A stretch of 64,000 bases of DNA from Chelativorans alearensis. GTDB lineage: Bacteria > Pseudomonadota > Alphaproteobacteria > Rhizobiales > Rhizobiaceae. Every line of letters begins with the position of its first letter. The first letter of the stretch is position 1. A model generated the notes under the pieces. That model made no database searches. It was not told the origin of the DNA and saw nothing but the letters and a program-made list of their open reading frames with translations. The stretch is from assembly GCF_010993735.1 (NCBI RefSeq), contig NZ_WQNI01000002.1, positions 62,001 to 126,000 on the forward strand, in the 5' to 3' direction. Below are positions 1-64,000 of the stretch, one piece after another. A program made the position numbers and the translations under genes.

Positions 1-1
1 G

Positions 2-172
2 TTCGTCTATCTCTTTGCCGCGCTCCTTATCGGTATGTTCGTCGGCAGCATCGCGACATGGTTCCGCCAAGGGCGATACCGCCGCATAGCCCGCGAGCGG
101 GCGCAAGAGGTCGAGCAGTTGCGCGCGGCCGAGCGCCGGAAAAGCTCCGCCCTCACTCCCACGGACATCTGA
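2..172 (+). CDS. C-terminal part of a LapA-like (DUF1049) membrane protein, cut by window edge
   Basis: Reading from base 2 gives 56 residues before a TGA stop. They begin with a hydrophobic segment (FVYLFAALLIGMFVGSI), then an aromatic/basic boundary (TWFRQGRYRRIARERA) and an acidic-basic amphipathic helix. This is the C-terminal half of a LapA/DUF1049 protein: the second membrane helix followed by a cytoplasmic coiled-coil tail. In enterobacteria LapA helps assemble LPS; in rhizobia the role is unproven. The N-terminus lies outside the window. The stop is 8 bases before the next start, so the two genes are probably co-transcribed. Confidence 0.6.
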   Translation, partial: FVYLFAALLIGMFVGSIATWFRQGRYRRIARERAQEVEQLRAAERRKSSALTPTDI

Positions 173-180
173 TACGTTTC

Positions 181-1140
181 ATGCTTACGCTCTCCGCCGC
201 CGACGTCGACAAATGCCTCACCTACGAGGGCCTGGTAGAAACCCTGCGCGAGGCCTTCCGTGCCGGCGCCGTGCAGCCGGTGCGCCACCATCACACCATA
301 GAGCGGCCCCGCGGCAGTGAGAGTACGCTGCTCCTCATGCCTGCCTGGAGCGATTTCGCCGCCGAGGAAGGCGACGGCCATATCGGCGTCAAGATCGTCG
401 CCGTCTCGCCGGACAACAACGCCATCGGAAAGCCCGCCGTCATGGGCGTCTATCTGCTGATGGACGGGAAGACGGGCGAGCCGCAGGCCCTCATCGACGG
501 CCAGCGCCTCACCCTGTGGCGCACCGCCTGCGCTTCAGCGCTCGCCGCCTCCTACCTCGCCCGCCCTAAGGCCGAACGCCTTCTCGTCGTCGGTGCCGGC
601 GCGCTCGCCTCCCATCTCGCCCGCGCGCACAAGAGCCAGCGGCCCATCCGCGAGGTGAAGATCTGGAACCGCACCCCCGCCAACGCCGAGAAGGTGGCCG
701 AGACCCTGCGCGGCGAGGGGATCGACGCCAGCGTTGTGGATGACCTCGACGCGGCTGTCGGCTGGGCGCACATCGTCACCTGCGCCACGCTCTCCACCGT
801 GCCGCTGGTTCGCGGCGCCATGCTCTCCCCCGGCACCCATGTCGACCTCGTCGGCGCCTTCTCCCCCACCATGCGCGAAAGCGACGACGAGGCCCTTTCC
901 CGCGCCTCGGTCTACGTCGACACCCGCGCCGGCGCCACGAAGGAAGCGGGCGATATCGTCCAGGGTATCGCGTCCGGCGCCTTGTCGCCCGACGACATCA
1001 AGGCAGACCTCTTCGAGCTCACACGCGGCGAGAAACCCGGCCGCCAGAGCGACGGTGATATCACTCTCTTCAAGTCCGTCGGCGCCGCCATAGAAGACCT
1101 CGCCGCCGGCATCGCTGTCTACCGCGCCTCGAAGGACTGA
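181..1140 (+). CDS. ornithine cyclodeaminase / mu-crystallin family protein
   Basis: A 319-residue protein of the ornithine cyclodeaminase/mu-crystallin family. These are NAD(P)-dependent enzymes that include ornithine cyclodeaminase, alanine dehydrogenase and ketimine reductases. A Rossmann glycine-rich motif (LLVVGAGALASHLARAH) lies near residues 133-149, and an arginine-rich substrate region (GQRLTLWRTACASALAA) precedes it. The length fits the family (310-350). The ATG at 181 is chosen because homologous sequence begins there (MLTLSAADVDKCL); the frame is open upstream to 58 but would overlap the preceding gene. Which amino acid it uses cannot be read from sequence, so it is not named ocd. 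Confidence 0.8.
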   Translation: MLTLSAADVDKCLTYEGLVETLREAFRAGAVQPVRHHHTIERPRGSESTLLLMPAWSDFAAEEGDGHIGVKIVAVSPDNNAIGKPAVMGVYLLMDGKTGEPQALIDGQRLTLWRTACASALAASYLARPKAERLLVVGAGALASHLARAHKSQRPIREVKIWNRTPANAEKVAETLRGEGIDASVVDDLDAAVGWAHIVTCATLSTVPLVRGAMLSPGTHVDLVGAFSPTMRESDDEALSRASVYVDTRAGATKEAGDIVQGIASGALSPDDIKADLFELTRGEKPGRQSDGDITLFKSVGAAIEDLAAGIAVYRASKD

Positions 1141-1146
1141 CGCTCT

Positions 1147-1241
1147 CCCTCCCCCTTGAGGCAGGGATTGAGGTTAGGGAGCGCCGGCGAAGTCGAACTA
1201 AAGACTCCATATTCGACTACCCCCACCGCCAAGGGGGAGGG
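1147..1241. repeat. intergenic palindrome with 12-bp C/G-rich arms (REP-like)
   Basis: The 12-mer ccctcccccttg at 1147-1158 is matched exactly by its reverse complement caagggggaggg at 1230-1241. The 71-base interior contains phrases such as 'gattgaggttaggg'. C-run/G-run arms of this kind around a short interior are a common dispersed intergenic element in rhizobial genomes. Because it follows a stop and precedes a gene on the same strand, it could also act as a transcription terminator or an mRNA-stabilising structure. Confidence 0.6.
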
Positions 1242-1250
1242 GCAACCCGC

Positions 1251-2321
1251 TTGTTGCACCCCTCGAAGCGCTATGGCAGAAGCGGCTCAGGCTTAATCCC
1301 TCACGCTCCGGAGCCCTTGTTGAAGCCTTCGCGGGACAAGAACCGTCACCACCGCCAGCGCACCGAAAGCAGCGAAAGGCAGCCCTTAGCCGCCGCGCGC
1401 TCGTCTGGGCGCGGCACTGGCCCGCTCCCCGACGAGCGCCTGCCGCTCATCCTGGAGGTGACGCCTGACGAGAATTACGCGCTTCTCGATTCGGGCGCTG
1501 GCCGCAAGCTGGAGCAATACGGCCCCTATCGCATCGTCCGCCCCGAGGGGCAGGCGTTCTGGCAGCCGGCCTGGGATGAAGCGGAGTGGGAAAAGGCCGA
1601 CGCCGTCTTCACCGGCGACACGGACGAGGAGGGTATGGGTCGCTGGCGCTTTCCCCACACCGCGCTCGGCGAAACCTGGCCCATGCGCCACGACGGCATC
1701 GCCTATCTCGGCCGATTCACCTCCTTTCGCCATGTTGGCGTATTCCCGGAGCAGGCCTCCCACTGGGCCCACATGGCAGGCCTCATCGAGGATGCGCGCC
1801 GCCCGGTCAAGGTGCTCAACCTCTTCGGCTACACCGGCCTTGCTTCGCTGGTCGCCGCCCGCGCCGGCGCCCAGGTCACCCACGTCGATGCCTCGAAGAA
1901 GGCGATAGGCTGGGCGCGCGAGAACCAGGAGATGGCGGGGCTTTCCGACCGCCCGATCCGCTGGATCTGCGAGGATGCGGTGAAGTTCGCCGAGCGCGAG
2001 GTGCGCCGCGGCAATGCCTACGACATCGTCCTCCTCGACCCGCCCGCCTACGGCCGCGGCCCCAAGGGCGAGGTCTGGCAGCTTTTCGAGCACCTGCCGG
2101 GCCTGGTGGAGACCTGCCGCGCCATCCTCTCGCAAAAGCCGCTCGCCGTGGTGCTGACGGCCTATTCCATCCGCGCCTCCTTCTTCGCCATCCACACGCT
2201 GATGCGCGATTCCTTCGCCGGCATGGGCGGCCGCGTCGAATCGGGCGAGCTGGTCATCCGCGAAAAGTCGGCCGGCCGCGCCCTCTCCACCTCGCTCTTC
2301 TCGCGCTGGGTGGCCCGATGA
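1251..2321 (+). CDS. class I SAM-dependent rRNA methyltransferase, RlmI-like
   Basis: A class I SAM-dependent methyltransferase resembling the RlmI/RlmK group that methylates 23S rRNA. The SAM-binding motif VLNLFGYTGLAS lies near residues 188-199, the acidic residue after strand 2 is in VTHVDASKKAIGWA, and the substrate/catalytic motif LLDPPAYGRG is near 261-270. The catalytic cysteine of the m5C RlmI type is not evident, so the target base is open. Family homology begins only around LPLILEVTPDENYALLDSG (about 1440). The true start is therefore uncertain: TTG at 1251, 1317 or 1320 are the candidates, and 1251 sits only 10 bases after the palindrome. The 3' end overlaps the next gene by ATGA. 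Confidence 0.75.
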   Translation: MLHPSKRYGRSGSGLIPHAPEPLLKPSRDKNRHHRQRTESSERQPLAAARSSGRGTGPLPDERLPLILEVTPDENYALLDSGAGRKLEQYGPYRIVRPEGQAFWQPAWDEAEWEKADAVFTGDTDEEGMGRWRFPHTALGETWPMRHDGIAYLGRFTSFRHVGVFPEQASHWAHMAGLIEDARRPVKVLNLFGYTGLASLVAARAGAQVTHVDASKKAIGWARENQEMAGLSDRPIRWICEDAVKFAEREVRRGNAYDIVLLDPPAYGRGPKGEVWQLFEHLPGLVETCRAILSQKPLAVVLTAYSIRASFFAIHTLMRDSFAGMGGRVESGELVIREKSAGRALSTSLFSRWVAR

Positions 2322-3172
2322 CCGAGAGGCAGAACCGCGCGCCGGGCCGCGTCAAGGAAGTCACGAGCCTTTCCAATCCGCTGGTCAAGGAGATCAAGGC
2401 CCTGGCCTTGAAGAAATTTCGGGACCGCGAGCACGCCTTCATGGCCGAAGGCCTGAAGCTCGTCCTCGATGCGCTCGACGCCGGCTGGACCATCCGCACC
2501 CTCGTCTACGCCAAGGCCGGCCGCGGCAACGCCACCATCGAAAAGGCCGCTGCCCGGACGGTCGCCGCCGGCGGCCTCGTGCTGGAGGTTTCCGAGAAGG
2601 TGCTTTCCGCCATCACCCGCCGCGACAACCCACAGATGGTCGTCGGCGTCTTCCAGCAGCGCTACCGCCCGCTCGCCGACATCCGCCCCGCGAATGGCGA
2701 CGTCTGGGTGGCGCTCGACCGCGTGCGCGACCCTGGCAATCTCGGCACCATCGTCCGCACCGTCGATGCCGTGGGTGCCGCAGGCGTCATCCTGGTCGGC
2801 GACTGCACGGACCCCTTTTCGCTCGAGACCGTCCGCGCCACCATGGGCTCGCTCTTCTCCGTGCCGCTTTCCCGTGCCGATGAGGACGCCTTCCTTGCCT
2901 GGCGCAAGTCCTTTCCCGGCCTGGCGGTCGGCACCCATCTCAAGGGCTCCGTCGACTACCGCACCCTCGACTATGCCTCCGGTCCCGTCCTGCTTCTCAT
3001 GGGCAACGAGCAGCAGGGCCTGCCCGACCGGCTAGCCGAGACCTGCGACCAGCTCGTGCGCATCCCGCAGGCCGGCCGCGCCGACTCGCTCAATCTGGCC
3101 GTCGCCACCGGCGTCATGCTCTACGAGATCCGCCGCGCCGCCCTCCCGTCCACACCGGAGGCCGCCCCATGA
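2318..3172 (+). CDS. TrmH/SpoU family RNA 2'-O-methyltransferase
   Basis: A 284-residue SPOUT-class RNA methyltransferase that transfers methyl from SAM to a ribose 2'-OH on tRNA or rRNA. An N-terminal substrate-binding domain (residues 1-110, EVTSLSNPLVKEIKAL) precedes the SpoU fold. Motif 1 is DRVRDPGNLGTIVRT (near 132-146), motif 2 LLMGNEQQGLPDRL (near 226) and motif 3 PQAGRADSLNLAVATGVMLYE (near 249), with the expected Asn and Arg/Glu residues present. Coupled by a 4-base overlap to the upstream rRNA methyltransferase and to lspA downstream, so the three form one translationally coupled unit. The exact nucleotide target cannot be told. Confidence 0.88.
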   Translation: MTERQNRAPGRVKEVTSLSNPLVKEIKALALKKFRDREHAFMAEGLKLVLDALDAGWTIRTLVYAKAGRGNATIEKAAARTVAAGGLVLEVSEKVLSAITRRDNPQMVVGVFQQRYRPLADIRPANGDVWVALDRVRDPGNLGTIVRTVDAVGAAGVILVGDCTDPFSLETVRATMGSLFSVPLSRADEDAFLAWRKSFPGLAVGTHLKGSVDYRTLDYASGPVLLLMGNEQQGLPDRLAETCDQLVRIPQAGRADSLNLAVATGVMLYEIRRAALPSTPEAAP

Positions 3173-3651
3173 AGCCGCGCCAGACTGCCTTCTACGGCGT
3201 CCTCCTGTTCGTCGCCATCGCCCTGGACCAGGGGATCAAGATGCTGGTCGAGGCCCGCCTGCCACTGCATGAAAGGCTGGACGTCCTGCCTTTCCTCGCC
3301 CTTCTGCATTCGCGCAATACCGGCGTCGCCTTCTCCATGTTCTCCGGCGTCGACGGCCTCTGGCTCAGTCTCGCCGTCCTCGGCGTCATCGTCTTCATCG
3401 CCGTACTGGCCGTCCGCACCGAGGCAACGCAGATGTTCGCCCGCCTCGGCTTCGCCCTCATCATCGCCGGCGCGCTGGGAAATCTCATCGACCGGGCGGT
3501 GCGCGGCTACGTCGTCGACTACGTCTATTTCCACACCCCCGTCTGGTCTTTCGCCATCTTCAATCTGGCGGACGCCTTCATCACCATCGGTGCCGGCCTC
3601 GTCATCCTCGAAGAGGTGCTCGCCTGGCGCCGCGGCAGGAAGGCCGGATGA
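3169..3651 (+). CDS. lspA: lipoprotein signal peptidase (signal peptidase II)
   Basis: An aspartyl protease of the inner membrane that cleaves the signal peptide of diacylglyceryl-modified prolipoproteins. The 160-residue length is typical. Four hydrophobic segments are visible, with conserved blocks LHSRNTGVAFSMFSG, GNLIDRAVRGYVVDY and FNLADAFITIG. The catalytic aspartates are expected to be D117 (in GYVVDY) and D135 (in FNLAD), both present. Its start overlaps the upstream methyltransferase stop (ATGA). An Lnt homologue, the next enzyme of lipoprotein maturation, is elsewhere in this window (28763-30313). Confidence 0.96.
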   Translation: MKPRQTAFYGVLLFVAIALDQGIKMLVEARLPLHERLDVLPFLALLHSRNTGVAFSMFSGVDGLWLSLAVLGVIVFIAVLAVRTEATQMFARLGFALIIAGALGNLIDRAVRGYVVDYVYFHTPVWSFAIFNLADAFITIGAGLVILEEVLAWRRGRKAG

Positions 3652-3734
3652 TTCCGGCGAGGGGAGTTCTCCATTGACCTCCCGCCCGCGCCGCCCCACA
3701 GTTCACTCGAACCCAGCACGCTCGGAGGAGCCCC

Positions 3735-4724
3735 ATGACCGACCGTTTCGAGGCCGTTCTCATCACCCGCGACGAGGAGAAGAAGCAGTCGGCGGCCTTC
3801 GTCGAGATGACTGAGGACGAGCTGATGGAAGGCGACGTCACCGTCGCCGTCGAGGCCACTACGGTCAACTACAAGGACGGCCTCGCCATCACCGGCAAGG
3901 CTCCCGTCGTGCGCCGCTTCCCCATGATCCCCGGCGTTGACTTCGCGGGCACGGTCACCCGATCCACCCACGCTGACTGGAAGGAGGGCGACAAGGTTAT
4001 CCTCAACGGCTGGGGCGTCGGCGAGACCCATTACGGCGCCTACGCAGCCAAGGCCCGCGTCAGCGGTGACTGGCTGGTGCCGCTGCCGGGCGGCATGAGC
4101 CCGCGCGAGGCCATGGCCGTGGGCACGGCCGGATACACGGCCATGCTCTGCGTCATGGCGCTGGAGCGCCACGGTATCACTCCCGACCGCGGCCCGGTCA
4201 TCGTCACGGGCGCGGCCGGCGGCGTCGGCTCGGTCGCCATCGCCCTACTTGCCGGTCTTGGCTACGAGATCGCCGCCTCCACCGGCCGCCCCTCGGAGGA
4301 GGCCTATCTGAAGGGCCTCGGCGCCAGCGAGATCATCCCCCGCGAGGAGCTTTCCGGCCCCGCCCGGCCGCTCGGCAAGGAGCGCTGGGCCGGCGGCGTC
4401 GACGCCGTCGGCAGCCACACGTTGGCCAACGTCCTGTCCATGACCTGCTACGGCGGCGCCGTCGCCGCCTGCGGTCTGGCACAGGGCATGGACCTGCCGG
4501 CAAGCGTGGCTCCCTTCATCCTGCGCGGCGTGTCCCTCCTCGGCGTCGATTCGGTCATGGCGCCGAAGGCGTTGCGGCTGGAAGCCTGGCGCCGCATCGC
4601 CGGCGAACTCGACCATGCCAAGCTCGCCGCGCTCTCCAGCACGCTCTCCTTTCACGATCTTCTGGAGGCGGCGAAAAATATCGTCGCCGGCCGGGTGCGC
4701 GGCCGGCTGGTCGTGGAAATGTAA
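3735..4724 (+). CDS. MDR-family oxidoreductase, AcuI / YhdH type (acrylyl-CoA reductase-like)
   Basis: A 329-residue medium-chain dehydrogenase/reductase of the zinc-free quinone-oxidoreductase branch. The N-terminus ([20 protein letters not shown]) and the NADPH-binding loop [17 protein letters not shown] (near residue 155) are typical of AcuI/YhdH, whose best-studied members reduce acryloyl-CoA to propionyl-CoA with NADPH. No structural-zinc cysteine cluster is seen, as expected. The GGAG ribosome-binding site (ctcggaggagccccATG) supports the start. It stands alone between lspA and the histidine kinase, so the acryloyl-CoA role is inferred from the family only. Confidence 0.85.
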
Positions 4725-4804
4725 ACAAAGCCCTGCCGTAATCGCTAAGACTTAAGCGGCCGGCCAAAATCTTCCGTAAGTCCCGCCATATATGGTCGGT
4801 CCTC

Positions 4805-7027
4805 ATGATGGCGGGCGTCCGGCGGATATTTGCACGATTGTGGCGCGGCAGCCGGGCAGGTGGCGCCGACGGCGCTCTTTTGTGGTTCGGCCTGACGGCG
4901 CTGCTTGTCTGCTTCCTGGCTTATCTCACCGGTGCCGCCCCCCTTCTGATCCTTGCGCTGGCCCTTCTTGGATTGGCGGGCTGTGCCCTGGCGTTGCAGC
5001 CCCGGCCCGAGCTTCCATCCGGCCCGCAGGAGGATGCGCAGAAGGCGGCAAGCACGGAAGAGATCGAGGCGCTCGCCGACCGCATGTGGGAGATGCAGGA
5101 AAGCGAGCAGCGCTTCCACGGCCTTCTCGACGCTCTGGGCGACCTCGTCGTGCACCGCGACCGCAACGGTCGCATTCTCTACGCCAACAGCGTGTTCGCC
5201 GAGTTCATGGAGGTCGAGCCGGCGGCGCTGAAGGGCAAGACGCTGCCCGAACTCGGCGTCGATATCGGCCTGGTGCCCGATGCCGCCTTCTCCGACGGCG
5301 AAAGCCTGAGCTCGACCGACGTTCCGATCCACGCCAAGGGCGGTCTGCGCTGGTTCTCCTGGACCGAGCTTTCGCTTCGCGACCGGGACAGCGACACCGT
5401 CTCCCACTGGGCGATCGCCCGCGACATCACCGCCCGCAAGCGCGCCGAGGGTGCGCTGGTCAACGCCCGCGAGCGCGCCGAGCAGGCAAGTCTTGCCAAG
5501 TCGCGCTTCCTGGCCACGGTCAGCCACGAGATCCGCACGCCGATGAACGGCATCATGGGCATGGCAACGCTGCTCGCCGATACGCGTCTTTCGCCCGAGC
5601 AGCGAACCTATCTCGGTGCCATCTCCACCTCCGCCGCCGCGCTCCTGGCGCTCATCGAGGACCTGCTCGACTACTCCAAGATAGAGGCCGGCAAGCTGGA
5701 GCTGGAGCCGCAGCGCGTGAACGTGCGCGAACTGGTGGAGAATATCGTCGAGCTCCTGGCCTCGCGCGCTTTCGCCAAGAACATCGGGCTCGGCTGCCAC
5801 ATCGCCCCGGAGGTGCCGGACACCGTCACCGCCGATCCGGGTCGCCTGCGCCAGATCCTGCTCAATTTGCTCGGCAACGCCATCAAATTCACCGAAGAGG
5901 GCGGCGTGCTCGTCACCGTGACAGCCGCCATGCATGACGACAAGCCGGCCCTCGCCTTCAAGGTAGACGACACCGGACCGGGCCTCGACAAAGCGACCAT
6001 CGAGCGCATCTTCCACGAGTTCGAGCAGGCCGACAGCGGCCCCACCCGCCGCCACGGCGGCGCCGGTCTGGGTCTTGCCATCACCAGCCGCCTGGTCGAG
6101 GCGATGAATGGCGGCATCGCCGTCGAGAGTGCGCCGGGCGAGGGGGCGGCCTTCACCGTCACGTTGCCCCTGCTCGAGGGCGCCGATGCGCCCACCGCGG
6201 CCACCCTTGCCCTCAAGGGCTGGAACGTCGCCATCCTCACGCCCCACGCGGTGGAGGGCGAGGCACTTGCCATGACGGTGCGCGCCCATGGCGGCAAGGC
6301 GCGTGTCTTCGACGGAGAAAAGAGCGCAGCAGCGCTCCTGCGCCGGGGCGAGGCAACCTTCGACGCCATTCTCGTCGACGCCTCTCTGGAAAGCGGCAAT
6401 GTGGACCTGCTCGCCCGGCTGCGCCGCCAAGGCCTCCACGCCGAGCAGGCCCTGACGCTCATCGCGCCCACCGATCGCGGCCGGCTCTCCGCCTTCCGCG
6501 CCAATGGCTACGGCGTCTTCCTCGCTCGCCCGGTGCGCGGACGAACGATCCTGCGGCTGCTCCTGAACGGCCGCCCGAGCACCGCCGAGAACGCCGCGGC
6601 GGAGCCCGACGCTCCCGGCCGCGGCCCGTCCCCGCGCACCGGTGCGGCGCTCCACGTGCTGGTGGCCGAGGACAACGAGATCAACGCCATGCTGGCGCGC
6701 GCCACCCTCACCCGCGCCGGCCACCGCGTCACGCTCGTTTCAAACGGCCGCGCCGCCGTCGACGCGCTCACCCATCCCGCCCGCGACTACGACATCGTGC
6801 TCATGGACCTGCATATGCCGGTGCTGGGCGGCCTCGACGCCATCTCTGGCGTCCGCCGCTACGAGGAGGAAACGGGCCTTCCGCCGGTCCCCATCCTCGT
6901 GCTTTCGGCGGATGGCCAGGAAAAGACGCGCCACGGCGTTCTCGCCCATGGCGCCAGCGGTTTCGTCACCAAGCCGCTAGATCCGGACAAGCTGCTCGCC
7001 GCGCTGGAGGCGTATGCCGCGGCATGA
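4805..7027 (+). CDS. PAS-domain hybrid sensor histidine kinase with C-terminal receiver
   Basis: A 740-residue membrane-anchored hybrid kinase. Two hydrophobic helices (about residues 24-62) are followed by a PAS domain (about 100-210; [19 protein letters not shown]). The dimerisation/phosphoacceptor domain has the H-box [16 protein letters not shown] (phosphorylated H241). The HATPase domain carries an N box ([18 protein letters not shown]) and G boxes ([18 protein letters not shown]), then a degenerate middle segment (about 470-590). The C-terminal receiver (about 615-738) has its acceptor at D668 in VLMDLHMPV and the conserved lysine in FVTKPLD. No response-regulator gene is adjacent, so the signal and output are unknown. 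ATG codons at 4805 and 4808 are equally possible starts. Confidence 0.9.
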
Positions 7028-7073
7028 CCCGCAAGCACATGTCTTTACGGGCGATTGTAAGCCGGCCACTTTC

Positions 7074-7107
7074 CTGTCATCGTCCTGTCGCAGCTAGCTT
7101 CTATGTC
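7074..7107 (+). promoter_or_regulatory. Pho box and -10 element upstream of olsB
   Basis: CTGTCAT (7074-7080), four bases, then CTGTCGC (7085-7091) matches the 18-bp PhoB-binding Pho box (two 7-mers with a 4-base linker) in 13 of 14 repeat positions. TATGTC follows exactly 10 bases after the box (7102-7107), the normal PhoB-promoter spacing. Transcription would then start near 7114, upstream of the GGAGGAG at 7124-7130 and the GTG start at 7136. Confidence 0.7.
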
Positions 7108-7135
7108 GGCTTCAACGCGACGTGGAGGAGAATCA

Positions 7136-8020
7136 GTGGTGCAGGGCTTGACACTGAAACCGACCGCCTGTCCCGAAGGTGCTGAGAAACTGACGCTTCT
7201 CGAAGACCTCGCAGCCCGAATGTCCGAGGAGGCCGTTCTCGGCCGGATCGGCCCGCTCGAAGTGCGGCTGGCGCGGGACCCTGATGAGATCGCCGCCGCC
7301 CAATCCATTCGTTTCCGTGTCTTCTGTCAGGAAATGGGCGCGAAACCGGGCTCGCTGGAAGAGCGCGATGCCGACCGCTTCGACGCCGTCTGCGACCACC
7401 TGCTTGTGGTCGACACCTCCCTTCCCGGCACCGGGCGCGACCGCATCGTCGGCACATACCGGCTCCTCACTCAGGAAAACGCCGCCGCCGCCGGCGGCTT
7501 CTATTCCGAGGAAGAGTTCGAGCTGAAGGCCCTCGTCGGCCGTCATCCGAAGCGCCGCTTTCTGGAGCTCGGCCGCTCATGCGTTTTGCCGGCTTACCGC
7601 TCCAAGCGCACCATCGAGCTCCTGTGGCAGGGCATCTGGGCCTATTGCCGGCAGAGGAACGTCGACGTGATGACCGGCTGCGCCTCCTTCCCCGGCACGG
7701 TTCCCGCCGCCCACGCCGAGCCCCTTTCCTTCCTCGCCCATTTCTGCCGGGCCGACGCCCCCTGGTACGTGCGTGCCCGCGCCAGCCGCTACGCTGCCAT
7801 GGACCTGATGCCGCCCGAGGCGGTGAACGCCAAGGCCGCTCTTGCCGCCATGCCACCCCTTATCAAGGGTTATCTCCGCCTCGGCGCCAAGTTCGGCGAC
7901 GGTTGCGTCATAGACCACGAGTTTTCAACGACGGACGTGCTGGTCGTCCTGCCCGTAGAGGCGATCTCTGAGCGTTATATCGCCTACTACGGTGCGGAAG
8001 CCGAGCGCTTCGCGGTGTAG
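7136..8020 (+). CDS. olsB: L-ornithine N-alpha-acyltransferase, ornithine-lipid synthesis
   Basis: A GNAT-fold acyltransferase that transfers a 3-hydroxyacyl chain from ACP to the alpha-amino group of ornithine, giving lyso-ornithine lipid. Diagnostic OlsB blocks are GRIGPLEVRLA, RFRVFCQEMGA, RFDAVCDHLLVVD, KRRFLELGRSCVLPAYRSK and DVMTGCASFPGT. About 294 residues, as in the Sinorhizobium enzyme. The GTG at 7136 has GGAGGAG five bases upstream. The in-frame ATG at 7103 falls inside the predicted -10 element and is rejected. olsA, which adds the second acyl chain, is not nearby. The Pho box predicts induction under phosphate limitation, when ornithine lipids replace phospholipids. Confidence 0.92.
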   Translation: MVQGLTLKPTACPEGAEKLTLLEDLAARMSEEAVLGRIGPLEVRLARDPDEIAAAQSIRFRVFCQEMGAKPGSLEERDADRFDAVCDHLLVVDTSLPGTGRDRIVGTYRLLTQENAAAAGGFYSEEEFELKALVGRHPKRRFLELGRSCVLPAYRSKRTIELLWQGIWAYCRQRNVDVMTGCASFPGTVPAAHAEPLSFLAHFCRADAPWYVRARASRYAAMDLMPPEAVNAKAALAAMPPLIKGYLRLGAKFGDGCVIDHEFSTTDVLVVLPVEAISERYIAYYGAEAERFAV

Positions 8021-8023
8021 GCG

Positions 8024-9016
8024 CTACAGCGCGTCCACCAGCCGCCCAGCGCCGTCGCGGAACGGGTCGACCGTGGGTAGGCCCGTGCGCACCTCGATGT
8101 CCTCCAGGCACGTCCTCGCCTCCTGCGGCGAAAGTGCCGCCGTGTTGACCGAAATGCCGATCACCTTCGCCGCCGGATTGACGATGCGTGCCGTCGCCAG
8201 TGCCAGGTCGCGCAACGCCTCCAGCGAGGGCAGGGCGTAGTGCGGCAAGCCGCGCAGATGCGTGCGCGTCGGCTCGTGGCACAGCACCAGCGCATCCGGT
8301 TGCCCGCCGTGGACGAGCGCCAGCGTCACGCCGGAAAAAGACGGGTGGAAGAGGCTGCCCTGGCCTTCGATCAGGTCCCAGTGATCGGGGTCGTTGTCGG
8401 GCGTCAGCCACTCCACTGCGCCGGCCATGAAATCCGCCACCACCGCGTCCAGCGGTATGCCCGAACCGGTAATCAGTATGCCGGTCTGGCCCGTGGCACG
8501 GAACGTCGCCTTCATGCCGCGCGCCAGCATCTCGCGCTCCATGGCGAGCGCGGTATACATCTTGCCGATGGAGCAGTCCGTGCCGACGGCCAGGCAACGC
8601 TTGCCCCTACGCGGCTTGCCGTCGGCGATGGGAAACGCCTGCTGCGGCACACGCACGTCGAAAAGCTCCGTGCCGGCCTGCCGCGCAGCGTCCACCAGTT
8701 CGGGCAAGCCAGTCAGCCGGTTGTGCAGTCCGGAGGCGATATCCATGCCGGCACGGGTGGCGGCGACCAGCGTTTCGATCCAGTTGGGCGCGATGACGCC
8801 GCCACGGTTGGCCGCGCCGACCACCAGTGTCCGCGCGCCCGCCGCCCACGCCTCGTCCAGTCCCATGTCGGGCAGGCCAAGATCGGCTTTACAACCGTCG
8901 AGCCGCAACTGCCCGAGGCAGAATTGCGGGCGCCAGTCCTTGATGCCCTGCGCCACCTTGGCCGCCAGTTGGTCCGGCGCGTCGCCGAGAAAAAGCAGAT
9001 AGGGCGTCTTCAACAT
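8024..9016 (-). CDS. dgcN: DUF1611 / DgcN-family N-acetyltransferase
   Basis: A 330-residue protein of the DUF1611 family. DgcN members work with the epimerase-like DgcA in a D-glutamate catabolic route described in marine bacteria. Visible features are an N-terminal Rossmann-like half (YLLFLGDAPDQLAAK, LVVGAANRGGVIAPNW), a P-loop-like GTDCSIGKMYT at residues 145-154, and the conserved ATGQTGILITGSGIP and EGQGSLFHPSFSGVT blocks. The usual partner dgcA is not adjacent, so function rests on the family alone. It converges on olsB with a 3-base gap, and no terminator hairpin is seen between them. Confidence 0.82.
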   Translation of the reverse strand: MLKTPYLLFLGDAPDQLAAKVAQGIKDWRPQFCLGQLRLDGCKADLGLPDMGLDEAWAAGARTLVVGAANRGGVIAPNWIETLVAATRAGMDIASGLHNRLTGLPELVDAARQAGTELFDVRVPQQAFPIADGKPRRGKRCLAVGTDCSIGKMYTALAMEREMLARGMKATFRATGQTGILITGSGIPLDAVVADFMAGAVEWLTPDNDPDHWDLIEGQGSLFHPSFSGVTLALVHGGQPDALVLCHEPTRTHLRGLPHYALPSLEALRDLALATARIVNPAAKVIGISVNTAALSPQEARTCLEDIEVRTGLPTVDPFRDGAGRLVDAL

Positions 9017-9172
9017 GGCTTGGCTCCCAGAAAAAAGTCTCTCAGATAGCTGACGGCAGGGCCCGCCGCTGTCAAGAAATCCTGCTTAGGCCGGAAGGCT
9101 TTATACGCAAAGGGCGTTGATTGCGCCCGCGTCCACAGGTAACGATGGTTAAGGAACGAAAGGGGAGCACGG

Positions 9173-10189
9173 TTGGAGGCGGTCAAGCGGGCGATCAGGA
9201 GCGCGTTGGAAAAGGGGGACGCGCAGGAAAGGGCCTTCCGGGAGAAGGTCTACCGGCAAGCCTTTGCCGCGCTGGAGCGTTCCTTGCAGTCGCGGCCAGA
9301 ACTCTCCATCGAAGACGTGCGTCAGCGCCGCGACCGCGTGAAGGCGGTTATCGTCGAGATCGAGAACGAATTCATACCCGCCGTAGCTCCCGCCCCCGCT
9401 CCCGCGCCTGGATTTGCCGAGCCGGGGCCCGAGGCGGATTTCGTGCCGCGCGTTGAGCGCGAGGATCGGCTGTCGGCTGCCGAAGAGCCGGCGGACGACA
9501 TCGCCCCGCCCGGCGGCCCCCTCGCATCCGAGGACGAAATGGAGGGGCGGCGGCGCCGGCCCTTCGCCATGCTTTTCCTGTTTGCCACGCTGATCGCCGC
9601 CGTCGGCATCGGCGCGTGGTGGACGCTGCAAAGCGGCATCCTGCAGCCGGCCGAAGAGCGCGGCGCTGGCCTGTCCGCTCCGCCGATTGCCGAGGAGGAG
9701 GATTTCGACCCCGGCGACGGCCCGCCCCGGCCGGCGGCCGACACCATTCGGGCGGTCGGCGACTGGATCACCATCTTCTCCCCAGGGGATCCCACCACCG
9801 TACGGGCTCAAGGCGGCGCGAGCGCCGAGGTGATGGACGAGGATGAGGGCTTCCTGCGGATCGCCGGCGCGCCGGAGGCGGCCGTGCTCTTCGATGTCGG
9901 CCAGGGCGTTCTGGAACGGCTAGCCGGCCGGCGTGTCATCTTCAACATAACCGCAAGTGCCCAGGAAGGGCAGGAGACGCAGATCTCCGTCTCCTGCGAT
10001 TTCGGGGCGCTGGGCGGTTGCGGCCGCTCGCGCTACCTCGTTGGCCCGTCGCCCACCGAATATCTGCTGGAGACGGAACTGCCCGACCGCCAGCCGGGCG
10101 CCGGCGGCACGATCTCCATCGTACCCGACGTCGAAGGTGGGGGACGCACGCTCGACATCTTCTCCTTGCGTGTGGCGACCGCCGACTAG
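9173..10189 (+). CDS. conserved hypothetical single-pass membrane protein with periplasmic domain
   Basis: 338 residues, no function recognised. The N-terminal 70 residues form a charged helical region (MEAVKRAIRSALEKG, RRDRVKAVIVEIENEF). A Pro/Ala-rich, acidic linker follows. A single transmembrane helix is near 131-152 (FAMLFLFATLIAAVGIGAWW), with RRRR just before it, so the N-terminus is probably cytoplasmic. The extracytoplasmic part (160-338) looks like a beta-rich carbohydrate-binding-like fold and contains a Cys pair (SCDFGALGGCG). The start is a TTG with GGGGAG six bases upstream. It lies between dgcN (divergent) and hemA, about 150 bases before hemA. Confidence 0.7.
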   Translation: MEAVKRAIRSALEKGDAQERAFREKVYRQAFAALERSLQSRPELSIEDVRQRRDRVKAVIVEIENEFIPAVAPAPAPAPGFAEPGPEADFVPRVEREDRLSAAEEPADDIAPPGGPLASEDEMEGRRRRPFAMLFLFATLIAAVGIGAWWTLQSGILQPAEERGAGLSAPPIAEEEDFDPGDGPPRPAADTIRAVGDWITIFSPGDPTTVRAQGGASAEVMDEDEGFLRIAGAPEAAVLFDVGQGVLERLAGRRVIFNITASAQEGQETQISVSCDFGALGGCGRSRYLVGPSPTEYLLETELPDRQPGAGGTISIVPDVEGGGRTLDIFSLRVATAD

Positions 10190-10232
10190 TTCTTTCGTAC
10201 GGGCCGCTTGCCGGAATCCGGTCATAACCTGG

Positions 10233-10246
10233 TTGATTCAGCGCAA
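10233..10246 (+). promoter_or_regulatory. FixK/Fnr-like half-palindrome box upstream of hemA
   Basis: TTGATTCAGCGCAA fits the FixK2-type consensus TTG[A/C]-N6-[T/G]CAA exactly (TTGA-TTCAGC-GCAA). Its centre lies about 105 bases before the hemA ATG. A promoter placed 41.5 bases downstream would start near 10281 and use the CATTTT at 10267-10272 as a -10. Oxygen-responsive FixK/Fnr control of hemA is documented in Bradyrhizobium and Rhodobacter; its use here is inferred. Confidence 0.5.
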
Positions 10247-10344
10247 AGCGCTGCTGTTGCGGCGTGGCATTTTGCCCTTCCGCCGGCGATGGACGCGGCG
10301 GGAGCGGGCGATTATGATCCCCAGGCAAACTTGGGAATAACAAT

Positions 10345-11622
10345 ATGGACTACGCACGGTTTTTTTCCGAGGCAATCGACCAGTTGCACGCGGAGCGGCG
10401 CTATCGCGTATTCGCGGATCTGGAGCGCATTGCGGGCGCCTTTCCGCGCGCCATCTGGCGCGCTGACGGCAAGGCCCGGGAAATCACCGTGTGGTGCTCC
10501 AACGACTATCTGGGCATGGGCCAGCACCCGGATGTGATCGCCGCCATGCACGAGGCGGCCGGCCGCATGGGCTCCGGCGCCGGCGGCACGCGCAACATCT
10601 CCGGCACGAATCACCCGCTGGTGGAGCTGGAAGCGGAGCTTGCCGACCTGCACGGCAAGGAGGCCGCTCTCGTCTTCACCTCGGGTTTCGTCTCAAACGA
10701 GGCCTCCATCTCCACCATCGCACGGCTTCTGCCCGATTGCCTGGTGCTTTCGGACGAGTTGAACCACGCCTCGATGATCGAGGGCGTGCGCCGTTCGGGC
10801 GCCGAAAAGAAGATTTTCCGCCACAACGACTTGGCGCATCTGGAAAGCCTGCTTGCCGCTACCCCCCGCGAGCGGGCAAAGCTGATCGTCTTCGAATCGG
10901 TCTATTCCATGGACGGCGACATCGCCCCCATCGCCGAGATCGCCGACCTGGCCGAGAAGTACAACGCGATGACCTACATCGACGAAGTGCATGCGGTCGG
11001 CATGTATGGCGTCCGCGGCGGGGGCATCACCGAGCGTGACGGTCTCGCCCACCGCATGGACGTGATCGAGGGCACGCTGGCCAAGGCCTTCGGCGTCATC
11101 GGCGGCTATATCGCCGGCTCGGCGGCAATCATCGACGCCGTACGCTCATACGCGCCGGGCTTCATCTTCACCACCGCTCTTCCGCCGGCCATCGCCAGTG
11201 CCGCCACCGCCTCCATCCGGCATTTGAAGGGTTCAACAGTCGAGCGCGCGGCGCACCAGCGCCAGGCCCAGCGCACCAAGGACGTGCTCAAAGCCGTCGG
11301 CCTGCCGGTGATGCCGTCGCAAACGCATATCGTGCCGCTGCTGGTGGGCGATCCGGAGCTGTGCAAGATGGCCAGCGACCGGCTGCTGGAAAAGCACGGC
11401 ATCTACATCCAGCCGATCAACTATCCCACCGTGCCGCGCGGTACGGAGCGCCTGCGCATCACGCCCTCGCCCTTCCATTCCGACGAACTCATCGACGCGC
11501 TGAAGGGCGCGCTCATGGAGACGTGGGAAGCGCTCGGCATCCCCTTCCAGGAGATCGGCCAGGCACCCGCCGCCCAATCCGACCGCGTCATTCCGCTTGT
11601 GGTGTCGAAGGCCGGCGGGTAA
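10345..11622 (+). CDS. hemA: 5-aminolevulinate synthase
   Basis: A PLP enzyme that condenses glycine and succinyl-CoA to 5-aminolevulinate, the first step of the C4 (Shemin) haem pathway used by alphaproteobacteria. 425 residues, slightly longer than the usual ~405. Motifs include [13 protein letters not shown], the glycine-rich [15 protein letters not shown], the cofactor aspartate in [13 protein letters not shown], and the Schiff-base lysine K247 in [14 protein letters not shown]. It is monocistronic: the next gene is convergent and ends 3 bases away. The long upstream region with a FixK-like box suggests oxygen-dependent control. Confidence 0.97.
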
Positions 11623-11624
11623 GT

Positions 11625-12788
11625 CTACCCCACCGTCCACCTCGCCAGCCGCGCCGCCGCCTCTTCGAGCTGATCCGTCCTGCGGTTGAAGCAGATGCGG
11701 AAGAAGCGCTCACCGCCAACGCCGAAAGCCGTTCCAGGCGCCAGCCCGACGCCCGTTTCGTCGACGATCCGGATGGCCGCGCTGCGCGTGTCCTCGATCC
11801 CCTCCACGGCGAAGAAAAGGTAGAAGGCGCCTTCCGGTACGGCCAGGCGCACCCGCCCCGTTGCCCTGAGGGCGGTAGATAGCAGATCGCGATTATCGCG
11901 CGCCCGCTCGACCTGCCGATCGATGAAGGAATCGCCTTCGTCAAGCGCGGCCACGGCACCGCGCTGCATGAATTCCGCGACGCCGGACGTGGAATACTGC
12001 ACCAGGTTCTCGAACACCTGGCCGAGCGACGGGTGCACCCGCACCCAGCCGATGCGCCAACCGGTCATGGCCCAGTTCTTGGAGAACGAGTTGACGAAGA
12101 GGATGCGGTCGTCGTCGGAAGCGATATCGAACAGGGACGGCGCACGCCGGCCCGAATAGAAGAACTTCGTGTAGATCTCGTCGGCGATGATCCACAACCC
12201 GCGCCGCCGCGCCAGATCAAGCAGTGCCTCAAGTGTCGCGCGGTTGGCCGTCCAGCCCGTGGGGTTGGACGGCGTATTGACGAAGAGCGCCCGCGTGCGC
12301 GGTGTGATGGCGGCTTCGACACGGCCGGGATCGAGGCTCCAGCCGTTCTCCGAAAAGTCCAGTTGCACCGGCACCGGCCTCCCGCCGGCGATGCCGAGTG
12401 CGGCGGGAAAGTTGGGCCAGGCGGGGCTTAGATAGACCACTTCGTCGCCGGCGCCGGCCACCGCCTGCAGCGCAAGCTGGATCGCCTGCATGCCGCCGCC
12501 GGTGACGATGAACTCCTCCGGTGCGAAGCTTCGGCCGAACGCCCGCTGGTGGTAGCGTGCCAGCGCCGCGCGTAACTCGGGAACGCCGCCCTGCCAGGTG
12601 TAGAAGGTGTCTCCGGCGGCAAGGCTCGCCGTCGCCGCCTCGCGGATGAAGTGCGGCGTCGGCAGGTCGCCCTCCCCCACCCACAGGGGAATGAGCCCCT
12701 CGCGGCCGCGAGCATGGTCGACCACGGACACAATGCCGCTCACCGGCGCTGCGCGCGCTTCAGTGCGCAGCATCTCCTTCAGGCTCAT
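11625..12788 (-). CDS. class I/II PLP-dependent aminotransferase
   Basis: A 387-residue fold-type I aminotransferase of the aspartate/alanine aminotransferase-like branch. Cofactor and substrate residues are visible: IVTGGGMQAIQLALQ, the conserved Asn in NTPSNPTGW, Asp-x-x-Tyr in IIADEIYTKFFYSG, the lysine in VNSFSKNWAMTGWRIGW that binds PLP, and a C-terminal arginine in FFRICFNR. Specificity cannot be assigned. The start is followed by MSLKEMLRTEARAAP. mscL lies 19 bases upstream on the same strand, so the two may share a transcript. Confidence 0.88.
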   Translation of the reverse strand: MSLKEMLRTEARAAPVSGIVSVVDHARGREGLIPLWVGEGDLPTPHFIREAATASLAAGDTFYTWQGGVPELRAALARYHQRAFGRSFAPEEFIVTGGGMQAIQLALQAVAGAGDEVVYLSPAWPNFPAALGIAGGRPVPVQLDFSENGWSLDPGRVEAAITPRTRALFVNTPSNPTGWTANRATLEALLDLARRRGLWIIADEIYTKFFYSGRRAPSLFDIASDDDRILFVNSFSKNWAMTGWRIGWVRVHPSLGQVFENLVQYSTSGVAEFMQRGAVAALDEGDSFIDRQVERARDNRDLLSTALRATGRVRLAVPEGAFYLFFAVEGIEDTRSAAIRIVDETGVGLAPGTAFGVGGERFFRICFNRRTDQLEEAAARLARWTVG

Positions 12789-12807
12789 GCCTTGTTCCTT
12801 TGTGTTG

Positions 12808-13227
12808 CTACTTCTTTGTTGCCAAAAGGTCGCGGATTTCCGTCAACAGCTGGATGTCCTGCGGCGGTGCGGCCGGCGGCGTCGGCGATTCGGCCTGTTG
12901 ACGCCGCAGGTTGTTCACCCCCTTGACGATCAGGAAGATGATCCAGGCCAGAATAAGGAAATTGATGACGACGGTGATGAAATTGCCGTAGGCGAAGACG
13001 GCGCCCTGCTCGCGCGCCGCCTCCAGCGTGTTCGCCGTGACGCCGGAGGAAAGTGGAATGAAATAGTTCGAGAAATCGAAGCCGCCGAAGATGGCACCGA
13101 CGATCGGCATGATGATGTCGTCGGTGAGCGAACTGACGATAAGGCCGAAGGCGCCGCCGATGATAACGCCTACGGCAAGGTCCATCACGTTGCCACGTGC
13201 AATGAATTCCTTGAATTCGTTGAACAT
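12808..13227 (-). CDS. mscL: large-conductance mechanosensitive channel
   Basis: A homopentameric inner-membrane channel that opens at high membrane tension to release solutes during osmotic downshock. The 139-residue length is normal. Visible features are the N-terminal amphipathic helix ([20 protein letters not shown]), TM1 with the gate sequence [17 protein letters not shown], a periplasmic loop, TM2 ([22 protein letters not shown]) and the C-terminal helical bundle ([11 protein letters not shown]). A GGAGG site precedes the ATG. Confidence 0.96.
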
Positions 13228-13434
13228 TTCATTTCCCTCCGTTTAACGAAGCAGGCTGGGCAGCGGCCGTTTTCCGCCGCACATGCGCCGCGAGAATAGC
13301 AAAAGCGCAGCGCTTGGTAAGTTTCCGCTCTGCGCTTTGCACATCCGGCCTCTCGAGCCCACGGCGAAAGAAGCATTGCGCCGCTGGGCCCGGCTGTGCT
13401 TGGCTTCATCATCTTGGGAGGATAAGGGTCCGCC

Positions 13435-16400
13435 GTGCAAGGGTGGGTCATCGGCATCATCGCCATCGCTTACGTCACGCTGCTTTTCGTGATCGCGAGC
13501 CATGGCGACAGACGGGCGGCGATCCGCAATGCCGGATCGCGGCCGTTCATCTATGCGCTGAGCCTGGCCATCTACTGCACCTCGTGGACCTTCTTCGGCT
13601 CGGTGGGGCTCGCCTCCGAGCGCGCCTTCGAGTTCCTGGCCATCTATATCGGGCCGGTGCTCGTCTTCCTTTTCGCCAGCCGCCTCATTGCTCGCATCAT
13701 CCGGCTGGCCAAGAGCGAGAAGATCACCTCCATCGCCGATTTCCTGGCCGCCCGCTACGGCAAGAGCTTCGCCGTCGCCCTTGTCGCCACGCTCATCGCC
13801 ACCTCGGGCACCATCCCCTATATCGCGCTGCAACTGAAGGCGATCTCCGATTCGGTGAACCTGATGGTGGAGCACTACACCGGCGCACCGCCCAATATCG
13901 ACCTTGTCATCGGCGACATCTCGCTGATCGTGGCGATGCTCCTGGCGCTCTTCGCCGTCCTGTTCGGCACCCGCCATGCCGACGCCACGGAGCACCAGAA
14001 CGGGCTGGTCCTCGCCGTGGCAGTGGAATCGATCGTCAAGCTCGCCGCCTTCCTCGCCGTCGGCGTGGCGGTGACCTTCGTGCTGTTCGACGGCCCGGCG
14101 GAACTGGCAAGCCGCGTGGCGTCGGAGCCGCAGGTCGCCAGCGCCTTCGCCCATCCCACCTCGCTTGCCACCTGGATCGTCATGACGACGCTGTCGGCCT
14201 GCGCCATCGTCATGCTGCCGCGCCAGTTCTACGTCACCATCGTCGAGAACAAGCACCCGGACGAATTGAAGACGGCGGTCTGGCTCTTCCCGCTCTATCT
14301 CGTGCTCATCAACCTGTTCGTCATCCCTATCGCCTTCGCCGGCCTGCAGGTGGTGGGCGCACGCACGAACGCCGACCTCTACGTCCTCGCCCTGCCGCTC
14401 TTGTCCGGTCACGACATCCTGGCGCTGCTCGCCTTCATCGGCGGCCTGTCGGCGGCGACCGCCATGGTAATCGTCGCCAGCGTGGCTCTGTCGATCATGA
14501 TCTCCAACGACCTCGTCATCCCGCTCTTCGTGCGGCGGCTTTTGCGGTCCGAAAGCCGGGAGAAGGAGGATTGGTCCACCGTCATCCTCAACATCCGCCG
14601 CGCGGCGATCTTCATCATCCTTTTCACGGCCTTCCTCTATTATCGCGAGATCACCACCAACATCCGCCTGGCGGCCATCGGCCTGATCTCGTTCGCGGCC
14701 ATCGCGCAGTTCGCGCCTGCCTTCTTCGGCGGCCTCATCTGGCGCGGGGCCAACAGCCGCGGCGCCCTCCTCGGCATGGGTGCCGGCTTTGCCGTCTGGG
14801 CCTATACGCTGCTCTTCCCGTCGCTGGCGCCGGCCGGAACCGAGATCATCGCCCACGGCCCCTTCGGCATAGAGGCGCTGCGCCCGCAGGCGCTGTTCGG
14901 CACGGTCGGCGAGCCGCTGAACCACGGCGTCCTGTGGAGCCTGTCGGTCAACATGCTGTTCTTCATCCTGGGCTCGCTCTCGCGCGCCGCCAAGCCGCAG
15001 GAGCGCATCCAGGCGGCGATCTTCGTACCGCGCGACGCCACGCCCATGCCCAGCCTGCGCCGCTTCCGCACGGCGGTCACCGTCAACGACCTCAAGGACA
15101 CCATCTCGCGGTATCTGGGCGTGGAGCGCACCGAGCGCTCCTTCCTCACCTTCGAGACCGAGCAGGGCACGCCCCTCAACGGCCACGAGCAGGCCAGCAT
15201 GGCCGTCATCCGCTTTTCCGAGCAGTTGCTCGCCAGTGCCGTCGGCTCCTCCTCGGCAAGGCTCATCCTGTCGCTCCTGTTCCAGCGCAACGACAGTTCC
15301 CCGCGCGATGCCATGCGCCTTCTGGACGACGCGTCGATGGCGCTGCAGCACAACCGCGACCTGCTGCAGACCGCACTCGACCAGATGGAGGAGGGGATCA
15401 CCGTCTTCGACCAGGACTTCCGGCTCACCTGCTGGAACCGGCAATTCCGCACCCTTTTCGACCTGCCCGACGCCATGGGGCAGGTGGGCGTGTCGCTGAG
15501 CCGCATCGTCGGCCACCTGATCACCCGCGGCGACTTGGCGCCCGATTCGGAAAGGACGATCCTCGACCGGCTGACCTCCTTCGGCTCGCCCTGGGAGCTC
15601 AGGCTGCAGAACAGCGGCCGCATCATGGAGATCCGCTCCAACCTCATGCCGGGCGGCGGCATCGTCGCCACCTATACCGACATCACCGCGCGCGTGGAGG
15701 CCGACATGGCGCTGAAACGCGCCAACGAGACGCTGGAGCAGCGGGTGGCAAGCCGCACGGTCGAGTTGGTGCGCGTCAACGAGGAGTTGGCGCAGGCGCA
15801 GATGCTGGCAGAGGAAGCCAATCTTTCAAAGACGCGCTTCCTGGCCGGCGCCGGCCACGACATCCTGCAGCCGCTGAATGCGGCGCGTCTCTACTGCGCG
15901 CCGCTCAGGGAGAAGCTGGACAGGGAAGACCTGCGCGCCGTCGTCGATAACATCGATTCCTCGCTCGATTCGGTGGAAGCCATCCTGGGCGCGGTGCTCG
16001 ATATCTCGCGTCTCGACACCGGCGCGCTCAAGCCCGCCGAGACGGTTTTCCGGCTGGACGGACTGCTGCGCCAGGTCGCCACCGACTTCCAACCGCTCGC
16101 CGCCGAGAAGGGGTTGCTGCTCACCATCGTCCCTTCTTCCCTCACGGTGAAGACGGACCGCAATCTCTTCCGCCGGCTGGTGCAGAACCTGGTCTCCAAC
16201 GCCGTCAAATATACGCGCAAGGGCCGCGTCCTGGTGGGCGTGCGGCGGCGTGGGGAATTGGTCGAACTGCAGGTCTGGGACACCGGTATCGGCATTGCCG
16301 GCGGCGAGCTCAACGCCGTCTTCCGCGAGTTCACGCGGCTCGACGAGGGCATGCGCGAGGCGCGGGGCCTCGGCCTCGGCCTCTCCATTGTCGATCGCAT

Positions 16401-16923
16401 CGCCCGTGTCCTCAGGCTGGAGATACAGCTCCAGTCCGAGCGTGGGAAAGGCACCCGCTTCTCCGTCATCCTGCCGGTGAGCGCGGCGCCGGCCGATGCA
16501 CACCCGGAGCCCGCCGCCCCGCAAATCCGCCCGAACGTCATCCTGGCCGGGCTCGACGTCCTGTGCATCGACAACGACGACCGCATCCTCGAAGGTATGC
16601 GCCTTCTCCTGGAAGGTTGGGGCTGCCGCGTGCGGACCATCGCCGGCACGTCCGAGTTGGACGAGCGCCGGCCGCCGGAGATGCGGCCGGACATCATTCT
16701 GGCCGACTATCATCTCGACGGCGAGGATGGGCTTTCGGCCGTGCGCCGCCTGCGCCACGCCTGGGGCGCGGATATACAGGCCGTGCTCGTCACCGCCGAC
16801 CGCACGAGCGAGGTGCGCGCGGCGGCCGAGGCGATGGACATCGCCGTTCTGAACAAGCCCGTCAAGCCAGCCGCCCTCCGCGCCCTCCTGACGCGCTACC
16901 GCCAGGTGCAGGCGGCGGAGTGA
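13435..16923 (+). CDS. hybrid sensor kinase with sodium/solute symporter (SLC5) module, CrbS-like
   Basis: A 1162-residue fusion. Residues 1-~500 form a sodium/solute-symporter-like membrane domain of about 13 helices (CTSWTFFGSVGLASERA, LPRQFYVTIVENKHPDEL). A linker, a PAS domain (ALDQMEEGITVFDQDFRL, ~645-755) and a coiled coil follow. The phosphoacceptor domain has the variant H-box AGAGHDILQPLNAARLY (H808), then HATPase (LVQNLVSNAVKYTRKGRV, GLGLGLSI) and a receiver with D1091 in ILADYHLDG. This order and length match CrbS-type acetate/acetoin-responsive kinases of gammaproteobacteria. The GTG start has GGAGG upstream. The LuxR-type regulator facing its 3' end is the likely partner. Confidence 0.9.
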   Translation: MQGWVIGIIAIAYVTLLFVIASHGDRRAAIRNAGSRPFIYALSLAIYCTSWTFFGSVGLASERAFEFLAIYIGPVLVFLFASRLIARIIRLAKSEKITSIADFLAARYGKSFAVALVATLIATSGTIPYIALQLKAISDSVNLMVEHYTGAPPNIDLVIGDISLIVAMLLALFAVLFGTRHADATEHQNGLVLAVAVESIVKLAAFLAVGVAVTFVLFDGPAELASRVASEPQVASAFAHPTSLATWIVMTTLSACAIVMLPRQFYVTIVENKHPDELKTAVWLFPLYLVLINLFVIPIAFAGLQVVGARTNADLYVLALPLLSGHDILALLAFIGGLSAATAMVIVASVALSIMISNDLVIPLFVRRLLRSESREKEDWSTVILNIRRAAIFIILFTAFLYYREITTNIRLAAIGLISFAAIAQFAPAFFGGLIWRGANSRGALLGMGAGFAVWAYTLLFPSLAPAGTEIIAHGPFGIEALRPQALFGTVGEPLNHGVLWSLSVNMLFFILGSLSRAAKPQERIQAAIFVPRDATPMPSLRRFRTAVTVNDLKDTISRYLGVERTERSFLTFETEQGTPLNGHEQASMAVIRFSEQLLASAVGSSSARLILSLLFQRNDSSPRDAMRLLDDASMALQHNRDLLQTALDQMEEGITVFDQDFRLTCWNRQFRTLFDLPDAMGQVGVSLSRIVGHLITRGDLAPDSERTILDRLTSFGSPWELRLQNSGRIMEIRSNLMPGGGIVATYTDITARVEADMALKRANETLEQRVASRTVELVRVNEELAQAQMLAEEANLSKTRFLAGAGHDILQPLNAARLYCAPLREKLDREDLRAVVDNIDSSLDSVEAILGAVLDISRLDTGALKPAETVFRLDGLLRQVATDFQPLAAEKGLLLTIVPSSLTVKTDRNLFRRLVQNLVSNAVKYTRKGRVLVGVRRRGELVELQVWDTGIGIAGGELNAVFREFTRLDEGMREARGLGLGLSIVDRIARVLRLEIQLQSERGKGTRFSVILPVSAAPADAHPEPAAPQIRPNVILAGLDVLCIDNDDRILEGMRLLLEGWGCRVRTIAGTSELDERRPPEMRPDIILADYHLDGEDGLSAVRRLRHAWGADIQAVLVTADRTSEVRAAAEAMDIAVLNKPVKPAALRALLTRYRQVQAAE

Positions 16924-16943
16924 TTGGCTTCCCCTGCTTGCCC

Positions 16944-17597
16944 CTACACCCCCTCCGACAGCGGATCCGTGCCGATGCGTGAAAGAAGGATCACCGCCTG
17001 GGTGCGGCTGTCGACGCCCAGCTTCTGCAGGATGGCCGAGACATGCGCCTTGATGGTGGCCTCGGAGACGGAAAGCTCATAGGCGATCTGCTTGTTGAGC
17101 AGCCCCTCGGCAAGCATGGCGAGCACCCGCGTCTGCTGGGGGGTGAGCGTCTGCAGGCGGCTGATGAGATCGGAGATCTCAGGATCGCCCTCCTCACCGA
17201 GCTCGATCTCCTCGGGCGTGTAGATGCCGCCGTCGAGCACCGTTTTGACGGCGCGACGCATCTCCTCCATGCGTGCGGATTTGGAGATGAAGCCCGAAGC
17301 GCCAAGCTCCAGCGCGCGGCGTATGGTCTGCGGGTCGTCATAGGCCGTGACGACGACGATGGGCATCGCCGGGCTGAACCCGCGCAGGGCGACCAGCCCG
17401 GAAAGCCCGCTGGCGCCGGGCATCGCCAGGTCCAGAAGCACAAGGTCTATCTCCGGGTCCTTGGCGATCAGCGCCTTGACGCTGTCGAAATCGCCGGCTT
17501 CCAGAATGGTGCAATCGGCGCCGAAGCCGGCGAGCGCCTGCTGCAGCGCGCCCCGGAAAAGCGGATGGTCGTCGGCGACCACGAAACGGTAACCCAA
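16944..17597 (-). CDS. LuxR/FixJ-family response regulator, CrbR-like
   Basis: A 217-residue two-domain regulator. The receiver has the acidic pair in VVADDHPLFRG, acceptor Asp in VLLDLAMPGASG, the switch Thr in VVVTAYDD and Lys in FISKSARMEEM. The C-terminal LuxR-type helix-turn-helix reads LTPQQTRVLAMLAEGLLNKQ and SVSEATIKAHVSAILQKLGV. The close spacing (20 bases, convergent) and sequence type suggest it accepts phosphate from the preceding symporter-kinase, like CrbR, which controls acetyl-CoA synthetase in Vibrio and Pseudomonas. The TTG at 17597 is chosen because GGGGAGGG precedes it. A GTG at 17639 is possible but has no ribosome-binding site. Confidence 0.88.
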   Translation of the reverse strand: MGYRFVVADDHPLFRGALQQALAGFGADCTILEAGDFDSVKALIAKDPEIDLVLLDLAMPGASGLSGLVALRGFSPAMPIVVVTAYDDPQTIRRALELGASGFISKSARMEEMRRAVKTVLDGGIYTPEEIELGEEGDPEISDLISRLQTLTPQQTRVLAMLAEGLLNKQIAYELSVSEATIKAHVSAILQKLGVDSRTQAVILLSRIGTDPLSEGV

Positions 17598-17731
17598 GAA
17601 ACCCTCCCCATTTTCCCGCCAACTTATCGTTTTTTTCACTCGGCAGGATAGCTGCTGATTATGCGGGGATGGCTGCAGTTTTCAAGCGGCATGCACAATT
17701 GCCCTTGTTCTGTGGGTCAGCGTGGAACAAA

Positions 17732-18166
17732 ATGGCGGACGCCACATTGCGCCGGGCAAGGCACCGGCACGCGAAAGCAATGGGCTCAACGATGGAAAAG
17801 ATACGCAATACCGCGCTTATCTGCATCGGCCGCGCTGTGTTGTTCGGCGCGCTGGCCATTTCCCTTATTATGGTGAGCCTGTCGTTCGATCTGGCGCTGG
17901 CCTTGTTCGTGGGTGCGGTCCTGACCCTGGCCATGGCCGAAATCCTCATCGTCAAGGCGCTGATCGTGCCCTGGCAGAAGCCCAACCGCACCGAGGTGTG
18001 GACCTGCCTGGACAAGGCCGCGCGTCCCGCCGGTGCGCAGGGCAGGGCGGTTTTCACCGGTGTGCTGCGCGAGGTCTACATGGTTTTCGCCCGCAACAGC
18101 TACACCATTGCCTGCTCGCTTTTCGCCGCCTCGCTCGTCCTGCGCATCGCCCGCGGTGTTGTGTAG
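17732..18166 (+). CDS. hypothetical inner-membrane protein, three or four helices
   Basis: About 144 residues, no function recognised. A short basic N-terminus (MADATLRRARHRHAKAMG) precedes hydrophobic segments at about residues 30-50 (ICIGRAVLFGALAISLIMVSL), 52-75 (LALALFVGAVLTLAMAEILIV) and 122-142 (YTIACSLFAASLVLRIARGVV). Between the second and third is a cytoplasmic stretch (QKPNRTEVWTCLDKAARP). ATG 17732 is preferred over the in-frame 17669, where sequence looks non-coding; ATG 17792 is also possible. It stands alone between the two-component regulator and a REP-like palindrome. Confidence 0.6.
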   Translation: MADATLRRARHRHAKAMGSTMEKIRNTALICIGRAVLFGALAISLIMVSLSFDLALALFVGAVLTLAMAEILIVKALIVPWQKPNRTEVWTCLDKAARPAGAQGRAVFTGVLREVYMVFARNSYTIACSLFAASLVLRIARGVV

Positions 18167-18206
18167 GGCATCGGCCCTTCGCCTTACCGTTTTGCCTGTT
18201 GGACCG

Positions 18207-18250
18207 TTCAGGCATGGATCTTCGGTCAAGCCCGAGGATCCGTGCCTGAA
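18207..18250. repeat. imperfect intergenic palindrome (REP-like)
   Basis: TTCAGGCA (18207-18214) pairs with TGCCTGAA (18243-18250). Inside, GGATC/GATCC and TCGG/CCGA extend the stem with two single mismatches around a short loop. It lies between two convergent genes, so it may serve as a shared terminator, but it has no T-run and resembles dispersed rhizobial palindromes. Confidence 0.55.
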
Positions 18251-18296
18251 CATCGACGCACCACCAGCGGTCAAATATAATGCTGCAAGGCTGCCA

Positions 18297-18746
18297 TCAG
18301 GTGCGGTTAGGCGTGGCGGATCCTCCGCCCTCTTCCTGATTTCTATCCTCTTCAAGCCCCTTCACGATATCTATGAAGCGGCGGAAGAAACGCTCCATCA
18401 GGCCGAGCGTCTGCTCGAATTCGTCCTCGGTGGGCAGCTTGGACGTTTCCTCGCCCGCGCTCTCTTCCAGGGCCTCGACACGCGCTTCGAGCGCGGAAAG
18501 CCTTTCGCGCAGGGTCTCCATCTCGGTTTCGTACGCCTCGCGCTCGTCGGCGGCTACGTTGCAGACAAGCTGGCCTGAGCGTTCGCGGCAGAGCGACATG
18601 ACGCCGGTTTGGGTATCCATGCGCATATAGCCGCTTTCCGTTTTTTCGAGACGAAAACGCTCCGTTCCCTGCGCGTATGCCTGCGCACCAAGGCCAGCGG
18701 GAACCAGCAGAAGAAGCCCTGTTGCGGCGGCGACCGGAACTCGCAT
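18297..18746 (-). CDS. hypothetical periplasmic coiled-coil protein
   Basis: 149 residues with no recognised function. The N-terminus is a signal peptide (VAAATGLLLLVPAGLGAQAYAQ) with a likely cleavage after AYA/Q. A small conserved-looking domain with two cysteines follows (TGVMSLCRERSGQLVCNVAA), then a heptad coiled coil (ETLRERLSALEARVEALEE) and an acidic tail. ATG at 18746 is chosen for the GGGAG site seven bases upstream and the signal peptide that begins there. Proteins of this shape occur in many rhizobia as uncharacterised secreted proteins. Confidence 0.65.
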   Translation of the reverse strand: MRVPVAAATGLLLLVPAGLGAQAYAQGTERFRLEKTESGYMRMDTQTGVMSLCRERSGQLVCNVAADEREAYETEMETLRERLSALEARVEALEESAGEETSKLPTEDEFEQTLGLMERFFRRFIDIVKGLEEDRNQEEGGGSATPNRT

Positions 18747-18880
18747 TGCTTTACTCCCAGAAGCTCGATTGCTTCTTTTTCGCATAGGCGGCGAATGCGC
18801 CGCAAATAGGTTCGTGCAAAAGCGCCATCCGCGACCGCCTGTCCCTTTCGCTCCGCCATCATTGGCATTATAGCGCCCTC

Positions 18881-19228
18881 ATGGCAAAGTTGATCTACAA
18901 GATTTGTCCCGCAGCGCTGTGGCGCCAGGCCGAGCGGGACGGCGTTTTCACCGGTGCACCGATCGACCACGCCGACGGCTTTATCCACTTCTCCACCGAA
19001 GGCCAGCTGCGTGAGACGGCCGAAAAGCACTTTGCCGGGCAAGACGATCTCGTGCTCGTCGCGGTGGATGAGGCCGTGCTTGGCGAAGCGCTGAGATATG
19101 AGATTTCGCGCGGCGGGCAGCCTTTCCCGCATCTTTACGCGCCGTTGGCGCTGGTCGCCGTGCGCTGGGTCAGGCCGCTGCCGCTCGGGCATGACGGCAA
19201 GCACCGGTTTCCGCCGCTCGCCGCATGA
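18881..19228 (+). CDS. DUF952 domain protein
   Basis: A 115-residue DUF952 protein with the family signature IYKICPAALW, DHADGFIHFSTEGQLRETAEKHFAGQDDL (split by family blocks) and YEISRGGQPFPHLYAPL. The paired histidines and the polar pocket suggest an ADP-ribosyl-type or nucleotide-binding fold, but no activity is established. It overlaps pyrD by four bases (ATGA), so the two are co-translated. This DUF952-pyrD pairing is frequent in Rhizobiales. Confidence 0.88.
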   Translation: MAKLIYKICPAALWRQAERDGVFTGAPIDHADGFIHFSTEGQLRETAEKHFAGQDDLVLVAVDEAVLGEALRYEISRGGQPFPHLYAPLALVAVRWVRPLPLGHDGKHRFPPLAA

Positions 19229-20316
19229 AGCGCCTTATCGACCTCGCCAGTCGGCCACTGCTGTTCTCGCTCGATCCGGAGCGGGCGCACGGGCTTTCCA
19301 TCGCGGCGCTGAAGAGCGGTGTTCCCCTGTGCAGCCCGCCGCCCCACTCCGACAGGCTTTCTCTCACGCTGGCGGGCCTCTCCTTCCCCAATCCGCTCGG
19401 CATGGCTGCCGGCTACGACAAGAATGCCGAGGTGCCGGACGCGCTCTTGAGGCTCGGCTTCGGCTTCACCGAATGCGGGACCGTGACACCGCGCCCACAG
19501 GAGGGCAATCCGAAGCCGCGCATCTTCCGGCTCATCGAGGATCGCGCCGTCATCAACCGGCTCGGCTTCAACAATGACGGCCACGAAAGCGCCCTTGCCC
19601 GGCTCCTCGCCCGTGCCCCCCGCGGCGGCATCGTCGGCGTCAATATCGGCGCCAACCGTGACAGCCCCGACCGCGTGGCCGACTATGAGGAGGGCGTGCG
19701 CGTCTTCGCCGGGGTGGCCTCCTACCTGACGGTCAACATCTCCTCGCCCAATACGGCCGGCCTGCGCGCGCTGCAGGGCCGCGAGCAGCTTTCCGAGCTC
19801 CTGGCCCGCGTCATGGCCGCGCGCGACAGTCGGAACATCGGGCTCGCGCCAAGCACGCCGGTGTTCCTGAAGATCGCCCCGGATCTTTCCGAGGAAGCGT
19901 TGGCCGACATCGCGGCGGAGGTGCTGGACAAGCGGGTGGACGGGCTCATCGTCTCCAACACGACGCTGTCGCGCGATGGCGTAACGCACATCGCCGCCAA
20001 CGAGACGGGCGGGCTTTCCGGCGCGCCGCTTTTCCCTCGCTCCACCATCGTGCTGGCCAAGATGCGCCGGCTCATCGGGCCATGGCTGCCGATCATCGGC
20101 GTCGGCGGCGTTCATTCGGCGGAGACGGCGCTGGAGAAGATTCGCGCCGGCGCCGACCTCGTGCAGCTCTATACCGGGATGATCTACGAAGGCCCCGGCC
20201 TTGCCGCGCGCATCGTGCGGGACATGGATGCCTACGTGGAGGCTGAGGGTCTCGCTTCCATCGCCGAAATACGCGACAGCCACGTCGACGACTGGGCGGC
20301 GCGGCCCCTCGACTGA
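19225..20316 (+). CDS. pyrD: dihydroorotate dehydrogenase (quinone), class 2
   Basis: An FMN enzyme peripheral to the inner membrane that oxidises dihydroorotate to orotate with quinone as acceptor, the fourth step of pyrimidine synthesis. 363 residues, with the class 2 N-terminal membrane-associating helices (LIDLASRPLLFSLDPERAH). FMN and substrate motifs are NPLGMAAGYDKNAEVPD, GTVTPRPQEGNPKPR, NRLGFNNDG, NISSPNTAGLR with the catalytic serine, and GVGGVHSAETALEKI. Start overlaps the DUF952 stop. Confidence 0.97.
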   Translation: MKRLIDLASRPLLFSLDPERAHGLSIAALKSGVPLCSPPPHSDRLSLTLAGLSFPNPLGMAAGYDKNAEVPDALLRLGFGFTECGTVTPRPQEGNPKPRIFRLIEDRAVINRLGFNNDGHESALARLLARAPRGGIVGVNIGANRDSPDRVADYEEGVRVFAGVASYLTVNISSPNTAGLRALQGREQLSELLARVMAARDSRNIGLAPSTPVFLKIAPDLSEEALADIAAEVLDKRVDGLIVSNTTLSRDGVTHIAANETGGLSGAPLFPRSTIVLAKMRRLIGPWLPIIGVGGVHSAETALEKIRAGADLVQLYTGMIYEGPGLAARIVRDMDAYVEAEGLASIAEIRDSHVDDWAARPLD

Positions 20317-20321
20317 GGCGC

Positions 20322-20585
20322 CTACCGCCGAAAGCTCAGAAGCCGCAGGATGAGGAAGGCCGGCACGACGATCATCGCGCCGAGCAGGATATAGCCGAGG
20401 AAATTGCCGAGCGCGGCAAAGCCCATGTCCCAGATGCGCAGCACCATATCGCGCAGCGCGTAAAAGATATCCAACGGCGACCAGTGGAATGCGCTCATGA
20501 CGAAGCCGACGATGAGGGAGATCACCAGCAGTTTCACGATCACGCGCAGCGGGCTGTCGCCCAGGAATCTCGTCAGTGCCGACAC
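20322..20585 (-). CDS. small two-helix membrane protein (DUF6460-like)
   Basis: 87 residues from a GTG start (20585) with AGGGTG upstream. Two hydrophobic segments are visible: VIVKLLVISLIVGFVMSAF (about 14-32) and GNFLGYILLGAMIVVPAFLIL (about 60-80), separated by an amphipathic stretch (SPLDIFYALRDMVLRIWDMG). The layout matches an uncharacterised rhizobial family of small inner-membrane proteins. It is convergent with pyrD (5 bases apart). An upstream in-frame start at 20663 would add a Cys-rich, non-homologous stretch and is rejected. Confidence 0.65.
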   Translation of the reverse strand: MSALTRFLGDSPLRVIVKLLVISLIVGFVMSAFHWSPLDIFYALRDMVLRIWDMGFAALGNFLGYILLGAMIVVPAFLILRLLSFRR

Positions 20586-20687
20586 GGTTTCACCCTGTTC
20601 AAGACGTCGAATGCCGGCCATGCACATATGGATTGTGCACGGCCGGCGCAAGCATGGCGGCAAAATGCGGTGGCAGCCGGATTACAA

Positions 20688-23600
20688 CTAATCCGGCAAG
20701 ACCGGCATCAGCTCTGGGTCCGGTTTCTCCGCGTGTTCCGGCAGGTCCTTGCCCGAAAGGAACGTGTAGAACATCGGCACCACGAAGAGGGTGAACATCG
20801 TTCCGACCAGGATGCCGGTGAAGATCACGAGACCGATGGAGAAGCGCGCCGCCGCGCCGGCGCCCGAGGCGATGATCAGCGGCACCACGCCCAGCGACAT
20901 GGCGCCCGTCGTCATCAGGATCGGCCTGAGCCGCACGCGCGCCGAGGCGACGATCGCGTCGCGCCGCCGCATCCCATGCCGCTCGCGCTGCTGGTTGGCA
21001 AACTCGACGAGCAGGATGCCGTGCTTGGTGATCAGCCCGATAAGCGTGATCAGCCCCACTTGCGTATAGATGTTGAGCGTGCCCAGGCCGAGGTTCAGCG
21101 GGATGATCGCGCCGAAGATCGACAGCGGCACCGACATCATGATGATGAGCGGATCGCGGAAACTCTCGAACTGAGCGGCAAGTACGAGATAGATCACCAC
21201 CACGGCCAGCACGAAGGCGATCAGGATCGTGTTTCCCTGCTCCTGTTCGAGCCGCGACTGTCCGGAATAGTCGATGAAGAAACCGGCCGGCAGGTTCCGC
21301 CTGGCGATGTCCTCGATCGTCGCGAGGCCCGTGCCGGTGGTCACGCCGGGGCGCGGAAGGGCGGAGATTGTCGCCGCGTTCAGCTGGTTGAACTGCTCGA
21401 TGGAGGCGGGCGAGGCGTTGGTGGAGATGTTCACCACCGCCGAAAGCGGCACCATCTCGTCGGTCACGCTGCGCACGAAAAGGTTGCCCAGCCGCTCCGG
21501 GTTGTTCCGGTATTCCTGCGGCACCTGCATGATGATGTCGTAGCTTTGCGAATCGCGGTCGAACTGCGCGATGGAGCCGCTGCCGACGAGCAGGCTCAAG
21601 GTGTTGGCGATGTCGCGGATCGGCAGGTTCAAGGCCGCCGCGCGGTTGCGGTCGATGGAGACCGTCACCTGCGGCGCGTCGTAGGCAAGCGAGTTCTGCA
21701 CGACGATGAACCGGCCGGAAGCCTGCGCTTCCTGCTTGATGGTCTCGGCCACTTCATAGACCTGGCTCGGGTCGCCGGTGGCCTGGATCACCAGCGATAT
21801 CGGCAGTCCGCCGCCGGTGCCCGGCAGTGTCGGCGGCGCGAAGACCAGCGCTTCGACGCCCGTGTTGGCGATGCGGCCCTGGATGTCCTGCTGGATCTCG
21901 GCCTGCGAGCGGTCGCGGTCGGCCCAGTCCTTGAAGGCCCAGACGGCGAAGGCCTGGTCGGTGCCGCCGCCGAAGGCGACGGCCGAGAAGCTGGCTCTTA
22001 GCTCCGGCAGGTCCGCGGTCGCCCCCATCATCTCGTCGACGTAGCGGGAGGTGTATTCGGATGTCGCGTAGCGCGGCGCGGTGACCAGCGAGAAAAGCGC
22101 CCCCTGGTCCTCTTCCGGCGCAAGCTCGCTGGAGGTCTTGAGGAACATGAAGCCCGTCACCGCCACCAGCGCCACGACGATCATCAGCGTCACCGGCCGG
22201 TACTTCAGGGAACCCGCGACCAGCCTTTCGTAGCGGTTTTCGACACGCTCGAAGGTCCGGTCGACGAAGGCCTGGAAGCGGCTGGGCTCGCCCGCCCTCA
22301 GGATGCGCGCCGCCATCATCGGCGTGATGGTGAGTGCCACGATACCGGAGATGATGACGGAACCGGCGAGCGTCACCGCGAATTCGCGGAAGAGCGCGCC
22401 GGTCAGCCCGCCGGTGAAGGCGAGCGGCGCGAAGACGGCGGCAAGCGTTATCGTCATCGCGACGACGGCGGAGGAGATCTCGCGCATGCCGTTGAACGCG
22501 GCCTGGATGGCCGACATCCCCTCCTCCTCCATGTGGCGGTGGATGTTCTCCACCACGACGATCGCGTCGTCCACCACCAGGCCGATGGCCAACACCATGG
22601 CAAGCAGTGACAAAAGGTTGATCGAATAGCCGAAGGCGAAAAGGACGAAGCAAACGCCGATCAGCGACAGCGGAATGGTGACGATCGGCATCAGCACGGA
22701 GCGGAACGAGCCGAGGAAGAGCAGGATGACGAGGATGACGATTGCTACCGCCTCGCCGATGGTCTTGAACACCTCCTCGATGGAGGCGCCGATCTGCTCC
22801 GTCGCGTCGTAGACCATGGTGATGGTCATGCCTTCCGGAAGGCTCTCCTGGATGGCCGGCAATTCGTCGATGACCGCGCCCGCCGTGTCGAGCGGGTTGG
22901 CCGCCGGCGTCGGGAAGATGCCGATGAAGGTGCCGGGCTCGCCATTGAAGTTGACGATGGTGTCGGTGCTTTCGGCGGCAAGCTCCACACGCGCCACGTC
23001 GCGCAATCTCACCACCCCGCCGCTGTCGTCCGATTTCAAAGGCAGGGCGCCGAAGGCCTCCGCGGACTGCAGCGTCGACTGCACGGTGATGGAATAGGCG
23101 ACCTCCTTGTTCTCGGTCTTGCCCGGCGAGGAGAGGAAGTTGGAGGCATTGATGGCATCGAGCACCTCGCTCGCCGTCATGCCGCGGGCGGCGAGCTTCA
23201 CCGGGTCGACCCACACCCGCATCGAATACTCGGCGGCACCCAGGATCTGGATTTCCGCCACGCCCTGGATCGTCGAGACACGCGGCCGGATGACGCGCTC
23301 GATATATTCGGTCAGCTGCTCGGCCGTCATGTTCGGGTTCTGCATCGCCAGATACATGATGGCGAACTGCTCGCCCGTGCCCTTGACGATGACCGGGTCC
23401 TCGGCATCCCCCGGCAGTTCGCCGCGCACGCCCTGGACCTTGGACATCACCTCGGTCAGCGCGATGTCGGGATCGGAGCCGAGCTGCATCTGCACGGTCA
23501 CCGTGCTGCTCGAGGGGCGGCTCTGGGAGGTGACGTAGTCGATGTTCTCGGTGGTCGAGACGGCGCGGGCGATCGGCGCGCTGATGAAGCCCTGGATCAG

Positions 23601-23771
23601 GTCCGCGCTGGCGCCCGGATAGGTCGTGGTGATGGTGACCACCGTCTCCTCGACCTCCGGATACTGCCGCACCTGCAGATTGATGAGGCTCTGCAGGCCG
23701 AGAAGCAGGATCAGCGCGCCCAGGACTGTGGACAGGACCGGGCGCCGGATGAAGATATCGGAGAAATTCAT
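20688..23771 (-). CDS. RND efflux pump inner-membrane permease (HAE1 family)
   Basis: A 1027-residue proton-driven multidrug exporter, about 12 membrane helices and two large periplasmic loops. The N-terminus MNFSDIFIRRPVLSTVLGA is typical. Loops carry the porter domain (TTYPGASADLIQGFISAPI). TM4 contains the proton-relay aspartates in GLVVDDAIVVVENIHRHMEE. Sequence type is MexF/MexQ/BepE-like. The ATG overlaps the adaptor gene stop by four bases. No outer-membrane factor (TolC/OprN) gene is adjacent, so it probably uses a TolC encoded elsewhere. Substrates are not predictable. Confidence 0.95.
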   Translation of the reverse strand: MNFSDIFIRRPVLSTVLGALILLLGLQSLINLQVRQYPEVEETVVTITTTYPGASADLIQGFISAPIARAVSTTENIDYVTSQSRPSSSTVTVQMQLGSDPDIALTEVMSKVQGVRGELPGDAEDPVIVKGTGEQFAIMYLAMQNPNMTAEQLTEYIERVIRPRVSTIQGVAEIQILGAAEYSMRVWVDPVKLAARGMTASEVLDAINASNFLSSPGKTENKEVAYSITVQSTLQSAEAFGALPLKSDDSGGVVRLRDVARVELAAESTDTIVNFNGEPGTFIGIFPTPAANPLDTAGAVIDELPAIQESLPEGMTITMVYDATEQIGASIEEVFKTIGEAVAIVILVILLFLGSFRSVLMPIVTIPLSLIGVCFVLFAFGYSINLLSLLAMVLAIGLVVDDAIVVVENIHRHMEEEGMSAIQAAFNGMREISSAVVAMTITLAAVFAPLAFTGGLTGALFREFAVTLAGSVIISGIVALTITPMMAARILRAGEPSRFQAFVDRTFERVENRYERLVAGSLKYRPVTLMIVVALVAVTGFMFLKTSSELAPEEDQGALFSLVTAPRYATSEYTSRYVDEMMGATADLPELRASFSAVAFGGGTDQAFAVWAFKDWADRDRSQAEIQQDIQGRIANTGVEALVFAPPTLPGTGGGLPISLVIQATGDPSQVYEVAETIKQEAQASGRFIVVQNSLAYDAPQVTVSIDRNRAAALNLPIRDIANTLSLLVGSGSIAQFDRDSQSYDIIMQVPQEYRNNPERLGNLFVRSVTDEMVPLSAVVNISTNASPASIEQFNQLNAATISALPRPGVTTGTGLATIEDIARRNLPAGFFIDYSGQSRLEQEQGNTILIAFVLAVVVIYLVLAAQFESFRDPLIIMMSVPLSIFGAIIPLNLGLGTLNIYTQVGLITLIGLITKHGILLVEFANQQRERHGMRRRDAIVASARVRLRPILMTTGAMSLGVVPLIIASGAGAAARFSIGLVIFTGILVGTMFTLFVVPMFYTFLSGKDLPEHAEKPDPELMPVLPD

Positions 23772-24913
23772 TTCCCAGTCGCCTCCGCGCTGTCCTGGGC
23801 CGTGGCGTCTCCACCGTCGCCATTGCCGTCGGCGACGGTGACCGGCGTCCCGTTGCTCAGCCTGTTCTGCCCTGCCGTCACCACCTGATCGCCGGCTGAA
23901 AGGCCCTCCACGATCTCGACCATTTCGCCGCTGCGGCGGCCGGTCTTCACGAACACCTGCCTGACGACGAGCGAAGACTGGTCGGCCCCGTCCTCGCCGT
24001 CCTCGGCCGGCCGCACCACATAGGCGTAGTCGCCGTAAAGGCTCGTCACCACTGCCGTCTGCGGCAGCGCCAGCACGTCGCTTTCCTTCGGCAGATCGAC
24101 CTTCACCTCCGCGAACTGCCCAGGCACCAGCCCGCCGTCGGGATTTGCGACCTCGGCCCGCACGTTGGCCAGGCGCGAACTGGGGTCGATCTTGGGATCG
24201 ATGCCGCGAATGGCGCCCGTATAGGACAGGTTCTGCTCGTCGGAGCCGAGCCGCACGGGCTGCCCGATCTTCAACAGGCCGAACTCCTGCTCGGGAACAG
24301 TGAAATCGACGCGCATGGTGTCGACGTCCTGCAGGGTGGCGACGGTCGTTCCCGGCGTGATGTACTGGCCGAGCACCACCCGCGGGATACCGGCAACGCC
24401 GGCAAAGGGAGCCTTGAGCTGCTTCTGGTCGAGGGCTGCTTGCGCCTTCTCGACCTCGGCAGCCGAGGCATCCGCGGAGGCCCGCGACGACTCCACGTTC
24501 ACCTCCGTGCCGACCTGCCGGCGCTGCAGTTCGAGCGCGCGCTGCAGATTTGTCTGGTCCAGCTTGGCCTGCGCCTGCGCGGCCGCAAGGTCGGCGCGCT
24601 GCGTGGCATCGTCGAGCTGCACGAGAACGTCGTCTTTCTCGACCCGATCGTTGGCCTGAAAGCGGATCTCGCTGACGATCCCCGCCACCTCGACCGTAAG
24701 GTCGACGCCATTGATGGCGCTCACCGTGCCGATCGCCTCGATGGACGGGGTCCACTCGACGGGTTCCAGGGTGACGGTCGACACCGAGACCGAAGGCACC
24801 GGCATGTTGGCGAAGAAGTCCTGGATCATCCTGTCGCGAAACAGATTATAGCCGACCAGGCCGCCGACAACGATAACAAGAAGTACGAATGCGATGAGAA
24901 AGCGCTTGATCAT
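23768..24913 (-). CDS. RND efflux periplasmic adaptor (membrane fusion protein)
   Basis: 381 residues linking the permease to an outer-membrane channel. An N-terminal uncleaved membrane anchor (FLIAFVLLVIVVGGLVGYNLF) is used instead of a lipobox. The barrel-sandwich hybrid half-motifs are NGVDLTVEVAGIVSEIRF and LKAPFAGVAGIPRV, flanking an alpha-helical hairpin (ALELQRRQVGTEVNVES...). The beta-barrel and membrane-proximal domains follow, then a low-complexity Gly/Asp tail. The ATG at 24913 begins the anchor; the longer in-frame start at 24970 is upstream of it and lacks homology. First gene of the pump operon. Confidence 0.93.
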   Translation of the reverse strand: MIKRFLIAFVLLVIVVGGLVGYNLFRDRMIQDFFANMPVPSVSVSTVTLEPVEWTPSIEAIGTVSAINGVDLTVEVAGIVSEIRFQANDRVEKDDVLVQLDDATQRADLAAAQAQAKLDQTNLQRALELQRRQVGTEVNVESSRASADASAAEVEKAQAALDQKQLKAPFAGVAGIPRVVLGQYITPGTTVATLQDVDTMRVDFTVPEQEFGLLKIGQPVRLGSDEQNLSYTGAIRGIDPKIDPSSRLANVRAEVANPDGGLVPGQFAEVKVDLPKESDVLALPQTAVVTSLYGDYAYVVRPAEDGEDGADQSSLVVRQVFVKTGRRSGEMVEIVEGLSAGDQVVTAGQNRLSNGTPVTVADGNGDGGDATAQDSAEATGK

Positions 24914-24981
24914 GCGGAAAGCCCTTCGATGGACGCTGCCCGCCAAGCCCCGGCGCCCCCCATGCAGCAAACAGGAGGGGA

Positions 24982-25014
24982 AGTATACGTTCTAGTCTGC
25001 TTAATCAAGCAGAC
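24982..25014 (-). promoter_or_regulatory. pump-operon promoter overlapped by a palindromic operator
   Basis: On the minus strand CTTGAT (25009-25004), 16 bases, TATACT (24987-24982) forms a good promoter 70 bases before the adaptor ATG. A perfect palindrome, GTCTGCTT-AATC-AAGCAGAC (24995-25014), covers the -35 and part of the spacer. This arrangement is typical of repression by a TetR-type regulator. No such regulator gene lies within the window's neighbourhood. Confidence 0.65.
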
Positions 25015-25110
25015 CGGTTTAGGAGGTCCGTCAGCACCGGGAGCCAGGCTTGGCCAAAGGCGCTTTCCTTGCGGGGGGAAGGGGCATCGGCACTTAGGCC
25101 GCTGAAACCA

Positions 25111-25185
25111 TGGAGCGGGCGATGGGGATCGAACCCACGACATCAAGCTTGGGAAGCTTGCGTTCTACCACTGAACTACACCCGC
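25111..25185 (-). tRNA. tRNA-Gly (anticodon CCC)
   Basis: The minus strand reads gcgggtg...cgcccgc with a discriminator base T and an encoded CCA, 75 bases in all. The D arm is tagttcagtggtagaac, the anticodon stem CAAGC/GCTTG closes the loop ttCCCaa, and the T arm reads cgtgggttcgatccccatcg. The anticodon CCC decodes GGG glycine codons. Confidence 0.95.
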
Positions 25186-25197
25186 TTGCGCGCTCAT

Positions 25198-25226
25198 TAA
25201 ATCGCCATGCCGATGCGGGCTGTCAA
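25198..25226 (-). promoter_or_regulatory. promoter of tRNA-Gly(CCC)
   Basis: On the minus strand TTGACA (25226-25221), 17 bases, then GATTTA (25203-25198). The -35 is a perfect consensus. Transcription would begin about 6 bases before the mature 5' end at 25185. Confidence 0.65.
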
Positions 25227-25311
25227 GCGGCTTTTCACGGATGGGCAATTGCCCTGGCTTGACGCAAGGCCGCCGTCATACCACTTCTGCGGCATTCTTC
25301 ATCAACCGACG

Positions 25312-26109
25312 ATGCCGCCCGTGATCCCCCTCAAGCAATTCATCGAGTCCCGCCGTTTCGAGGCGGCCATCACCATCCTCATTGTCCTCAACGCGATCAC
25401 GTTGGGGCTGGAGACCTCGCAGCGCGCGGTCGAGGCGGCGGGCCCGCTCCTGCTGGCCGTCGACCGCCTCATCCTCGGTATCTTCGTCGTCGAGCTCATG
25501 GCAAAGCTCGCCATCTACCGCCTGCGCTTCTTCCGCGATCCCTGGCGCATATTCGATTTCGCCGTGGTCGCGATCGCACTGGTGCCGGCGACGGGCAATC
25601 TGTCGGTACTGCGGGCGTTGCGCATCCTGCGGGTGCTGCGCCTGGTCAGCATCGTGCCCTCGCTCAAGCGGGTGGTCGGCGGGCTTATCGCCGCGCTGCC
25701 CGGCATGGGCTCGATCATGTTGCTCCTGTCGCTCGTTTACTACGTATTCTCGGTCATGGCGACGAAGCTCTTCGGCGCGGAATTCCCCGACTGGTTCGGC
25801 TCCATCGGCGCCTCGGCCTACTCCCTGTTCCAGATCATGACGCTGGAGAGCTGGTCCATGGGCATCGTGCGGCCGGTCATGGAGGTCTTCCCCTGGGCGT
25901 GGCTGTTCTTCATCCCCTTCATCGTCTCGACCACCTTCACGGTGCTCAACCTGTTCATCGGCATCATCGTCTCGGCCATGCAGGCCGAGCACGAGGCCGA
26001 AGCCACCGCCGAGCGCAACGCGCTGCAGCACGAGCAGGAAGCGATCCTGACCGAGATCAGGGCGCTCCGCGAAGAGGTGCGGGCGCTGCGCGGGGCGAAG
26101 CAGTCTTAA
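25312..26109 (+). CDS. voltage-gated ion channel, NaChBac-like
   Basis: A 265-residue six-helix, one-domain voltage-gated cation channel forming a tetramer. S1-S3 lie at about residues 15-90. S4 carries a regular arginine repeat (LRALRILRVLRLVSIVPSLKR, split by hydrophobics). The pore has the selectivity filter TLESWSMG with E179; LESW is the filter of the sodium-selective NaChBac/NavAb family. S6 (FTVLNLFIGIIVSAM) is followed by a C-terminal coiled coil (ILTEIRALREEVRALR) that assembles the tetramer. ATG 25312 is chosen because homology begins there; no strong ribosome-binding site is seen. Confidence 0.9.
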   Translation: MPPVIPLKQFIESRRFEAAITILIVLNAITLGLETSQRAVEAAGPLLLAVDRLILGIFVVELMAKLAIYRLRFFRDPWRIFDFAVVAIALVPATGNLSVLRALRILRVLRLVSIVPSLKRVVGGLIAALPGMGSIMLLLSLVYYVFSVMATKLFGAEFPDWFGSIGASAYSLFQIMTLESWSMGIVRPVMEVFPWAWLFFIPFIVSTTFTVLNLFIGIIVSAMQAEHEAEATAERNALQHEQEAILTEIRALREEVRALRGAKQS

Positions 26110-26153
26110 CGTCGTCATCCCGGAAAGCCGAAGACTTGTCCGGGATGACGACG
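26110..26153. repeat. perfect 15-bp inverted repeat between convergent genes
   Basis: CGTCGTCATCCCGGA (26110-26124) and its exact reverse complement at 26139-26153 flank a 14-base loop. A second short palindrome (ggtggtccccacc) follows at about 26157. 'CGTCATCCCGGA' type arms are a widespread rhizobial REP. Its position between convergent genes suits a bidirectional terminator. Confidence 0.65.
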
Positions 26154-26181
26154 GTGGGTGGTCCCCACCCGGGTTCTTGTG

Positions 26182-27273
26182 TTACCCCGCCCGAAAATGC
26201 TTCGACAGCTTGAGCGCTTGGCCCTGGTAGTTCGACTTCAGGTCGGTGCCGTAGAGCGTCTTCGGCAGCGCGCTCATCTTTTCATAGACCAGCCGCCCGA
26301 CGATCTGCCCGTGCTCCAGGATGAACGGCACCTCGTGGCTGCGCACTTCCAGCACGGCGCGGCTGCCCGTGCCGCCGGCGGCGGAGTGGCCGAAGCCGGG
26401 GTCGAAAAAGCCGGCATAGTGCACGCGGAACTCCCCCACCAGCGGGTCGAAGGGTGTCATCTCGGCGGCATAGGCCGGCGGCACGTGCACCGCCTCGCGC
26501 GAGACGAGGATGTAGAATTCGTCCGGGTCGAGCACGAGGTCCGCCGAGCCGTGATTGTAGAGCGGCTCCCAGAATTCGGGTACGTCGTAGGCGGCCTTGC
26601 GATCGACATCGACCAGCCCCGTATGGTGCTTGGCGCGGTAGCCGATAAGATCGCCGCGTCCGCCGCCGAGATCGATGGAAAGCGCGATGCCGCCGCCGGA
26701 GATGTTGGGCGTCTCCGAGGCCACCAGCGTCTCGCGCTCGTGCAGCATTGCAAGATCGGCTTCGGTAAGCAGCGCATTGCCGCGGCGGAAGCGTATCTGC
26801 GAAAGCCGCGAGCCGGGCCGCACGACGATGGGGAAGGTGCGCGGGCTCACCTCCAGGTAAAGCGGGCCCGCATAGCCGGCGGCGATCTTGTCGAACTCGT
26901 GGCCGTTGTCGGTGAGCACGCGGGTGAAGATGTCGAGGCGGCCGGTGGAGCTCTTCGGGTTGGCGGACGCCGAGACGTCCTTCGGCAGGGCGAGGCTTTC
27001 CATCAGGGGCACGATGTAGACGCACCCCACCTCCAGAACGGCCCCTTCCTCGAGGCGGAATTCGTGCAGCTTCAGCCGCTCCAGCTTCTCCGCCACCGAA
27101 TGGCCGGGGCCGGGCAGGAAGCTGGCGCGCACGCGGTAGGCGGCCTCGCCCAGCCTGAGGTCGAGGCTCGCCGGCTGGATCTGGTCGGAATCGAGCGGGC
27201 GCTGTGCTGCGAGCGCGCCATCGTCGAACAGCGCGGCGATCTCGGTGTCCGGCAGAATACCCGCGGTGGCCAT
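26182..27273 (-). CDS. dcd: dCTP deaminase, long two-domain rhizobial form
   Basis: A 363-residue member of the long alphaproteobacterial 2'-deoxycytidine-5'-triphosphate deaminase family, which makes dUTP for thymidylate synthesis. Ordinary Dcd is about 190 residues; here two dUTPase-fold halves are fused. The N half contains DQIQPASLDLRLG and SASANPKSSTGRLDIFTRV with the substrate-binding Ser and Arg. The C half contains RVHYAGFFDPGFGHSAAGG and ILEHGQIVGRLVYEKM. ATG 27273 has GGAGG eight bases upstream. It is divergent from metZ. Confidence 0.88.
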   Translation of the reverse strand: MATAGILPDTEIAALFDDGALAAQRPLDSDQIQPASLDLRLGEAAYRVRASFLPGPGHSVAEKLERLKLHEFRLEEGAVLEVGCVYIVPLMESLALPKDVSASANPKSSTGRLDIFTRVLTDNGHEFDKIAAGYAGPLYLEVSPRTFPIVVRPGSRLSQIRFRRGNALLTEADLAMLHERETLVASETPNISGGGIALSIDLGGGRGDLIGYRAKHHTGLVDVDRKAAYDVPEFWEPLYNHGSADLVLDPDEFYILVSREAVHVPPAYAAEMTPFDPLVGEFRVHYAGFFDPGFGHSAAGGTGSRAVLEVRSHEVPFILEHGQIVGRLVYEKMSALPKTLYGTDLKSNYQGQALKLSKHFRAG

Positions 27274-27321
27274 CGATCCTCCATGGGAAGGCTGATCCGG
27301 GACGTTTAGCGCCCCTTGCGA

Positions 27322-27350
27322 TTGACGCAAGGCGTTCCCGCGTCTAAAGA
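27322..27350 (+). promoter_or_regulatory. metZ promoter
   Basis: TTGACG (27322-27327), 17 bases, TAAAGA (27345-27350). The predicted start near 27357 falls immediately before the first paired base of the SAM-II aptamer, which supports both calls. Confidence 0.65.
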
Positions 27351-27359
27351 GATTTTATC

Positions 27360-27412
27360 CCGTGGTGATTTGGCCGGTCGGCTTGCAGCCACGTTAAACA
27401 AGTCGCTAAAAG
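27360..27412 (+). promoter_or_regulatory. SAM-II riboswitch aptamer
   Basis: The segment matches the SAM-II (metA) motif. P1 is CGTGG (27361-27365) with CCACG (27389-27393). The loop has the invariant TGATTT and TTGCAG. The 3' strand TTAAACAAGTCGCTAAA carries the pseudoknot strand CAAGTCG (27399-27405) that pairs with CGGCTTG (27379-27385) with one wobble. It binds S-adenosylmethionine and is expected to shut off metZ when SAM is plentiful. Confidence 0.92.
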
Positions 27413-27429
27413 GCCGTGCTCGTTGCTCG

Positions 27430-27455
27430 ACCGGCTTTCGCGGCCGGTTTTTTTT
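27430..27455 (+). terminator. intrinsic terminator in the metZ leader
   Basis: ACCGGC (27430-27435), a 7-base loop, GCCGGT (27443-27448), then a run of eight T. It ends 15 bases before the metZ ATG. The 5' arm with two more bases (27428-27435) is exactly complementary to 27373-27380 inside the aptamer loop, so aptamer and terminator can be mutually linked. Confidence 0.85.
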
Positions 27456-27469
27456 GTTGAGCAGGGACA

Positions 27470-28657
27470 ATGACAGATAAATCCGACGACTGGAAGCCGC
27501 AGACCGCCCTCGTGCATGGGGGCACGTTGCGTTCGCAATTCGGCGAGACCTCCGAGGCGATCTACCTCACCCAGGGCTTTCTCTATGAAAGCGCAGAGGC
27601 CGCCGAAGCCCGCTTCAAGGGCGAGGAGCCGGGTTTCATCTATTCCCGCTACGCCAATCCCACCGTCGACATGTTCGAGAAGCGCATGTGCGCGCTCGAA
27701 GGCGCCGAGGATGCGCGCGCGACGGCTTCCGGCATGGCCGCCGTCTCGGCGGCGCTCTTATGTTCGCTCAAGGCGGGCGACCACGTGGTCGCCGCCCGCG
27801 CTCTCTTCGGCTCCTGCCGCTGGGTGGTGGAGACCCTGATGCCCCGCTACGGCATCGAGGCGACGCTGGTCGACGGAGCCTCACTCGCGGCCTGGGAAGG
27901 CGCGGTGCGCCCCAACACGAAGCTCTTCTTCCTCGAAAGCCCCACCAACCCGACGCTCGAAGTCTGTGACATCGCCGCTATCGCCAGCCTGGCAAACGGC
28001 ATCGGCGCCCGCCTCGTCGTCGATAACGTCTTCGCCACGCCGCTCCTGCAGAAGCCGCTGGAGCTCGGCGCGCATGTGGTCGTCTATTCGGCCACCAAGC
28101 ACATCGACGGCCAGGGCCGCTGCCTCGGCGGGGTCATCCTCTCCGACAAGGAATGGATCGACGAGCACCTGCACGATTATTTCCGCCACACGGGACCCAG
28201 CCTCTCGCCCTTCAACGCCTGGACGCTCCTGAAGGGCCTGGAGACGCTGCCCTTGCGCGTGCGCCAGCAGATGGAGAACGCCGCCCGCGCCGCCGACTAT
28301 CTGGCCGAGCACCCGAAGGTTGCCCGCGTCGTCTACCCCGGCCGCAAGGACCACCCGCAGGCCGATCTCGTGGCGCGCCAGATGAAGGGCGGCTCGACGC
28401 TGGTCTGCTTCGACCTCAAGGGCGGCAAGGAAGCCGCCTTCGCCTTCGAGAACGCGCTCCGCATCATCGGCATCTCCAACAACCTCGGCGACGCCAAGAG
28501 CCTCATCACCCACCCGGCGACGACCACACACAAGAACCTCGACGACGACGCCCGCGCCCAGGCCGGCATCGGCCCCGGAACCCTGCGCCTCTCACTCGGG
28601 CTGGAGGACGTCGAGGACCTGATCAAGGATATCGACCAGGCACTGCAGCGGGCGTAG
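27470..28657 (+). CDS. metZ: O-succinylhomoserine sulfhydrylase
   Basis: A PLP enzyme of the Cys/Met metabolism family that makes homocysteine from O-succinylhomoserine and sulfide, the direct sulfhydrylation route common in alphaproteobacteria. 395 residues. Motifs: YSRYANPTVDMFEKRMCALEG, the cofactor-stacking region ATASGMAAVSAALL, ESPTNPTLEVCDI, and the PLP lysine K210 in SATKHIDGQGRCLGG. Preceded by the SAM-II riboswitch, which fixes its role in methionine synthesis. Confidence 0.94.
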   Translation: MTDKSDDWKPQTALVHGGTLRSQFGETSEAIYLTQGFLYESAEAAEARFKGEEPGFIYSRYANPTVDMFEKRMCALEGAEDARATASGMAAVSAALLCSLKAGDHVVAARALFGSCRWVVETLMPRYGIEATLVDGASLAAWEGAVRPNTKLFFLESPTNPTLEVCDIAAIASLANGIGARLVVDNVFATPLLQKPLELGAHVVVYSATKHIDGQGRCLGGVILSDKEWIDEHLHDYFRHTGPSLSPFNAWTLLKGLETLPLRVRQQMENAARAADYLAEHPKVARVVYPGRKDHPQADLVARQMKGGSTLVCFDLKGGKEAAFAFENALRIIGISNNLGDAKSLITHPATTTHKNLDDDARAQAGIGPGTLRLSLGLEDVEDLIKDIDQALQRA

Positions 28658-28762
28658 CTGCTTACCCTGAGCCCAAGGCCCCAACAGTCAAAGCACACAC
28701 GTTGGAAGCCGCCGCGCCTGCTGGTAAGTCTATCTTCCCGATTCGTGTTGGCGGATACCTCA

Positions 28763-30313
28763 ATGAAGCGCCTTGCCGGTGGAGTGATCCTGTCGTGGGG
28801 GTGGCGGCGCCGGCTCGTCGCTCTCCTCGCCGGCGCCGTGGCCTCGCTGGCGCTGGCGCCGGTCGACTTTCAGGCCGCCTGCTTCATCGCCTTTCCCGTT
28901 CTCGTCTGGCTGTTGGATGGCGCCGTCGGCACGGGCGGCCGCCTCAGGCAGCTTCTGCCGGCCTTTACCACCGGGTGGTGGTTCGGCTTCGGCTATTTCC
29001 TGGCCGGCATGTGGTGGGTTGGCGCCGGGTTCCTCGGCGCGGATGCCGGCCTCGCATGGGCGCTCCCCTTCGCCGTTCTCGGCCTGCCGGCGCTGCTGGC
29101 GCTGTTCTACGGCTGCGCCACCCTTCTCGCCCGCCTCCTGTGGAGCGATGGGCTTGGCCGCATCGCCGCGCTGGCCTTCGGCTTCGGCCTCGCCGAATGG
29201 CTTCGCACCATCCTCCTTTCGGGTTTCGCATGGAACGCCGTCGGCTACGCGGCGATGCCGGTGCCGCCTCTCATGCAGGCCGCCGAGGTCGTCGGCGTCT
29301 TCGGCATCGGTGCGCTAGCCGTGTTCGTCTTCTCCGCCCCCGCCCTTCTGGTCACCGGGCGCCATGCCCACGCCGGCCTTGCCCTCGCCGCCTTTTTTGC
29401 AGCAGCAGTTGTCGGCTACGGCTATCTGCGGCTCGCCCTGCTCCCGCCGGCAGAGCCGTTGCTGCAGGTCCGCATCGTCCAGATCGCTGGCGAGCCGGGG
29501 GAGCCGTTCGAGGCGGCTTTCGATTCCTTTCTGAAGCTTTCAGGCGCCCCCGGCCCGGACGACGCTCCCGCCCCCCGCCTCATCCTGTGGCCCGAGATGG
29601 CCGTTCCCTTCGTGCTGGCCGAGCGGCCGGACCTGCTCGACGCGCTGGGGCAAGCCGCCAGTGAAGAGCAGGTGCTGCTCGTCGGCGCTATGCGCGGGGA
29701 ATCCGGCGCCGGCACGCGGCGCCTCTACGATTCCGTTATCGCCGTAGACGGCAGCGGCGAGATCGCCGATGCCGCCGACAAGATGCACCTCCTGCCTTTT
29801 GCCGACTACCTTCCCTTCGCGCGCCTGTTGTCCATAGCCGGGATCGAAAGACCGTTTCCGGCAGCCGGCTACGCCGCCGGCACCAGGCGCCGGCTATTGC
29901 CGGTGGCCGCCGGGATAAAGGCGCTGCCCCTCATCGGCAGCGAGGCGGCCATTCCCGATATCGCGGCGCGCCAGGCGGGCGAAGCCGCGATCATCGTCAA
30001 TCCGGCCGCTTATGCCGGCTATGCCGGCACGTCCGCCCCCTATCAGCATCTGCGGCAGGCCCAGCTTCGCGCCGTCGAGGCCGGTCTGCCGCTGCTTGCC
30101 GCGACGGCCGGCGGCATCTCGGCGGTCATCGATTCCAGTGGCCAGATCATCGATGCCCTCGCCCCACGCGCCCACGGCGCGTTGAACGTGAATGTGCCGG
30201 CGCCAAGAGAAAAATTCCTAAATACTGGGCATATCCGAGTGCGTGGGCTGACATTTGTCATGTTTTTCGGCATTCTCTCATTGCTGTTAAGCATACGTGG
30301 TCGCTTGAATTGA
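28763..30313 (+). CDS. lnt: apolipoprotein N-acyltransferase homologue lacking the catalytic cysteine
   Basis: 516 residues with the Lnt layout: about six N-terminal helices, a periplasmic nitrilase-like domain and a final helix (FVMFFGILSLLLSI). Lnt N-acylates the lipoprotein cysteine using a Glu-Lys-Cys triad. Glu (E278, LILWPEMAVPF) and Lys (K340, DKMHLLPFADYLP) are present. Where the family has PLICYE, this protein reads PLIGSE, with Gly392 in place of the catalytic Cys. The family's PFGEYLP is PFADYLP, and the DxWF segment is replaced by AAYAGYAG. It sits in the usual place before praR-metK. Probably inactive as an acyltransferase, or divergent. Confidence 0.82.
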   Translation: MKRLAGGVILSWGWRRRLVALLAGAVASLALAPVDFQAACFIAFPVLVWLLDGAVGTGGRLRQLLPAFTTGWWFGFGYFLAGMWWVGAGFLGADAGLAWALPFAVLGLPALLALFYGCATLLARLLWSDGLGRIAALAFGFGLAEWLRTILLSGFAWNAVGYAAMPVPPLMQAAEVVGVFGIGALAVFVFSAPALLVTGRHAHAGLALAAFFAAAVVGYGYLRLALLPPAEPLLQVRIVQIAGEPGEPFEAAFDSFLKLSGAPGPDDAPAPRLILWPEMAVPFVLAERPDLLDALGQAASEEQVLLVGAMRGESGAGTRRLYDSVIAVDGSGEIADAADKMHLLPFADYLPFARLLSIAGIERPFPAAGYAAGTRRRLLPVAAGIKALPLIGSEAAIPDIAARQAGEAAIIVNPAAYAGYAGTSAPYQHLRQAQLRAVEAGLPLLAATAGGISAVIDSSGQIIDALAPRAHGALNVNVPAPREKFLNTGHIRVRGLTFVMFFGILSLLLSIRGRLN

Positions 30314-30434
30314 CATTGGGGGTGAGCGCTCCACATATGCGCAGGTACCGTTGTACGCGTTTGCAACCGGGGGGCCATCCCGCAGGTGAGGCGCGAGTTT
30401 CGTTGGCTGTGTTCGAGCCGATGCCGAGGGATAT

Positions 30435-30851
30435 ATGAATAACAACAAAAAGAAGCCGAATCCGATTGACGTCCATGTCGGAGGCAGGATCCGGCTTCGC
30501 CGGAACATGCTAGGCATCAGCCAGGAAAAGCTGGGGGAGAGCTTGGGCATCACGTTCCAGCAGATCCAGAAATACGAGAAGGGCACCAATCGTGTCGGCG
30601 CCAGCCGCCTTCAGGCCATCGCCTCCATTTTGAGCGCGCCGATCTCCTTCTTCTTCGAAGGCGCTCCGGGCGAGGATGGCGCCCCGGCATCGGGCCTTGC
30701 CGAGGAAGGGTCCGTTTTCGTCACGGACTTCCTCAGCAGCTCCGAAGGCATCCAGCTCAACCGCGCCTTCGTGAAGATCACCGATCCGAAAGTGCGGCGC
30801 AAGGTGCTCGATTTGGTAAAGGCTCTCGCGGCCGAGGCCACCAACGACTGA
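30435..30851 (+). CDS. praR: XRE-family transcriptional regulator PraR
   Basis: 138 residues. A lambda-repressor-like helix-turn-helix occupies about 12-68 (GGRIRLRRNMLGISQEKLG, ITFQQIQKYEKGTNRVGAS), with a C-terminal regulatory tail (VTDFLSSSEGIQLNRAFVKI, DPKVRRKVLDLVKALA). The sequence closely follows PraR of Rhizobium and Azorhizobium, a repressor of attachment, biofilm and quorum-linked genes. Location directly upstream of metK is also conserved. ATG 30435 follows gggatat with a weak ribosome-binding site. Confidence 0.85.
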   Translation: MNNNKKKPNPIDVHVGGRIRLRRNMLGISQEKLGESLGITFQQIQKYEKGTNRVGASRLQAIASILSAPISFFFEGAPGEDGAPASGLAEEGSVFVTDFLSSSEGIQLNRAFVKITDPKVRRKVLDLVKALAAEATND

Positions 30852-30874
30852 TCCGACCAGGCTTCCACGCCAGA

Positions 30875-30918
30875 GCAATTCCAGGAAAAGTGGAAACCGG
30901 TTCTCCGACCGGAATTGC
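30875..30918. repeat. rhizobial dispersed palindrome (GCAATTCC...GGAATTGC)
   Basis: GCAATTCC (30875-30882) and GGAATTGC (30911-30918) enclose 'aggaaaagtggaaaccgg', which has an inner ccggttctccgaccgg hairpin. The phrase resembles the abundant 'GAGCAATTCCAGGAAAAG' intergenic repeat of Mesorhizobium-type genomes. It lies between praR and metK. Confidence 0.6.
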
Positions 30919-30940
30919 AACTATTCGATAACATGCAGCG

Positions 30941-30962
30941 CCGTGCGCCCTAAAGGACGTAC
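30941..30962. repeat. short palindromic repeat, copy 1 (upstream of metK)
   Basis: CCGTGCGCCC-taaa-GGACGTAC. The same 10-base left arm, 4-base loop and 8-base right arm (one base different) recur downstream of metK at 32413-32434, so metK is bracketed by two copies in direct orientation. Confidence 0.5.
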
Positions 30963-30992
30963 TGCGCCGTAGGGCGGTATCCAAACGGTGTA

Positions 30993-31021
30993 TTGCTTTG
31001 CAGTACGCCCAAATCCATAAT
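30993..31021 (+). promoter_or_regulatory. metK promoter
   Basis: TTGCTT (30993-30998), 17 bases, CATAAT (31016-31021). The start would be near 31028, giving an approximately 80-base leader before the metK GTG. Confidence 0.5.
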
Positions 31022-31027
31022 TCCTTG

Positions 31028-31091
31028 ACCAATTCTATGGTGATTGGCTAACAAGGTGCCGCCAAACGCCGGCGGGGAGCCGGCCTTTTTT
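31028..31091 (+). promoter_or_regulatory. metK leader ending in an intrinsic terminator (candidate attenuator)
   Basis: The leader holds GGTGATTGG (31039-31047), ctaacaagg, and CGCCAAACG, which recall the GGTGATTTG, TTAAACAAG and CGCTAAA blocks of the SAM-II aptamer, but the internal TTGCAG/P1 strand is missing. A terminator follows at 31068-31091: GCCGGC, gggga loop, GCCGGC, then six T. The GTG start is 17 bases after the last T. A terminator in a leader normally means conditional read-through. Confidence 0.55.
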
Positions 31092-31107
31092 CTCAGAGGG
31101 GTTACCC

Positions 31108-32385
<1,278 letters not shown>

Positions 32386-32412
32386 GTGGAGTAGGAGATT
32401 GACGGCTGGAGG

Positions 32413-32506
32413 CCGTGCGCCCGTTCGGACGCACAAGGGACGCTCTAAGTCTTTGAATCTATGCATCGTGCGGCCCGAAAATCGTTTCTGATTTTCGGGC
32501 CGATGC
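32413..32506. repeat. rhizobial composite palindromic element with 13-bp hairpin
   Basis: The element starts with CCGTGCGCCC-gttc-GGACGCAC (32413-32434, second copy of the repeat upstream of metK). It continues with 'aagggacgctctaagtctttgaatctatgcatcg' and ends with a perfect 13-bp hairpin, CGGCCCGAAAATC (32471-32483) and its complement at 32490-32502 around a 6-base loop. The text 'ctctaagtctttgaatctatgcatcg' is typical of a repeat family in Mesorhizobium-like genomes. It may also terminate metK transcription. Confidence 0.65.
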
Positions 32507-32562
32507 TGTAGGCGAGGGGTCTGCTCGCAATCATCGCGGAACGACAGAACGACACCAAACCG

Positions 32563-33261
32563 ATGACAGCCGACCATCCCGAACGCTCGACGGAAGCCTT
32601 CTTCGGCCGCCGTCGGGGAAAACGTCTACGCCCGCAGCAGGAGGCTGCGCTTCACGCGCTCCTGCCGCGCCTCAGGCTCGATCTCGGTTCCCCGGCGCCG
32701 GCGGACATCCGCACGCTCTTCACGCGCCCCGTCACCGGCGTGCGGCTGGAGATCGGCTTTGGCGGGGGCGAGCATCTGCTGGGCGAGATAGAGCGCCATC
32801 CGGATACGGGCTTCATCGGCGTGGAGCCCTTCGTGAACGGCATGGCCAAGCTGCTTTCGGCGCTTGAGGGAAGGGCGCCGGAGAACCTGAGGGTTTACGA
32901 CGACGACGCCACCGCACTTCTGGATTGGCTGCCGGCGGCGTCCCTGTCGGGCATCGACCTTCTCTACCCCGACCCGTGGCCGAAGAAGAAACATTGGAAG
33001 CGGCGCTTCGTCGGCCCCGTCAATCTCGACCGTTTCGCCCGCGTTATGAAACCGGGCGCAGCCTTCCGCTTCGCCTCCGATATCGACACCTATGTGAACT
33101 GGACGCTGCTTCATTGCCGCGCCCATCCTGCCTTCGCCTGGAAGGCGCAAAGCGCCGAAGACTGGCGCCAACCCTACGAAGGATGGCCGGGCACCCGCTA
33201 CGAGGCGAAAGCCATGCGCGAGGGGCGGACGCCGGCCTATCTCACCTTCGTCCGGGTGTAA
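32563..33261 (+). CDS. trmB: tRNA (guanine-46-N7)-methyltransferase
   Basis: A SAM-dependent enzyme that makes m7G46 in the tRNA variable loop. 232 residues. The N-terminal [18 protein letters not shown] is typical of the alphaproteobacterial form. The SAM site is [16 protein letters not shown] and [13 protein letters not shown]. The catalytic/substrate region is [16 protein letters not shown] (family signature PDPWPKxRH). It follows metK, which supplies its cofactor, as in many rhizobia. Confidence 0.95.
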
Positions 33262-33268
33262 TGCGGTA

Positions 33269-33433
33269 TCAGCGGCGGCTGATCTGGCGGAACTGCTCAG
33301 CGTCGATGCCGAGGCGCGCGAGGTCGGCGGGGCGCGCCGGCCGGCGGTCGCGCACAGCGGCCGAAACCGCGATCGCGCTGCCCACGGTGTCGAAGAATTC
33401 GCCAATTCCGGTCATGAAACGTCGGGCACGCAT
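33269..33433 (-). CDS. small DUF1127-like protein
   Basis: 54 residues (MRARRFMTGIGEFFDTVGSA start; ADLARLGIDAEQFRQISRR end). The C-terminal 'RDLxxLGIxxxxFRxI' pattern resembles the small DUF1127-type proteins of Brucella and other Rhizobiales. Three of those are activated by the LysR regulator VtlR. The ATG at 33433 has GGAGAG seven bases upstream; longer in-frame starts give an unlikely Cys/Leu-rich extension. Convergent with trmB. A direct repeat TTTGCTGCA occurs twice upstream on its coding strand (about 33453-33461 and 33480-33488). Confidence 0.65.
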   Translation of the reverse strand: MRARRFMTGIGEFFDTVGSAIAVSAAVRDRRPARPADLARLGIDAEQFRQISRR

Positions 33434-33677
33434 TTTGCTCTCCAATGATTGTGCATTGCAGCAAAGATAGGTGCCCGACTGCAGCAAAAGTAGCGCTATT
33501 TCAGCAGTTCTGCCATGCATTTGTGCGGTGCAAAGCGCTCCGGGAGGGGATGGTATTGAAGATGCACCGGCCTTTACCTCGCCAGCGGCTGGCCATGGAG
33601 GCCGTTAGTATACCCCATGCACCGCTGTTGCCGGCCCTTTCTTGGGCTGGCAATCTGTTGCGTGAGGAGTTGTAAAG

Positions 33678-34082
33678 ATGACGCGCAACGCATGGTTTTC
33701 CGCCACACTCACCGTCGCTCTGACACTGACAGCCGGCATGGCTGCCTCCGACGAACTCTACGACCAGTGCATCCGGCAGTCGGACAACACCGACCCCGCT
33801 TGGGCCGAGTGCGGGGGTGACTGGCTGAAGCGCGAGGACGATAGGCTGAACGCGACTTGGAAAAAGGTGTTCGCGCAGACCGATGGTCGGACGAAGGCCG
33901 ATCTTTTGGCGGAGCAGCGCCTGTGGGTCGCCTACAAGGAAGGTGCCTGCAGGTTCTTCGCCAACGGCGACTGGGGCAGCAAAGGGCGGGTGCTGGACTA
34001 TGTGGCCTGCCAGGCGGGCGTCATGGCGGCGCGGAGGACGGATCTCGAAGGTTACGAGGCTTACTTCGATTTGGACGGCTAG
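33678..34082 (+). CDS. secreted DUF1311 / LprI-like protein
   Basis: 134 residues. A signal peptide (FSATLTVALTLTAGMAASD) precedes a DUF1311 (lysozyme-inhibitor LprI-like) domain. The family cysteines are present in YDQCIRQSDN, WAECGGDWLKREDDRLN, GACRFFANGD and YVACQAGVMAARRTDL, likely forming two disulfides. LprI of Mycobacterium inhibits lysozyme; for rhizobial members function is unknown. It precedes the rimP operon but has a separate promoter region downstream. Confidence 0.8.
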   Translation: MTRNAWFSATLTVALTLTAGMAASDELYDQCIRQSDNTDPAWAECGGDWLKREDDRLNATWKKVFAQTDGRTKADLLAEQRLWVAYKEGACRFFANGDWGSKGRVLDYVACQAGVMAARRTDLEGYEAYFDLDG

Positions 34083-34100
34083 CAAACCGCACGGCAGCGC

Positions 34101-34129
34101 TTGAAACCGCCCCCCATCTGAGCTATATG
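34101..34129 (+). promoter_or_regulatory. promoter of the rimP-nusA-infB operon
   Basis: TTGAAA (34101-34106), 17 bases, TATATG (34124-34129), a strong match. The transcript would start near 34136 and carry a 90-base leader with a terminator hairpin. Confidence 0.65.
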
Positions 34130-34156
34130 CAATGCAAATTCTTGGTCTCTAAGGCG

Positions 34157-34188
34157 AAGAGTGGGTCCGGCCGGTCCCGCTCTTTTTT
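34157..34188 (+). terminator. terminator/attenuator in the rimP operon leader
   Basis: AAGAGTGGG (34157-34165) pairs with CCCGCTCTT (34176-34184; one T-G wobble) around a 10-base loop, and the T-run extends to 34188. It lies between the operon promoter and rimP. Read-through is therefore required, and the operon product NusA acts on exactly such hairpins. Confidence 0.7.
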
Positions 34189-34226
34189 GTTAGCCGCGGG
34201 ACCGCATTGGAGGCGTGAAACACCGG

Positions 34227-34811
34227 ATGCAGGACGACCGCATCATCCGCGAGAACGGCGCAGAGGCACGCGTGGCCGGTATCGTCATGCCCGTTCTCGA
34301 TGCGCTGGGCTACAGGCTCGTGCGGGTCAAGCTTTCGGCGCAGGACGGGCTGACGCTGCAGATCATGGCCGAGCGGCCGGACGGTTCGATGACGGTCGAG
34401 GATTGCGAGGAGGCGAGCCGCGCCATCTCGCCGGCGCTCGATGTCGAAGATCCGATCGACAGCGCCTATCAACTGGAGATATCCTCGCCCGGTATCGACC
34501 GCCCGTTGGTGCGCCGCACCGATTTCGAGGCCGCGGTCGGCCATCTGGCGAAGATCGAGACCTCGGTAATGGTTGGCGGGCGCAAGCGCTTTCGCGGCCA
34601 GATCGTCGCCTGCACCCACGGTGCGGTGACAATCGAGCGCGACAAGACGGCCGAGGGCGAGGAGCCGCTGGTGGAGATCCCGCTGGAGGCCGTCGACGAG
34701 GCAAAGCTTGTGCTGACGGACGCGCTCGTCCGCGAGGCGCTCAAGAAGGACAAGGAAGAACGGCGGCAGCGCAAGAAGGCGCGCCGCAGCGGCGATGACG
34801 CCGAGGAATAG
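34227..34811 (+). CDS. rimP: ribosome maturation factor RimP
   Basis: A 194-residue cytoplasmic factor for 30S subunit assembly. Two domains: N-terminal alpha/beta ([60 protein letters not shown]) and a C-terminal SH3-like beta barrel ([16 protein letters not shown]). A rhizobial Lys/Arg-rich tail ends the protein. ATG 34227 or GTG 34215 could be the start; GGAGG at 34209-34213 is too close to the GTG and a little far from the ATG. First gene of rimP-nusA-ylxR-infB-rbfA-truB. Confidence 0.92.
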
Positions 34812-34865
34812 AAGCAGATCGTACGGCCGGCGCCCGAGCGCCGCCCATCCCCAGGGGAGACCAAA

Positions 34866-36485
34866 ATGGCAGTCAGTGCAAACAGGCTGGAGCTCTTGCA
34901 GATCGCCGACGCGGTGGCGCGCGAGAAATCCATCGACAAGGAAATCGTGATCGCGGCGATGGCCGATGCGATCCAGAAGGCGGCGCGCTCGCGCTACGGC
35001 CAGGAGACCAACATCCGCGCCGACATCAACCCGCAGACCGGCGAGATGAAGCTGCAGCGGCTGATGGAAGTGGTCGAGGAGGTCGAGGAGCCGGCACGCG
35101 AAATCCCCCTCTCTCTGGCGCGCGGGCGCAATCCCGATGCCCAGGTGGGCGATTTCATCGCCGAGCAGCTTCCACCCATGGATTTCGGTCGCATCGCCGC
35201 CCAGTCCGCAAAGCAGGTGATCGTGCAGAAGGTGCGCGAGGCCGAGCGCGACCGCCAGTACGACGAGTACAAGGACCGCATCGGCGAGATCGTCAACGGC
35301 ACGGTCAAGCGCGTCGAATACGGCAACGTGATCGTCGACCTCGGCCGAGGCGAGGCCATCATCCGCCGCGACGAACTGATCCCCCGCGAGATCTTCAAAT
35401 ATGGCGACCGCGTGCGCGCCTATGTCTACGACGTGAGGCGCGAGCAGCGCGGCCCGCAGATCTTCCTGTCGCGTACGCACCCGCAGTTCATGGCCAAGCT
35501 CTTCACCATGGAAGTGCCGGAGATCTATGACGGCATCATCGAGATCAGGTCGGTGGCGCGCGATCCGGGCAGCCGTGCCAAGATCGCCGTCATCAGCCAC
35601 GATTCCTCGATCGACCCCGTCGGCGCCTGCGTCGGCATGCGCGGTTCCCGCGTGCAGGCGGTCGTCGGCGAGCTCCAGGGCGAGAAGATCGACATCATCC
35701 CCTGGAACGACAACGCCGCCAGCTTCATCGTCAATGCGCTGCAGCCTGCGGAAGTCGCCAAGGTGGTGCTCGACGAGGATGCCGAGCGTATCGAGGTGGT
35801 CGTCCCCGACGATCAGCTCTCGCTCGCCATCGGCCGGCGCGGCCAGAACGTGCGGCTTGCCTCGCAGCTCACCGGCTGGGACATCGACATCCTGACCGAG
35901 GAAGAGGAGTCGAGCCGCCGTCAGAAGGAGTTCGTCGAGCGCTCGACGCTCTTCATGGACGCCCTCAACGTCGACGAGATGGTCGGCCAGGTGCTGGCCT
36001 CGGAAGGCTTCACCAGCGTCGAGGAGCTGGCCTATGTCGAATCTGACGAGATCGCCTCCATCGATGGCTTCGACGAGGACACGGCGGCCGAGATTCAGGC
36101 CCGCGCGCGCGAATATCTGGAGCGCATCGAGGCCGAGAACGACGCCAGGCGCAAGGAGCTGGGCGTGGCCGACGAGCTGCGCGAGATCCCCGGCATCACC
36201 ACCCCGATGATGGTGGCGCTGGGCGAGAGCGAGGATGGCGTGAAGACCGTCGAGGATTTTGCCGGCTACGCCGCGGACGATCTCGTCGGCTGGCGCGAGC
36301 GCAAGGATGGCGAGACGAAGTTCTTTCCCGGCGTTTTCTCCAACTTCGACATCTCGCGCGCCGAGGCGGAGCAGATGATCGTCGCCGCCCGGCTGAAGGC
36401 GGGCTGGATCACCGAGGAGGATCTGCGCGCCGGCGAAGAGGCGCCCGAGGAAGAGGAAGAAGCCAGCGAGCCGGCGGAAAGCTGA
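34866..36485 (+). CDS. nusA: transcription termination/antitermination factor NusA
   Basis: A 539-residue RNA-polymerase-associated factor controlling pausing, termination and antitermination. Order: N-terminal polymerase-binding domain (1-125), S1 RNA-binding domain (about 135-200; [19 protein letters not shown]), two KH domains (about 205-345; [40 protein letters not shown]), then two helix-hairpin-helix repeats that act as AR-type C-terminal domains ([31 protein letters not shown]), and an acidic tail. Good ribosome-binding site (ggggaga). Confidence 0.97.
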
Positions 36486-36523
36486 AATGCCCGGTTGCGT
36501 GAAGACAGGTCTTGTGGAACGCG

Positions 36524-37159
36524 ATGAACGACCGCACATGTATCGTGACGCGCCAGGCGCGACAGCCGGAAGAACTCATCCGGTTCGTCGCGGGTCCGGA
36601 CGGCGCGGTCGTGCCCGACCTGAAACGCAATCTGCCGGGGCGCGGCTGCTGGGTCGGCGCTGAGAAAGGCCTCGTCGAGAAGGCAGCGGCGAAGAACCTG
36701 TTCTCCCGGGCCCTGAAAGCGCCGGTGACGGTGCCCCCGGATTTGGCCGAAATGGTCGATTCGCTGCTCGCGGCATCCGCTTTGGGCGCGCTCGGCCTTG
36801 CGCGCAAGGCCGGAGCCGTGGCATTGGGGGCAACCAAAGTGGAAATGGCGGTGCGCGGCGGCAGTGCTGCCGCGGTGCTGCATGCGGCGGAGGCCTCGGA
36901 AGACGGCATCCGCAAGATCATGGCCGCAAGGAAGGCGGTAGCCCGTGCCGGAGGCAGGCAAATGCCGGCATTCAAGCTCTTTTCGGAAGCCGAAATGAGT
37001 TTGGCATTAGGGGCGACAAATGTGATACATGCTGCCGTGCTCGACCAGGGGCCGGGCGAGGCAGCGCTGAAACGCGCGAAAACGCTCGCCGTTTTTCGGG
37101 GTGTTGCCCCGGAAATTCCGGCGTCGGGTGCGGCAGACGCCGCAGAGGATATGGAATGA
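36524..37159 (+). CDS. ylxR: YlxR (DUF448) fused to an L7Ae-like RNA-binding domain
   Basis: 211 residues. Residues 1-80 are the YlxR RNA-binding domain ([35 protein letters not shown]). Residues 90-190 are an L7Ae/L30e-like domain ([39 protein letters not shown]). In Gram-positive bacteria these are separate genes (ylxR, ylxQ) at the same place between nusA and infB; the fusion is typical of alphaproteobacteria. Stop overlaps infB start. ATG 36524 chosen; a TTG at 36512 would add four residues. Confidence 0.9.
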
Positions 37160-39711
37160 CTGATACGAAGACCGGTGACGACAAGACGCTGAGCGTCAAC
37201 ACGAAGAAGACGCTGACGCTGAAACGGCCCGGCATGGAGCAGGGCACGGTGCGCCAGAACTTTTCGCATGGGCGCACGAAAGCTGTCGTGGTCGAAACCA
37301 AGAAGCGGAAATTCGCGCGGCCGGACGAACAGGCACCGCCGCCTCCGCCGGTAGCGCCCGTTCAGGCCAAGCCCGCCCAGGCGCCTTCCCCGGCGCCCGC
37401 CCGTGAGGCGCCGCGCCCGCCGCAGCCTTCGGGTGGCCGCTCCGGCGTCGTCCTGAACGACCTCTCCACCCAGGAGATGGAGGCCCGCCGCAGGGCCCTG
37501 CAGGATTCCAAGGTGCGCGAGACCGAGGAGCGCGCGCGTGCGGCCGAGGAGGCCAAGCGCCGCGCCGAGGAAGAAGAGCGCCGGCGTATCGAGCGTGAGG
37601 AATCCGCCCGCAGGCAGGCGGAAGAGGAAGAGCGTCTGAAGGCGGAAGCCGAAGCGCGCAAGCGCGCCGAGGAAGAGGCGCGCCGCCGCGCGCCGGCGGA
37701 AGCCGCGCCCCAGGTGGTGGAGGAAGAGGAGCCGGTTCGCCCCGGTGCCGGCGCCAAGCGCGGTGCGCCCAAACCCGAAACCCCGGCTCCCCGCCCGGCC
37801 AAGCCGCGCGCCGAGGAGCAGCGCCGCCGCGGCAAGCTGACGCTCAACTCCGCGCTTTCGGACGAGGAGACGCGCGCCCGTTCGCTCTCCTCGATGCGTC
37901 GCCGGCAGGAGAAGTTCAAGCGCACACAGAGCCAGGAGCCGCGCGAGAAGATCGCCCGCGAAGTGGTGCTGCCCGAGACCATCACCATCCAGGAACTCGC
38001 CGGCCGCATGGCCGAGCGCGCAGTGGACGTGGTCAAGTACTTCATGAAGCAGGGCCAGATCATGAAGCCCGGCGACGTGATCGACGCCGACACGGCGGAG
38101 CTGGTGGCCGAGGAGTTCGGCCACACGGTGAAGCGCGTGGCCGAATCCGACGTCGAGGAAGGCCTGTTCAACATCGAGGACAAGCCGGAGGACATGGTGT
38201 CGCGGCCGCCGGTGGTCACCATCATGGGCCACGTCGACCACGGCAAGACGTCGCTGCTCGATGCCATCCGCAAGGCCAATGTCGTCTCCGGCGAGGCCGG
38301 CGGCATCACCCAGCACATCGGCGCCTATCAGGTGGAGCAGGGCGGCCAGACGATCACCTTCATCGATACGCCGGGCCACGCCGCCTTCACCGCCATGCGC
38401 GCCCGCGGCGCGCAGGCCACCGACATCGCCGTGCTGGTGGTGGCGGCCGACGACAGCGTGATGCCGCAGACGATCGAATCCATCAACCACGCCAAGGCGG
38501 CGGGTGTGCCGATCATCGTGGCGATCAACAAGATCGACAAGCCGGACGCCGATGCGCAGAAAGTGCGCACGGAGCTTCTGCAGCACGAGGTGTTCGTGGA
38601 ATCCATGGGCGGCGAGGTGCTCGATGTCGAGGTGTCGGCGATCAAGCAGACCAACCTCGACAAGCTTCTCGAGGCGATCCTGCTGCAGGCCGAGCTCCTG
38701 GAGATAAAGGCCAACCCCAACCGCACGGCGGAAGGCGTCGTCATCGAGGCCAAGCTCGACCGCGGCCGTGGCTCCGTCGCCACGGTGCTGGTGCAGGCCG
38801 GCACGCTCCGCCCAGGCGACATCGTCGTTGCCGGCAACGAGTGGGGCCGCGTGCGCGCGCTGGTCAACGAGCGCGGCGAGCAGTTGAAGGAGGCGCCGCC
38901 CTCGACGCCGGTCGAGATCCTCGGCCTCCAGGGCACGCCGCAGGCTGGCGACCGCCTCGCCGTCGTCGATACGGAAGGCCGGGCACGCGAGATCTCCGAA
39001 TACCGCCAGCGCCTGGCGCGCGAGAAGGCGGTGGCCCGCCAGGCCGGCCAGCGCGGCTCGCTTGAGCAGATGATGTCGCAATTGCAGACGAGCGGGCTCC
39101 AGGAGTTCCCGCTCATCATCAAGGGTGACGTGCAGGGCTCCATCGAGGCCATCGTCAACGCGCTGGACAAGCTCGGCACCGACGAGGTGCGCGCCAACAT
39201 CGTCCATTCGGGCGCCGGCGCCATCACCGAGAGCGACGTGTCCCTGGCCGAGACGTCCGAGGCCGCCATCATCGGCTTCAACGTGCGTGCCAACAAGCAG
39301 GCGCGCGACGCCGCCGAGCAGGCGGGCATCGAGATCCGCTACTACAACATCATCTACGACCTCGTGGATGACATCAAAGCGGCCATGTCCGGCCTCCTCT
39401 CGCCCGAGCGCCGCGAGACCTTCCTCGGCAATGCCGAGATCCTCGAGGTCTTCAACATCACCAAGGTCGGCAAGGTCGCCGGCTGCCGTGTCACGGAAGG
39501 CAAGGTCGAGCGTGGTGCCGGCGTCCGCCTCATCCGCGACAACGTGGTCATCCACGAGGGCAAGCTGAAGACGCTGAAGCGCTTCAAGGACGAAGTCTCG
39601 GAAGTGCCGGGCGGCCAGGAATGCGGAATGGCCTTCGAGAACTACGAGGACATCCGCGTCGGCGACGTCATCGAGGCCTACCGCGTCGAGATGGTGACGC
39701 GCACGCTGTAA
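37156..39711 (+). CDS. infB: translation initiation factor IF-2
   Basis: An 851-residue GTPase that brings initiator tRNA to the 30S subunit. N-terminal region (1-270): a short conserved start, then a long charged helix of Glu/Arg/Ala repeats ([19 protein letters not shown]) typical of rhizobia. IF2-N domain [21 protein letters not shown] domain: G1 GHVDHGKT (358-365), G2 [11 protein letters not shown]3 DTPGHAAF, G4 NKID. Domain II, III and the C-terminal fMet-tRNA domain follow ([21 protein letters not shown] near the end). ATGA overlap with ylxR. Confidence 0.98.
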
Positions 39712-39723
39712 GGGCTGCCTGAA

Positions 39724-39762
39724 GCCTTCACCCTCTTCCTCGACAGGATTGAGGGTGAAGGC
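39724..39762 (+). repeat. 12-bp perfect inverted repeat after infB
   Basis: GCCTTCACCCTC (39724-39735) and its reverse complement (39751-39762) flank a 15-base loop, 12 bases after the infB stop. There is no T-run, so it is either a weak terminator, a processing/stability element within the operon, or a REP copy. Confidence 0.55.
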
Positions 39763-39813
39763 GGGCCCGCCTTACCGCAAGCTTCGGCGCAAACGGATAG
39801 GCGCAAGCACCAG

Positions 39814-39844
39814 CCCTCATGGTGAGCTTGTCGAACCACGAGGG
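39814..39844. repeat. dispersed REP (CCCTC-ATGGTGAGCTTGTCGAAC-CACGAGGG)
   Basis: CCCTCATGGTGAGCTTGTCG followed by AACCACGAGGG. The arms CCCTC/GAGGG and GGT/ACC surround the phrase 'GAGCTTGTCGAA', a very common REP of alphaproteobacteria. It lies in the 216-base infB-rbfA gap together with the preceding repeat. Confidence 0.65.
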
Positions 39845-39927
39845 CGGGATGCCGCCACACCCTAACCCTGAACGCATCTCAAAGCCGCCGTGCCAGATCG
39901 GCGCAACCCCGTTTCAAGAGGCGCCCC

Positions 39928-40335
39928 ATGCCTTCCTCAGCCCCATCCCAACGCCAGCTTCGTGTCGGCGAGCAGGCACGCCATGCGCTGGCCGAGATCC
40001 TGCAGCGCGGCGACGTGCGCGACCCCGAGGTCGAGGGCGCCGTCATCTCGGTCGCCGAAGTGCGCATGTCGCCGGATTTGAAGATCGCCACCGCCTTCGT
40101 CTCGCCGCTCGGCGTGGAGGACAAGGAGAAGGTGGTGGCGGCGCTCAACCGCAATGCGCGTTTCATCCGCGGCCGCGCGGCGCCGGCGCTCAGGCAGATG
40201 AAATACATGCCCGAATTCCGCTTCCGCCTGGACACCAGCTTCGACAATTTCGAGAAGATCGACAAGCTTTTGAAATCGCCCGAGGTGGCACGGGACCTGG
40301 ATAATGAAGACCAAGATGACGATGACGAACGCTGA
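39928..40335 (+). CDS. rbfA: 30S ribosome-binding factor A
   Basis: A 135-residue KH-fold protein needed for late 16S rRNA processing and cold growth. Motifs: [60 protein letters not shown] and [17 protein letters not shown]. An acidic tail ends it ([11 protein letters not shown]). Same operon as infB despite the 216-base repeat-containing gap. Confidence 0.95.
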
Positions 40336-40362
40336 CTGTCTGCGCATGAGGGGTATCGGCTG

Positions 40363-41301
40363 ATGGCGCGCCGCGGAAAGAAGAAGGGCCGGCCTCTCTC
40401 CGGCTGGCTGGTCCTCGACAAGCCGGTGGGCATGGGCTCCACCGACGCCGTGTCCAAGGTGAAATGGCTGTTCGGGGCGCAGAAGGCGGGGCACGCCGGC
40501 ACGCTCGACCCGCTGGCCTCGGGCATGCTGCCCATCGCGCTTGGCGAGGCGACGAAGACCGTGCCCTACGTGATGGAAGGCGCCAAGGTCTACCGCTTCA
40601 CCATCGCCTGGGGCGAGGAGCGCTCGACGGACGACCTTGAAGGCCCCGTCGTCAAATCCTCGGAAAAGCGGCCGACGGAAGAGGAGATCCGCGCCCTCCT
40701 GCCGCGCTATACCGGCCTCATCATGCAAACGCCGCCGCAGTTCTCCGCCATCAAGGTGGGTGGCGAGCGCGCCTACGATCTGGCGCGCGAGGGCGGGACG
40801 GTGGAGATCGCCGCCCGCGAGGTGGAGGTTGGCAGGCTCGACCTCGTCTCGATCCCCGACGCCGGGCAGGCCGTTCTGGAAATCGAGTGCGGCAAGGGCA
40901 CCTATGTGCGCAGCATAGCCCGCGACATGGGCCGCGACCTCGGCTGCTTCGGCCATGTGGCCGATCTGCGCCGCACGGAGGTCTTTCCATTCGAGCCGGC
41001 GCAACTCGTCACTATGCAGGCGCTCGAGGAGGCAGCGGCGAATGCTGCCAGCGAGGAAGAACGCTTCGCCGCCCTCGACCCGTATCTCATGGACATCGCA
41101 GCCGCCCTCGACGGCCTGCCGGAAGTCCCGCTCAGCGACGACGCCGCCACCCGCATCCGCCTCGGCAACCCGGTCATCGTCCGCGGCCGCGACGCCCCGG
41201 TCGAAGCACCCGAAGCCTGGGCCAGCGCCCGCGGCCGCCTGATCGCCATCGGCGCCGTCGAAGCCGGCATGTTCAAGCCCAAGCGCGTCTTCGGCCAGTA
41301 A
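40363..41301 (+). CDS. truB: tRNA pseudouridine-55 synthase
   Basis: Isomerises U55 in the T loop of tRNAs. 312 residues. N-terminal [20 protein letters not shown], catalytic aspartate D49 in [20 protein letters not shown], and downstream family blocks [18 protein letters not shown] and [12 protein letters not shown] and [19 protein letters not shown]. The PUA domain is C-terminal. Last gene of the rimP operon. In most alphaproteobacteria rpsO and pnp follow; here a 660-base gene-free stretch follows instead. Confidence 0.96.
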
Positions 41302-41508
41302 ACGGCAACGCCTTCGCCGAGGATCCATGCTCGCCTCGCTGAAGCTTCGGCGAAGCGGGCCTGAACGCCGATCACGGGCGCCGTCTGGCCCAATGCTATG
41401 ATCCAAGGCGGGGATAAATTTCGCCGGTCTTTCCCGACAACCCATTGATCCCAAACAACCTGCAAACTTTTTTCGCGGGAAAATACGCCCCCCTGCCCAG
41501 CCCGCCCA

Positions 41509-41850
41509 TAAAATCCTCCCCATCGCCCTCACGGGAACCGTGGTCCGGACCGGGGACACGGGGAGGGCGGCGGAGACCTCTTCCTGCGGGCTGCCGGTGC
41601 CCGCAGGCGTGAGGGCCCGCGACAGGCCGGCGGTGCCGGGGTGCTGGGTTTCAGGCAGCGCCACGGAGGCCGCGGAGAAGCCGCTAGGGTTTCGCATGGC
41701 CCGGCTAAGACCACCCCGTAATTGGGTGCAGCCGGGAAGCACGGAACCCAAGTGACCGGCCGACTGTCGGGACAGCCTCCGGCGGGGCGCGTTGGAAGCG
41801 CCTTAAAAAAAAATTGAGTGGCACGGACAACGCGCCCCGCTTCCCACGTT
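41509..41850 (+). ncRNA. candidate structured non-coding RNA in the truB-leuC gap
   Basis: No convincing gene lies in 41302-41963. From 41525 on, the DNA forms nested helices: GCCCTCACG (41525-41533) with CGTGAGGGC (41608-41616), directly abutting the hairpin CCTGCGGGC/GCCCGCAGG (41583-41591/41599-41607). Next are GGTGCTG/CAGCGCC (41640-41646/41656-41662) and GCGG/CCGC (41672-41684). A three-tier arm follows: GGGTTTCG/CGGAACCC (41687-41694/41742-41749) enclosing CCCGGCT/AGCCGGG and CACCC/GGGTG. Last is GCGGGGCGCGTT/AACGCGCCCCGC (41782-41793/41829-41840). A TAAAAT at 41509-41514 could be the -10. It does not match RNase P, tmRNA, SRP, 6S or cobalamin motifs known to me. Strand is inferred. Confidence 0.5.
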
Positions 41851-41963
41851 CTTTGACATAGCCCGGCGGGCAACCCCCGCGCGGCAACGAATAAGCACGT
41901 CCTTCGTCAGGAAAGACGCAACGCTCGCGTCTCCCCTCCCAGCAAGAGGGGGAGGGAAGGCGT

Positions 41964-43373
41964 CTATCGCCACTCGCGAATGTCCACGAAGTGCCCGGCG
42001 ATCGCCGCCGCTGCCGCCATCGCCGGCGAGACGAGGTGGGTGCGGCCCTTGAAGCCCTGGCGGCCTTCGAAGTTGCGGTTCGAGGTCGAAGCGCAGCGCT
42101 CGCCCGGCTTCAGGCGGTCGTCGTTCATGGCGAGGCACATGGAGCAACCGGGCTCTCGCCAGTCGAAGCCGGCCTCGATGAAGATCTTGTCGAGACCTTC
42201 CGCCTCCGCCTGCGCCTTCACCAGGCCGGAACCCGGCACGATCATGGCGTCGACATGCTCGTGCACCTTGCGGCCTTCGGCGACCTTCGCCACTTCGCGC
42301 AGATCCTCGATGCGGCCGTTGGTGCAGGAGCCGATGAAGACACGGTCGAGCGCGATGTCGGTGATCCTGGTGCCCGGCGTGAGGCCCATATAATCAAGAG
42401 CGCGCTTCTTCGACAGGCGCTTGTTCTCGTCGGGGATGAGGTCCGGGTCGGGCACGGCGCCGGTGACCGACACCACGTCCTCGGGCGAGGAGCCCCAGGT
42501 GACGATGGGCGGCAGGTTGGCCGCGTCGAGCTTGACGACGCGGTCGAAATGGGCACCTTCGTCGGAGTGCAGCGTCTCCCAATAGGCACGTGCCATGTCC
42601 CAGGCTTTGCCTTTGGGCGCGCGGGGGCGGTCCTTGATATAGGCGTAGGTCGTCTCGTCCGGGGCGATCATGCCGGCGCGCGCACCGCCCTCGATGGACA
42701 TGTTGCAGACCGTCATGCGGCCTTCCATGGAGAGCGCGCGGATCGCCTCGCCGGCATATTCCATCACGTGGCCGGTGCCGCCGGCGGTGCCGATCTCGCC
42801 GATGATGGCGAGGATGATGTCCTTGGCCGTCACACCCTCCGGCAGCTTGCCGTCCACCTGGATGAGCATGTTCTTGGCTTTGCGCTGGATGAGCGTCTGG
42901 GTGGCCAGCACATGCTCGACCTCGGAGGTGCCGATGCCGTGCGCCAAGGCGCCGAAGGCGCCATGGGTGGAGGTGTGGCTGTCGCCGCAGACGATGGTCA
43001 TGCCGGGCAGCGTGAAACCCTGCTCGGGCCCGACGATGTGGACGATGCCCTGCCGCTGGTCGGCCTCGTTGTAATATTCGATGCCGAAATCGGCTGCATT
43101 CTTGGCCAATGCCTCGACCTGGATGCGGCTTTCCGGGTTCTTGATGCCGAATTTGCGGTCCGGCGAGGTCGGCACATTATGGTCGACCACGGCGAGCGTC
43201 TTTTCCGGATGGCGCACGGTGCGCGAGGCCAGGCGCAGGCCTTCGAAGGCCTGCGGGCTGGTGACTTCGTGCACCAGGTGGCGGTCGATATAGAGGAGGC
43301 AGGTGCCGTCGTCCTGCCGGTCGACCAGATGGTCGTCGAATACCTTGTCGTAGAGCGTATTGGGTTTGGTCAT
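41964..43373 (-). CDS. leuC: 3-isopropylmalate dehydratase large subunit
   Basis: A [4Fe-4S] aconitase-family enzyme that, with LeuD, isomerises 2- to 3-isopropylmalate in leucine synthesis. 469 residues. Motifs: [50 protein letters not shown] and [19 protein letters not shown], whose three cysteines hold the cluster, then [10 protein letters not shown]. leuD and leuB are not adjacent. A GAGGA ribosome-binding site precedes the ATG. Upstream 230 bases hold no recognised gene or leader peptide with leucine codons. Confidence 0.97.
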
Positions 43374-43603
43374 CGTCTGCTGTTCCTCGAAAGCGGAGAG
43401 GGAAGTGCCCGAGGGCGGTGTCTCGTCCGCTCAGGGAAGTCGGCACAAAAGCGCGCCGGAAATGCGCGCGAAAAAGCGGCCCGGCAGGCGCTTCACGTCC
43501 TGCAGAACGAAGCTCTTGCAGGATGGATGTGCGAAAATCTCTTCCATGGGCCGCGTCATACCAGCGTTTTGCGCCTTCGGCAATCGGAGGTGCGGATGGA
43601 TAC

Positions 43604-44098
43604 TTACTTCTCGTCGGGCGGGTTTTTCAAATCGAGCCGTATCTCCAGTTGGCGCATGGCGGCCAGCACCAGAGCGCCGAGCAGGCAGGCGAGCGTTGCG
43701 ACCAGCCACAGGCCGAGCCCCACCGCCAGCCCGATGGCAGCGGCGAGCCACATGCCGGCGCCCGTGGTCAGCCCGCGCACATGGCCGCGCTTGAAGATGA
43801 TGAACCCGGCGGCGAGGAAAGCGACACCCGAGGTGATCGCCTCGACGAGGCGGACCGGGTCGGACCGCACGCTCTCGTCCTGGAAAACCGGCATGGATAC
43901 GATCTCCACCGCAACGATGGCGAACGTGGCCGAGGCGAGGCAGACGAGCATATGGGTCCTCAGGCCTGCCGGGCGGGCGAGCAGCTCCCGCTCGAAGCCC
44001 AGAATACCGCCGAGGACAAGGGACAGCGCGAGGCGGACGGCGATCACCTGCCAGGGCAGAGTTGTCTGCGGTACAAATTCCTGAAGGAGCGCGTCCAT
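43604..44098 (-). CDS. MgtC/SapB family membrane protein
   Basis: 164 residues with four to five hydrophobic helices and the family signature GGILGFERELLARPAGLRTH plus LVCLASATFAIV, TSGVAFLAAGFIIFKRG and VRGLTTGAGMWLAAAIG. MgtC proteins inhibit the F-type ATPase and support growth in low Mg2+ and in macrophages; SapB-only forms like this lack the C-terminal ACT-like domain, so the role here is open. Same strand as and 39 bases downstream of an ABC permease gene, so it may be read with it. Confidence 0.88.
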   Translation of the reverse strand: MDALLQEFVPQTTLPWQVIAVRLALSLVLGGILGFERELLARPAGLRTHMLVCLASATFAIVAVEIVSMPVFQDESVRSDPVRLVEAITSGVAFLAAGFIIFKRGHVRGLTTGAGMWLAAAIGLAVGLGLWLVATLACLLGALVLAAMRQLEIRLDLKNPPDEK

Positions 44099-44136
44099 GC
44101 GGCATTGAACGCCCTGCCGGCGGAAGGGGTTCCGGT

Positions 44137-44952
44137 TCAGGCGGTCTTGCTTCGGCGCAGGCGCCGCTCCAGTGCACGCAGCGCCAGCGACAGGCTGATG
44201 GTCAGGAGCAGGTAGATATAGGCTACGATGGAATAGGTCTCGAAGAAGCGAAAGGAGCCGGAGGCGTAGATCTTGCCCATCTGCGTGATGTCGGCCACGC
44301 CGAGCACCGAGACCAGCGAAGAGTCTTTCACCATGGCCACGAAGTCGTTGCCGAGCGGCGGCAGGATGGTGCGCAGCGCCTGGGGCATGACGATGAGGCG
44401 GAAGCGCTGGAAGCGCGTGAGGCCGAGCGCCTCACCGGCCTCGATCTGCCCTTCGTCCACCGACTGGATGCCGGCGCGGAATATCTCGGCGATGAAGGCG
44501 GAATAGCCGATAGTGAGCGCGATGACGGCGCGCCACAGAAGGGAGACGTCGCGCACCTGGAGCGCACCGGTCAGCCCGGCCTCCTGCAGCGGGCCGGTAA
44601 GCGCGTTCCAGCCCGCTACGAATGCCGGCACGCCGGCGAAGGCGATCCAGAACAGGAGCACAAGCACCGGCACGCCGCGGATGACCTCGACATAGAAACG
44701 CGCCGTCTGGCGCAGCAGCGTCCTCTTCGACAAAGCCATCAGCGCCATCACGAGCCCCAGCGCGGAGGCGAGCGCAAAGCCGGTGACGGTGACGAACACG
44801 GTGATGAGGACGCCGCGCGATACGGTGGAGATGACTTGCGTATAGAGATCGCTCGTCGCCACGTAGACGGCGACGCCGACGGCAATCGCCCCGGCGGCGA
44901 CGAGCCACCAGGGGAACTCCTTATCGGCTGCGGCGGGTCGGGGAGAGGCCAT
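44137..44952 (-). CDS. polar amino-acid ABC transporter permease
   Basis: 271 residues of the HisM/GlnP type. About five membrane helices with TM1 at 14-32 and the family's coupling-helix EAA motif in EAGEALGLTRFQRFRLIVMPQA (read in two parts). Binding-protein-dependent import of a polar amino acid is the family role. The substrate-binding protein gene lies 43 bases upstream. No ATP-binding subunit is adjacent, which is unusual. Confidence 0.9.
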   Translation of the reverse strand: MASPRPAAADKEFPWWLVAAGAIAVGVAVYVATSDLYTQVISTVSRGVLITVFVTVTGFALASALGLVMALMALSKRTLLRQTARFYVEVIRGVPVLVLLFWIAFAGVPAFVAGWNALTGPLQEAGLTGALQVRDVSLLWRAVIALTIGYSAFIAEIFRAGIQSVDEGQIEAGEALGLTRFQRFRLIVMPQALRTILPPLGNDFVAMVKDSSLVSVLGVADITQMGKIYASGSFRFFETYSIVAYIYLLLTISLSLALRALERRLRRSKTA

Positions 44953-44995
44953 CAGCGGCGACGGTCGGCGCCCCCTTCACCCTTCATGCGTGGTT

Positions 44996-45790
44996 TCATT
45001 CGCCCAGCTTGTAATCGAGGAACCACTTCTTATCGAGCGCGTCGAGTGTGCCGTCGGCCTCGAGCGCGGCGATCGCGGCGTTGATGGGCTCGACGAGATC
45101 GGAGCCCTTGGGGAAGATGAAGCCGAAATCCTCCGATCCGAGCGGCTCGCCGATAACCTTCAGGGCGCCGTTTGAAGCTTCGACATAGCCGTTGGCCGCC
45201 ACACCGTCGGTGAGTACGAGATCGACATCGCCGGCCCTGAGTGCCTGGACCGTCGCCCCGAACGTCTCGAAGAGCTTTATCCGCGGGTTCTGCTCGTTCC
45301 CGTCGAGCACGTCGTAGACGGAGACGTAGAAGGGCGTGGTGCCGGGCTGCGCGGCGATCAGCAGATCCTCCTCCGCGGCAAAGCTCTCCGCATCGGTGAA
45401 ACGCTCCTCGTCGGACCGCACCAGCATACGCATCTCCGAGTGCATGTAAGGGGCGGAGAAGTCGACGCTCTCCTTGCGGTCGTCGCGTATGGTGATGCCG
45501 GTCATGCCGATGTCGTACTGCCCGTCGGAAACCGCCTGGATCATCGCCTCCCAGCTGATGTTCTGATAGGCGATCTCGAAATTCAGCCGCTTGGCGATCT
45601 CCTCCATGGCGTCGTACTCCCAGCCGACCTGCTGCCCGGTCTTCGGATCGATGAATTGCAGCGGCGGATAGGCGTTTTCGGTCACCACGGTGACACTGCG
45701 GCCGCCCAGATCCGGCAGGTCCTGCGCATGGGTGACAGCCGTGGTAGCGAGGATGGTGAGTGTTCCGGCGAGAAACGTGCGAAACGACAT
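44996..45790 (-). CDS. polar amino-acid ABC transporter substrate-binding protein
   Basis: 264 residues. Signal peptide ([20 protein letters not shown]), then a type II periplasmic binding fold: [66 protein letters not shown] and [17 protein letters not shown]. Ligand residues (Arg/Asp in RDDR and GMTGIT) match amino-acid binders; exact ligand unknown. ATG 45790 starts the signal peptide; the longer in-frame start at 45853 adds a non-signal stretch. Confidence 0.9.
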
Positions 45791-45916
45791 GATGGATTTC
45801 CCCCTGTGGCTGGCCGTGGATGCGGCCGGATTCGGGACCGCACCATAGAGCATCGGATGAAGAAGGTGGATACCGTTTTGCGCGGCTCACAGGAACCGGC
45901 ACGCGTAGGCCGCAAC

Positions 45917-45945
45917 AAAAAAGAGCGCCGGACGGCGCTCTTTTT
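45917..45945. terminator. bidirectional terminator between rplS and the ABC operon
   Basis: AAGAGCGCCG, two bases, CGGCGCTCTT (45921-45942) flanked by A-run (45917-45922) and T-run (45941-45945), so it works on either strand. It ends rplS transcription and insulates the ABC genes downstream. Confidence 0.85.
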
Positions 45946-45972
45946 CAAAAACAAGCATGGCTTAGATGAGGC

Positions 45973-46518
45973 CTACTCGCCCTGCGCTTCGGCGGGAGCT
46001 GCCTCCTGGGCGGCGGCTTCCGCTGCCTTGGCCTCGGCTGCTTCCTCCGCCGCCTTCTCGGCAGCCAGCGCCTGCGCCGCGGCGATCTTCTCGGCCTCGA
46101 TGCGGGCCTTCTCGTCGGCGGCGGCCTGGCGCTCGGCGTCGTTCAGCTTGCGGGCGCGGGCGCCGGTGTTCTCGCTGATGCGGGCCGACTTGCCGCGGCG
46201 GTCGCGCAGGTAATAGAGCTTGGCGCGGCGCACCTTGCCGCGGCGCACCACCTCGACCGCCTCGACCAGCGGGGAGTAGACGGGGAAGACGCGCTCCACA
46301 CCCTCGCCGTAGGAAATCTTGCGCACGGTGAAGTTCTCGTTGAGGCCGGCGCCGGCGCGGGCGATGCACACGCCCTCATAGGCCTGCACACGGGTACGGG
46401 TGCCCTCGGTGACGCGCACCTGCACGCGCACGGTGTCACCGGGCGAGAAATCAGGAAGGGTGCGCTGGGCGGCGATCTTCTGGGCCTGCTCGGCCTCGAG
46501 CTGACGGATAAGGTCCAT
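45973..46518 (-). CDS. rplS: 50S ribosomal protein L19
   Basis: 181 residues. The core L19 fold spans 1-125 ([72 protein letters not shown]). Residues 126-181 are an Ala/Glu-rich helical extension found in many Rhizobiales and absent in E. coli L19 (115 residues). L19 sits at the 30S-50S interface. It has its own promoter and is 254 bases from trmD, rather than being directly coupled to it. Confidence 0.96.
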
Positions 46519-46679
46519 CGTCCTGTCCTCTTGTTCTTGGCGACCGCCAGAGCGCTCGTCCCATCGGCAGTCCTTCTTGACCGCCTGAAAGGTGCGCCTC
46601 CCAGGGAAGCGCAGGAGCGAATTCGCGTTCTTTAGCTTAAGTTCCGGCCATGGACCCCCATGGCAGCTTCGGTGCGGCG

Positions 46680-46708
46680 CACATACACCACATCACATGA
46701 GGAATCAA
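46680..46708 (-). promoter_or_regulatory. rplS promoter
   Basis: On the minus strand TTGATT (46708-46703), 17 bases, TATGTG (46685-46680). The start near 46673 gives a leader of about 155 bases before rplS, long enough for autoregulatory structure. Confidence 0.5.
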
Positions 46709-46772
46709 CAGGCCGAGCGCGGGACGTCAGCCGCCAAGGCCAATGCCGCGTTCTCGATCTTGAGCAAGGTGA

Positions 46773-47480
46773 TCACTTGGTCTTTTCCGCCTTCTGGTGC
46801 TCGGCCCACAGGTCGGGCCGCCGCTCCGCGGTCAGTTTCTCCGCCTCGGCGAGCCTCCATTCGGCGATCTTGCGATGGTTGCCGGACAGAAGCACTTCCG
46901 GGATTTCGCGGCCCTCGAAGCTTTGCGGCCTCGTATAGTGCGGGTGTTCCAGGAGACCGCTTTCGAAGCTTTCCTCGGTGCCGGAGGTCTCGTTGCCCAT
47001 GACACCCGGCAGGAGGCGCACCACCGCGTCCAACAGCACCAGGGCGGCAGGCTCGCCGCCGGAGAGGACGTAGTCGCCGATGGAGACCTCCTCCAGGGCG
47101 CGCGCCTCGATGAGGCGCTGGTCGACCCCCTCGAAGCGGCCGCAGAGGATGACGGCGCCGGGGCCGGCGGCGAGTTGGCGCACGCGGGCCTGGGTGAGCG
47201 GGATGCCGCGCGGGCTCATGAGGAGCTTCGGGCGCGGGTCGCCTTCGGGGGCGGCATGGTCGATGGCGCGGGCCAGCACGTCGGCGCGCATGACCATGCC
47301 CGCGCCGCCGCCGGCGGGCGTATCGTCGACGCTGCGGTGCTTGTCAGTGGCAAAGTCGCGGATCTGCACGGCTTCCAGCGACCAGGTGCCGGCGGCCCGG
47401 GCGCGGCCGGCGAGTGAAACGGCGAGCGGTCCCGGAAACATTTCGGGATAGAGAGTGAGTACGGTGGCGCGGAAGCTCAC
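46773..47480 (-). CDS. trmD: tRNA (guanine-37-N1)-methyltransferase
   Basis: A SPOUT-family knotted methyltransferase making m1G37, which prevents frameshifting. 235 residues. Motifs: [68 protein letters not shown] and the catalytic/tRNA region [20 protein letters not shown] and [11 protein letters not shown]. The start overlaps rimM by four bases. Confidence 0.97.
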
Positions 47481-48070
47481 CGGTTGCCCCCGGCCGATTT
47501 GGGTCCGCGCGGGCGCGCCTTCGGGTCCGGATGTGCATCCTCATCGATCGGCTTCTGGTGGTCGAGGCCGGCGGCGGAGCTATCGAGATGCACGATGCCC
47601 TCGGCAACATCCACCTTCGGCACCGCCTCACGGGTGAAAGGGACCATGAGCGTCGGCCCGGCGTCGGGACGGATTTCGAGGATGTCGCTGGCCCCGAAAT
47701 TATGGATGGCGATCACCTTGCCGATTTCCTCCTGCGTCTCGTCGAAGACGGGCAGGCCCACCAGATCGGCGTGATAAAATTCCTCTTCCTCAAGTTCCTC
47801 CGGCAGAACGGAGCGGTCCACGAACAGGGCTTCGCCCGTCAGGGCTTCCGCTGCGTCGCGGTCCGTTACGTCGCCGAAACGAACGATCACGACATCCTTG
47901 GCGGGTCGGACGGAGGCGACGGTCAGCGCACGGCCGTCCGCGGTGAAGAGGGGACCGTAGCGGCCGAGCGCCATGGGATCGTCGGTGAAGGGTTTCACGC
48001 GCAGCTCACCACGGATGCCATGGGCCGCGCCCACGACGCCGAGCTGGACTGGATTCCTGGGTTTTGTCAT
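47477..48070 (-). CDS. rimM: ribosome maturation factor RimM
   Basis: A 197-residue 16S rRNA processing factor that binds ribosomal protein S19. N-terminal beta barrel ([20 protein letters not shown]), PRC-barrel domain ([51 protein letters not shown]) and a variable C-terminal tail. In most bacteria rpsP precedes rimM; here zapA lies upstream instead, so the usual rpsP-rimM-trmD-rplS order is broken. Confidence 0.95.
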
Positions 48071-48210
48071 ATGCCGACGCTCGTCTTATGCGCTCTGCGG
48101 ATCCGGGTGGCAAATCGCCCCGCCCCGGCAATTCGGCCAGGGAGCAGCGCTCCCGCGATGGCACACGAGCAGGAAAAGGGCCAATCACCGCACGCCATGC
48201 CGCCGATAGG

Positions 48211-48570
48211 TTAGGACTTTGCCAGCTTCGATGCCACCGCCTCGATGCGGTCGGCAAGCTCGGCCAATGTGCCGGTCAGCGTGGCGTCGTTCTTGCCGGC
48301 CTTCGAGAGCGCGTCGTCGCGCGTCTTGCGCAGGGTGGCGATCTCGCTCTCCATGCCGTGGACACGCTTCTGCAACTCGGCAAACTCGTCCATCACCATG
48401 ATGCCGGCCATCACGGTGAGGCGCTGATCGCCGATTTCGCCGAAGGACTCCTTCAGATGTGCCACATAGCGGTCGAACCGCTGGGCGAGGTCGATCAGGT
48501 GTTCCTCCTGACCCTCATCGCAGGCCATGCGGTAGGCCTTGCCGTCGATGGTGACCGTTACCTGTGCCAT
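48211..48570 (-). CDS. zapA: cell division protein ZapA
   Basis: 119 residues. ZapA bundles FtsZ filaments at the division site. The N-terminal alpha/beta domain (VTVTIDGKAYRMACDEGQEE, LIDLAQRFDRYVAHLKESFG) is followed by the long coiled-coil helix (DEFAELQKRVHGMESEIATL). It follows the DUF4164 gene by 4 bases on the same strand, a pairing typical of Rhizobiales. Confidence 0.9.
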   Translation of the reverse strand: MAQVTVTIDGKAYRMACDEGQEEHLIDLAQRFDRYVAHLKESFGEIGDQRLTVMAGIMVMDEFAELQKRVHGMESEIATLRKTRDDALSKAGKNDATLTGTLAELADRIEAVASKLAKS

Positions 48571-48574
48571 GAGC

Positions 48575-48847
48575 CTATCGATCCAGGACGGCGCGGATGG
48601 TCTCCATGGCCGTCACCAGCCTGCGCGAGACCTCCCGGTTCACCTCAGCCAGGCGTTCCGCGCGCGCTTCGGACTTGTCGATCTCCTGGGCGAGGCGGGT
48701 GCGGTCAGCGCCCATGCGCTGCACTTCGGCTTCGGCTTCCGCGTAGTCCTGTTCCTTCTCGATCCGGTTATCGGCAGCAGCTTCCAGCCCCTCTATGGCT
48801 TTGCCAAGGCGGCCGATTACTTCTCTGAGTGTGGTATCACCGTTCAT
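48575..48847 (-). CDS. small coiled-coil protein (DUF4164-like)
   Basis: 90 residues, almost entirely helical: LREVIGRLGKAIEGLEAAAD, AEAEVQRMGADRTRLAQEID, ARAERLAEVNREVSRRLVTA. Matches the DUF4164 family encoded next to zapA in Rhizobiales, perhaps a ZapB-like division partner; that role is inference from context. ATG 48847 begins the conserved part (MNGDTTLREV). Divergent from tkt. Confidence 0.78.
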   Translation of the reverse strand: MNGDTTLREVIGRLGKAIEGLEAAADNRIEKEQDYAEAEAEVQRMGADRTRLAQEIDKSEARAERLAEVNREVSRRLVTAMETIRAVLDR

Positions 48848-49016
48848 TGCAACCCATTCCCAGCCCGCCCGCCTGCGAATTGTGCGCAATCATAAGATTT
48901 TACCCTTGAAAGATTACGCGGCGGATGAACCCGGCGTCAACACACTTGGCGGCTATCCCCCGATTTGCTTTTGCTTGTCGAACGGCGGCTGAACTTTCCG
49001 GCCTTGCCGCCGTTTA

Positions 49017-49044
49017 TTGACTTGGGCAGCGCACCTGCTATGTG
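49017..49044 (+). promoter_or_regulatory. tkt promoter
   Basis: TTGACT (49017-49022), 16 bases, TATGTG (49039-49044). Transcription near 49051 starts downstream of the in-frame codon at 49042, which is therefore not a usable start. Confidence 0.5.
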
Positions 49045-49110
49045 TCGCCTGCTTTCTCGGGCGACACCGCCCAATGCCTGAAAATGCCGGCAGCCGATCA
49101 GCGAGCAAAG

Positions 49111-51102
49111 ATGATTTCACGCGAAAAACACGACCGGATGGCGAACGCGATCCGCTTTTTGTCCATGGACGCCGTCGAAAAGGCGAAGTCCGGCCATCCC
49201 GGCCTGCCGATGGGTGCGGCGGATATCGCCACGGTGCTCTTTACGCGCTTCATGACGCACGACCCGAAGAACCCGCACTGGGCGGACCGCGACCGTTTCG
49301 TGCTGTCGGCGGGCCATGGGTCGATGCTGCTCTACTCGTTGCTTTACCTGCTCGGCTACGAAGACATCACCATCGACGAGATCAAGAATTTCCGCCAGCT
49401 CGGCTCGCGCACGGCCGGCCATCCCGAATATGGCGAGGCAGCGGGCATCGAGACGACCACCGGGCCGCTCGGCCAGGGCTTTGCCAATGCGGTGGGCATG
49501 GCGCTTGCCGAACGGCTGCTCAACGCCCGTTTCGGCGACGACCTCGTGGACCACTACACCTATGCGCTCGTGGGCGACGGGTGCCTGATGGAAGGCATCA
49601 GTCAGGAGGCGCTGGCGCTTGCCGGGCATCTGAGGCTCAGCAAGCTGATCGTGCTGTTCGACGACAACCAGATTTCCATCGATGGGCCGGTCTCGCTTGC
49701 CGATTCCACCGACCAGTGCGCGCGTTTCGAGGCGTCGGGCTGGAACACGATGCGGGTGGACGGGCACGACCCGGACGCCATCACAGCTGCCATCGAAGAG
49801 GCGCGCGGGTCCGACCGGCCAACGATGATCGCCTTCCGGACCACCATCGGCTGGGGTGCGCCGACCAAGGCGGGCACCAACAAGGCGCACGGCTCGCCGC
49901 TGGGTGCCGACGAGATCGCCAAGACGCGTGAGGCGCTCGGCTGGGACGCCGACCCCTTCGTCGTGCCATCGGATATCCTGGACGATTGGCGGCTTGCAGG
50001 CCTGCGCTCGGCCAAGGAGCGCAAGGCGTGGGAGACGCGGCTGGCGGCAACGGATGCGGAGACGCGCGGCGAGTTCGAGCGGCGCATGCGCGGCGACCTG
50101 CCGGAGGCGCTGCCATCGGCGATCGCCGAGTACAAGAAGAAGCTGGCGCGGGAAAACCCCAAGGTTGCCACGCGCAACGCCTCGGAGATGGCGCTCGATG
50201 TCATCAATGACTGCGTGGTGGAGACCATTGGCGGGTCGGCGGACCTGACCGGCTCCAACAATACCAAGACAAGCCAGACGGTGGATGTGACGCCGGGCGA
50301 CTATTCCGGCCGCTATATCCGTTACGGCATCCGTGAGCATGGCATGGCGGCGGCGATGAACGGCATTGCGCTGCATGGCGGCCTCATTCCTTATGGCGGC
50401 ACGTTCCTCACCTTTTCCGACTATGCGCGGCCGGCCATGCGGCTTGCCTCGCTGATGGGCATCCGCACCATCTTCGTCATGACGCACGATTCCATCGGGC
50501 TGGGCGAGGATGGGCCGACGCACCAGCCGGTGGAGCATCTGGCGGCGCTCAGGGCGATCCCGAACCACCGCGTCTTCCGCCCGGCCGACCCGGTGGAGAC
50601 CGTCGAATGCTGGCAGCTTGCCCTCGAATCGAAGAAGGCGCCCTCCACCCTGGCACTGACGCGGCAGAAGCTGGAGCCGGTGCGCCACGAGTACCGGGAG
50701 GAGAACCTGTGCGCGCGCGGTGCCTATGAGCTCTTGCCCGCCGGCGACGAGGCGAAGGTGACGCTTTTCGCCAGCGGTTCGGAAGTCGAGATCGCGGTCG
50801 CCGCGAAGGCGCTTCTGGAAGAGCGAGGGCACCCGACGCGCGTCGTCTCGGTGCCTTGCTTCGAGCTGTTCGAGGCGCAGGACGAAGATTATCGCGAGGC
50901 GATCATCGGCAAGGCGCCGGTGCGCGTCGCCGTGGAGGCCGGCATCCGCCAAGGCTGGGATCGTTTCATCGGCTCCGACGGCGCCTTCATCGGCATGACC
51001 GGCTTCGGCGCCAGTGCGCCGGCGCCGGATCTCTACAAGCATTTCGGGATTACGGCAGAGGCCGTAGTGGCGGCGGCGGAAGCACGCTTAGCCACCACTT
51101 AA
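49111..51102 (+). CDS. tkt: transketolase
   Basis: A thiamine-diphosphate enzyme moving two-carbon units between sugar phosphates. 663 residues from ATG 49111 ([20 protein letters not shown]). Motifs: [34 protein letters not shown], the ThDP motif [14 protein letters not shown]...[34 protein letters not shown] and [19 protein letters not shown]. An ATG at 49084 would add nine residues. First gene of the tkt-gap-pgk-fba cluster. Confidence 0.96.
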
Positions 51103-51234
51103 GAATTTTTAAGGCGCGACGCTGGACCACACTTTGGTGTCGGCAAAGCCTGTTATTCTGTGTCGGGCGTCGCTATTAAGCGGCGTCTTCCCGCCGTGCC
51201 TTTGGGCACGCATCACGTTCGCCGGAGGTAGTTC

Positions 51235-52248
51235 ATGACCGTTAAAGTAGCCGTCAACGGATTTGGCCGCATCGGCCGCAACATCGTGCGCGCCATCTAT
51301 GAGTCCGGCCGCAAGGATATCGACATCGTCGCCGTCAACGATCTCGGTCCGGTGGAGACCAATGCGCATCTTCTGCGCTATGACAGCGTGCACGGCCGTT
51401 TCCCCGGCGATGTGAAGGTTGAGGGCGATACGATCGTTGTCGGCTCCGACTCCTTCAAGGTGCTGGCCGAGCGGGATCCCACGAAGCTGCCGTGGAAGGA
51501 TCTCGATATCGACATCGTGCTCGAATGCACGGGCATCTTCACCTCCAAGGAAAAGGCTTCCGCGCATCTGACGGCCGGTGCCAAGCGCGTGCTCGTCTCC
51601 GCACCCTCGGACGGCGCAGACCTCACGGTGGTCTACGGTGTCAACCACGACAAGATCACCGCCGAGCACCGCGTTATTTCCAACGCCTCCTGCACCACCA
51701 ACTGCCTGGCCCCGGTCGCCAAGGTGCTGAACGATGCCTTCGGCATCGAGAGGGGTTTCATGACCACGATCCATGCCTATACGGGCGACCAGCCGACGCT
51801 GGATACCATGCACAAGGATCTCTACCGCGCCCGCGCGGCGGCCATGTCCATGATCCCCACGTCCACGGGTGCGGCCCGTGCCGTGGGCCTGGTGCTGCCG
51901 GAACTCAACGGCAAGCTCGACGGCGTATCGATCCGCGTGCCGACGCCCAACGTCTCCGTCATCGACTTCAAGTTCGTGCCGAAGAAGAAGGTGACGGTCG
52001 AAGAGGTGAACCAGGCGCTGGTGGCGGCGACCAAGGATGGGCCGCTCAAGGGCATTCTCGCCTATACGGACGAGAAGCTGGTCTCCGTGGACCTCAACCA
52101 TAACGACGCTTCCTCGACCTTTGCACTCGATCAGACCAAGGTGATCGAGGGCGAATTGGTCAGGGTGATGTCCTGGTACGACAACGAGTGGGGCTTCTCC
52201 AACCGTATGGCCGACACGGCGGTGGCCTTCGGCAAGACGATCGGCTGA
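51235..52248 (+). CDS. gap: glyceraldehyde-3-phosphate dehydrogenase
   Basis: 337 residues, phosphorylating NAD-dependent enzyme of glycolysis/gluconeogenesis. NAD-binding [17 protein letters not shown], catalytic C153 in [16 protein letters not shown], the Cys-activating His in [16 protein letters not shown], and [13 protein letters not shown] near the end. 132 bases after tkt. A strong ribosome-binding site (cggaggta) precedes the ATG, and a terminator follows the stop. Confidence 0.98.
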
Positions 52249-52276
52249 TTAAGCCTTCTTTCCGGTTTTCTGCCAT

Positions 52277-52305
52277 AACGCCCGGCCAAGCGGCCGGGCG
52301 TTTTT
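52277..52305 (+). terminator. intrinsic terminator after gap
   Basis: AACGCCCGGCC, loop aagc, GGCCGGGCGTT (stem 52277-52302), then T-run to 52305. A strong hairpin 28 bases after the gap stop, so gap and the antiporter gene are separate transcription units. Confidence 0.9.
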
Positions 52306-52371
52306 CTTTGGCTCTTGCCTATACTGCCCATTCACCGCAATTTGGCCTCGAATCGCATTTCAGAGAGGGTA

Positions 52372-54225
52372 ATGGATCAAGGCATCTACCTGATAACGCT
52401 CATCGGCACCGCACTAGTGCTGTTTGCTGCGTTCTCCAGCCTGATCGCCTTTCGCTTCGGCGCGCCATTGCTGCTCGTCTTCCTCGGCATTGGCCTTGCC
52501 GCGGGCACGGACGGGCTGGGGCTCGACTTCGACAACGCCTCGGTGGCTTTTTTCATCGGCTCGCTGGCGCTGGCGGTGATCCTGTTCGATTCCGGTTTCG
52601 GCACGTCCTTCGCCAGCTTTCGCGCCGCGGCACTCCCCGCCATCATCCTTGCCACGTTCGGCGTTCTCTTGACGGCGGGGCTGGTGGGGGTTGCCACCCA
52701 CTACGTGGTGGGCTTCGATTGGCTGGAATCCTTCCTGCTCGGCGCCGCCGTCGCCTCCACCGACGCGGCCGCCGTCTTCTTCCTGCTGCGCGTCGGCAAT
52801 ATCTTCGTGCGCGACCGCGTGCGCTCGACCCTGGAGGTGGAGTCGGGATCGAACGACCCGATGGCGATCTTCCTCACCCTTTCCCTCGTCAGCCTGATCG
52901 CCGCCGGCGCGCCGCTGGAGCCGGGCCAGCTTGCCGGCGACGTGGCGCTCGGCTTCCTGCTGCAGATGGGCATTGGGCTTGCCGCCGGGCTTGCCGGCGG
53001 CTACCTGATCGTGCGGCTGGTCATGCGGCTCAAGCTCGAGCAGGGGCTCGTGCCCATCTTCGTGCTCGCGCTGTCGCTCCTGGTCTTCGCCCTTACCGGC
53101 GCGCTCGGCGGCTCCGGGTTTCTCGCCGTCTACGTGGCGGGGCTCGTGGCCGGCAATGCGCAGATGCGCTCGACGGGGATGCTGAAGCGGTTCCAGGATG
53201 GGGTGACGTGGCTGGCGCAGATCATCATGTTCCTGGTGCTGGGGCTTTTCGCCACACCCTCGCAGTTCGCCGAGATCGCGCTGCCGGCGCTGTTCATCGG
53301 GCTGTTCCTCATCTTCATCGCCCGGCCGGTGGCCGTCGCGCTGTGCCTAGCGCCGTTCCGCTTCTCGCGCGCCGAGACGGCCTTCATCTCATGGGTGGGG
53401 CTGCGTGGCGCCGTCTCCATCCTGCTCGCCATCACGCCGCTCATCGATGAGCTGGAAGGCGGCCGCAGCCTGTTCAACATCGTCTTCATCATCGTGCTCG
53501 TTTCGCTGCTGGTGCAAGGCTGGAGCGTCGGGCCACTCGCCCACCGGCTCGGGCTGGTCGTGCCGACACGCACCGGGCCGGTGGACAAGGTGGAGCTGGA
53601 ACTGCCGGGCTCGGCGCATCACGAGCTCTTGGCCTATCGCGTCGTCGCCGGCAGCCCGGTCGAACGCGGTGAGCGCATCCCCCGCTGGGCGCGTCCCTCT
53701 CTCGTGGTGCGCGACGGTCGCTCGATGGGCTTTCACTATGCCGGCAGGCTGCAGGCGGGCGACCGCATCTATATCTTCGTGCCCGACCGCTATCCCAGAC
53801 TGCTCGACCGGCTTTTCGCAAGTCCGGCGAGGGTGGATCCGGAGGATGCTGAGTTCTTCGGCGCCTTCGCGGTGGACCCGGAGCGCCCCGCCGCCGACAT
53901 CGAGGCCGCCTATGCACTCGGCCTCGATGCGGAGGATCAGGCGCTTTCCATCGCCGAATTCGTGCGCAAACGGTTGGGCGGACGGGCGGAGTATGGCGAC
54001 CGCGTGCCACTCGGCAGTATCGAGTTGATCGTGCGCGAGGTGAACGAGGAAGGCCGTATCGTCGGCATCGGGCTGTCCGTCGACCCGCCCGCGCAGCCCG
54101 CCAAGGTGCCGGTCTTTATGAGCGTCGGCGAGGCGGCGGAGCGGCTTTGGGTATTCTTCCGGCGCTGGTGGAAAGACCGGCGCCGGCGCGCGCCGACGGA
54201 GACGGCCGAGCTGCCGGACGAGTGA
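52372..54225 (+). CDS. potassium/proton antiporter (CvrA / NhaP2 type)
   Basis: 617 residues. Residues 1-~395 form a cation:proton antiporter-1 membrane domain of about 13 helices. The ion-binding region [16 protein letters not shown] and [17 protein letters not shown] carry the conserved aspartates. The C-terminal half has a TrkA-C-like regulatory domain ([39 protein letters not shown]) and a third CorC/HlyC-associated transporter domain ([19 protein letters not shown]). This is the K+/H+ antiporter architecture of CvrA. ATG 52372 follows agagaggg. Inserted between gap and pgk. Confidence 0.92.
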
Positions 54226-54233
54226 TAGCGGTC

Positions 54234-54261
54234 TTGCCTCGCGCGCCGTGGCCTGTATGTT
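54234..54261 (+). promoter_or_regulatory. possible pgk promoter
   Basis: TTGCCT (54234-54239), 16 bases, TATGTT (54256-54261), 38 bases before the pgk ATG. Moderate match only. Confidence 0.4.
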
Positions 54262-54298
54262 CGCCAGCGCAATCACCACATTTCGAGGCAGCAGATCG

Positions 54299-55495
54299 AT
54301 GGCCGACTTCAGAACCCTGGACGACCTCAAGGATATCGCCGGCAAGCGCGTGCTTGTGCGTGTCGACTTGAATGTGCCGATGAAGGAAGGCGCGGTGACC
54401 GATGCGACGCGCATCGAGCGGATCGCCCCGACCATCATCGGGCTTTCCGACCGCGGGGCAAAGGTCATCCTGCTCGCTCATTTCGGGCGGCCGAAGGGGA
54501 AACCGGCCGCGGAGTTCTCGCTCAAACCGGTGGCCAACGCCGTTGAAGCCACGCTCGACCGTCGCATCTATTTTACCGCCGACTGCGTGGGCGAGGCCGC
54601 CAAGGAGGCCGTAGACGAGATGAGCGATGGCGACATCCTGCTTCTCGAGAACACGCGCTTTCACCCCGGCGAGGAGAAGAACGACACGGACTTCGCCAAG
54701 GCGCTCGCAGAGAACGGCGATATCTATGTGAACGACGCCTTCTCCGCCGCCCACCGCGCGCATGCTTCCACTGAAGGCCTTGCGCATCTCCTGCCGGCCT
54801 ATGCCGGGCGTACCATGCAAGCGGAACTGGAGGCGCTGGAGAAGGGGCTGGGCCAGCCGAAGCGGCCGGTGCTGGCGATCGTCGGCGGCGCCAAGGTCTC
54901 CACCAAGATCGACCTGCTCCTGAACCTTGTAAAGAAGGTGGACGGGCTGGTGATCGGCGGCGGCATGGCCAATACCTTCCTCGCCGCGCGCGGCACGAAG
55001 GTCGGCAAATCGCTGTGCGAGCATGATCTCGCCGAAACGGCCAAGCAGATCATGATCGACGCGGCCACCGCCGGCTGTGCGCTTATCCTGCCGGTGGATG
55101 CAGTGGTGGCGAAGAAGTTCGAGGCGGGGGCGGAGAGCGAGGTGGTCGACGTGTCCGCCGTGCCCGAGGATGCGATGATCCTCGATGTCGGGCCGAAGAG
55201 CATCGAAGCGGTCAACGAATGGCTCGACCGGGCCGACACTGTGGTGTGGAACGGGCCGTTGGGCGCATTCGAGATCAAACCGTTCGACAAGGCGACCGTG
55301 GCCGCCGCGCGCCATGCGGCGGAGCGCACGCGCGAGGGGCTTCTCGTTTCAGTCGCCGGAGGCGGAGATACGGTGGCCGCCCTCAATCAGGCTGGCGTGG
55401 CCGACGATTTCACCTATGTGTCGACGGCAGGCGGCGCTTTCCTGGAGTGGATGGAGGGCAAGATGCTGCCCGGTGTGGCGGCGCTATCGAAATAA
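54299..55495 (+). CDS. pgk: phosphoglycerate kinase
   Basis: 398 residues. Reversible transfer of phosphate between 1,3-bisphosphoglycerate and ADP. Motifs: [90 protein letters not shown] and the C-terminal ATP site [18 protein letters not shown] 54299 begins the conserved N-terminus; the upstream in-frame ATG (54248) lies within the predicted promoter. Confidence 0.97.
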
Positions 55496-55601
55496 GGCAA
55501 AGTTTCTTTTTATTTCAATCGATTAGGGGACTTCGACCCGCATTCCGTTTTGTCCTTTCATCTGGTAACGGCTTCTAGAGCGTGTATAGGAGGCATGGAA
55601 G

Positions 55602-56627
55602 ATGAGCGAACGGCTTGAAGACATCGCCGCCAGGATGACAGCTGGCGGCAAGGGTATTCTGGCGGCGGACGAAAGCACAGGAACCATCAAGAAGCGTCTC
55701 GATTCGATCGGTGTGGAATCCACCGCCGAGACGCGCCGCGACTATCGGGAAATGCTGTTTTCCGCCGAAGAGGCGATGAGGAACCACATCTCCGGCGTCA
55801 TCCTCTATGACGAGACGGTCCGCCAGCAGGCGAGGGACGGGACGCCGCTGGTGGAGATCATCGCCAGCTCGGGCGCTGTCCCCGGCATCAAGGTGGACAA
55901 GGGCGCGAAGCCTCTGGCGGGGCTCCCGGACGAGAAGATCACCGAGGGGCTGGACGGCTTGCGCGAGCGGCTTGCCGAATACTACGAACTCGGCGCGCGC
56001 TTCGCCAAGTGGCGAGGCGTCATCGCCATTTCCGACGATTTGCCGATATGGGGCGCGGTGAAGCAGAACGCCCAGGCATTGGCGCGCTATGCGGCGCTTT
56101 GCCAGGAGGCGGGGATCGTGCCTATCGTCGAGCCGGAAGTGCTGATGGACGGGGCGCCCGGCGACCATTCCATCGACCGCTGCTACACGGTCACCGAATG
56201 GGTGCTGAAGACGGTGTTCCAGGAGCTCTACGACGCCCGCGTCTCGCTGGAAGGCATGGTGCTGAAGCCGAACATGGTCATCGACGGCAAGAACGCCCGC
56301 AAGGCGAGCCGCGAGGAAGTGGCAGAGAAGACGGTGCGTTGCCTGAAGGCCACCGTGCCGGCGGCCGTGCCCGGCATCGCGTTTCTCTCCGGCGGCCAGT
56401 CGGACGAGGAGGCGACGGCGCACCTGTCCGCCATGAACGCCGGATACGACGTGCCATGGACGCTGACCTTCTCCTATGGCCGTGCGCTGCAGGCGGCGGC
56501 GCTGAAGGCTTGGGGCGGCAGGCAGGAGAACGTCGCCGCCGGTCAGCGCGCCTTCGCCCACCGCGCAAAGATGAACGGGCTTGCCGCACGCGGCGATTGG
56601 AAAGAAGAGCTGGAGAAGGCTGCCTGA
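55602..56627 (+). CDS. fba: class I fructose-bisphosphate aldolase
   Basis: 341 residues, Schiff-base (class I, animal-like) aldolase. Motifs: GILAADESTGTIKKRLDSIG, SGVILYDETVRQQA, KVDKGAKPLAG, AKWRGVIAISDDLP, PIVEPEVLMDG and the catalytic lysine K222 in EGMVLKPNMVIDG, then FLSGGQSDEEATAHLSAMN and LTFSYGRALQAAALKAW. Rhizobia commonly carry this class I form beside pgk. AGGAGG lies eight bases before the ATG. A 14-bp inverted repeat follows the stop. Confidence 0.95.
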   Translation: MSERLEDIAARMTAGGKGILAADESTGTIKKRLDSIGVESTAETRRDYREMLFSAEEAMRNHISGVILYDETVRQQARDGTPLVEIIASSGAVPGIKVDKGAKPLAGLPDEKITEGLDGLRERLAEYYELGARFAKWRGVIAISDDLPIWGAVKQNAQALARYAALCQEAGIVPIVEPEVLMDGAPGDHSIDRCYTVTEWVLKTVFQELYDARVSLEGMVLKPNMVIDGKNARKASREEVAEKTVRCLKATVPAAVPGIAFLSGGQSDEEATAHLSAMNAGYDVPWTLTFSYGRALQAAALKAWGGRQENVAAGQRAFAHRAKMNGLAARGDWKEELEKAA

Positions 56628-56631
56628 GCCA

Positions 56632-56667
56632 AGTCGCGCTCAGCCGCGGCCGTGGCTGAGCGCGACT
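56632..56667. terminator. 14-bp perfect inverted repeat after fba
   Basis: AGTCGCGCTCAGCC (56632-56645) and its exact complement (56654-56667) around an 8-base loop. It starts five bases after the fba stop and lies over the last codons of the convergent small gene. Long enough to stop polymerase, although no T-run follows. Confidence 0.55.
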
Positions 56668-56804
56668 GTGAGCATGATGGCGGCGAGCGCCACGATGGCG
56701 AGCTTCCAGAAATCGCTGCGTTTTTTCAGGCCGGGAAGGCCGAGCGGCCGGATGATATGCAGGATCATCATGGCCACGATCAGAAGCGAGAGGATTTTTG
56801 TCAT
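56640..56804 (-). CDS. small two-helix membrane protein
   Basis: 54 residues. MTKILSLLIVAMMILHIIRP and FWKLAIVALAAIMLTVALSH form two hydrophobic helices joined by a basic loop (GLPGLKKRSD). Positive-inside rule puts the loop in the cytoplasm. No function recognised. A longer in-frame start at 56864 adds a non-conserved polar stretch and is rejected. Its C-terminus is encoded within the inverted repeat after fba. Confidence 0.6.
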   Translation of the reverse strand: MTKILSLLIVAMMILHIIRPLGLPGLKKRSDFWKLAIVALAAIMLTVALSHGRG

Positions 56805-56960
56805 CGGGCGCCCGGCACTGGGTGAAGGTTCGCCCTTGTGCCCTCCTTTCGACCGCCGTGTCAAAAGCGGTTGCCGCGCTCAACGCTTCACCAGAAGCAG
56901 CTTGACCTGGCGCCGGCGGCGCCGCAGGTTCCGGCCGAATGAAACGATCGAGGTGAGACC

Positions 56961-57752
56961 ATGGCACTGGACGGAAAGACGGCAATCGTGACGGGCGCTG
57001 CCGGCGGCATCGGCTATGCCATCGCCGAGCGCTTCCTGCGCGAGGGTGTGCGGGTGGTGATCGCGGATGTCGACGCCGAGAAGGGCGCCAAGGCGATCAA
57101 GGATCTGGAGAAGCTCGGCGAGGTCGATTTCGTCAAGACAGACGTGGGGAAGAGCCTCGACGTGCACAATCTCGTCGCCTCGACCATCGATTCGCTGGGC
57201 GATATCGATATCCTGGTCAACAATGCCGGCGTCGTGCACGGTGCGGATTTCCTCGATCTCAAGGAAGAGGACTTCGACCGGGTGTTGCGGATAAACCTGA
57301 AAGGCGCCTTCCTGGTGGGCCAAGCGGTCGCCCGCTATATGGTCGACAAGGTAAAAGGTGGTGGGGCGCCCGGTGTCGTCATCAATATGTCGTCGGTCAA
57401 TGCTGTCTTCGCCATTGCCAACCAGGTGCCTTATTCCGTCTCCAAGGGCGGCATGAACCAGCTCACCAAGGTCATGGCGCTGTCGCTCGCCCCGCACGGC
57501 ATCCGCGTCAACGCCATCGGGCCAGGCTCCATTATGACGGAGATGCTGGCAAGCGTGAATGCCGACCCGGCGGCTCGCGACCGTATCCTCTCCCGCACGC
57601 CCCTGGGGCGCATCGGCGATCCGCGGGAAATCGCCTCCATCGCCGCGTTCCTCGCCTCCGACGATGCCAGCTACATAACCGGCCAGACCATCTACGCCGA
57701 CGGTGGGCGGCTGCCGCTCAACTACACAGTCGAGGTGCAGCCGCAGGAGTAG
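56961..57752 (+). CDS. short-chain dehydrogenase/reductase
   Basis: 263 residues, classical SDR. Cofactor motif TGAAGGIGYAIAERF (TGxxxGIG), NNAGVVHG, catalytic serine in INMSSVNAVF, and YSVSK (Y and K of the active site). D in VVIADVDAEK at the end of strand 2 predicts NAD rather than NADP preference. Substrate unknown; glucose-dehydrogenase/FabG-like by overall sequence. AGGTGAG ribosome-binding site. Confidence 0.9.
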   Translation: MALDGKTAIVTGAAGGIGYAIAERFLREGVRVVIADVDAEKGAKAIKDLEKLGEVDFVKTDVGKSLDVHNLVASTIDSLGDIDILVNNAGVVHGADFLDLKEEDFDRVLRINLKGAFLVGQAVARYMVDKVKGGGAPGVVINMSSVNAVFAIANQVPYSVSKGGMNQLTKVMALSLAPHGIRVNAIGPGSIMTEMLASVNADPAARDRILSRTPLGRIGDPREIASIAAFLASDDASYITGQTIYADGGRLPLNYTVEVQPQE

Positions 57753-57764
57753 GCGACCCTGCAA

Positions 57765-57775
57765 GGCTCCTGACA
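57765..57775 (+). promoter_or_regulatory. GGCTCCTGACA motif, possible operator
   Basis: The 10-mer GGCTCCTGAC also occurs at 58647-58656 inside the palindrome before the VOC gene. It lies 62 bases before the DUF1127 gene. Shared-regulator site is an inference. Confidence 0.35.
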
Positions 57776-57836
57776 AAACGCTGGCAGTACGGCCGTGCGA
57801 TACTCCTCCGGCAATCACGTTGGAGGATGAGAGGCC

Positions 57837-58001
57837 ATGACCGCTACACGCTATTCGATCTCGCGCACCGTTCACCGCTGGGCCAGCGCCTATCAGAGGC
57901 GCAGGCGCCGCAAGCTCACCGAACGGATCATGAACGACTTGCCGCCCAGCCTGCAGAGGGATATCGGTTGGCAACCGTCGGGGCCGACGCGGCAGCGCTG
58001 A
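57837..58001 (+). CDS. small DUF1127 protein
   Basis: 54 residues (MTATRYSISRTVHRWASAYQ start). An arginine-rich helix (RRRRRKLTERIMNDLP) is followed by LQRDIGWQPSGP. The pattern 'xLxxLxxxxLxDIGxxxxx' defines DUF1127, small proteins linked in Agrobacterium to phosphate/carbon metabolism and RNA turnover. Ribosome-binding site gagagg two bases before the ATG, plus ggagg further up. The stop is 28 bases before the DJ-1/PfpI gene, so they are likely co-transcribed. Confidence 0.72.
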   Translation: MTATRYSISRTVHRWASAYQRRRRRKLTERIMNDLPPSLQRDIGWQPSGPTRQR

Positions 58002-58029
58002 ACCCCGTCGAGCCGAAGAGGAGGGTGCC

Positions 58030-58617
58030 ATGGAACAGTCGAAGACAGTCGGTCTCGTTTTCATCGAGAACTTCGCCGATTGGGAATTTGGCCTCCTGGC
58101 TGCTTCCGCTGTCGAGTGGTTCGGCGCACGCGCCGTCGCGCTTACGCCCGAAGCAGGCTCCGTGCGCTCCATCGCCGGCTTCCAGCTTGCCGGCGAGCGT
58201 GGGTTGGCGCCGCAGGAGAATAAGGATCTCGACGCCGTGGCGCTGATCGGTTCGGACAACTGGGCGTCTCCGGATGCGCCTGACGTGACGCCGCTTCTCA
58301 AGGCGGTCGCCGGGCGCGGCGGGGTCGTCGGCGGCATATGCGCCGGCACGCTGGGGCTGGCGCGCGCCGGCCTTTTCGAGGGCCGGCACCACACCAGCAA
58401 CGGCCGCGAATGGATCGACAGGCACGCGCCGGGCTATGCAGGCGCGGAAGCCTATCAGGACGTGCCGCACGCGGTGAGTGACGGCAGTATCGTCAGTGCG
58501 CCGGGTTCGGCACCCGGCACCTTCGCCGCCATCTTCCTGGAGGCGCTTTTTCCCGAACGCGCCGAGACGGTTGGCGAGATGCGCAAGCTGTTCGCGCGCG
58601 AGCACGCCGCGGCCTGA
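58030..58617 (+). CDS. DJ-1/PfpI family protein
   Basis: 195 residues of the class I glutamine-amidotransferase-like superfamily. Strand-loop VGLVFIENFADWEFGLLAA carries the conserved glutamate region, and the nucleophile elbow is GGICAGTLGLARAG with C104. Members are proteases, glyoxalases, deglycases or amidases; the acting type cannot be told. It lies between the DUF1127 gene and a VOC glyoxalase-fold gene, suggesting a stress or aldehyde-detoxification context. Confidence 0.85.
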   Translation: MEQSKTVGLVFIENFADWEFGLLAASAVEWFGARAVALTPEAGSVRSIAGFQLAGERGLAPQENKDLDAVALIGSDNWASPDAPDVTPLLKAVAGRGGVVGGICAGTLGLARAGLFEGRHHTSNGREWIDRHAPGYAGAEAYQDVPHAVSDGSIVSAPGSAPGTFAAIFLEALFPERAETVGEMRKLFAREHAAA

Positions 58618-58648
58618 TCGCGTCATCCTTATCCCGCCCGCTGACAGG

Positions 58649-58672
58649 CTCCTGACGGGATGTTGTCAGGAG
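58649..58672. promoter_or_regulatory. palindrome upstream of the VOC-YafY pair
   Basis: CTCCTGAC (58649-58656), 8-base spacer, GTCAGGAG (58665-58672), perfect. It lies 41 bases before the VOC gene start. Candidate operator for the adjacent YafY-type regulator. Confidence 0.55.
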
Positions 58673-58712
58673 GGGTGTGCCACTCTGGCGGCATACCGAA
58701 GAGGAGAGATCG

Positions 58713-59081
58713 ATGACACCGTTTTTGCCCGCCCACGCGGCCGTTTGGTTTGAAATCCCGGTGAGCGATATAGGCCGCGCCAGAGAGTTCTATGGCGCAG
58801 TGCTTCAAAACGAGCTGACGGACATGGAAGGGCCAAACCCGATGGCTCGTTTCGCGGCAAAGGAGGAAAACTCCGTCGCTGGCCATCTTTACCCCGGAAA
58901 ACCTGCTTCCGAGGGCACCGGCATCACCATCCATCTGGCCGTTTCCGCGCCTCTGGAAGAAGCCATGGAGCGGGTGACGGCGAATGGCGGCAAGGTAGTT
59001 TCCCCCGTCGTCACTATTCCTGCGGGCCGTTTCGTGTATTGTCTCGATCCGGACGGCAATAGCTTCGGGCTGTTTACGTAA
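58713..59081 (+). CDS. VOC (glyoxalase/bleomycin-resistance fold) family protein
   Basis: 122 residues with two beta-alpha-beta-beta-beta units: AAVWFEIPVSDIGRAREFYG, TGITIHLAVSAPLEEAMERV, GRFVYCLDPDGNSFGLF. Related to glyoxalase I, dioxygenases and resistance proteins; metal ligands are not complete by eye, so enzyme activity is open. ATG 58713 has gaagaggagag upstream. Followed 12 bases later by the YafY regulator, a frequent gene pair. Confidence 0.88.
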   Translation: MTPFLPAHAAVWFEIPVSDIGRAREFYGAVLQNELTDMEGPNPMARFAAKEENSVAGHLYPGKPASEGTGITIHLAVSAPLEEAMERVTANGGKVVSPVVTIPAGRFVYCLDPDGNSFGLFT

Positions 59082-59093
59082 GGAGCGGCCTTC

Positions 59094-59798
59094 ATGCGGC
59101 GTGCGGACCGGCTCTTTCAGATCGTTCAACATTTGCGCGGCGGACGGCTTGTGACGGCGCGTCTTCTCTCGGAGCGGCTAGAGGTCTCCGAGCGCACCAT
59201 CTACCGCGACATTGCCGACCTGCAGTCGACGGGCGTGCCCATCGACGGCGAGGCCGGCGTCGGCTACCTGATGCGCGAAGGCTTCGAGCTGCCGCCGCTG
59301 ATGTTCACGCGCGATGAGATCGTGGCGCTGGTGGCCGGCGCGCGCATGGTGCGCGCCTTCGGCGGCGCTGCCATGGCGCGCGCGGCAGAGGAAGCACTGA
59401 TCAAGATCAGCACAGTGCTACCGGAAAACGAGCGGGAGCGCATTTCGCGCACCGAGATCCACACACCCAACTGGGTGATCAGCGACGCCGAGCGCCAGGC
59501 CATCGATGCGCTGGAGCACGCGGTGGAGAGCCGGCGCGTACTTCGCCTCGACTACCGCGACGAGGCTGGGCGCATGAGCCAGCGCGACGTGCGGCCGCTC
59601 GGCCTGTGGTTCTGGGGCAAGGTATGGACGCTGGTCGGCTGGTGCGAGCTGCGGGACGATTTCCGTGCTTTCCGCATCGACCGCATCGTCGTCATGCAAG
59701 AGGCCGGGCGCGGCTTCAAGCCGGAGCGCGGCAAGCAGCTCGGGGATTTTTATCGGCAACTGGAGCTGCGCGAATGCTCAGGCAACGGGCATGCGTGA
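59094..59798 (+). CDS. YafY/DeoR-type transcriptional regulator with WYL domain
   Basis: 234 residues. N-terminal HTH_11 winged helix (ADRLFQIVQHLRGGRLVTAR, LEVSERTIYRDIADLQSTGV) and a C-terminal WYL-type sensor domain (VLRLDYRDEAGRMSQRDVRP, FWGKVWTLVGWCELRDDFRA, RIDRIVVMQ). The WYL residues correspond here to W-T-L in VWTLVGWC. Such regulators usually control the adjacent gene, here the VOC protein. A hairpin (59787-59807) overlaps its stop. Confidence 0.88.
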   Translation: MRRADRLFQIVQHLRGGRLVTARLLSERLEVSERTIYRDIADLQSTGVPIDGEAGVGYLMREGFELPPLMFTRDEIVALVAGARMVRAFGGAAMARAAEEALIKISTVLPENERERISRTEIHTPNWVISDAERQAIDALEHAVESRRVLRLDYRDEAGRMSQRDVRPLGLWFWGKVWTLVGWCELRDDFRAFRIDRIVVMQEAGRGFKPERGKQLGDFYRQLELRECSGNGHA

Positions 59799-59807
59799 AG
59801 CATGCCC
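59787..59807 (+). terminator. hairpin at the end of the YafY-type gene
   Basis: GGGCATGC, gtgaa loop, GCATGCCC, then ttccttcc. Overlaps the stop codon (59796-59798). Probably a shared terminator with convergent argG. Confidence 0.5.
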
Positions 59808-59833
59808 TTCCTTCCGCAAGGGCAAGGAAGCGG

Positions 59834-61054
59834 TTAGCCCCGCTTCCTTGCCGCGAGCGTCCTCAACCGCAGAGCATTGAGGCGGATGAAGCCTTCGGCG
59901 TCCTTTTGATCGTAGGCGCCGCGGTCGTCCTCGAAGGTCACCAGGGCGTCGGAATAGAGCGACTTGTCGGACTTGCGGCCGGTGACGATGACGTTGCCCT
60001 TGTACAGCTTCAGCCGCACCTCGCCCTCGACGTCTTCCTGGCTCTTGTCGATCGCCGCCTGCAGCATCTCGCGCTCGGGTGAGAACCAGAAGCCGTTGTA
60101 GATGAGTTCCGCATAGCGCGGCATCAGCTCATCCTTGAGGTGCGCCGCACCCCGGTCGAGGGTGATCGATTCCATGGCGCGGTGGGCGGCAAGAAGGATC
60201 GTGCCCCCCGGCGTCTCGTAGACTCCGCGCGACTTCATGCCGACGAAGCGGTTCTCCACTAGGTCTATGCGGCCGATGCCGTTGTCGCGGCCGAGATCGT
60301 TGAGGGCGGCGAGCAACGTGGCCGGCGACATGGCTTTCCCGTTGAGCGCGACCGGATCACCGAACTTGAACCGCAGCGTGATCTCCATGACCTTGTCCGG
60401 TGCCTCCATGGGCGAGATGGTGCGCTGGTGGACGAATTCCGGGGGTTCGCTCCACGGATCCTCCAGCACCTTGCCCTCCGACGATGAGTGCAGGAGGTTG
60501 GCGTCGACCGAGAATGGGGCCTCGCCCTTTTTGTCCTTCGGCACCGGAATCTGGTGCTGCTCGGCGAAATTCATGAGGTCGGTGCGCGACTTGAACGCCC
60601 AGTCGCGCCAGGGCGCGATGACCTTGATGTCGGGGTTCAACGCGTAGGCTGAAAGCTCGTAGCGTACCTGGTCGTTGCCCTTGCCGGTTGAGCCATGGGC
60701 GACCGCATCGGCGCCGGTCTCGGCGGCAATCTCGACAAGGTGCTTGGCGATCAACGGCCGCGCGATCGAGGTGCCGAGCAGGTAGATGCCTTCATAGACC
60801 GCGTTGGCGCGAAACATCGGGAAGACGAAGTCGCGGACGAACTCTTCGCGAACGTCTACAATCCGGATGTCCTTGATGCCGAGCATCTCGGCCTTCTTGC
60901 GCGCCGGCTCAAGCTCGTCGCCCTGGCCGAGATCGGCGGTGAAGGTTACGACCTCCGCGCCGAGCTCCGTTTGCAACCATTTGAGGATGATGGAGGTGTC
61001 GAGGCCGCCCGAATAGGCCAGAACGACCTTCTTTACGTCTGTGTGCTTCGCCAT
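59834..61054 (-). CDS. argG: argininosuccinate synthase
   Basis: ATP-dependent ligase joining citrulline and aspartate in arginine synthesis. 406 residues. P-loop-like [15 protein letters not shown] (13-27), [70 protein letters not shown] and [16 protein letters not shown] 61054 begins conserved sequence; the ORF extends upstream to 61366 without homology. argH is not adjacent. Confidence 0.97.
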
Positions 61055-61203
61055 GGTCTTTTCCGGTGATTGGGATGCCCGGCGCGCCCTGGGCCGGTTT
61101 GCGCGGGCACTATTATCAGGAAAAGACAAAGGGGCAAGCCGCCCCCGCAAGAGCGACCTTTCCGCGAACCCACGATTGGAGGCTGCAGGCGCGGCCGCGC
61201 CGC

Positions 61204-61704
61204 CTACTGGCAGTTCTGGATCGAATCGAGCGCTGCCGTCATGCCCAGAAGCGAGAAGGTGTAGCGGGTGTCGTTGCCGCGGCCGGACTTTGCCGCCACC
61301 GTCATGTCGGAGCCGGACTTCATGGCGGCGATGAGCTGTGGTTCCTCCGCGGCGTTCTCCAGCCACGCCGACTTTTCCTGCGTGAACATGCTGAACGACC
61401 GGCCGCCCACCGTCACCGTGACCTTCGAGCCTTCCTGGAGACTATAACCGGCGATGAATTGCGGTTCGTAGGCGACGTTCTGGCCCGGCTTCTGGCTGAC
61501 GAAGAAGAAGATGTCGCCGTGATCCAGGCTTGACGGTTCCTTCTGCTTCGGCACGCTCATCACATAGCAGACCTTACCGTTACCAGACTGGTAGCTATAG
61601 GTGCCCCAGTCGCGGTGCTGCCCGACGGCTGTCGCCTGCGCGAAGGCCGGTCCTGCGGCCGCGACCGCGCAAAACAGAAAGAGCGACGAAAAAATCCCAC
61701 GCAT
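61204..61704 (-). CDS. invasion-associated locus B (IalB) family protein
   Basis: 166 residues. Signal peptide ([20 protein letters not shown]) and an IalB domain: [40 protein letters not shown] and a C-terminal cysteine (DSIQNCQ) likely paired with the first. IalB is an erythrocyte-invasion factor in Bartonella; in free-living rhizobia the family is periplasmic of unknown role. ATG 61704 begins the signal peptide. Confidence 0.88.
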
Positions 61705-61951
61705 TGTCCCTGACCGTATCTTTGTCTGCCGTGTGTTTGTAAAGCACATCAGAGGCTTACGCCCGATGGCTTCATTTTTATTTAATCTGGGTTACCAAAG
61801 AGTGAAGCTGCATGAAATATCGCCCACCTCTTCTCAAAAGAGTTCACCGAGCGATCCTGCCGGCCGCTTCACACCCCACGTAGAAGTTTGAATCGGATGA
61901 AAAAGGCGAGAGTTTGACCCCGGCAGCGCGGCGTCGGATGCCCGCCGTCCT

Positions 61952-62320
61952 TCATTCGGCATCTTCGAGGGCGCGCTTGGCAGCCAGCCGGTGGGCGGGG
62001 GTGATGTGCGAGCGCACGGCGCCGAGCGCTGCTGCCAGAACAGCCATATCATCCGTGAAGCCGAAACCGGCGAGGAAGTCGGGCACCATGTCGAGGGGCA
62101 AGACGAAATAAGCGAGTGCGGCGAGCAGGATGCCGCGCACGCGCGGCGGCGTTTCGCGGTCAAGCGCGCAATAGTAGCCGGCGATCACATCTTCCATGAA
62201 CGGCACCTGGCGGGCCGCTTTCTTGGCAGTGCGCCAAAATTTACGGCGAACATCCTCTTCGCGGCTGCGCTCGTCGGCGCTGCCGGGAACAAGGATCTCG
62301 CCGATTTTCACGTCGTCCAT
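61952..62320 (-). CDS. YkvA/DUF1232 family membrane protein
   Basis: 122 residues. The DUF1232 core is RVRGILLAALAYFVLPLDMVPDFLAGFGFTDD (read here as ILLAALAYFVLPLDMVPDFL), a re-entrant membrane helix with the invariant PLDxxPD. ADERSREEDVRRKFWRTAKK forms the basic N-terminus. Function unknown. ATG 62320 has GGAGCGACAGTC upstream. Confidence 0.85.
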   Translation of the reverse strand: MDDVKIGEILVPGSADERSREEDVRRKFWRTAKKAARQVPFMEDVIAGYYCALDRETPPRVRGILLAALAYFVLPLDMVPDFLAGFGFTDDMAVLAAALGAVRSHITPAHRLAAKRALEDAE

Positions 62321-62387
62321 GACTGTCGCTCCTTGCCGGGATGATGTGGGAAGGCCGGCGCCCGGATGCAATGCCATATGGGGCCGG

Positions 62388-62684
62388 CTATCGGGCGGCG
62401 AAGGCGTTCATCCTCTTCGCCAGCTTGACGTCCAGCTCGGTCAGGCCGCCGGCGTCGTGGGTGGTGAGGATGACGTCGACGGTCTTGTAGACGTTCGACC
62501 ACTCGGGATGATGGTCGAGCTTCTCGGCGGCCAGCGCTGCCCGCGTCATGAAGCCGAAGGCTTCGTTGAAATTGGCGAAGACGAAGCGCCGCTTAATGGC
62601 CGCGCCGTCGCGCGCGAGGCTCCAGCCTTCGAGTTCCGCCAGTGCCTCTTCCACCTGCTTGTTCCCGAGTTTCTCCCTTGCCAT
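62388..62684 (-). CDS. phhB: 4a-hydroxytetrahydrobiopterin dehydratase (pterin carbinolamine dehydratase)
   Basis: 98 residues, the usual size. Recycles the pterin cofactor of phenylalanine hydroxylase. Motifs: [60 protein letters not shown] (histidines of the active site) and [15 protein letters not shown]. No phenylalanine hydroxylase is adjacent. ATG 62684 follows agagg. Confidence 0.92.
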
Positions 62685-62713
62685 GAAACCTCTCCGTGCT
62701 ATCGCGTAGTGGC

Positions 62714-63256
62714 ATGAAGGATAATACACCTCGCGCCGGCGAACAGGCCCGCACAGCCATCCTTTTCGTTTGCCTCGGCAATATTTGCCGTTCGCCGCTG
62801 GCGGAAGGCATCTTTCGTGCCGTCGTTTCCGAGCGTGGCCTGGAGCATGCTTTCCATCTCGATTCGGCCGGCACCGGCGCCTGGCACGCGGGCTCGCCGC
62901 CGGATCCACGGTCGGTGGCTACCGCGCGCCGCTTCGGCCTCGACATTTCCGGGCAAAGGGCGCGCCAGGTGGAGCCCGAGGATTTTTCCCGCTTCGATAT
63001 CATACTGGCCATGGACCGCGCCAACGTCGGCGCGCTGCGCCAGCGGGCGCCGAAGGAGGCGCATGAGCGCATCCATCTATTCCTCGACTATGCGCTCGGC
63101 AGGCCGGAGGAAATACCGGATCCCTATTACGGCGGGGATGACGGCTTCGCCGCAGTCTACCGCACGATCCGCGAAGCTTCCGATGCGCTGGTGGCGAGGC
63201 TTGCCGAGCGCGACGGCTCCGCCCGCATCAGCGGCCAGGCTTCCTCGACGATATAG
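62714..63256 (+). CDS. low-molecular-weight protein tyrosine phosphatase
   Basis: 180 residues. Active-site loop CLGNICRS (C20, R26; CX5R-S) and the general-acid aspartate in [12 protein letters not shown]. The family also covers arsenate reductases of the same fold, but the DPYYG/DPW-like loop points to phosphatase. It ends 100 bases inside the opposite-strand thpR gene, and the last ~20 residues ([11 protein letters not shown]) look like an extension of the family core. Confidence 0.9.
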
Positions 63257-63756
63257 GGTCCGCCGCCGACCGAATCGCGCGCCGACATCAGGACGAAACG
63301 CCCGACCCGGAACGGCACCGTAGCGAAATTGCCCCGCGCCGACAGATAGGCAGCGACTTCGTGGGGGCTCGTGCTTTTCAGCCGTGCGAGCGTTACATGC
63401 GGTGTGAACTTGCGCGGATCCGGGGCGAGGCCGAGCCGCTGGCAGATGCGCTCGATTTCGCCTTGCAAGGCATAGAGGTCCGGCGAAGCGGCTACACCCG
63501 CCCATACCGCGTGCGGCTTCTTCTGGCCGAAGGCGCCGACGCCGGAAAGCGTGAGCGAGAAGGCCGGCCGCCGCACCCGGTCGAGGGCGTTGGCGACCTC
63601 GTCGGCCACGTGGCCTTCGACATCGCCGATGAAACGCAGGGTGAGGTGGTAGTTCTCGACATCGACCCACCGGGCTCCCGGCAGGCCGCCGCGCAGAAGC
63701 GAAAGGGACAGCGCCGCATCGCGCGGAATCTCGAGGGCGGTGAAAAGTCGCGGCAT
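63157..63756 (-). CDS. thpR: RNA 2',3'-cyclic phosphodiesterase (2H phosphoesterase)
   Basis: 199 residues, LigT/ThpR family. Opens 2',3'-cyclic phosphates on RNA. The two catalytic HxTx motifs are present: HLTL at 37-40 and HVTL at 120-123. Fold blocks FTALEIPRDAALSLSLLRGG and PFRVGRFVLMSARDSVGGG. C-terminal ~25 residues (after EEAWPLM) extend beyond the usual family end and overlap the tyrosine phosphatase gene. ATG 63756 begins the conserved MPRLFTALEIP. Confidence 0.93.
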   Translation of the reverse strand: MPRLFTALEIPRDAALSLSLLRGGLPGARWVDVENYHLTLRFIGDVEGHVADEVANALDRVRRPAFSLTLSGVGAFGQKKPHAVWAGVAASPDLYALQGEIERICQRLGLAPDPRKFTPHVTLARLKSTSPHEVAAYLSARGNFATVPFRVGRFVLMSARDSVGGGPYIVEEAWPLMRAEPSRSASLATSASEASRIVR

Positions 63757-63838
63757 GGCAACCTCCTCGAATCTCTATGTCTATCGTCAGCGAATCATCG
63801 ATTGAGCACCGGGGCAAGCGCTTTCTGGCGCCTGCGGC

Positions 63839-64000
63839 TCACATCTTGGGCTTTTCCCCTTCGACGAGGGCCTCGACACGGGGGAGTATGCGCTCCACCA
63901 TCAGGTCCACACCCTTTGCGTTGGGATGCATACCGTCCTCGAGCAGCAGCGAGCCGTTGGCCGCTACGCCGTCAAGGAAGAACGGGACCAGCGGCAGGTC
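63839..64000 (-). CDS. C-terminal end of an SGNH/GDSL esterase (TesA/arylesterase-like), cut by window edge
   Basis: The 53 residues read on the minus strand from the window edge include DGMHPNAKGVDLMVERILP, block V of SGNH hydrolases, in which Asp and His (DGxHP) complete the catalytic triad. The preceding FFLDGVAANGSLLLE fits multifunctional acyl-CoA thioesterase I/arylesterase. The 5' end lies outside the window. Confidence 0.8.
   Translation of the reverse strand, partial: DLPLVPFFLDGVAANGSLLLEDGMHPNAKGVDLMVERILPRVEALVEGEKPKM

Follow-up and report, generated by a model that had tools for sequence, protein, structure and literature searches.

What occupies the gap between truB and leuC (41302-41963) in the window, i.e. 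the whole stretch of 64,000 nucleotides of Chelativorans alearensis DNA analysed here, and is it proper to this place? As the sequence-only reading had stated, the gap is devoid of any credible gene, and leuC, the next gene downstream, lies on the opposite strand. That reading proposed a multi-helix folded RNA at 41509-41850, explicitly not a dispersed repeat. A direct check of the letters retrieved its 9+9 pairs GCCCTCACG/CGTGAGGGC (41525-41533/41608-41616) and CCTGCGGGC/GCCCGCAGG (41583-41591/41599-41607), as well as the pair GCGGGGCGCGTTG/CAACGCGCCCCGC (41782-41794/41828-41840), which does form, over 13+13 positions instead of the claimed 12+12. The -10-like TAAAAT is also in place, and such a hexamer upstream of the RNA recurs across genera. 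The + strand of 41505-41850 has a predicted folding energy of -179.9 kcal/mol (z -3.1, 1 of 100 shuffles as good), in line with a folded RNA candidate; the minus strand folds equally well (z -3.3), so folding alone leaves the strand undecided. At each of the 8 points tested, the 51 other aligned copies described below fall in all three frames relative to the window copy, and this scattering indicates that the element holds no conserved protein. The earlier failure to recognise a known RNA family was borne out by the Rfam covariance models, none of which, those of RNase P, tmRNA, 6S, SRP, riboswitches and group II introns included, matched at or above its gathering cut-off: a cmscan of 41000-42300 up to E 5 returned two chance matches, which reach 17.1 and 21.3 bits where the cut-offs stand at 37 and 90.5, and at 20 loci, relatives included, the matches were limited to three tRNAs and an adjacent 6S gene. 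The helices that were checked are real, and the gap is supported as a candidate structured non-coding RNA, the first interpretation as a whole being partly supported.

The locus is nevertheless a dispersed repeat, contrary to the initial claim. A covariance model comprising the promoter and the first hairpin, used for the class counts and for the family scan, recovered 27 copies in the own genome. Of these, 18 score 67-92 bits (class I) and 9 score 36-42 bits (class II). A 6S RNA gene (RF00013, 83 bits) is located just downstream of one of the class II copies (L319 2069-2223, contig C12 of the own genome). The limits initially proposed were also too narrow, the conserved sequence exceeding them on both sides (Table 1). 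The unit, whose boundaries were set by eye from copies with unrelated flanks, comprises in order an upstream box, a -10, a 5' hairpin, a second hairpin, a 13-bp terminal helix and a tail hairpin.

Table 1. Features of the element copy in the truB-leuC gap, in window positions
Feature	Position	Strand	Basis
Whole unit, solo class I copy without adjoining partner gene	41409..41902	+	copies with unrelated flanks
Upstream box GGGGATAAA, close to the 5' end of the unit	41410..41418	+	kept between copies without common flank
-35 region, degenerate in the window copy (ATACGCCCCCC)	41483..41493	+	window letters
-10-like TAAAAT	41509..41514	+	loose -10 pattern at the same place in 149/156 copies
P1, 5' hairpin CGCCCT/AGGGCG with inner stem	41524..41569	+	covariation, 46 sequences
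Short helix CCTC/GAGG enclosing P2	41577..41614	+	invariance only
P2, 9-bp hairpin with 7-nt loop UGCCGGU	41583..41607	+	covariation, 52 copies
Terminal helix T, 13 bp with A-rich loop	41782..41840	+	covariation and arm swap
TTCCC, 3' edge of the core RNA	41841..41845	+	end motif in 146/156 copies
Tail hairpin GCCCGGCGGGC...CCCGCGCGGC (GGCCAGACG..GGGCGTGGC in others)	41860..41885	+	seen in many copies

The upstream box is the inverse of the -35 box of other copies. Its best match to TGTGGATAA covers at least 7 of 9 positions in 94/174 copies against 10/174 after base shuffling, and the -35 position, which reads TTATCCACA, TTGTCCACA or TTATCCCC in many copies, matches TTATCCACA at the same threshold in 111/174 copies against 3/174, the 174 copies being related and these counts therefore not independent. 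The inverse box, GTGGATAA or GGGGATAA, is located about 108-133 nt upstream of CATCGC. The forms TTATCCACA, TTGTCCACA and TTATCCCC resemble the consensus of DnaA boxes. The commonest -10 forms are TATCAT, TACAAT, CATAAT, TATTCT and TAAAAT. On the 3' side, 146 of the 156 copies carry, no more than 750 nt past the 5' anchor, an end motif that includes TTCCC; the invariance of TTCCC in alignment A5 is a product of the selection of the sequences. The predicted RNA of the window copy measures about 325 nt to TTCCC and 365 nt with the tail, and the length to TTCCC is about 220-425 nt in nine tenths of the copies. The inner stem of the tail hairpin varies among many copies by inspection. Several copies of genome G011 (L217, L218, L220, L222, L223, L226, L228 and L229) carry inside the loop of the terminal helix an extra hairpin module of about 80 nt, GGTGAGGAGCGG...GGAGGGCC, which is shorter in L222; a similar module stands after the element in L247, which makes the element a host to smaller nested repeats. 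Neither terminal inverted repeats nor target-site duplications, the marks of a transposon-derived MITE, were seen by eye in the flanks of five own copies and of the G011 and G012 copies.

The inverted DnaA-box-like sites at -35 and further upstream, together with the equal folding of both strands, would fit an element working at the DNA level, the hairpins acting as single-stranded or cruciform DNA and the RNA being incidental. Its repeats could be binding sites for transposition, or could titrate DnaA or a similar protein through the paired TTATCCACA-like boxes. One published repeat candidate has been noted as possibly DNA-acting in the accessible part of its report (PMC11109978). The fixed place of the -10 before P1 argues against this explanation, as do the same-strand gene found 3' of the RNA at the partner loci described below and the lack of visible terminal inverted repeats, and we consider it distinctly unlikely.

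Compensatory changes point to three helices (Table 1). Over 46 diverse sequences, 93.2% of the P1 cells are paired versus 42-63% for slid versions, with 45 both-sided changes versus 23 in shuffles. P1 exceeds every shuffle in three of five measures, the two without excess being the number of pairs with a both-sided change (equalled or exceeded in 124 of 500 shuffles) and the number of pair types (411 of 500); its outer stem, CGCCCT/AGGGCG, is paired in 310/312 cells with 18 both-sided changes. The closing helix of the sequence-only reading (41525-41533/41608-41616) competes with this outer stem for one 5' strand: with 415/468 cells paired (88.7%) and 5 both-sided changes in 52 copies, it is the weaker candidate of the two. 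P2, whose loop reads NUCGGUN in many other copies, is paired in 412/463 cells, 79 of them with both sides changed (52 copies), and the short helix that encloses it in 205/208 cells, none with a both-sided change. For the terminal helix, 631/676 cells are paired and 29 show both-sided changes (52 copies). When its arms were swapped among 31 distinct arm pairs, from copies chosen without regard to complementarity, own arms paired at 9.1 of 12 positions versus 6.9 for swapped ones, and 0 of 2000 swaps were as good. At least 10 of 12 positions pair in 57 of the 69 anchored copies, 14 of 83 copies being not anchored and some of the low scores reflecting misplaced anchors. Both-sided changes thus support P1, P2 and the terminal helix as predicted RNA structures. 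In the three-tier arm also proposed earlier, the stem CCGGCT/AGCCGG pairs in 243/300 cells and shows a single both-sided change; this putative stem is weakly supported.

The P1 loop holds TCCGGA in the window copy and TGCGCA in other copies, and a palindromic 6-mer (TGCGCA, TCCGGA and one TCTAGA) is present in 153 of the 156 copies listed. The search pattern behind many of these copies itself demanded CG[CG]A in this loop, so only the outer complementarity is informative; the outer positions, columns 60 and 63, are complementary in 46/46 sequences. Non-palindromic loops were seen by eye in some copies found by the model (L337, L341 and L351). One hypothesis is that the RNA could dimerise via this self-complementary loop. 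A kissing pair between the P1 and P2 loops, ACCGG/YCGGU, is a further hypothesis, although its two sides hardly vary.

The distribution of the RNA is wide and uneven. A BLAST search with the gap, in which at most five candidates per genome were scored, matched 20 of 101 genomes, own genome included. A strict pattern of the 5' end found copies in 11 of 61 genomes, all within the genus, and its reversed control gave 0 matches in all 61. By this pattern the own genome has 18 copies and seven of its congeners have 3-31; G005, G009 and G010 have a single copy, and none was found in G001, G008, G013, G014 and G015. G001 and G013 are without copies by both BLAST and pattern, and BLAST finds partial copies in G008, G014 and G015, which have no partner protein (see below). 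In the GTDB family the RNA model matches 70 of 297 genomes, which belong to 30 of the 109 genera sampled; per-genome match counts of the family scans, with the RNA and the protein model alike, are lower bounds, 14 candidates having been scored. Carriers among the matches listed belong to Chelativorans, Nitratireductor, Mesorhizobium, Tianweitania and Aquamicrobium, together with MAGs whose names stop at Rhizobiaceae or Alphaproteobacteria. At least 19 of the 31 G012 copies are found no more than 400 nt from a contig end, as with assembly-breaking repeats. The copies share no general neighbour, the genes beside them standing in all orientations (+- 54, ++ 46, -- 31 and -+ 30, over the 161 of 168 copy sites that could be resolved). 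Among recurring downstream genes, the third group is leuC (4), the second has 8 members of mixed strand and length, and the largest consists of ten members from ten genomes, all one small protein encoded on the strand of the RNA, hereafter the partner.

Four cysteines are invariant in 19/19 aligned members of the partner (alignment A4), most of which were selected by the first three. The motif is C-x4-C-x4/5-C, usually with CRR after the second cysteine, and the fourth cysteine follows about 12 residues on; at five loci whose start was not resolved by the script, four keep all four cysteines and L391 is without the first. No Pfam, NCBIfam or PHROG family matched the partner above cut-off (13 partner proteins against Pfam), no transposase or nuclease signature was found in Pfam, and no PDB match reached E 0.001 or better. 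The partner is probably a zinc-binding basic protein. A type III toxin-antitoxin system, in which an RNA antitoxin made of short tandem repeats stands upstream of a ToxN-type endoribonuclease, finds no support on the protein side, where Pfam and NCBIfam gave no match above cut-off. Two further loci were observed. The locus L017 (G017:C12:195719-195829), a thirty-first source besides the 30 best protein loci considered below, encodes a protein with the same cysteine motif without an adjoining RNA-model match and adjoins a weak DNA match to the terminal region of the element; it is perhaps a more diverged class. In G005 the partner is split over two frames (L364 and L365; G005:C8:954324-954694) and the pattern finds one RNA copy, as if both parts decayed together.

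Within the genus, the class I protein is encoded in 9 of 16 genomes, the broken one of G005 included, with the RNA upstream on the same strand in 9/9. The class II protein is encoded in 3 of 16, an RNA match preceding it on its strand in 3/3 (E 3e-8, 7e-5 and a weak 0.0017 in G002). In the own genome both partners are outside the window, at G000:C33:7335-7700 for class I and G000:C5:161090-161482 for class II. Family-wide, 26 of the best 30 protein loci have a same-strand RNA match upstream, with E values of at most 4.1e-7. Since proteins encoded beside elements were the source of the protein alignment, the fair linkage count leaves out 7 training and 3 near-identical loci and stands at 16 of 20. 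No upstream RNA match was found at L371 (G320), L379 (G229), L381 (G141, where the protein match contains a stop) and L389 (G311). Two predicted RNA classes coexist in the own genome, each with its own putative partner, and at a master locus the predicted RNA gene stands 5' of the small cysteine-motif protein gene on the same strand.

The partner ATG lies 316-661 nt past the start of the RNA match at the 21 loci with a resolved start. In 11 of these it lies 77-244 nt after a TTCCC with a preceding complementary arm, an arrangement that the script did not find before the ATG of the other 10. Such spacing in 11/21 loci is what would be expected if the RNA were the leader of the partner mRNA, a cis-regulator whose other copies were scattered by recombination and are passive. 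We regard this as very improbable, since solo copies across many genera retain both the -10 and covarying helices, unlike passive debris.

The two parts also tend to occur together. The protein model matches 60 of the 297 family genomes and the RNA model 70, with 40 genomes having both, 30 the RNA only, 20 the protein only and 207 neither (odds ratio 13.8, p 3e-16, kinship ignored). By the pattern, the eight genomes of the genus with an intact partner have 3-31 copies versus 0-1 in the other eight, one of which has the broken partner (U=64, p=0.0004, kinship ignored). G010 has no partner match, yet it has at least 3 copies by the RNA model (1 by the pattern).

These patterns suggest, with about even confidence on our part, that the window copy is a solo copy of a two-part RNA-protein element that has a master locus and has been amplified like a mobile or selfish element. 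The RNA would be transcribed from its own promoter, and at the master locus transcription would read through into the partner gene, whose protein would bind the RNA. The RNA-protein unit would multiply in the genome as such elements do, and the solo copies, many of which are putative RNA genes keeping the predicted promoter region and fold, would depend on the protein of the master locus. The most economical account that we infer from the sequences is such an RNA-protein element, multiplied where its master locus still encodes an intact protein. Retroposition of the transcript itself was judged unlikely, because the repeated unit contains promoter sequence 5' of the RNA start. A more specific version, which we find quite improbable, holds that this is a minimal selfish element in which a dimeric RNA and a zinc protein copy the RNA gene into intergenic sites. 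The RNA would dimerise through its self-complementary first loop and join the master-encoded cysteine-rich zinc protein, and the complex would copy the RNA gene with its DnaA-box-like promoter, possibly in connection with replication; classes I and II would then stand for two lineages that coexist, each served by a protein of its own.

Comparison of copies within and between genomes revealed contrasted histories. Copies of G011 and G012 are 0.93-0.94 identical within the genome versus 0.73-0.83 to other genomes. In G000 (the own genome) the within-genome mean identity, 0.78, is lower than the 0.81 to G002, and in G006 it is 0.855, about equal to the 0.861 against G002. Orthologous copies of G000 and G002 are closer to each other than to any G000 paralogue in two of three cases, which indicates that some copies are old residents and not recent jumps. 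Moreover, several of the 18 G000 copies have flanks that match two different G002 copies, one on each side. The window copy is itself re-paired in this way, its truB side corresponding to L236 and its leuC side to L037 of G002, so that the element has no fixed address at the truB-leuC junction. Such flanks suggest recombination between copies or an assembly error. The element is found downstream of leuC in G000, G002, G006 and G007; in the other twelve genomes of the genus none was found within the fetched stretch of up to 1500 nt past leuC (the G014 contig ends 39 nt after leuC), except for a three-mismatch match to the element in G010. None of the four sites examined (leuC gap, L209, L212 and L201) provides a clean empty site, and one resolved site holds a class II copy in G002 (L294) versus a class I copy in G000 (L209) and G006 (L295).

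Several copy sites are common to different species, and the re-paired flanks of G000 and G002 fit recombination between paralogues. Along with the retention of the -10 and the P1 fold in most copies, this would be compatible with a non-selfish host regulatory system, i.e. a multigene family of trans-acting small RNAs with a dedicated RNA-binding protein, whose copies are kept for gene dosage and homogenised by recombination. A copy number ranging from 0 to 31 within one genus, with none in G001 and G013, and the patchy presence in the family (70/297 genomes) speak against it, and we hold it as a tentative and rather unlikely alternative to the amplified RNA-protein element.

Among described systems, the closest layout is found in Bartonella, a genus of the same order as the source organism. 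The accessible part of the report on its Brt RNAs describes a folded intergenic family whose members measure 194-203 nt and number nine in B. henselae; each immediately precedes a gene for a helix-turn-helix protein (Trp), one of these genes being a pseudogene (PMC5387305). The likeness lies in the folded intergenic RNA family with the RNA upstream of a protein gene. As far as that text goes, the differences are that here one copy per class has a partner and up to about 30 are solo, most copies being without a downstream partner, and that the partner has a cysteine motif without a helix-turn-helix match in Pfam. REPs are short palindromes of about 20-40 nt without their own promoter, and RAYT is a HUH-tyrosine (Y1) transposase. 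The present element resembles them in its dispersed folded intergenic repeats with a single-copy small protein gene beside one, and differs in its unit of about 490 nt with several hairpins and in its partner, 13 proteins of which have no such Pfam match and whose invariant residues are the four cysteines. GOLLD, ROOL and OLE are large ornate bacterial RNAs forming homo-oligomers; here too the RNA is long and elaborate, with a self-complementary P1 loop that is suggestive only, whereas it has no Rfam match, many dispersed copies and a partner protein. RIME is a dispersed intergenic palindromic repeat of rhizobia. So is Br-REP, according to the part of its report at hand (PMC5082802). Both share with the element a dispersed intergenic palindromic nature in the same order, and differ in being shorter and in having no partner gene described, in the same part of that report for Br-REP (PMC5082802). 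MRSC-65-2 is likewise a structured motif with dozens of copies per genome, made of one long stem that sometimes neighbours a transposase gene, as stated in the accessible text (PMC11109978), in contrast to the multi-hairpin unit, promoter-like boxes and partner protein found here. In the open-licence literature searched, no paper listed describes this RNA and protein pair in its title or in the opening lines of its abstract; the studies drawn on besides PMC5387305 were PMC11109978, PMC3927594 and PMC5082802, and an earlier description may exist elsewhere.

Neither the RNA nor the protein matched a described family here; at a conserved locus the element would thus link two families, a large one of RNAs and one of proteins, that have both gone undescribed. 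If the reading is true, this is a new kind of selfish RNA-protein element, or else a large RNA regulon with a dedicated protein. Since isolates of Chelativorans, Mesorhizobium and Nitratireductor are found among the named carriers, the system is experimentally accessible. For the genomes that carry it, the repeat breaks assemblies and may seed rearrangements.
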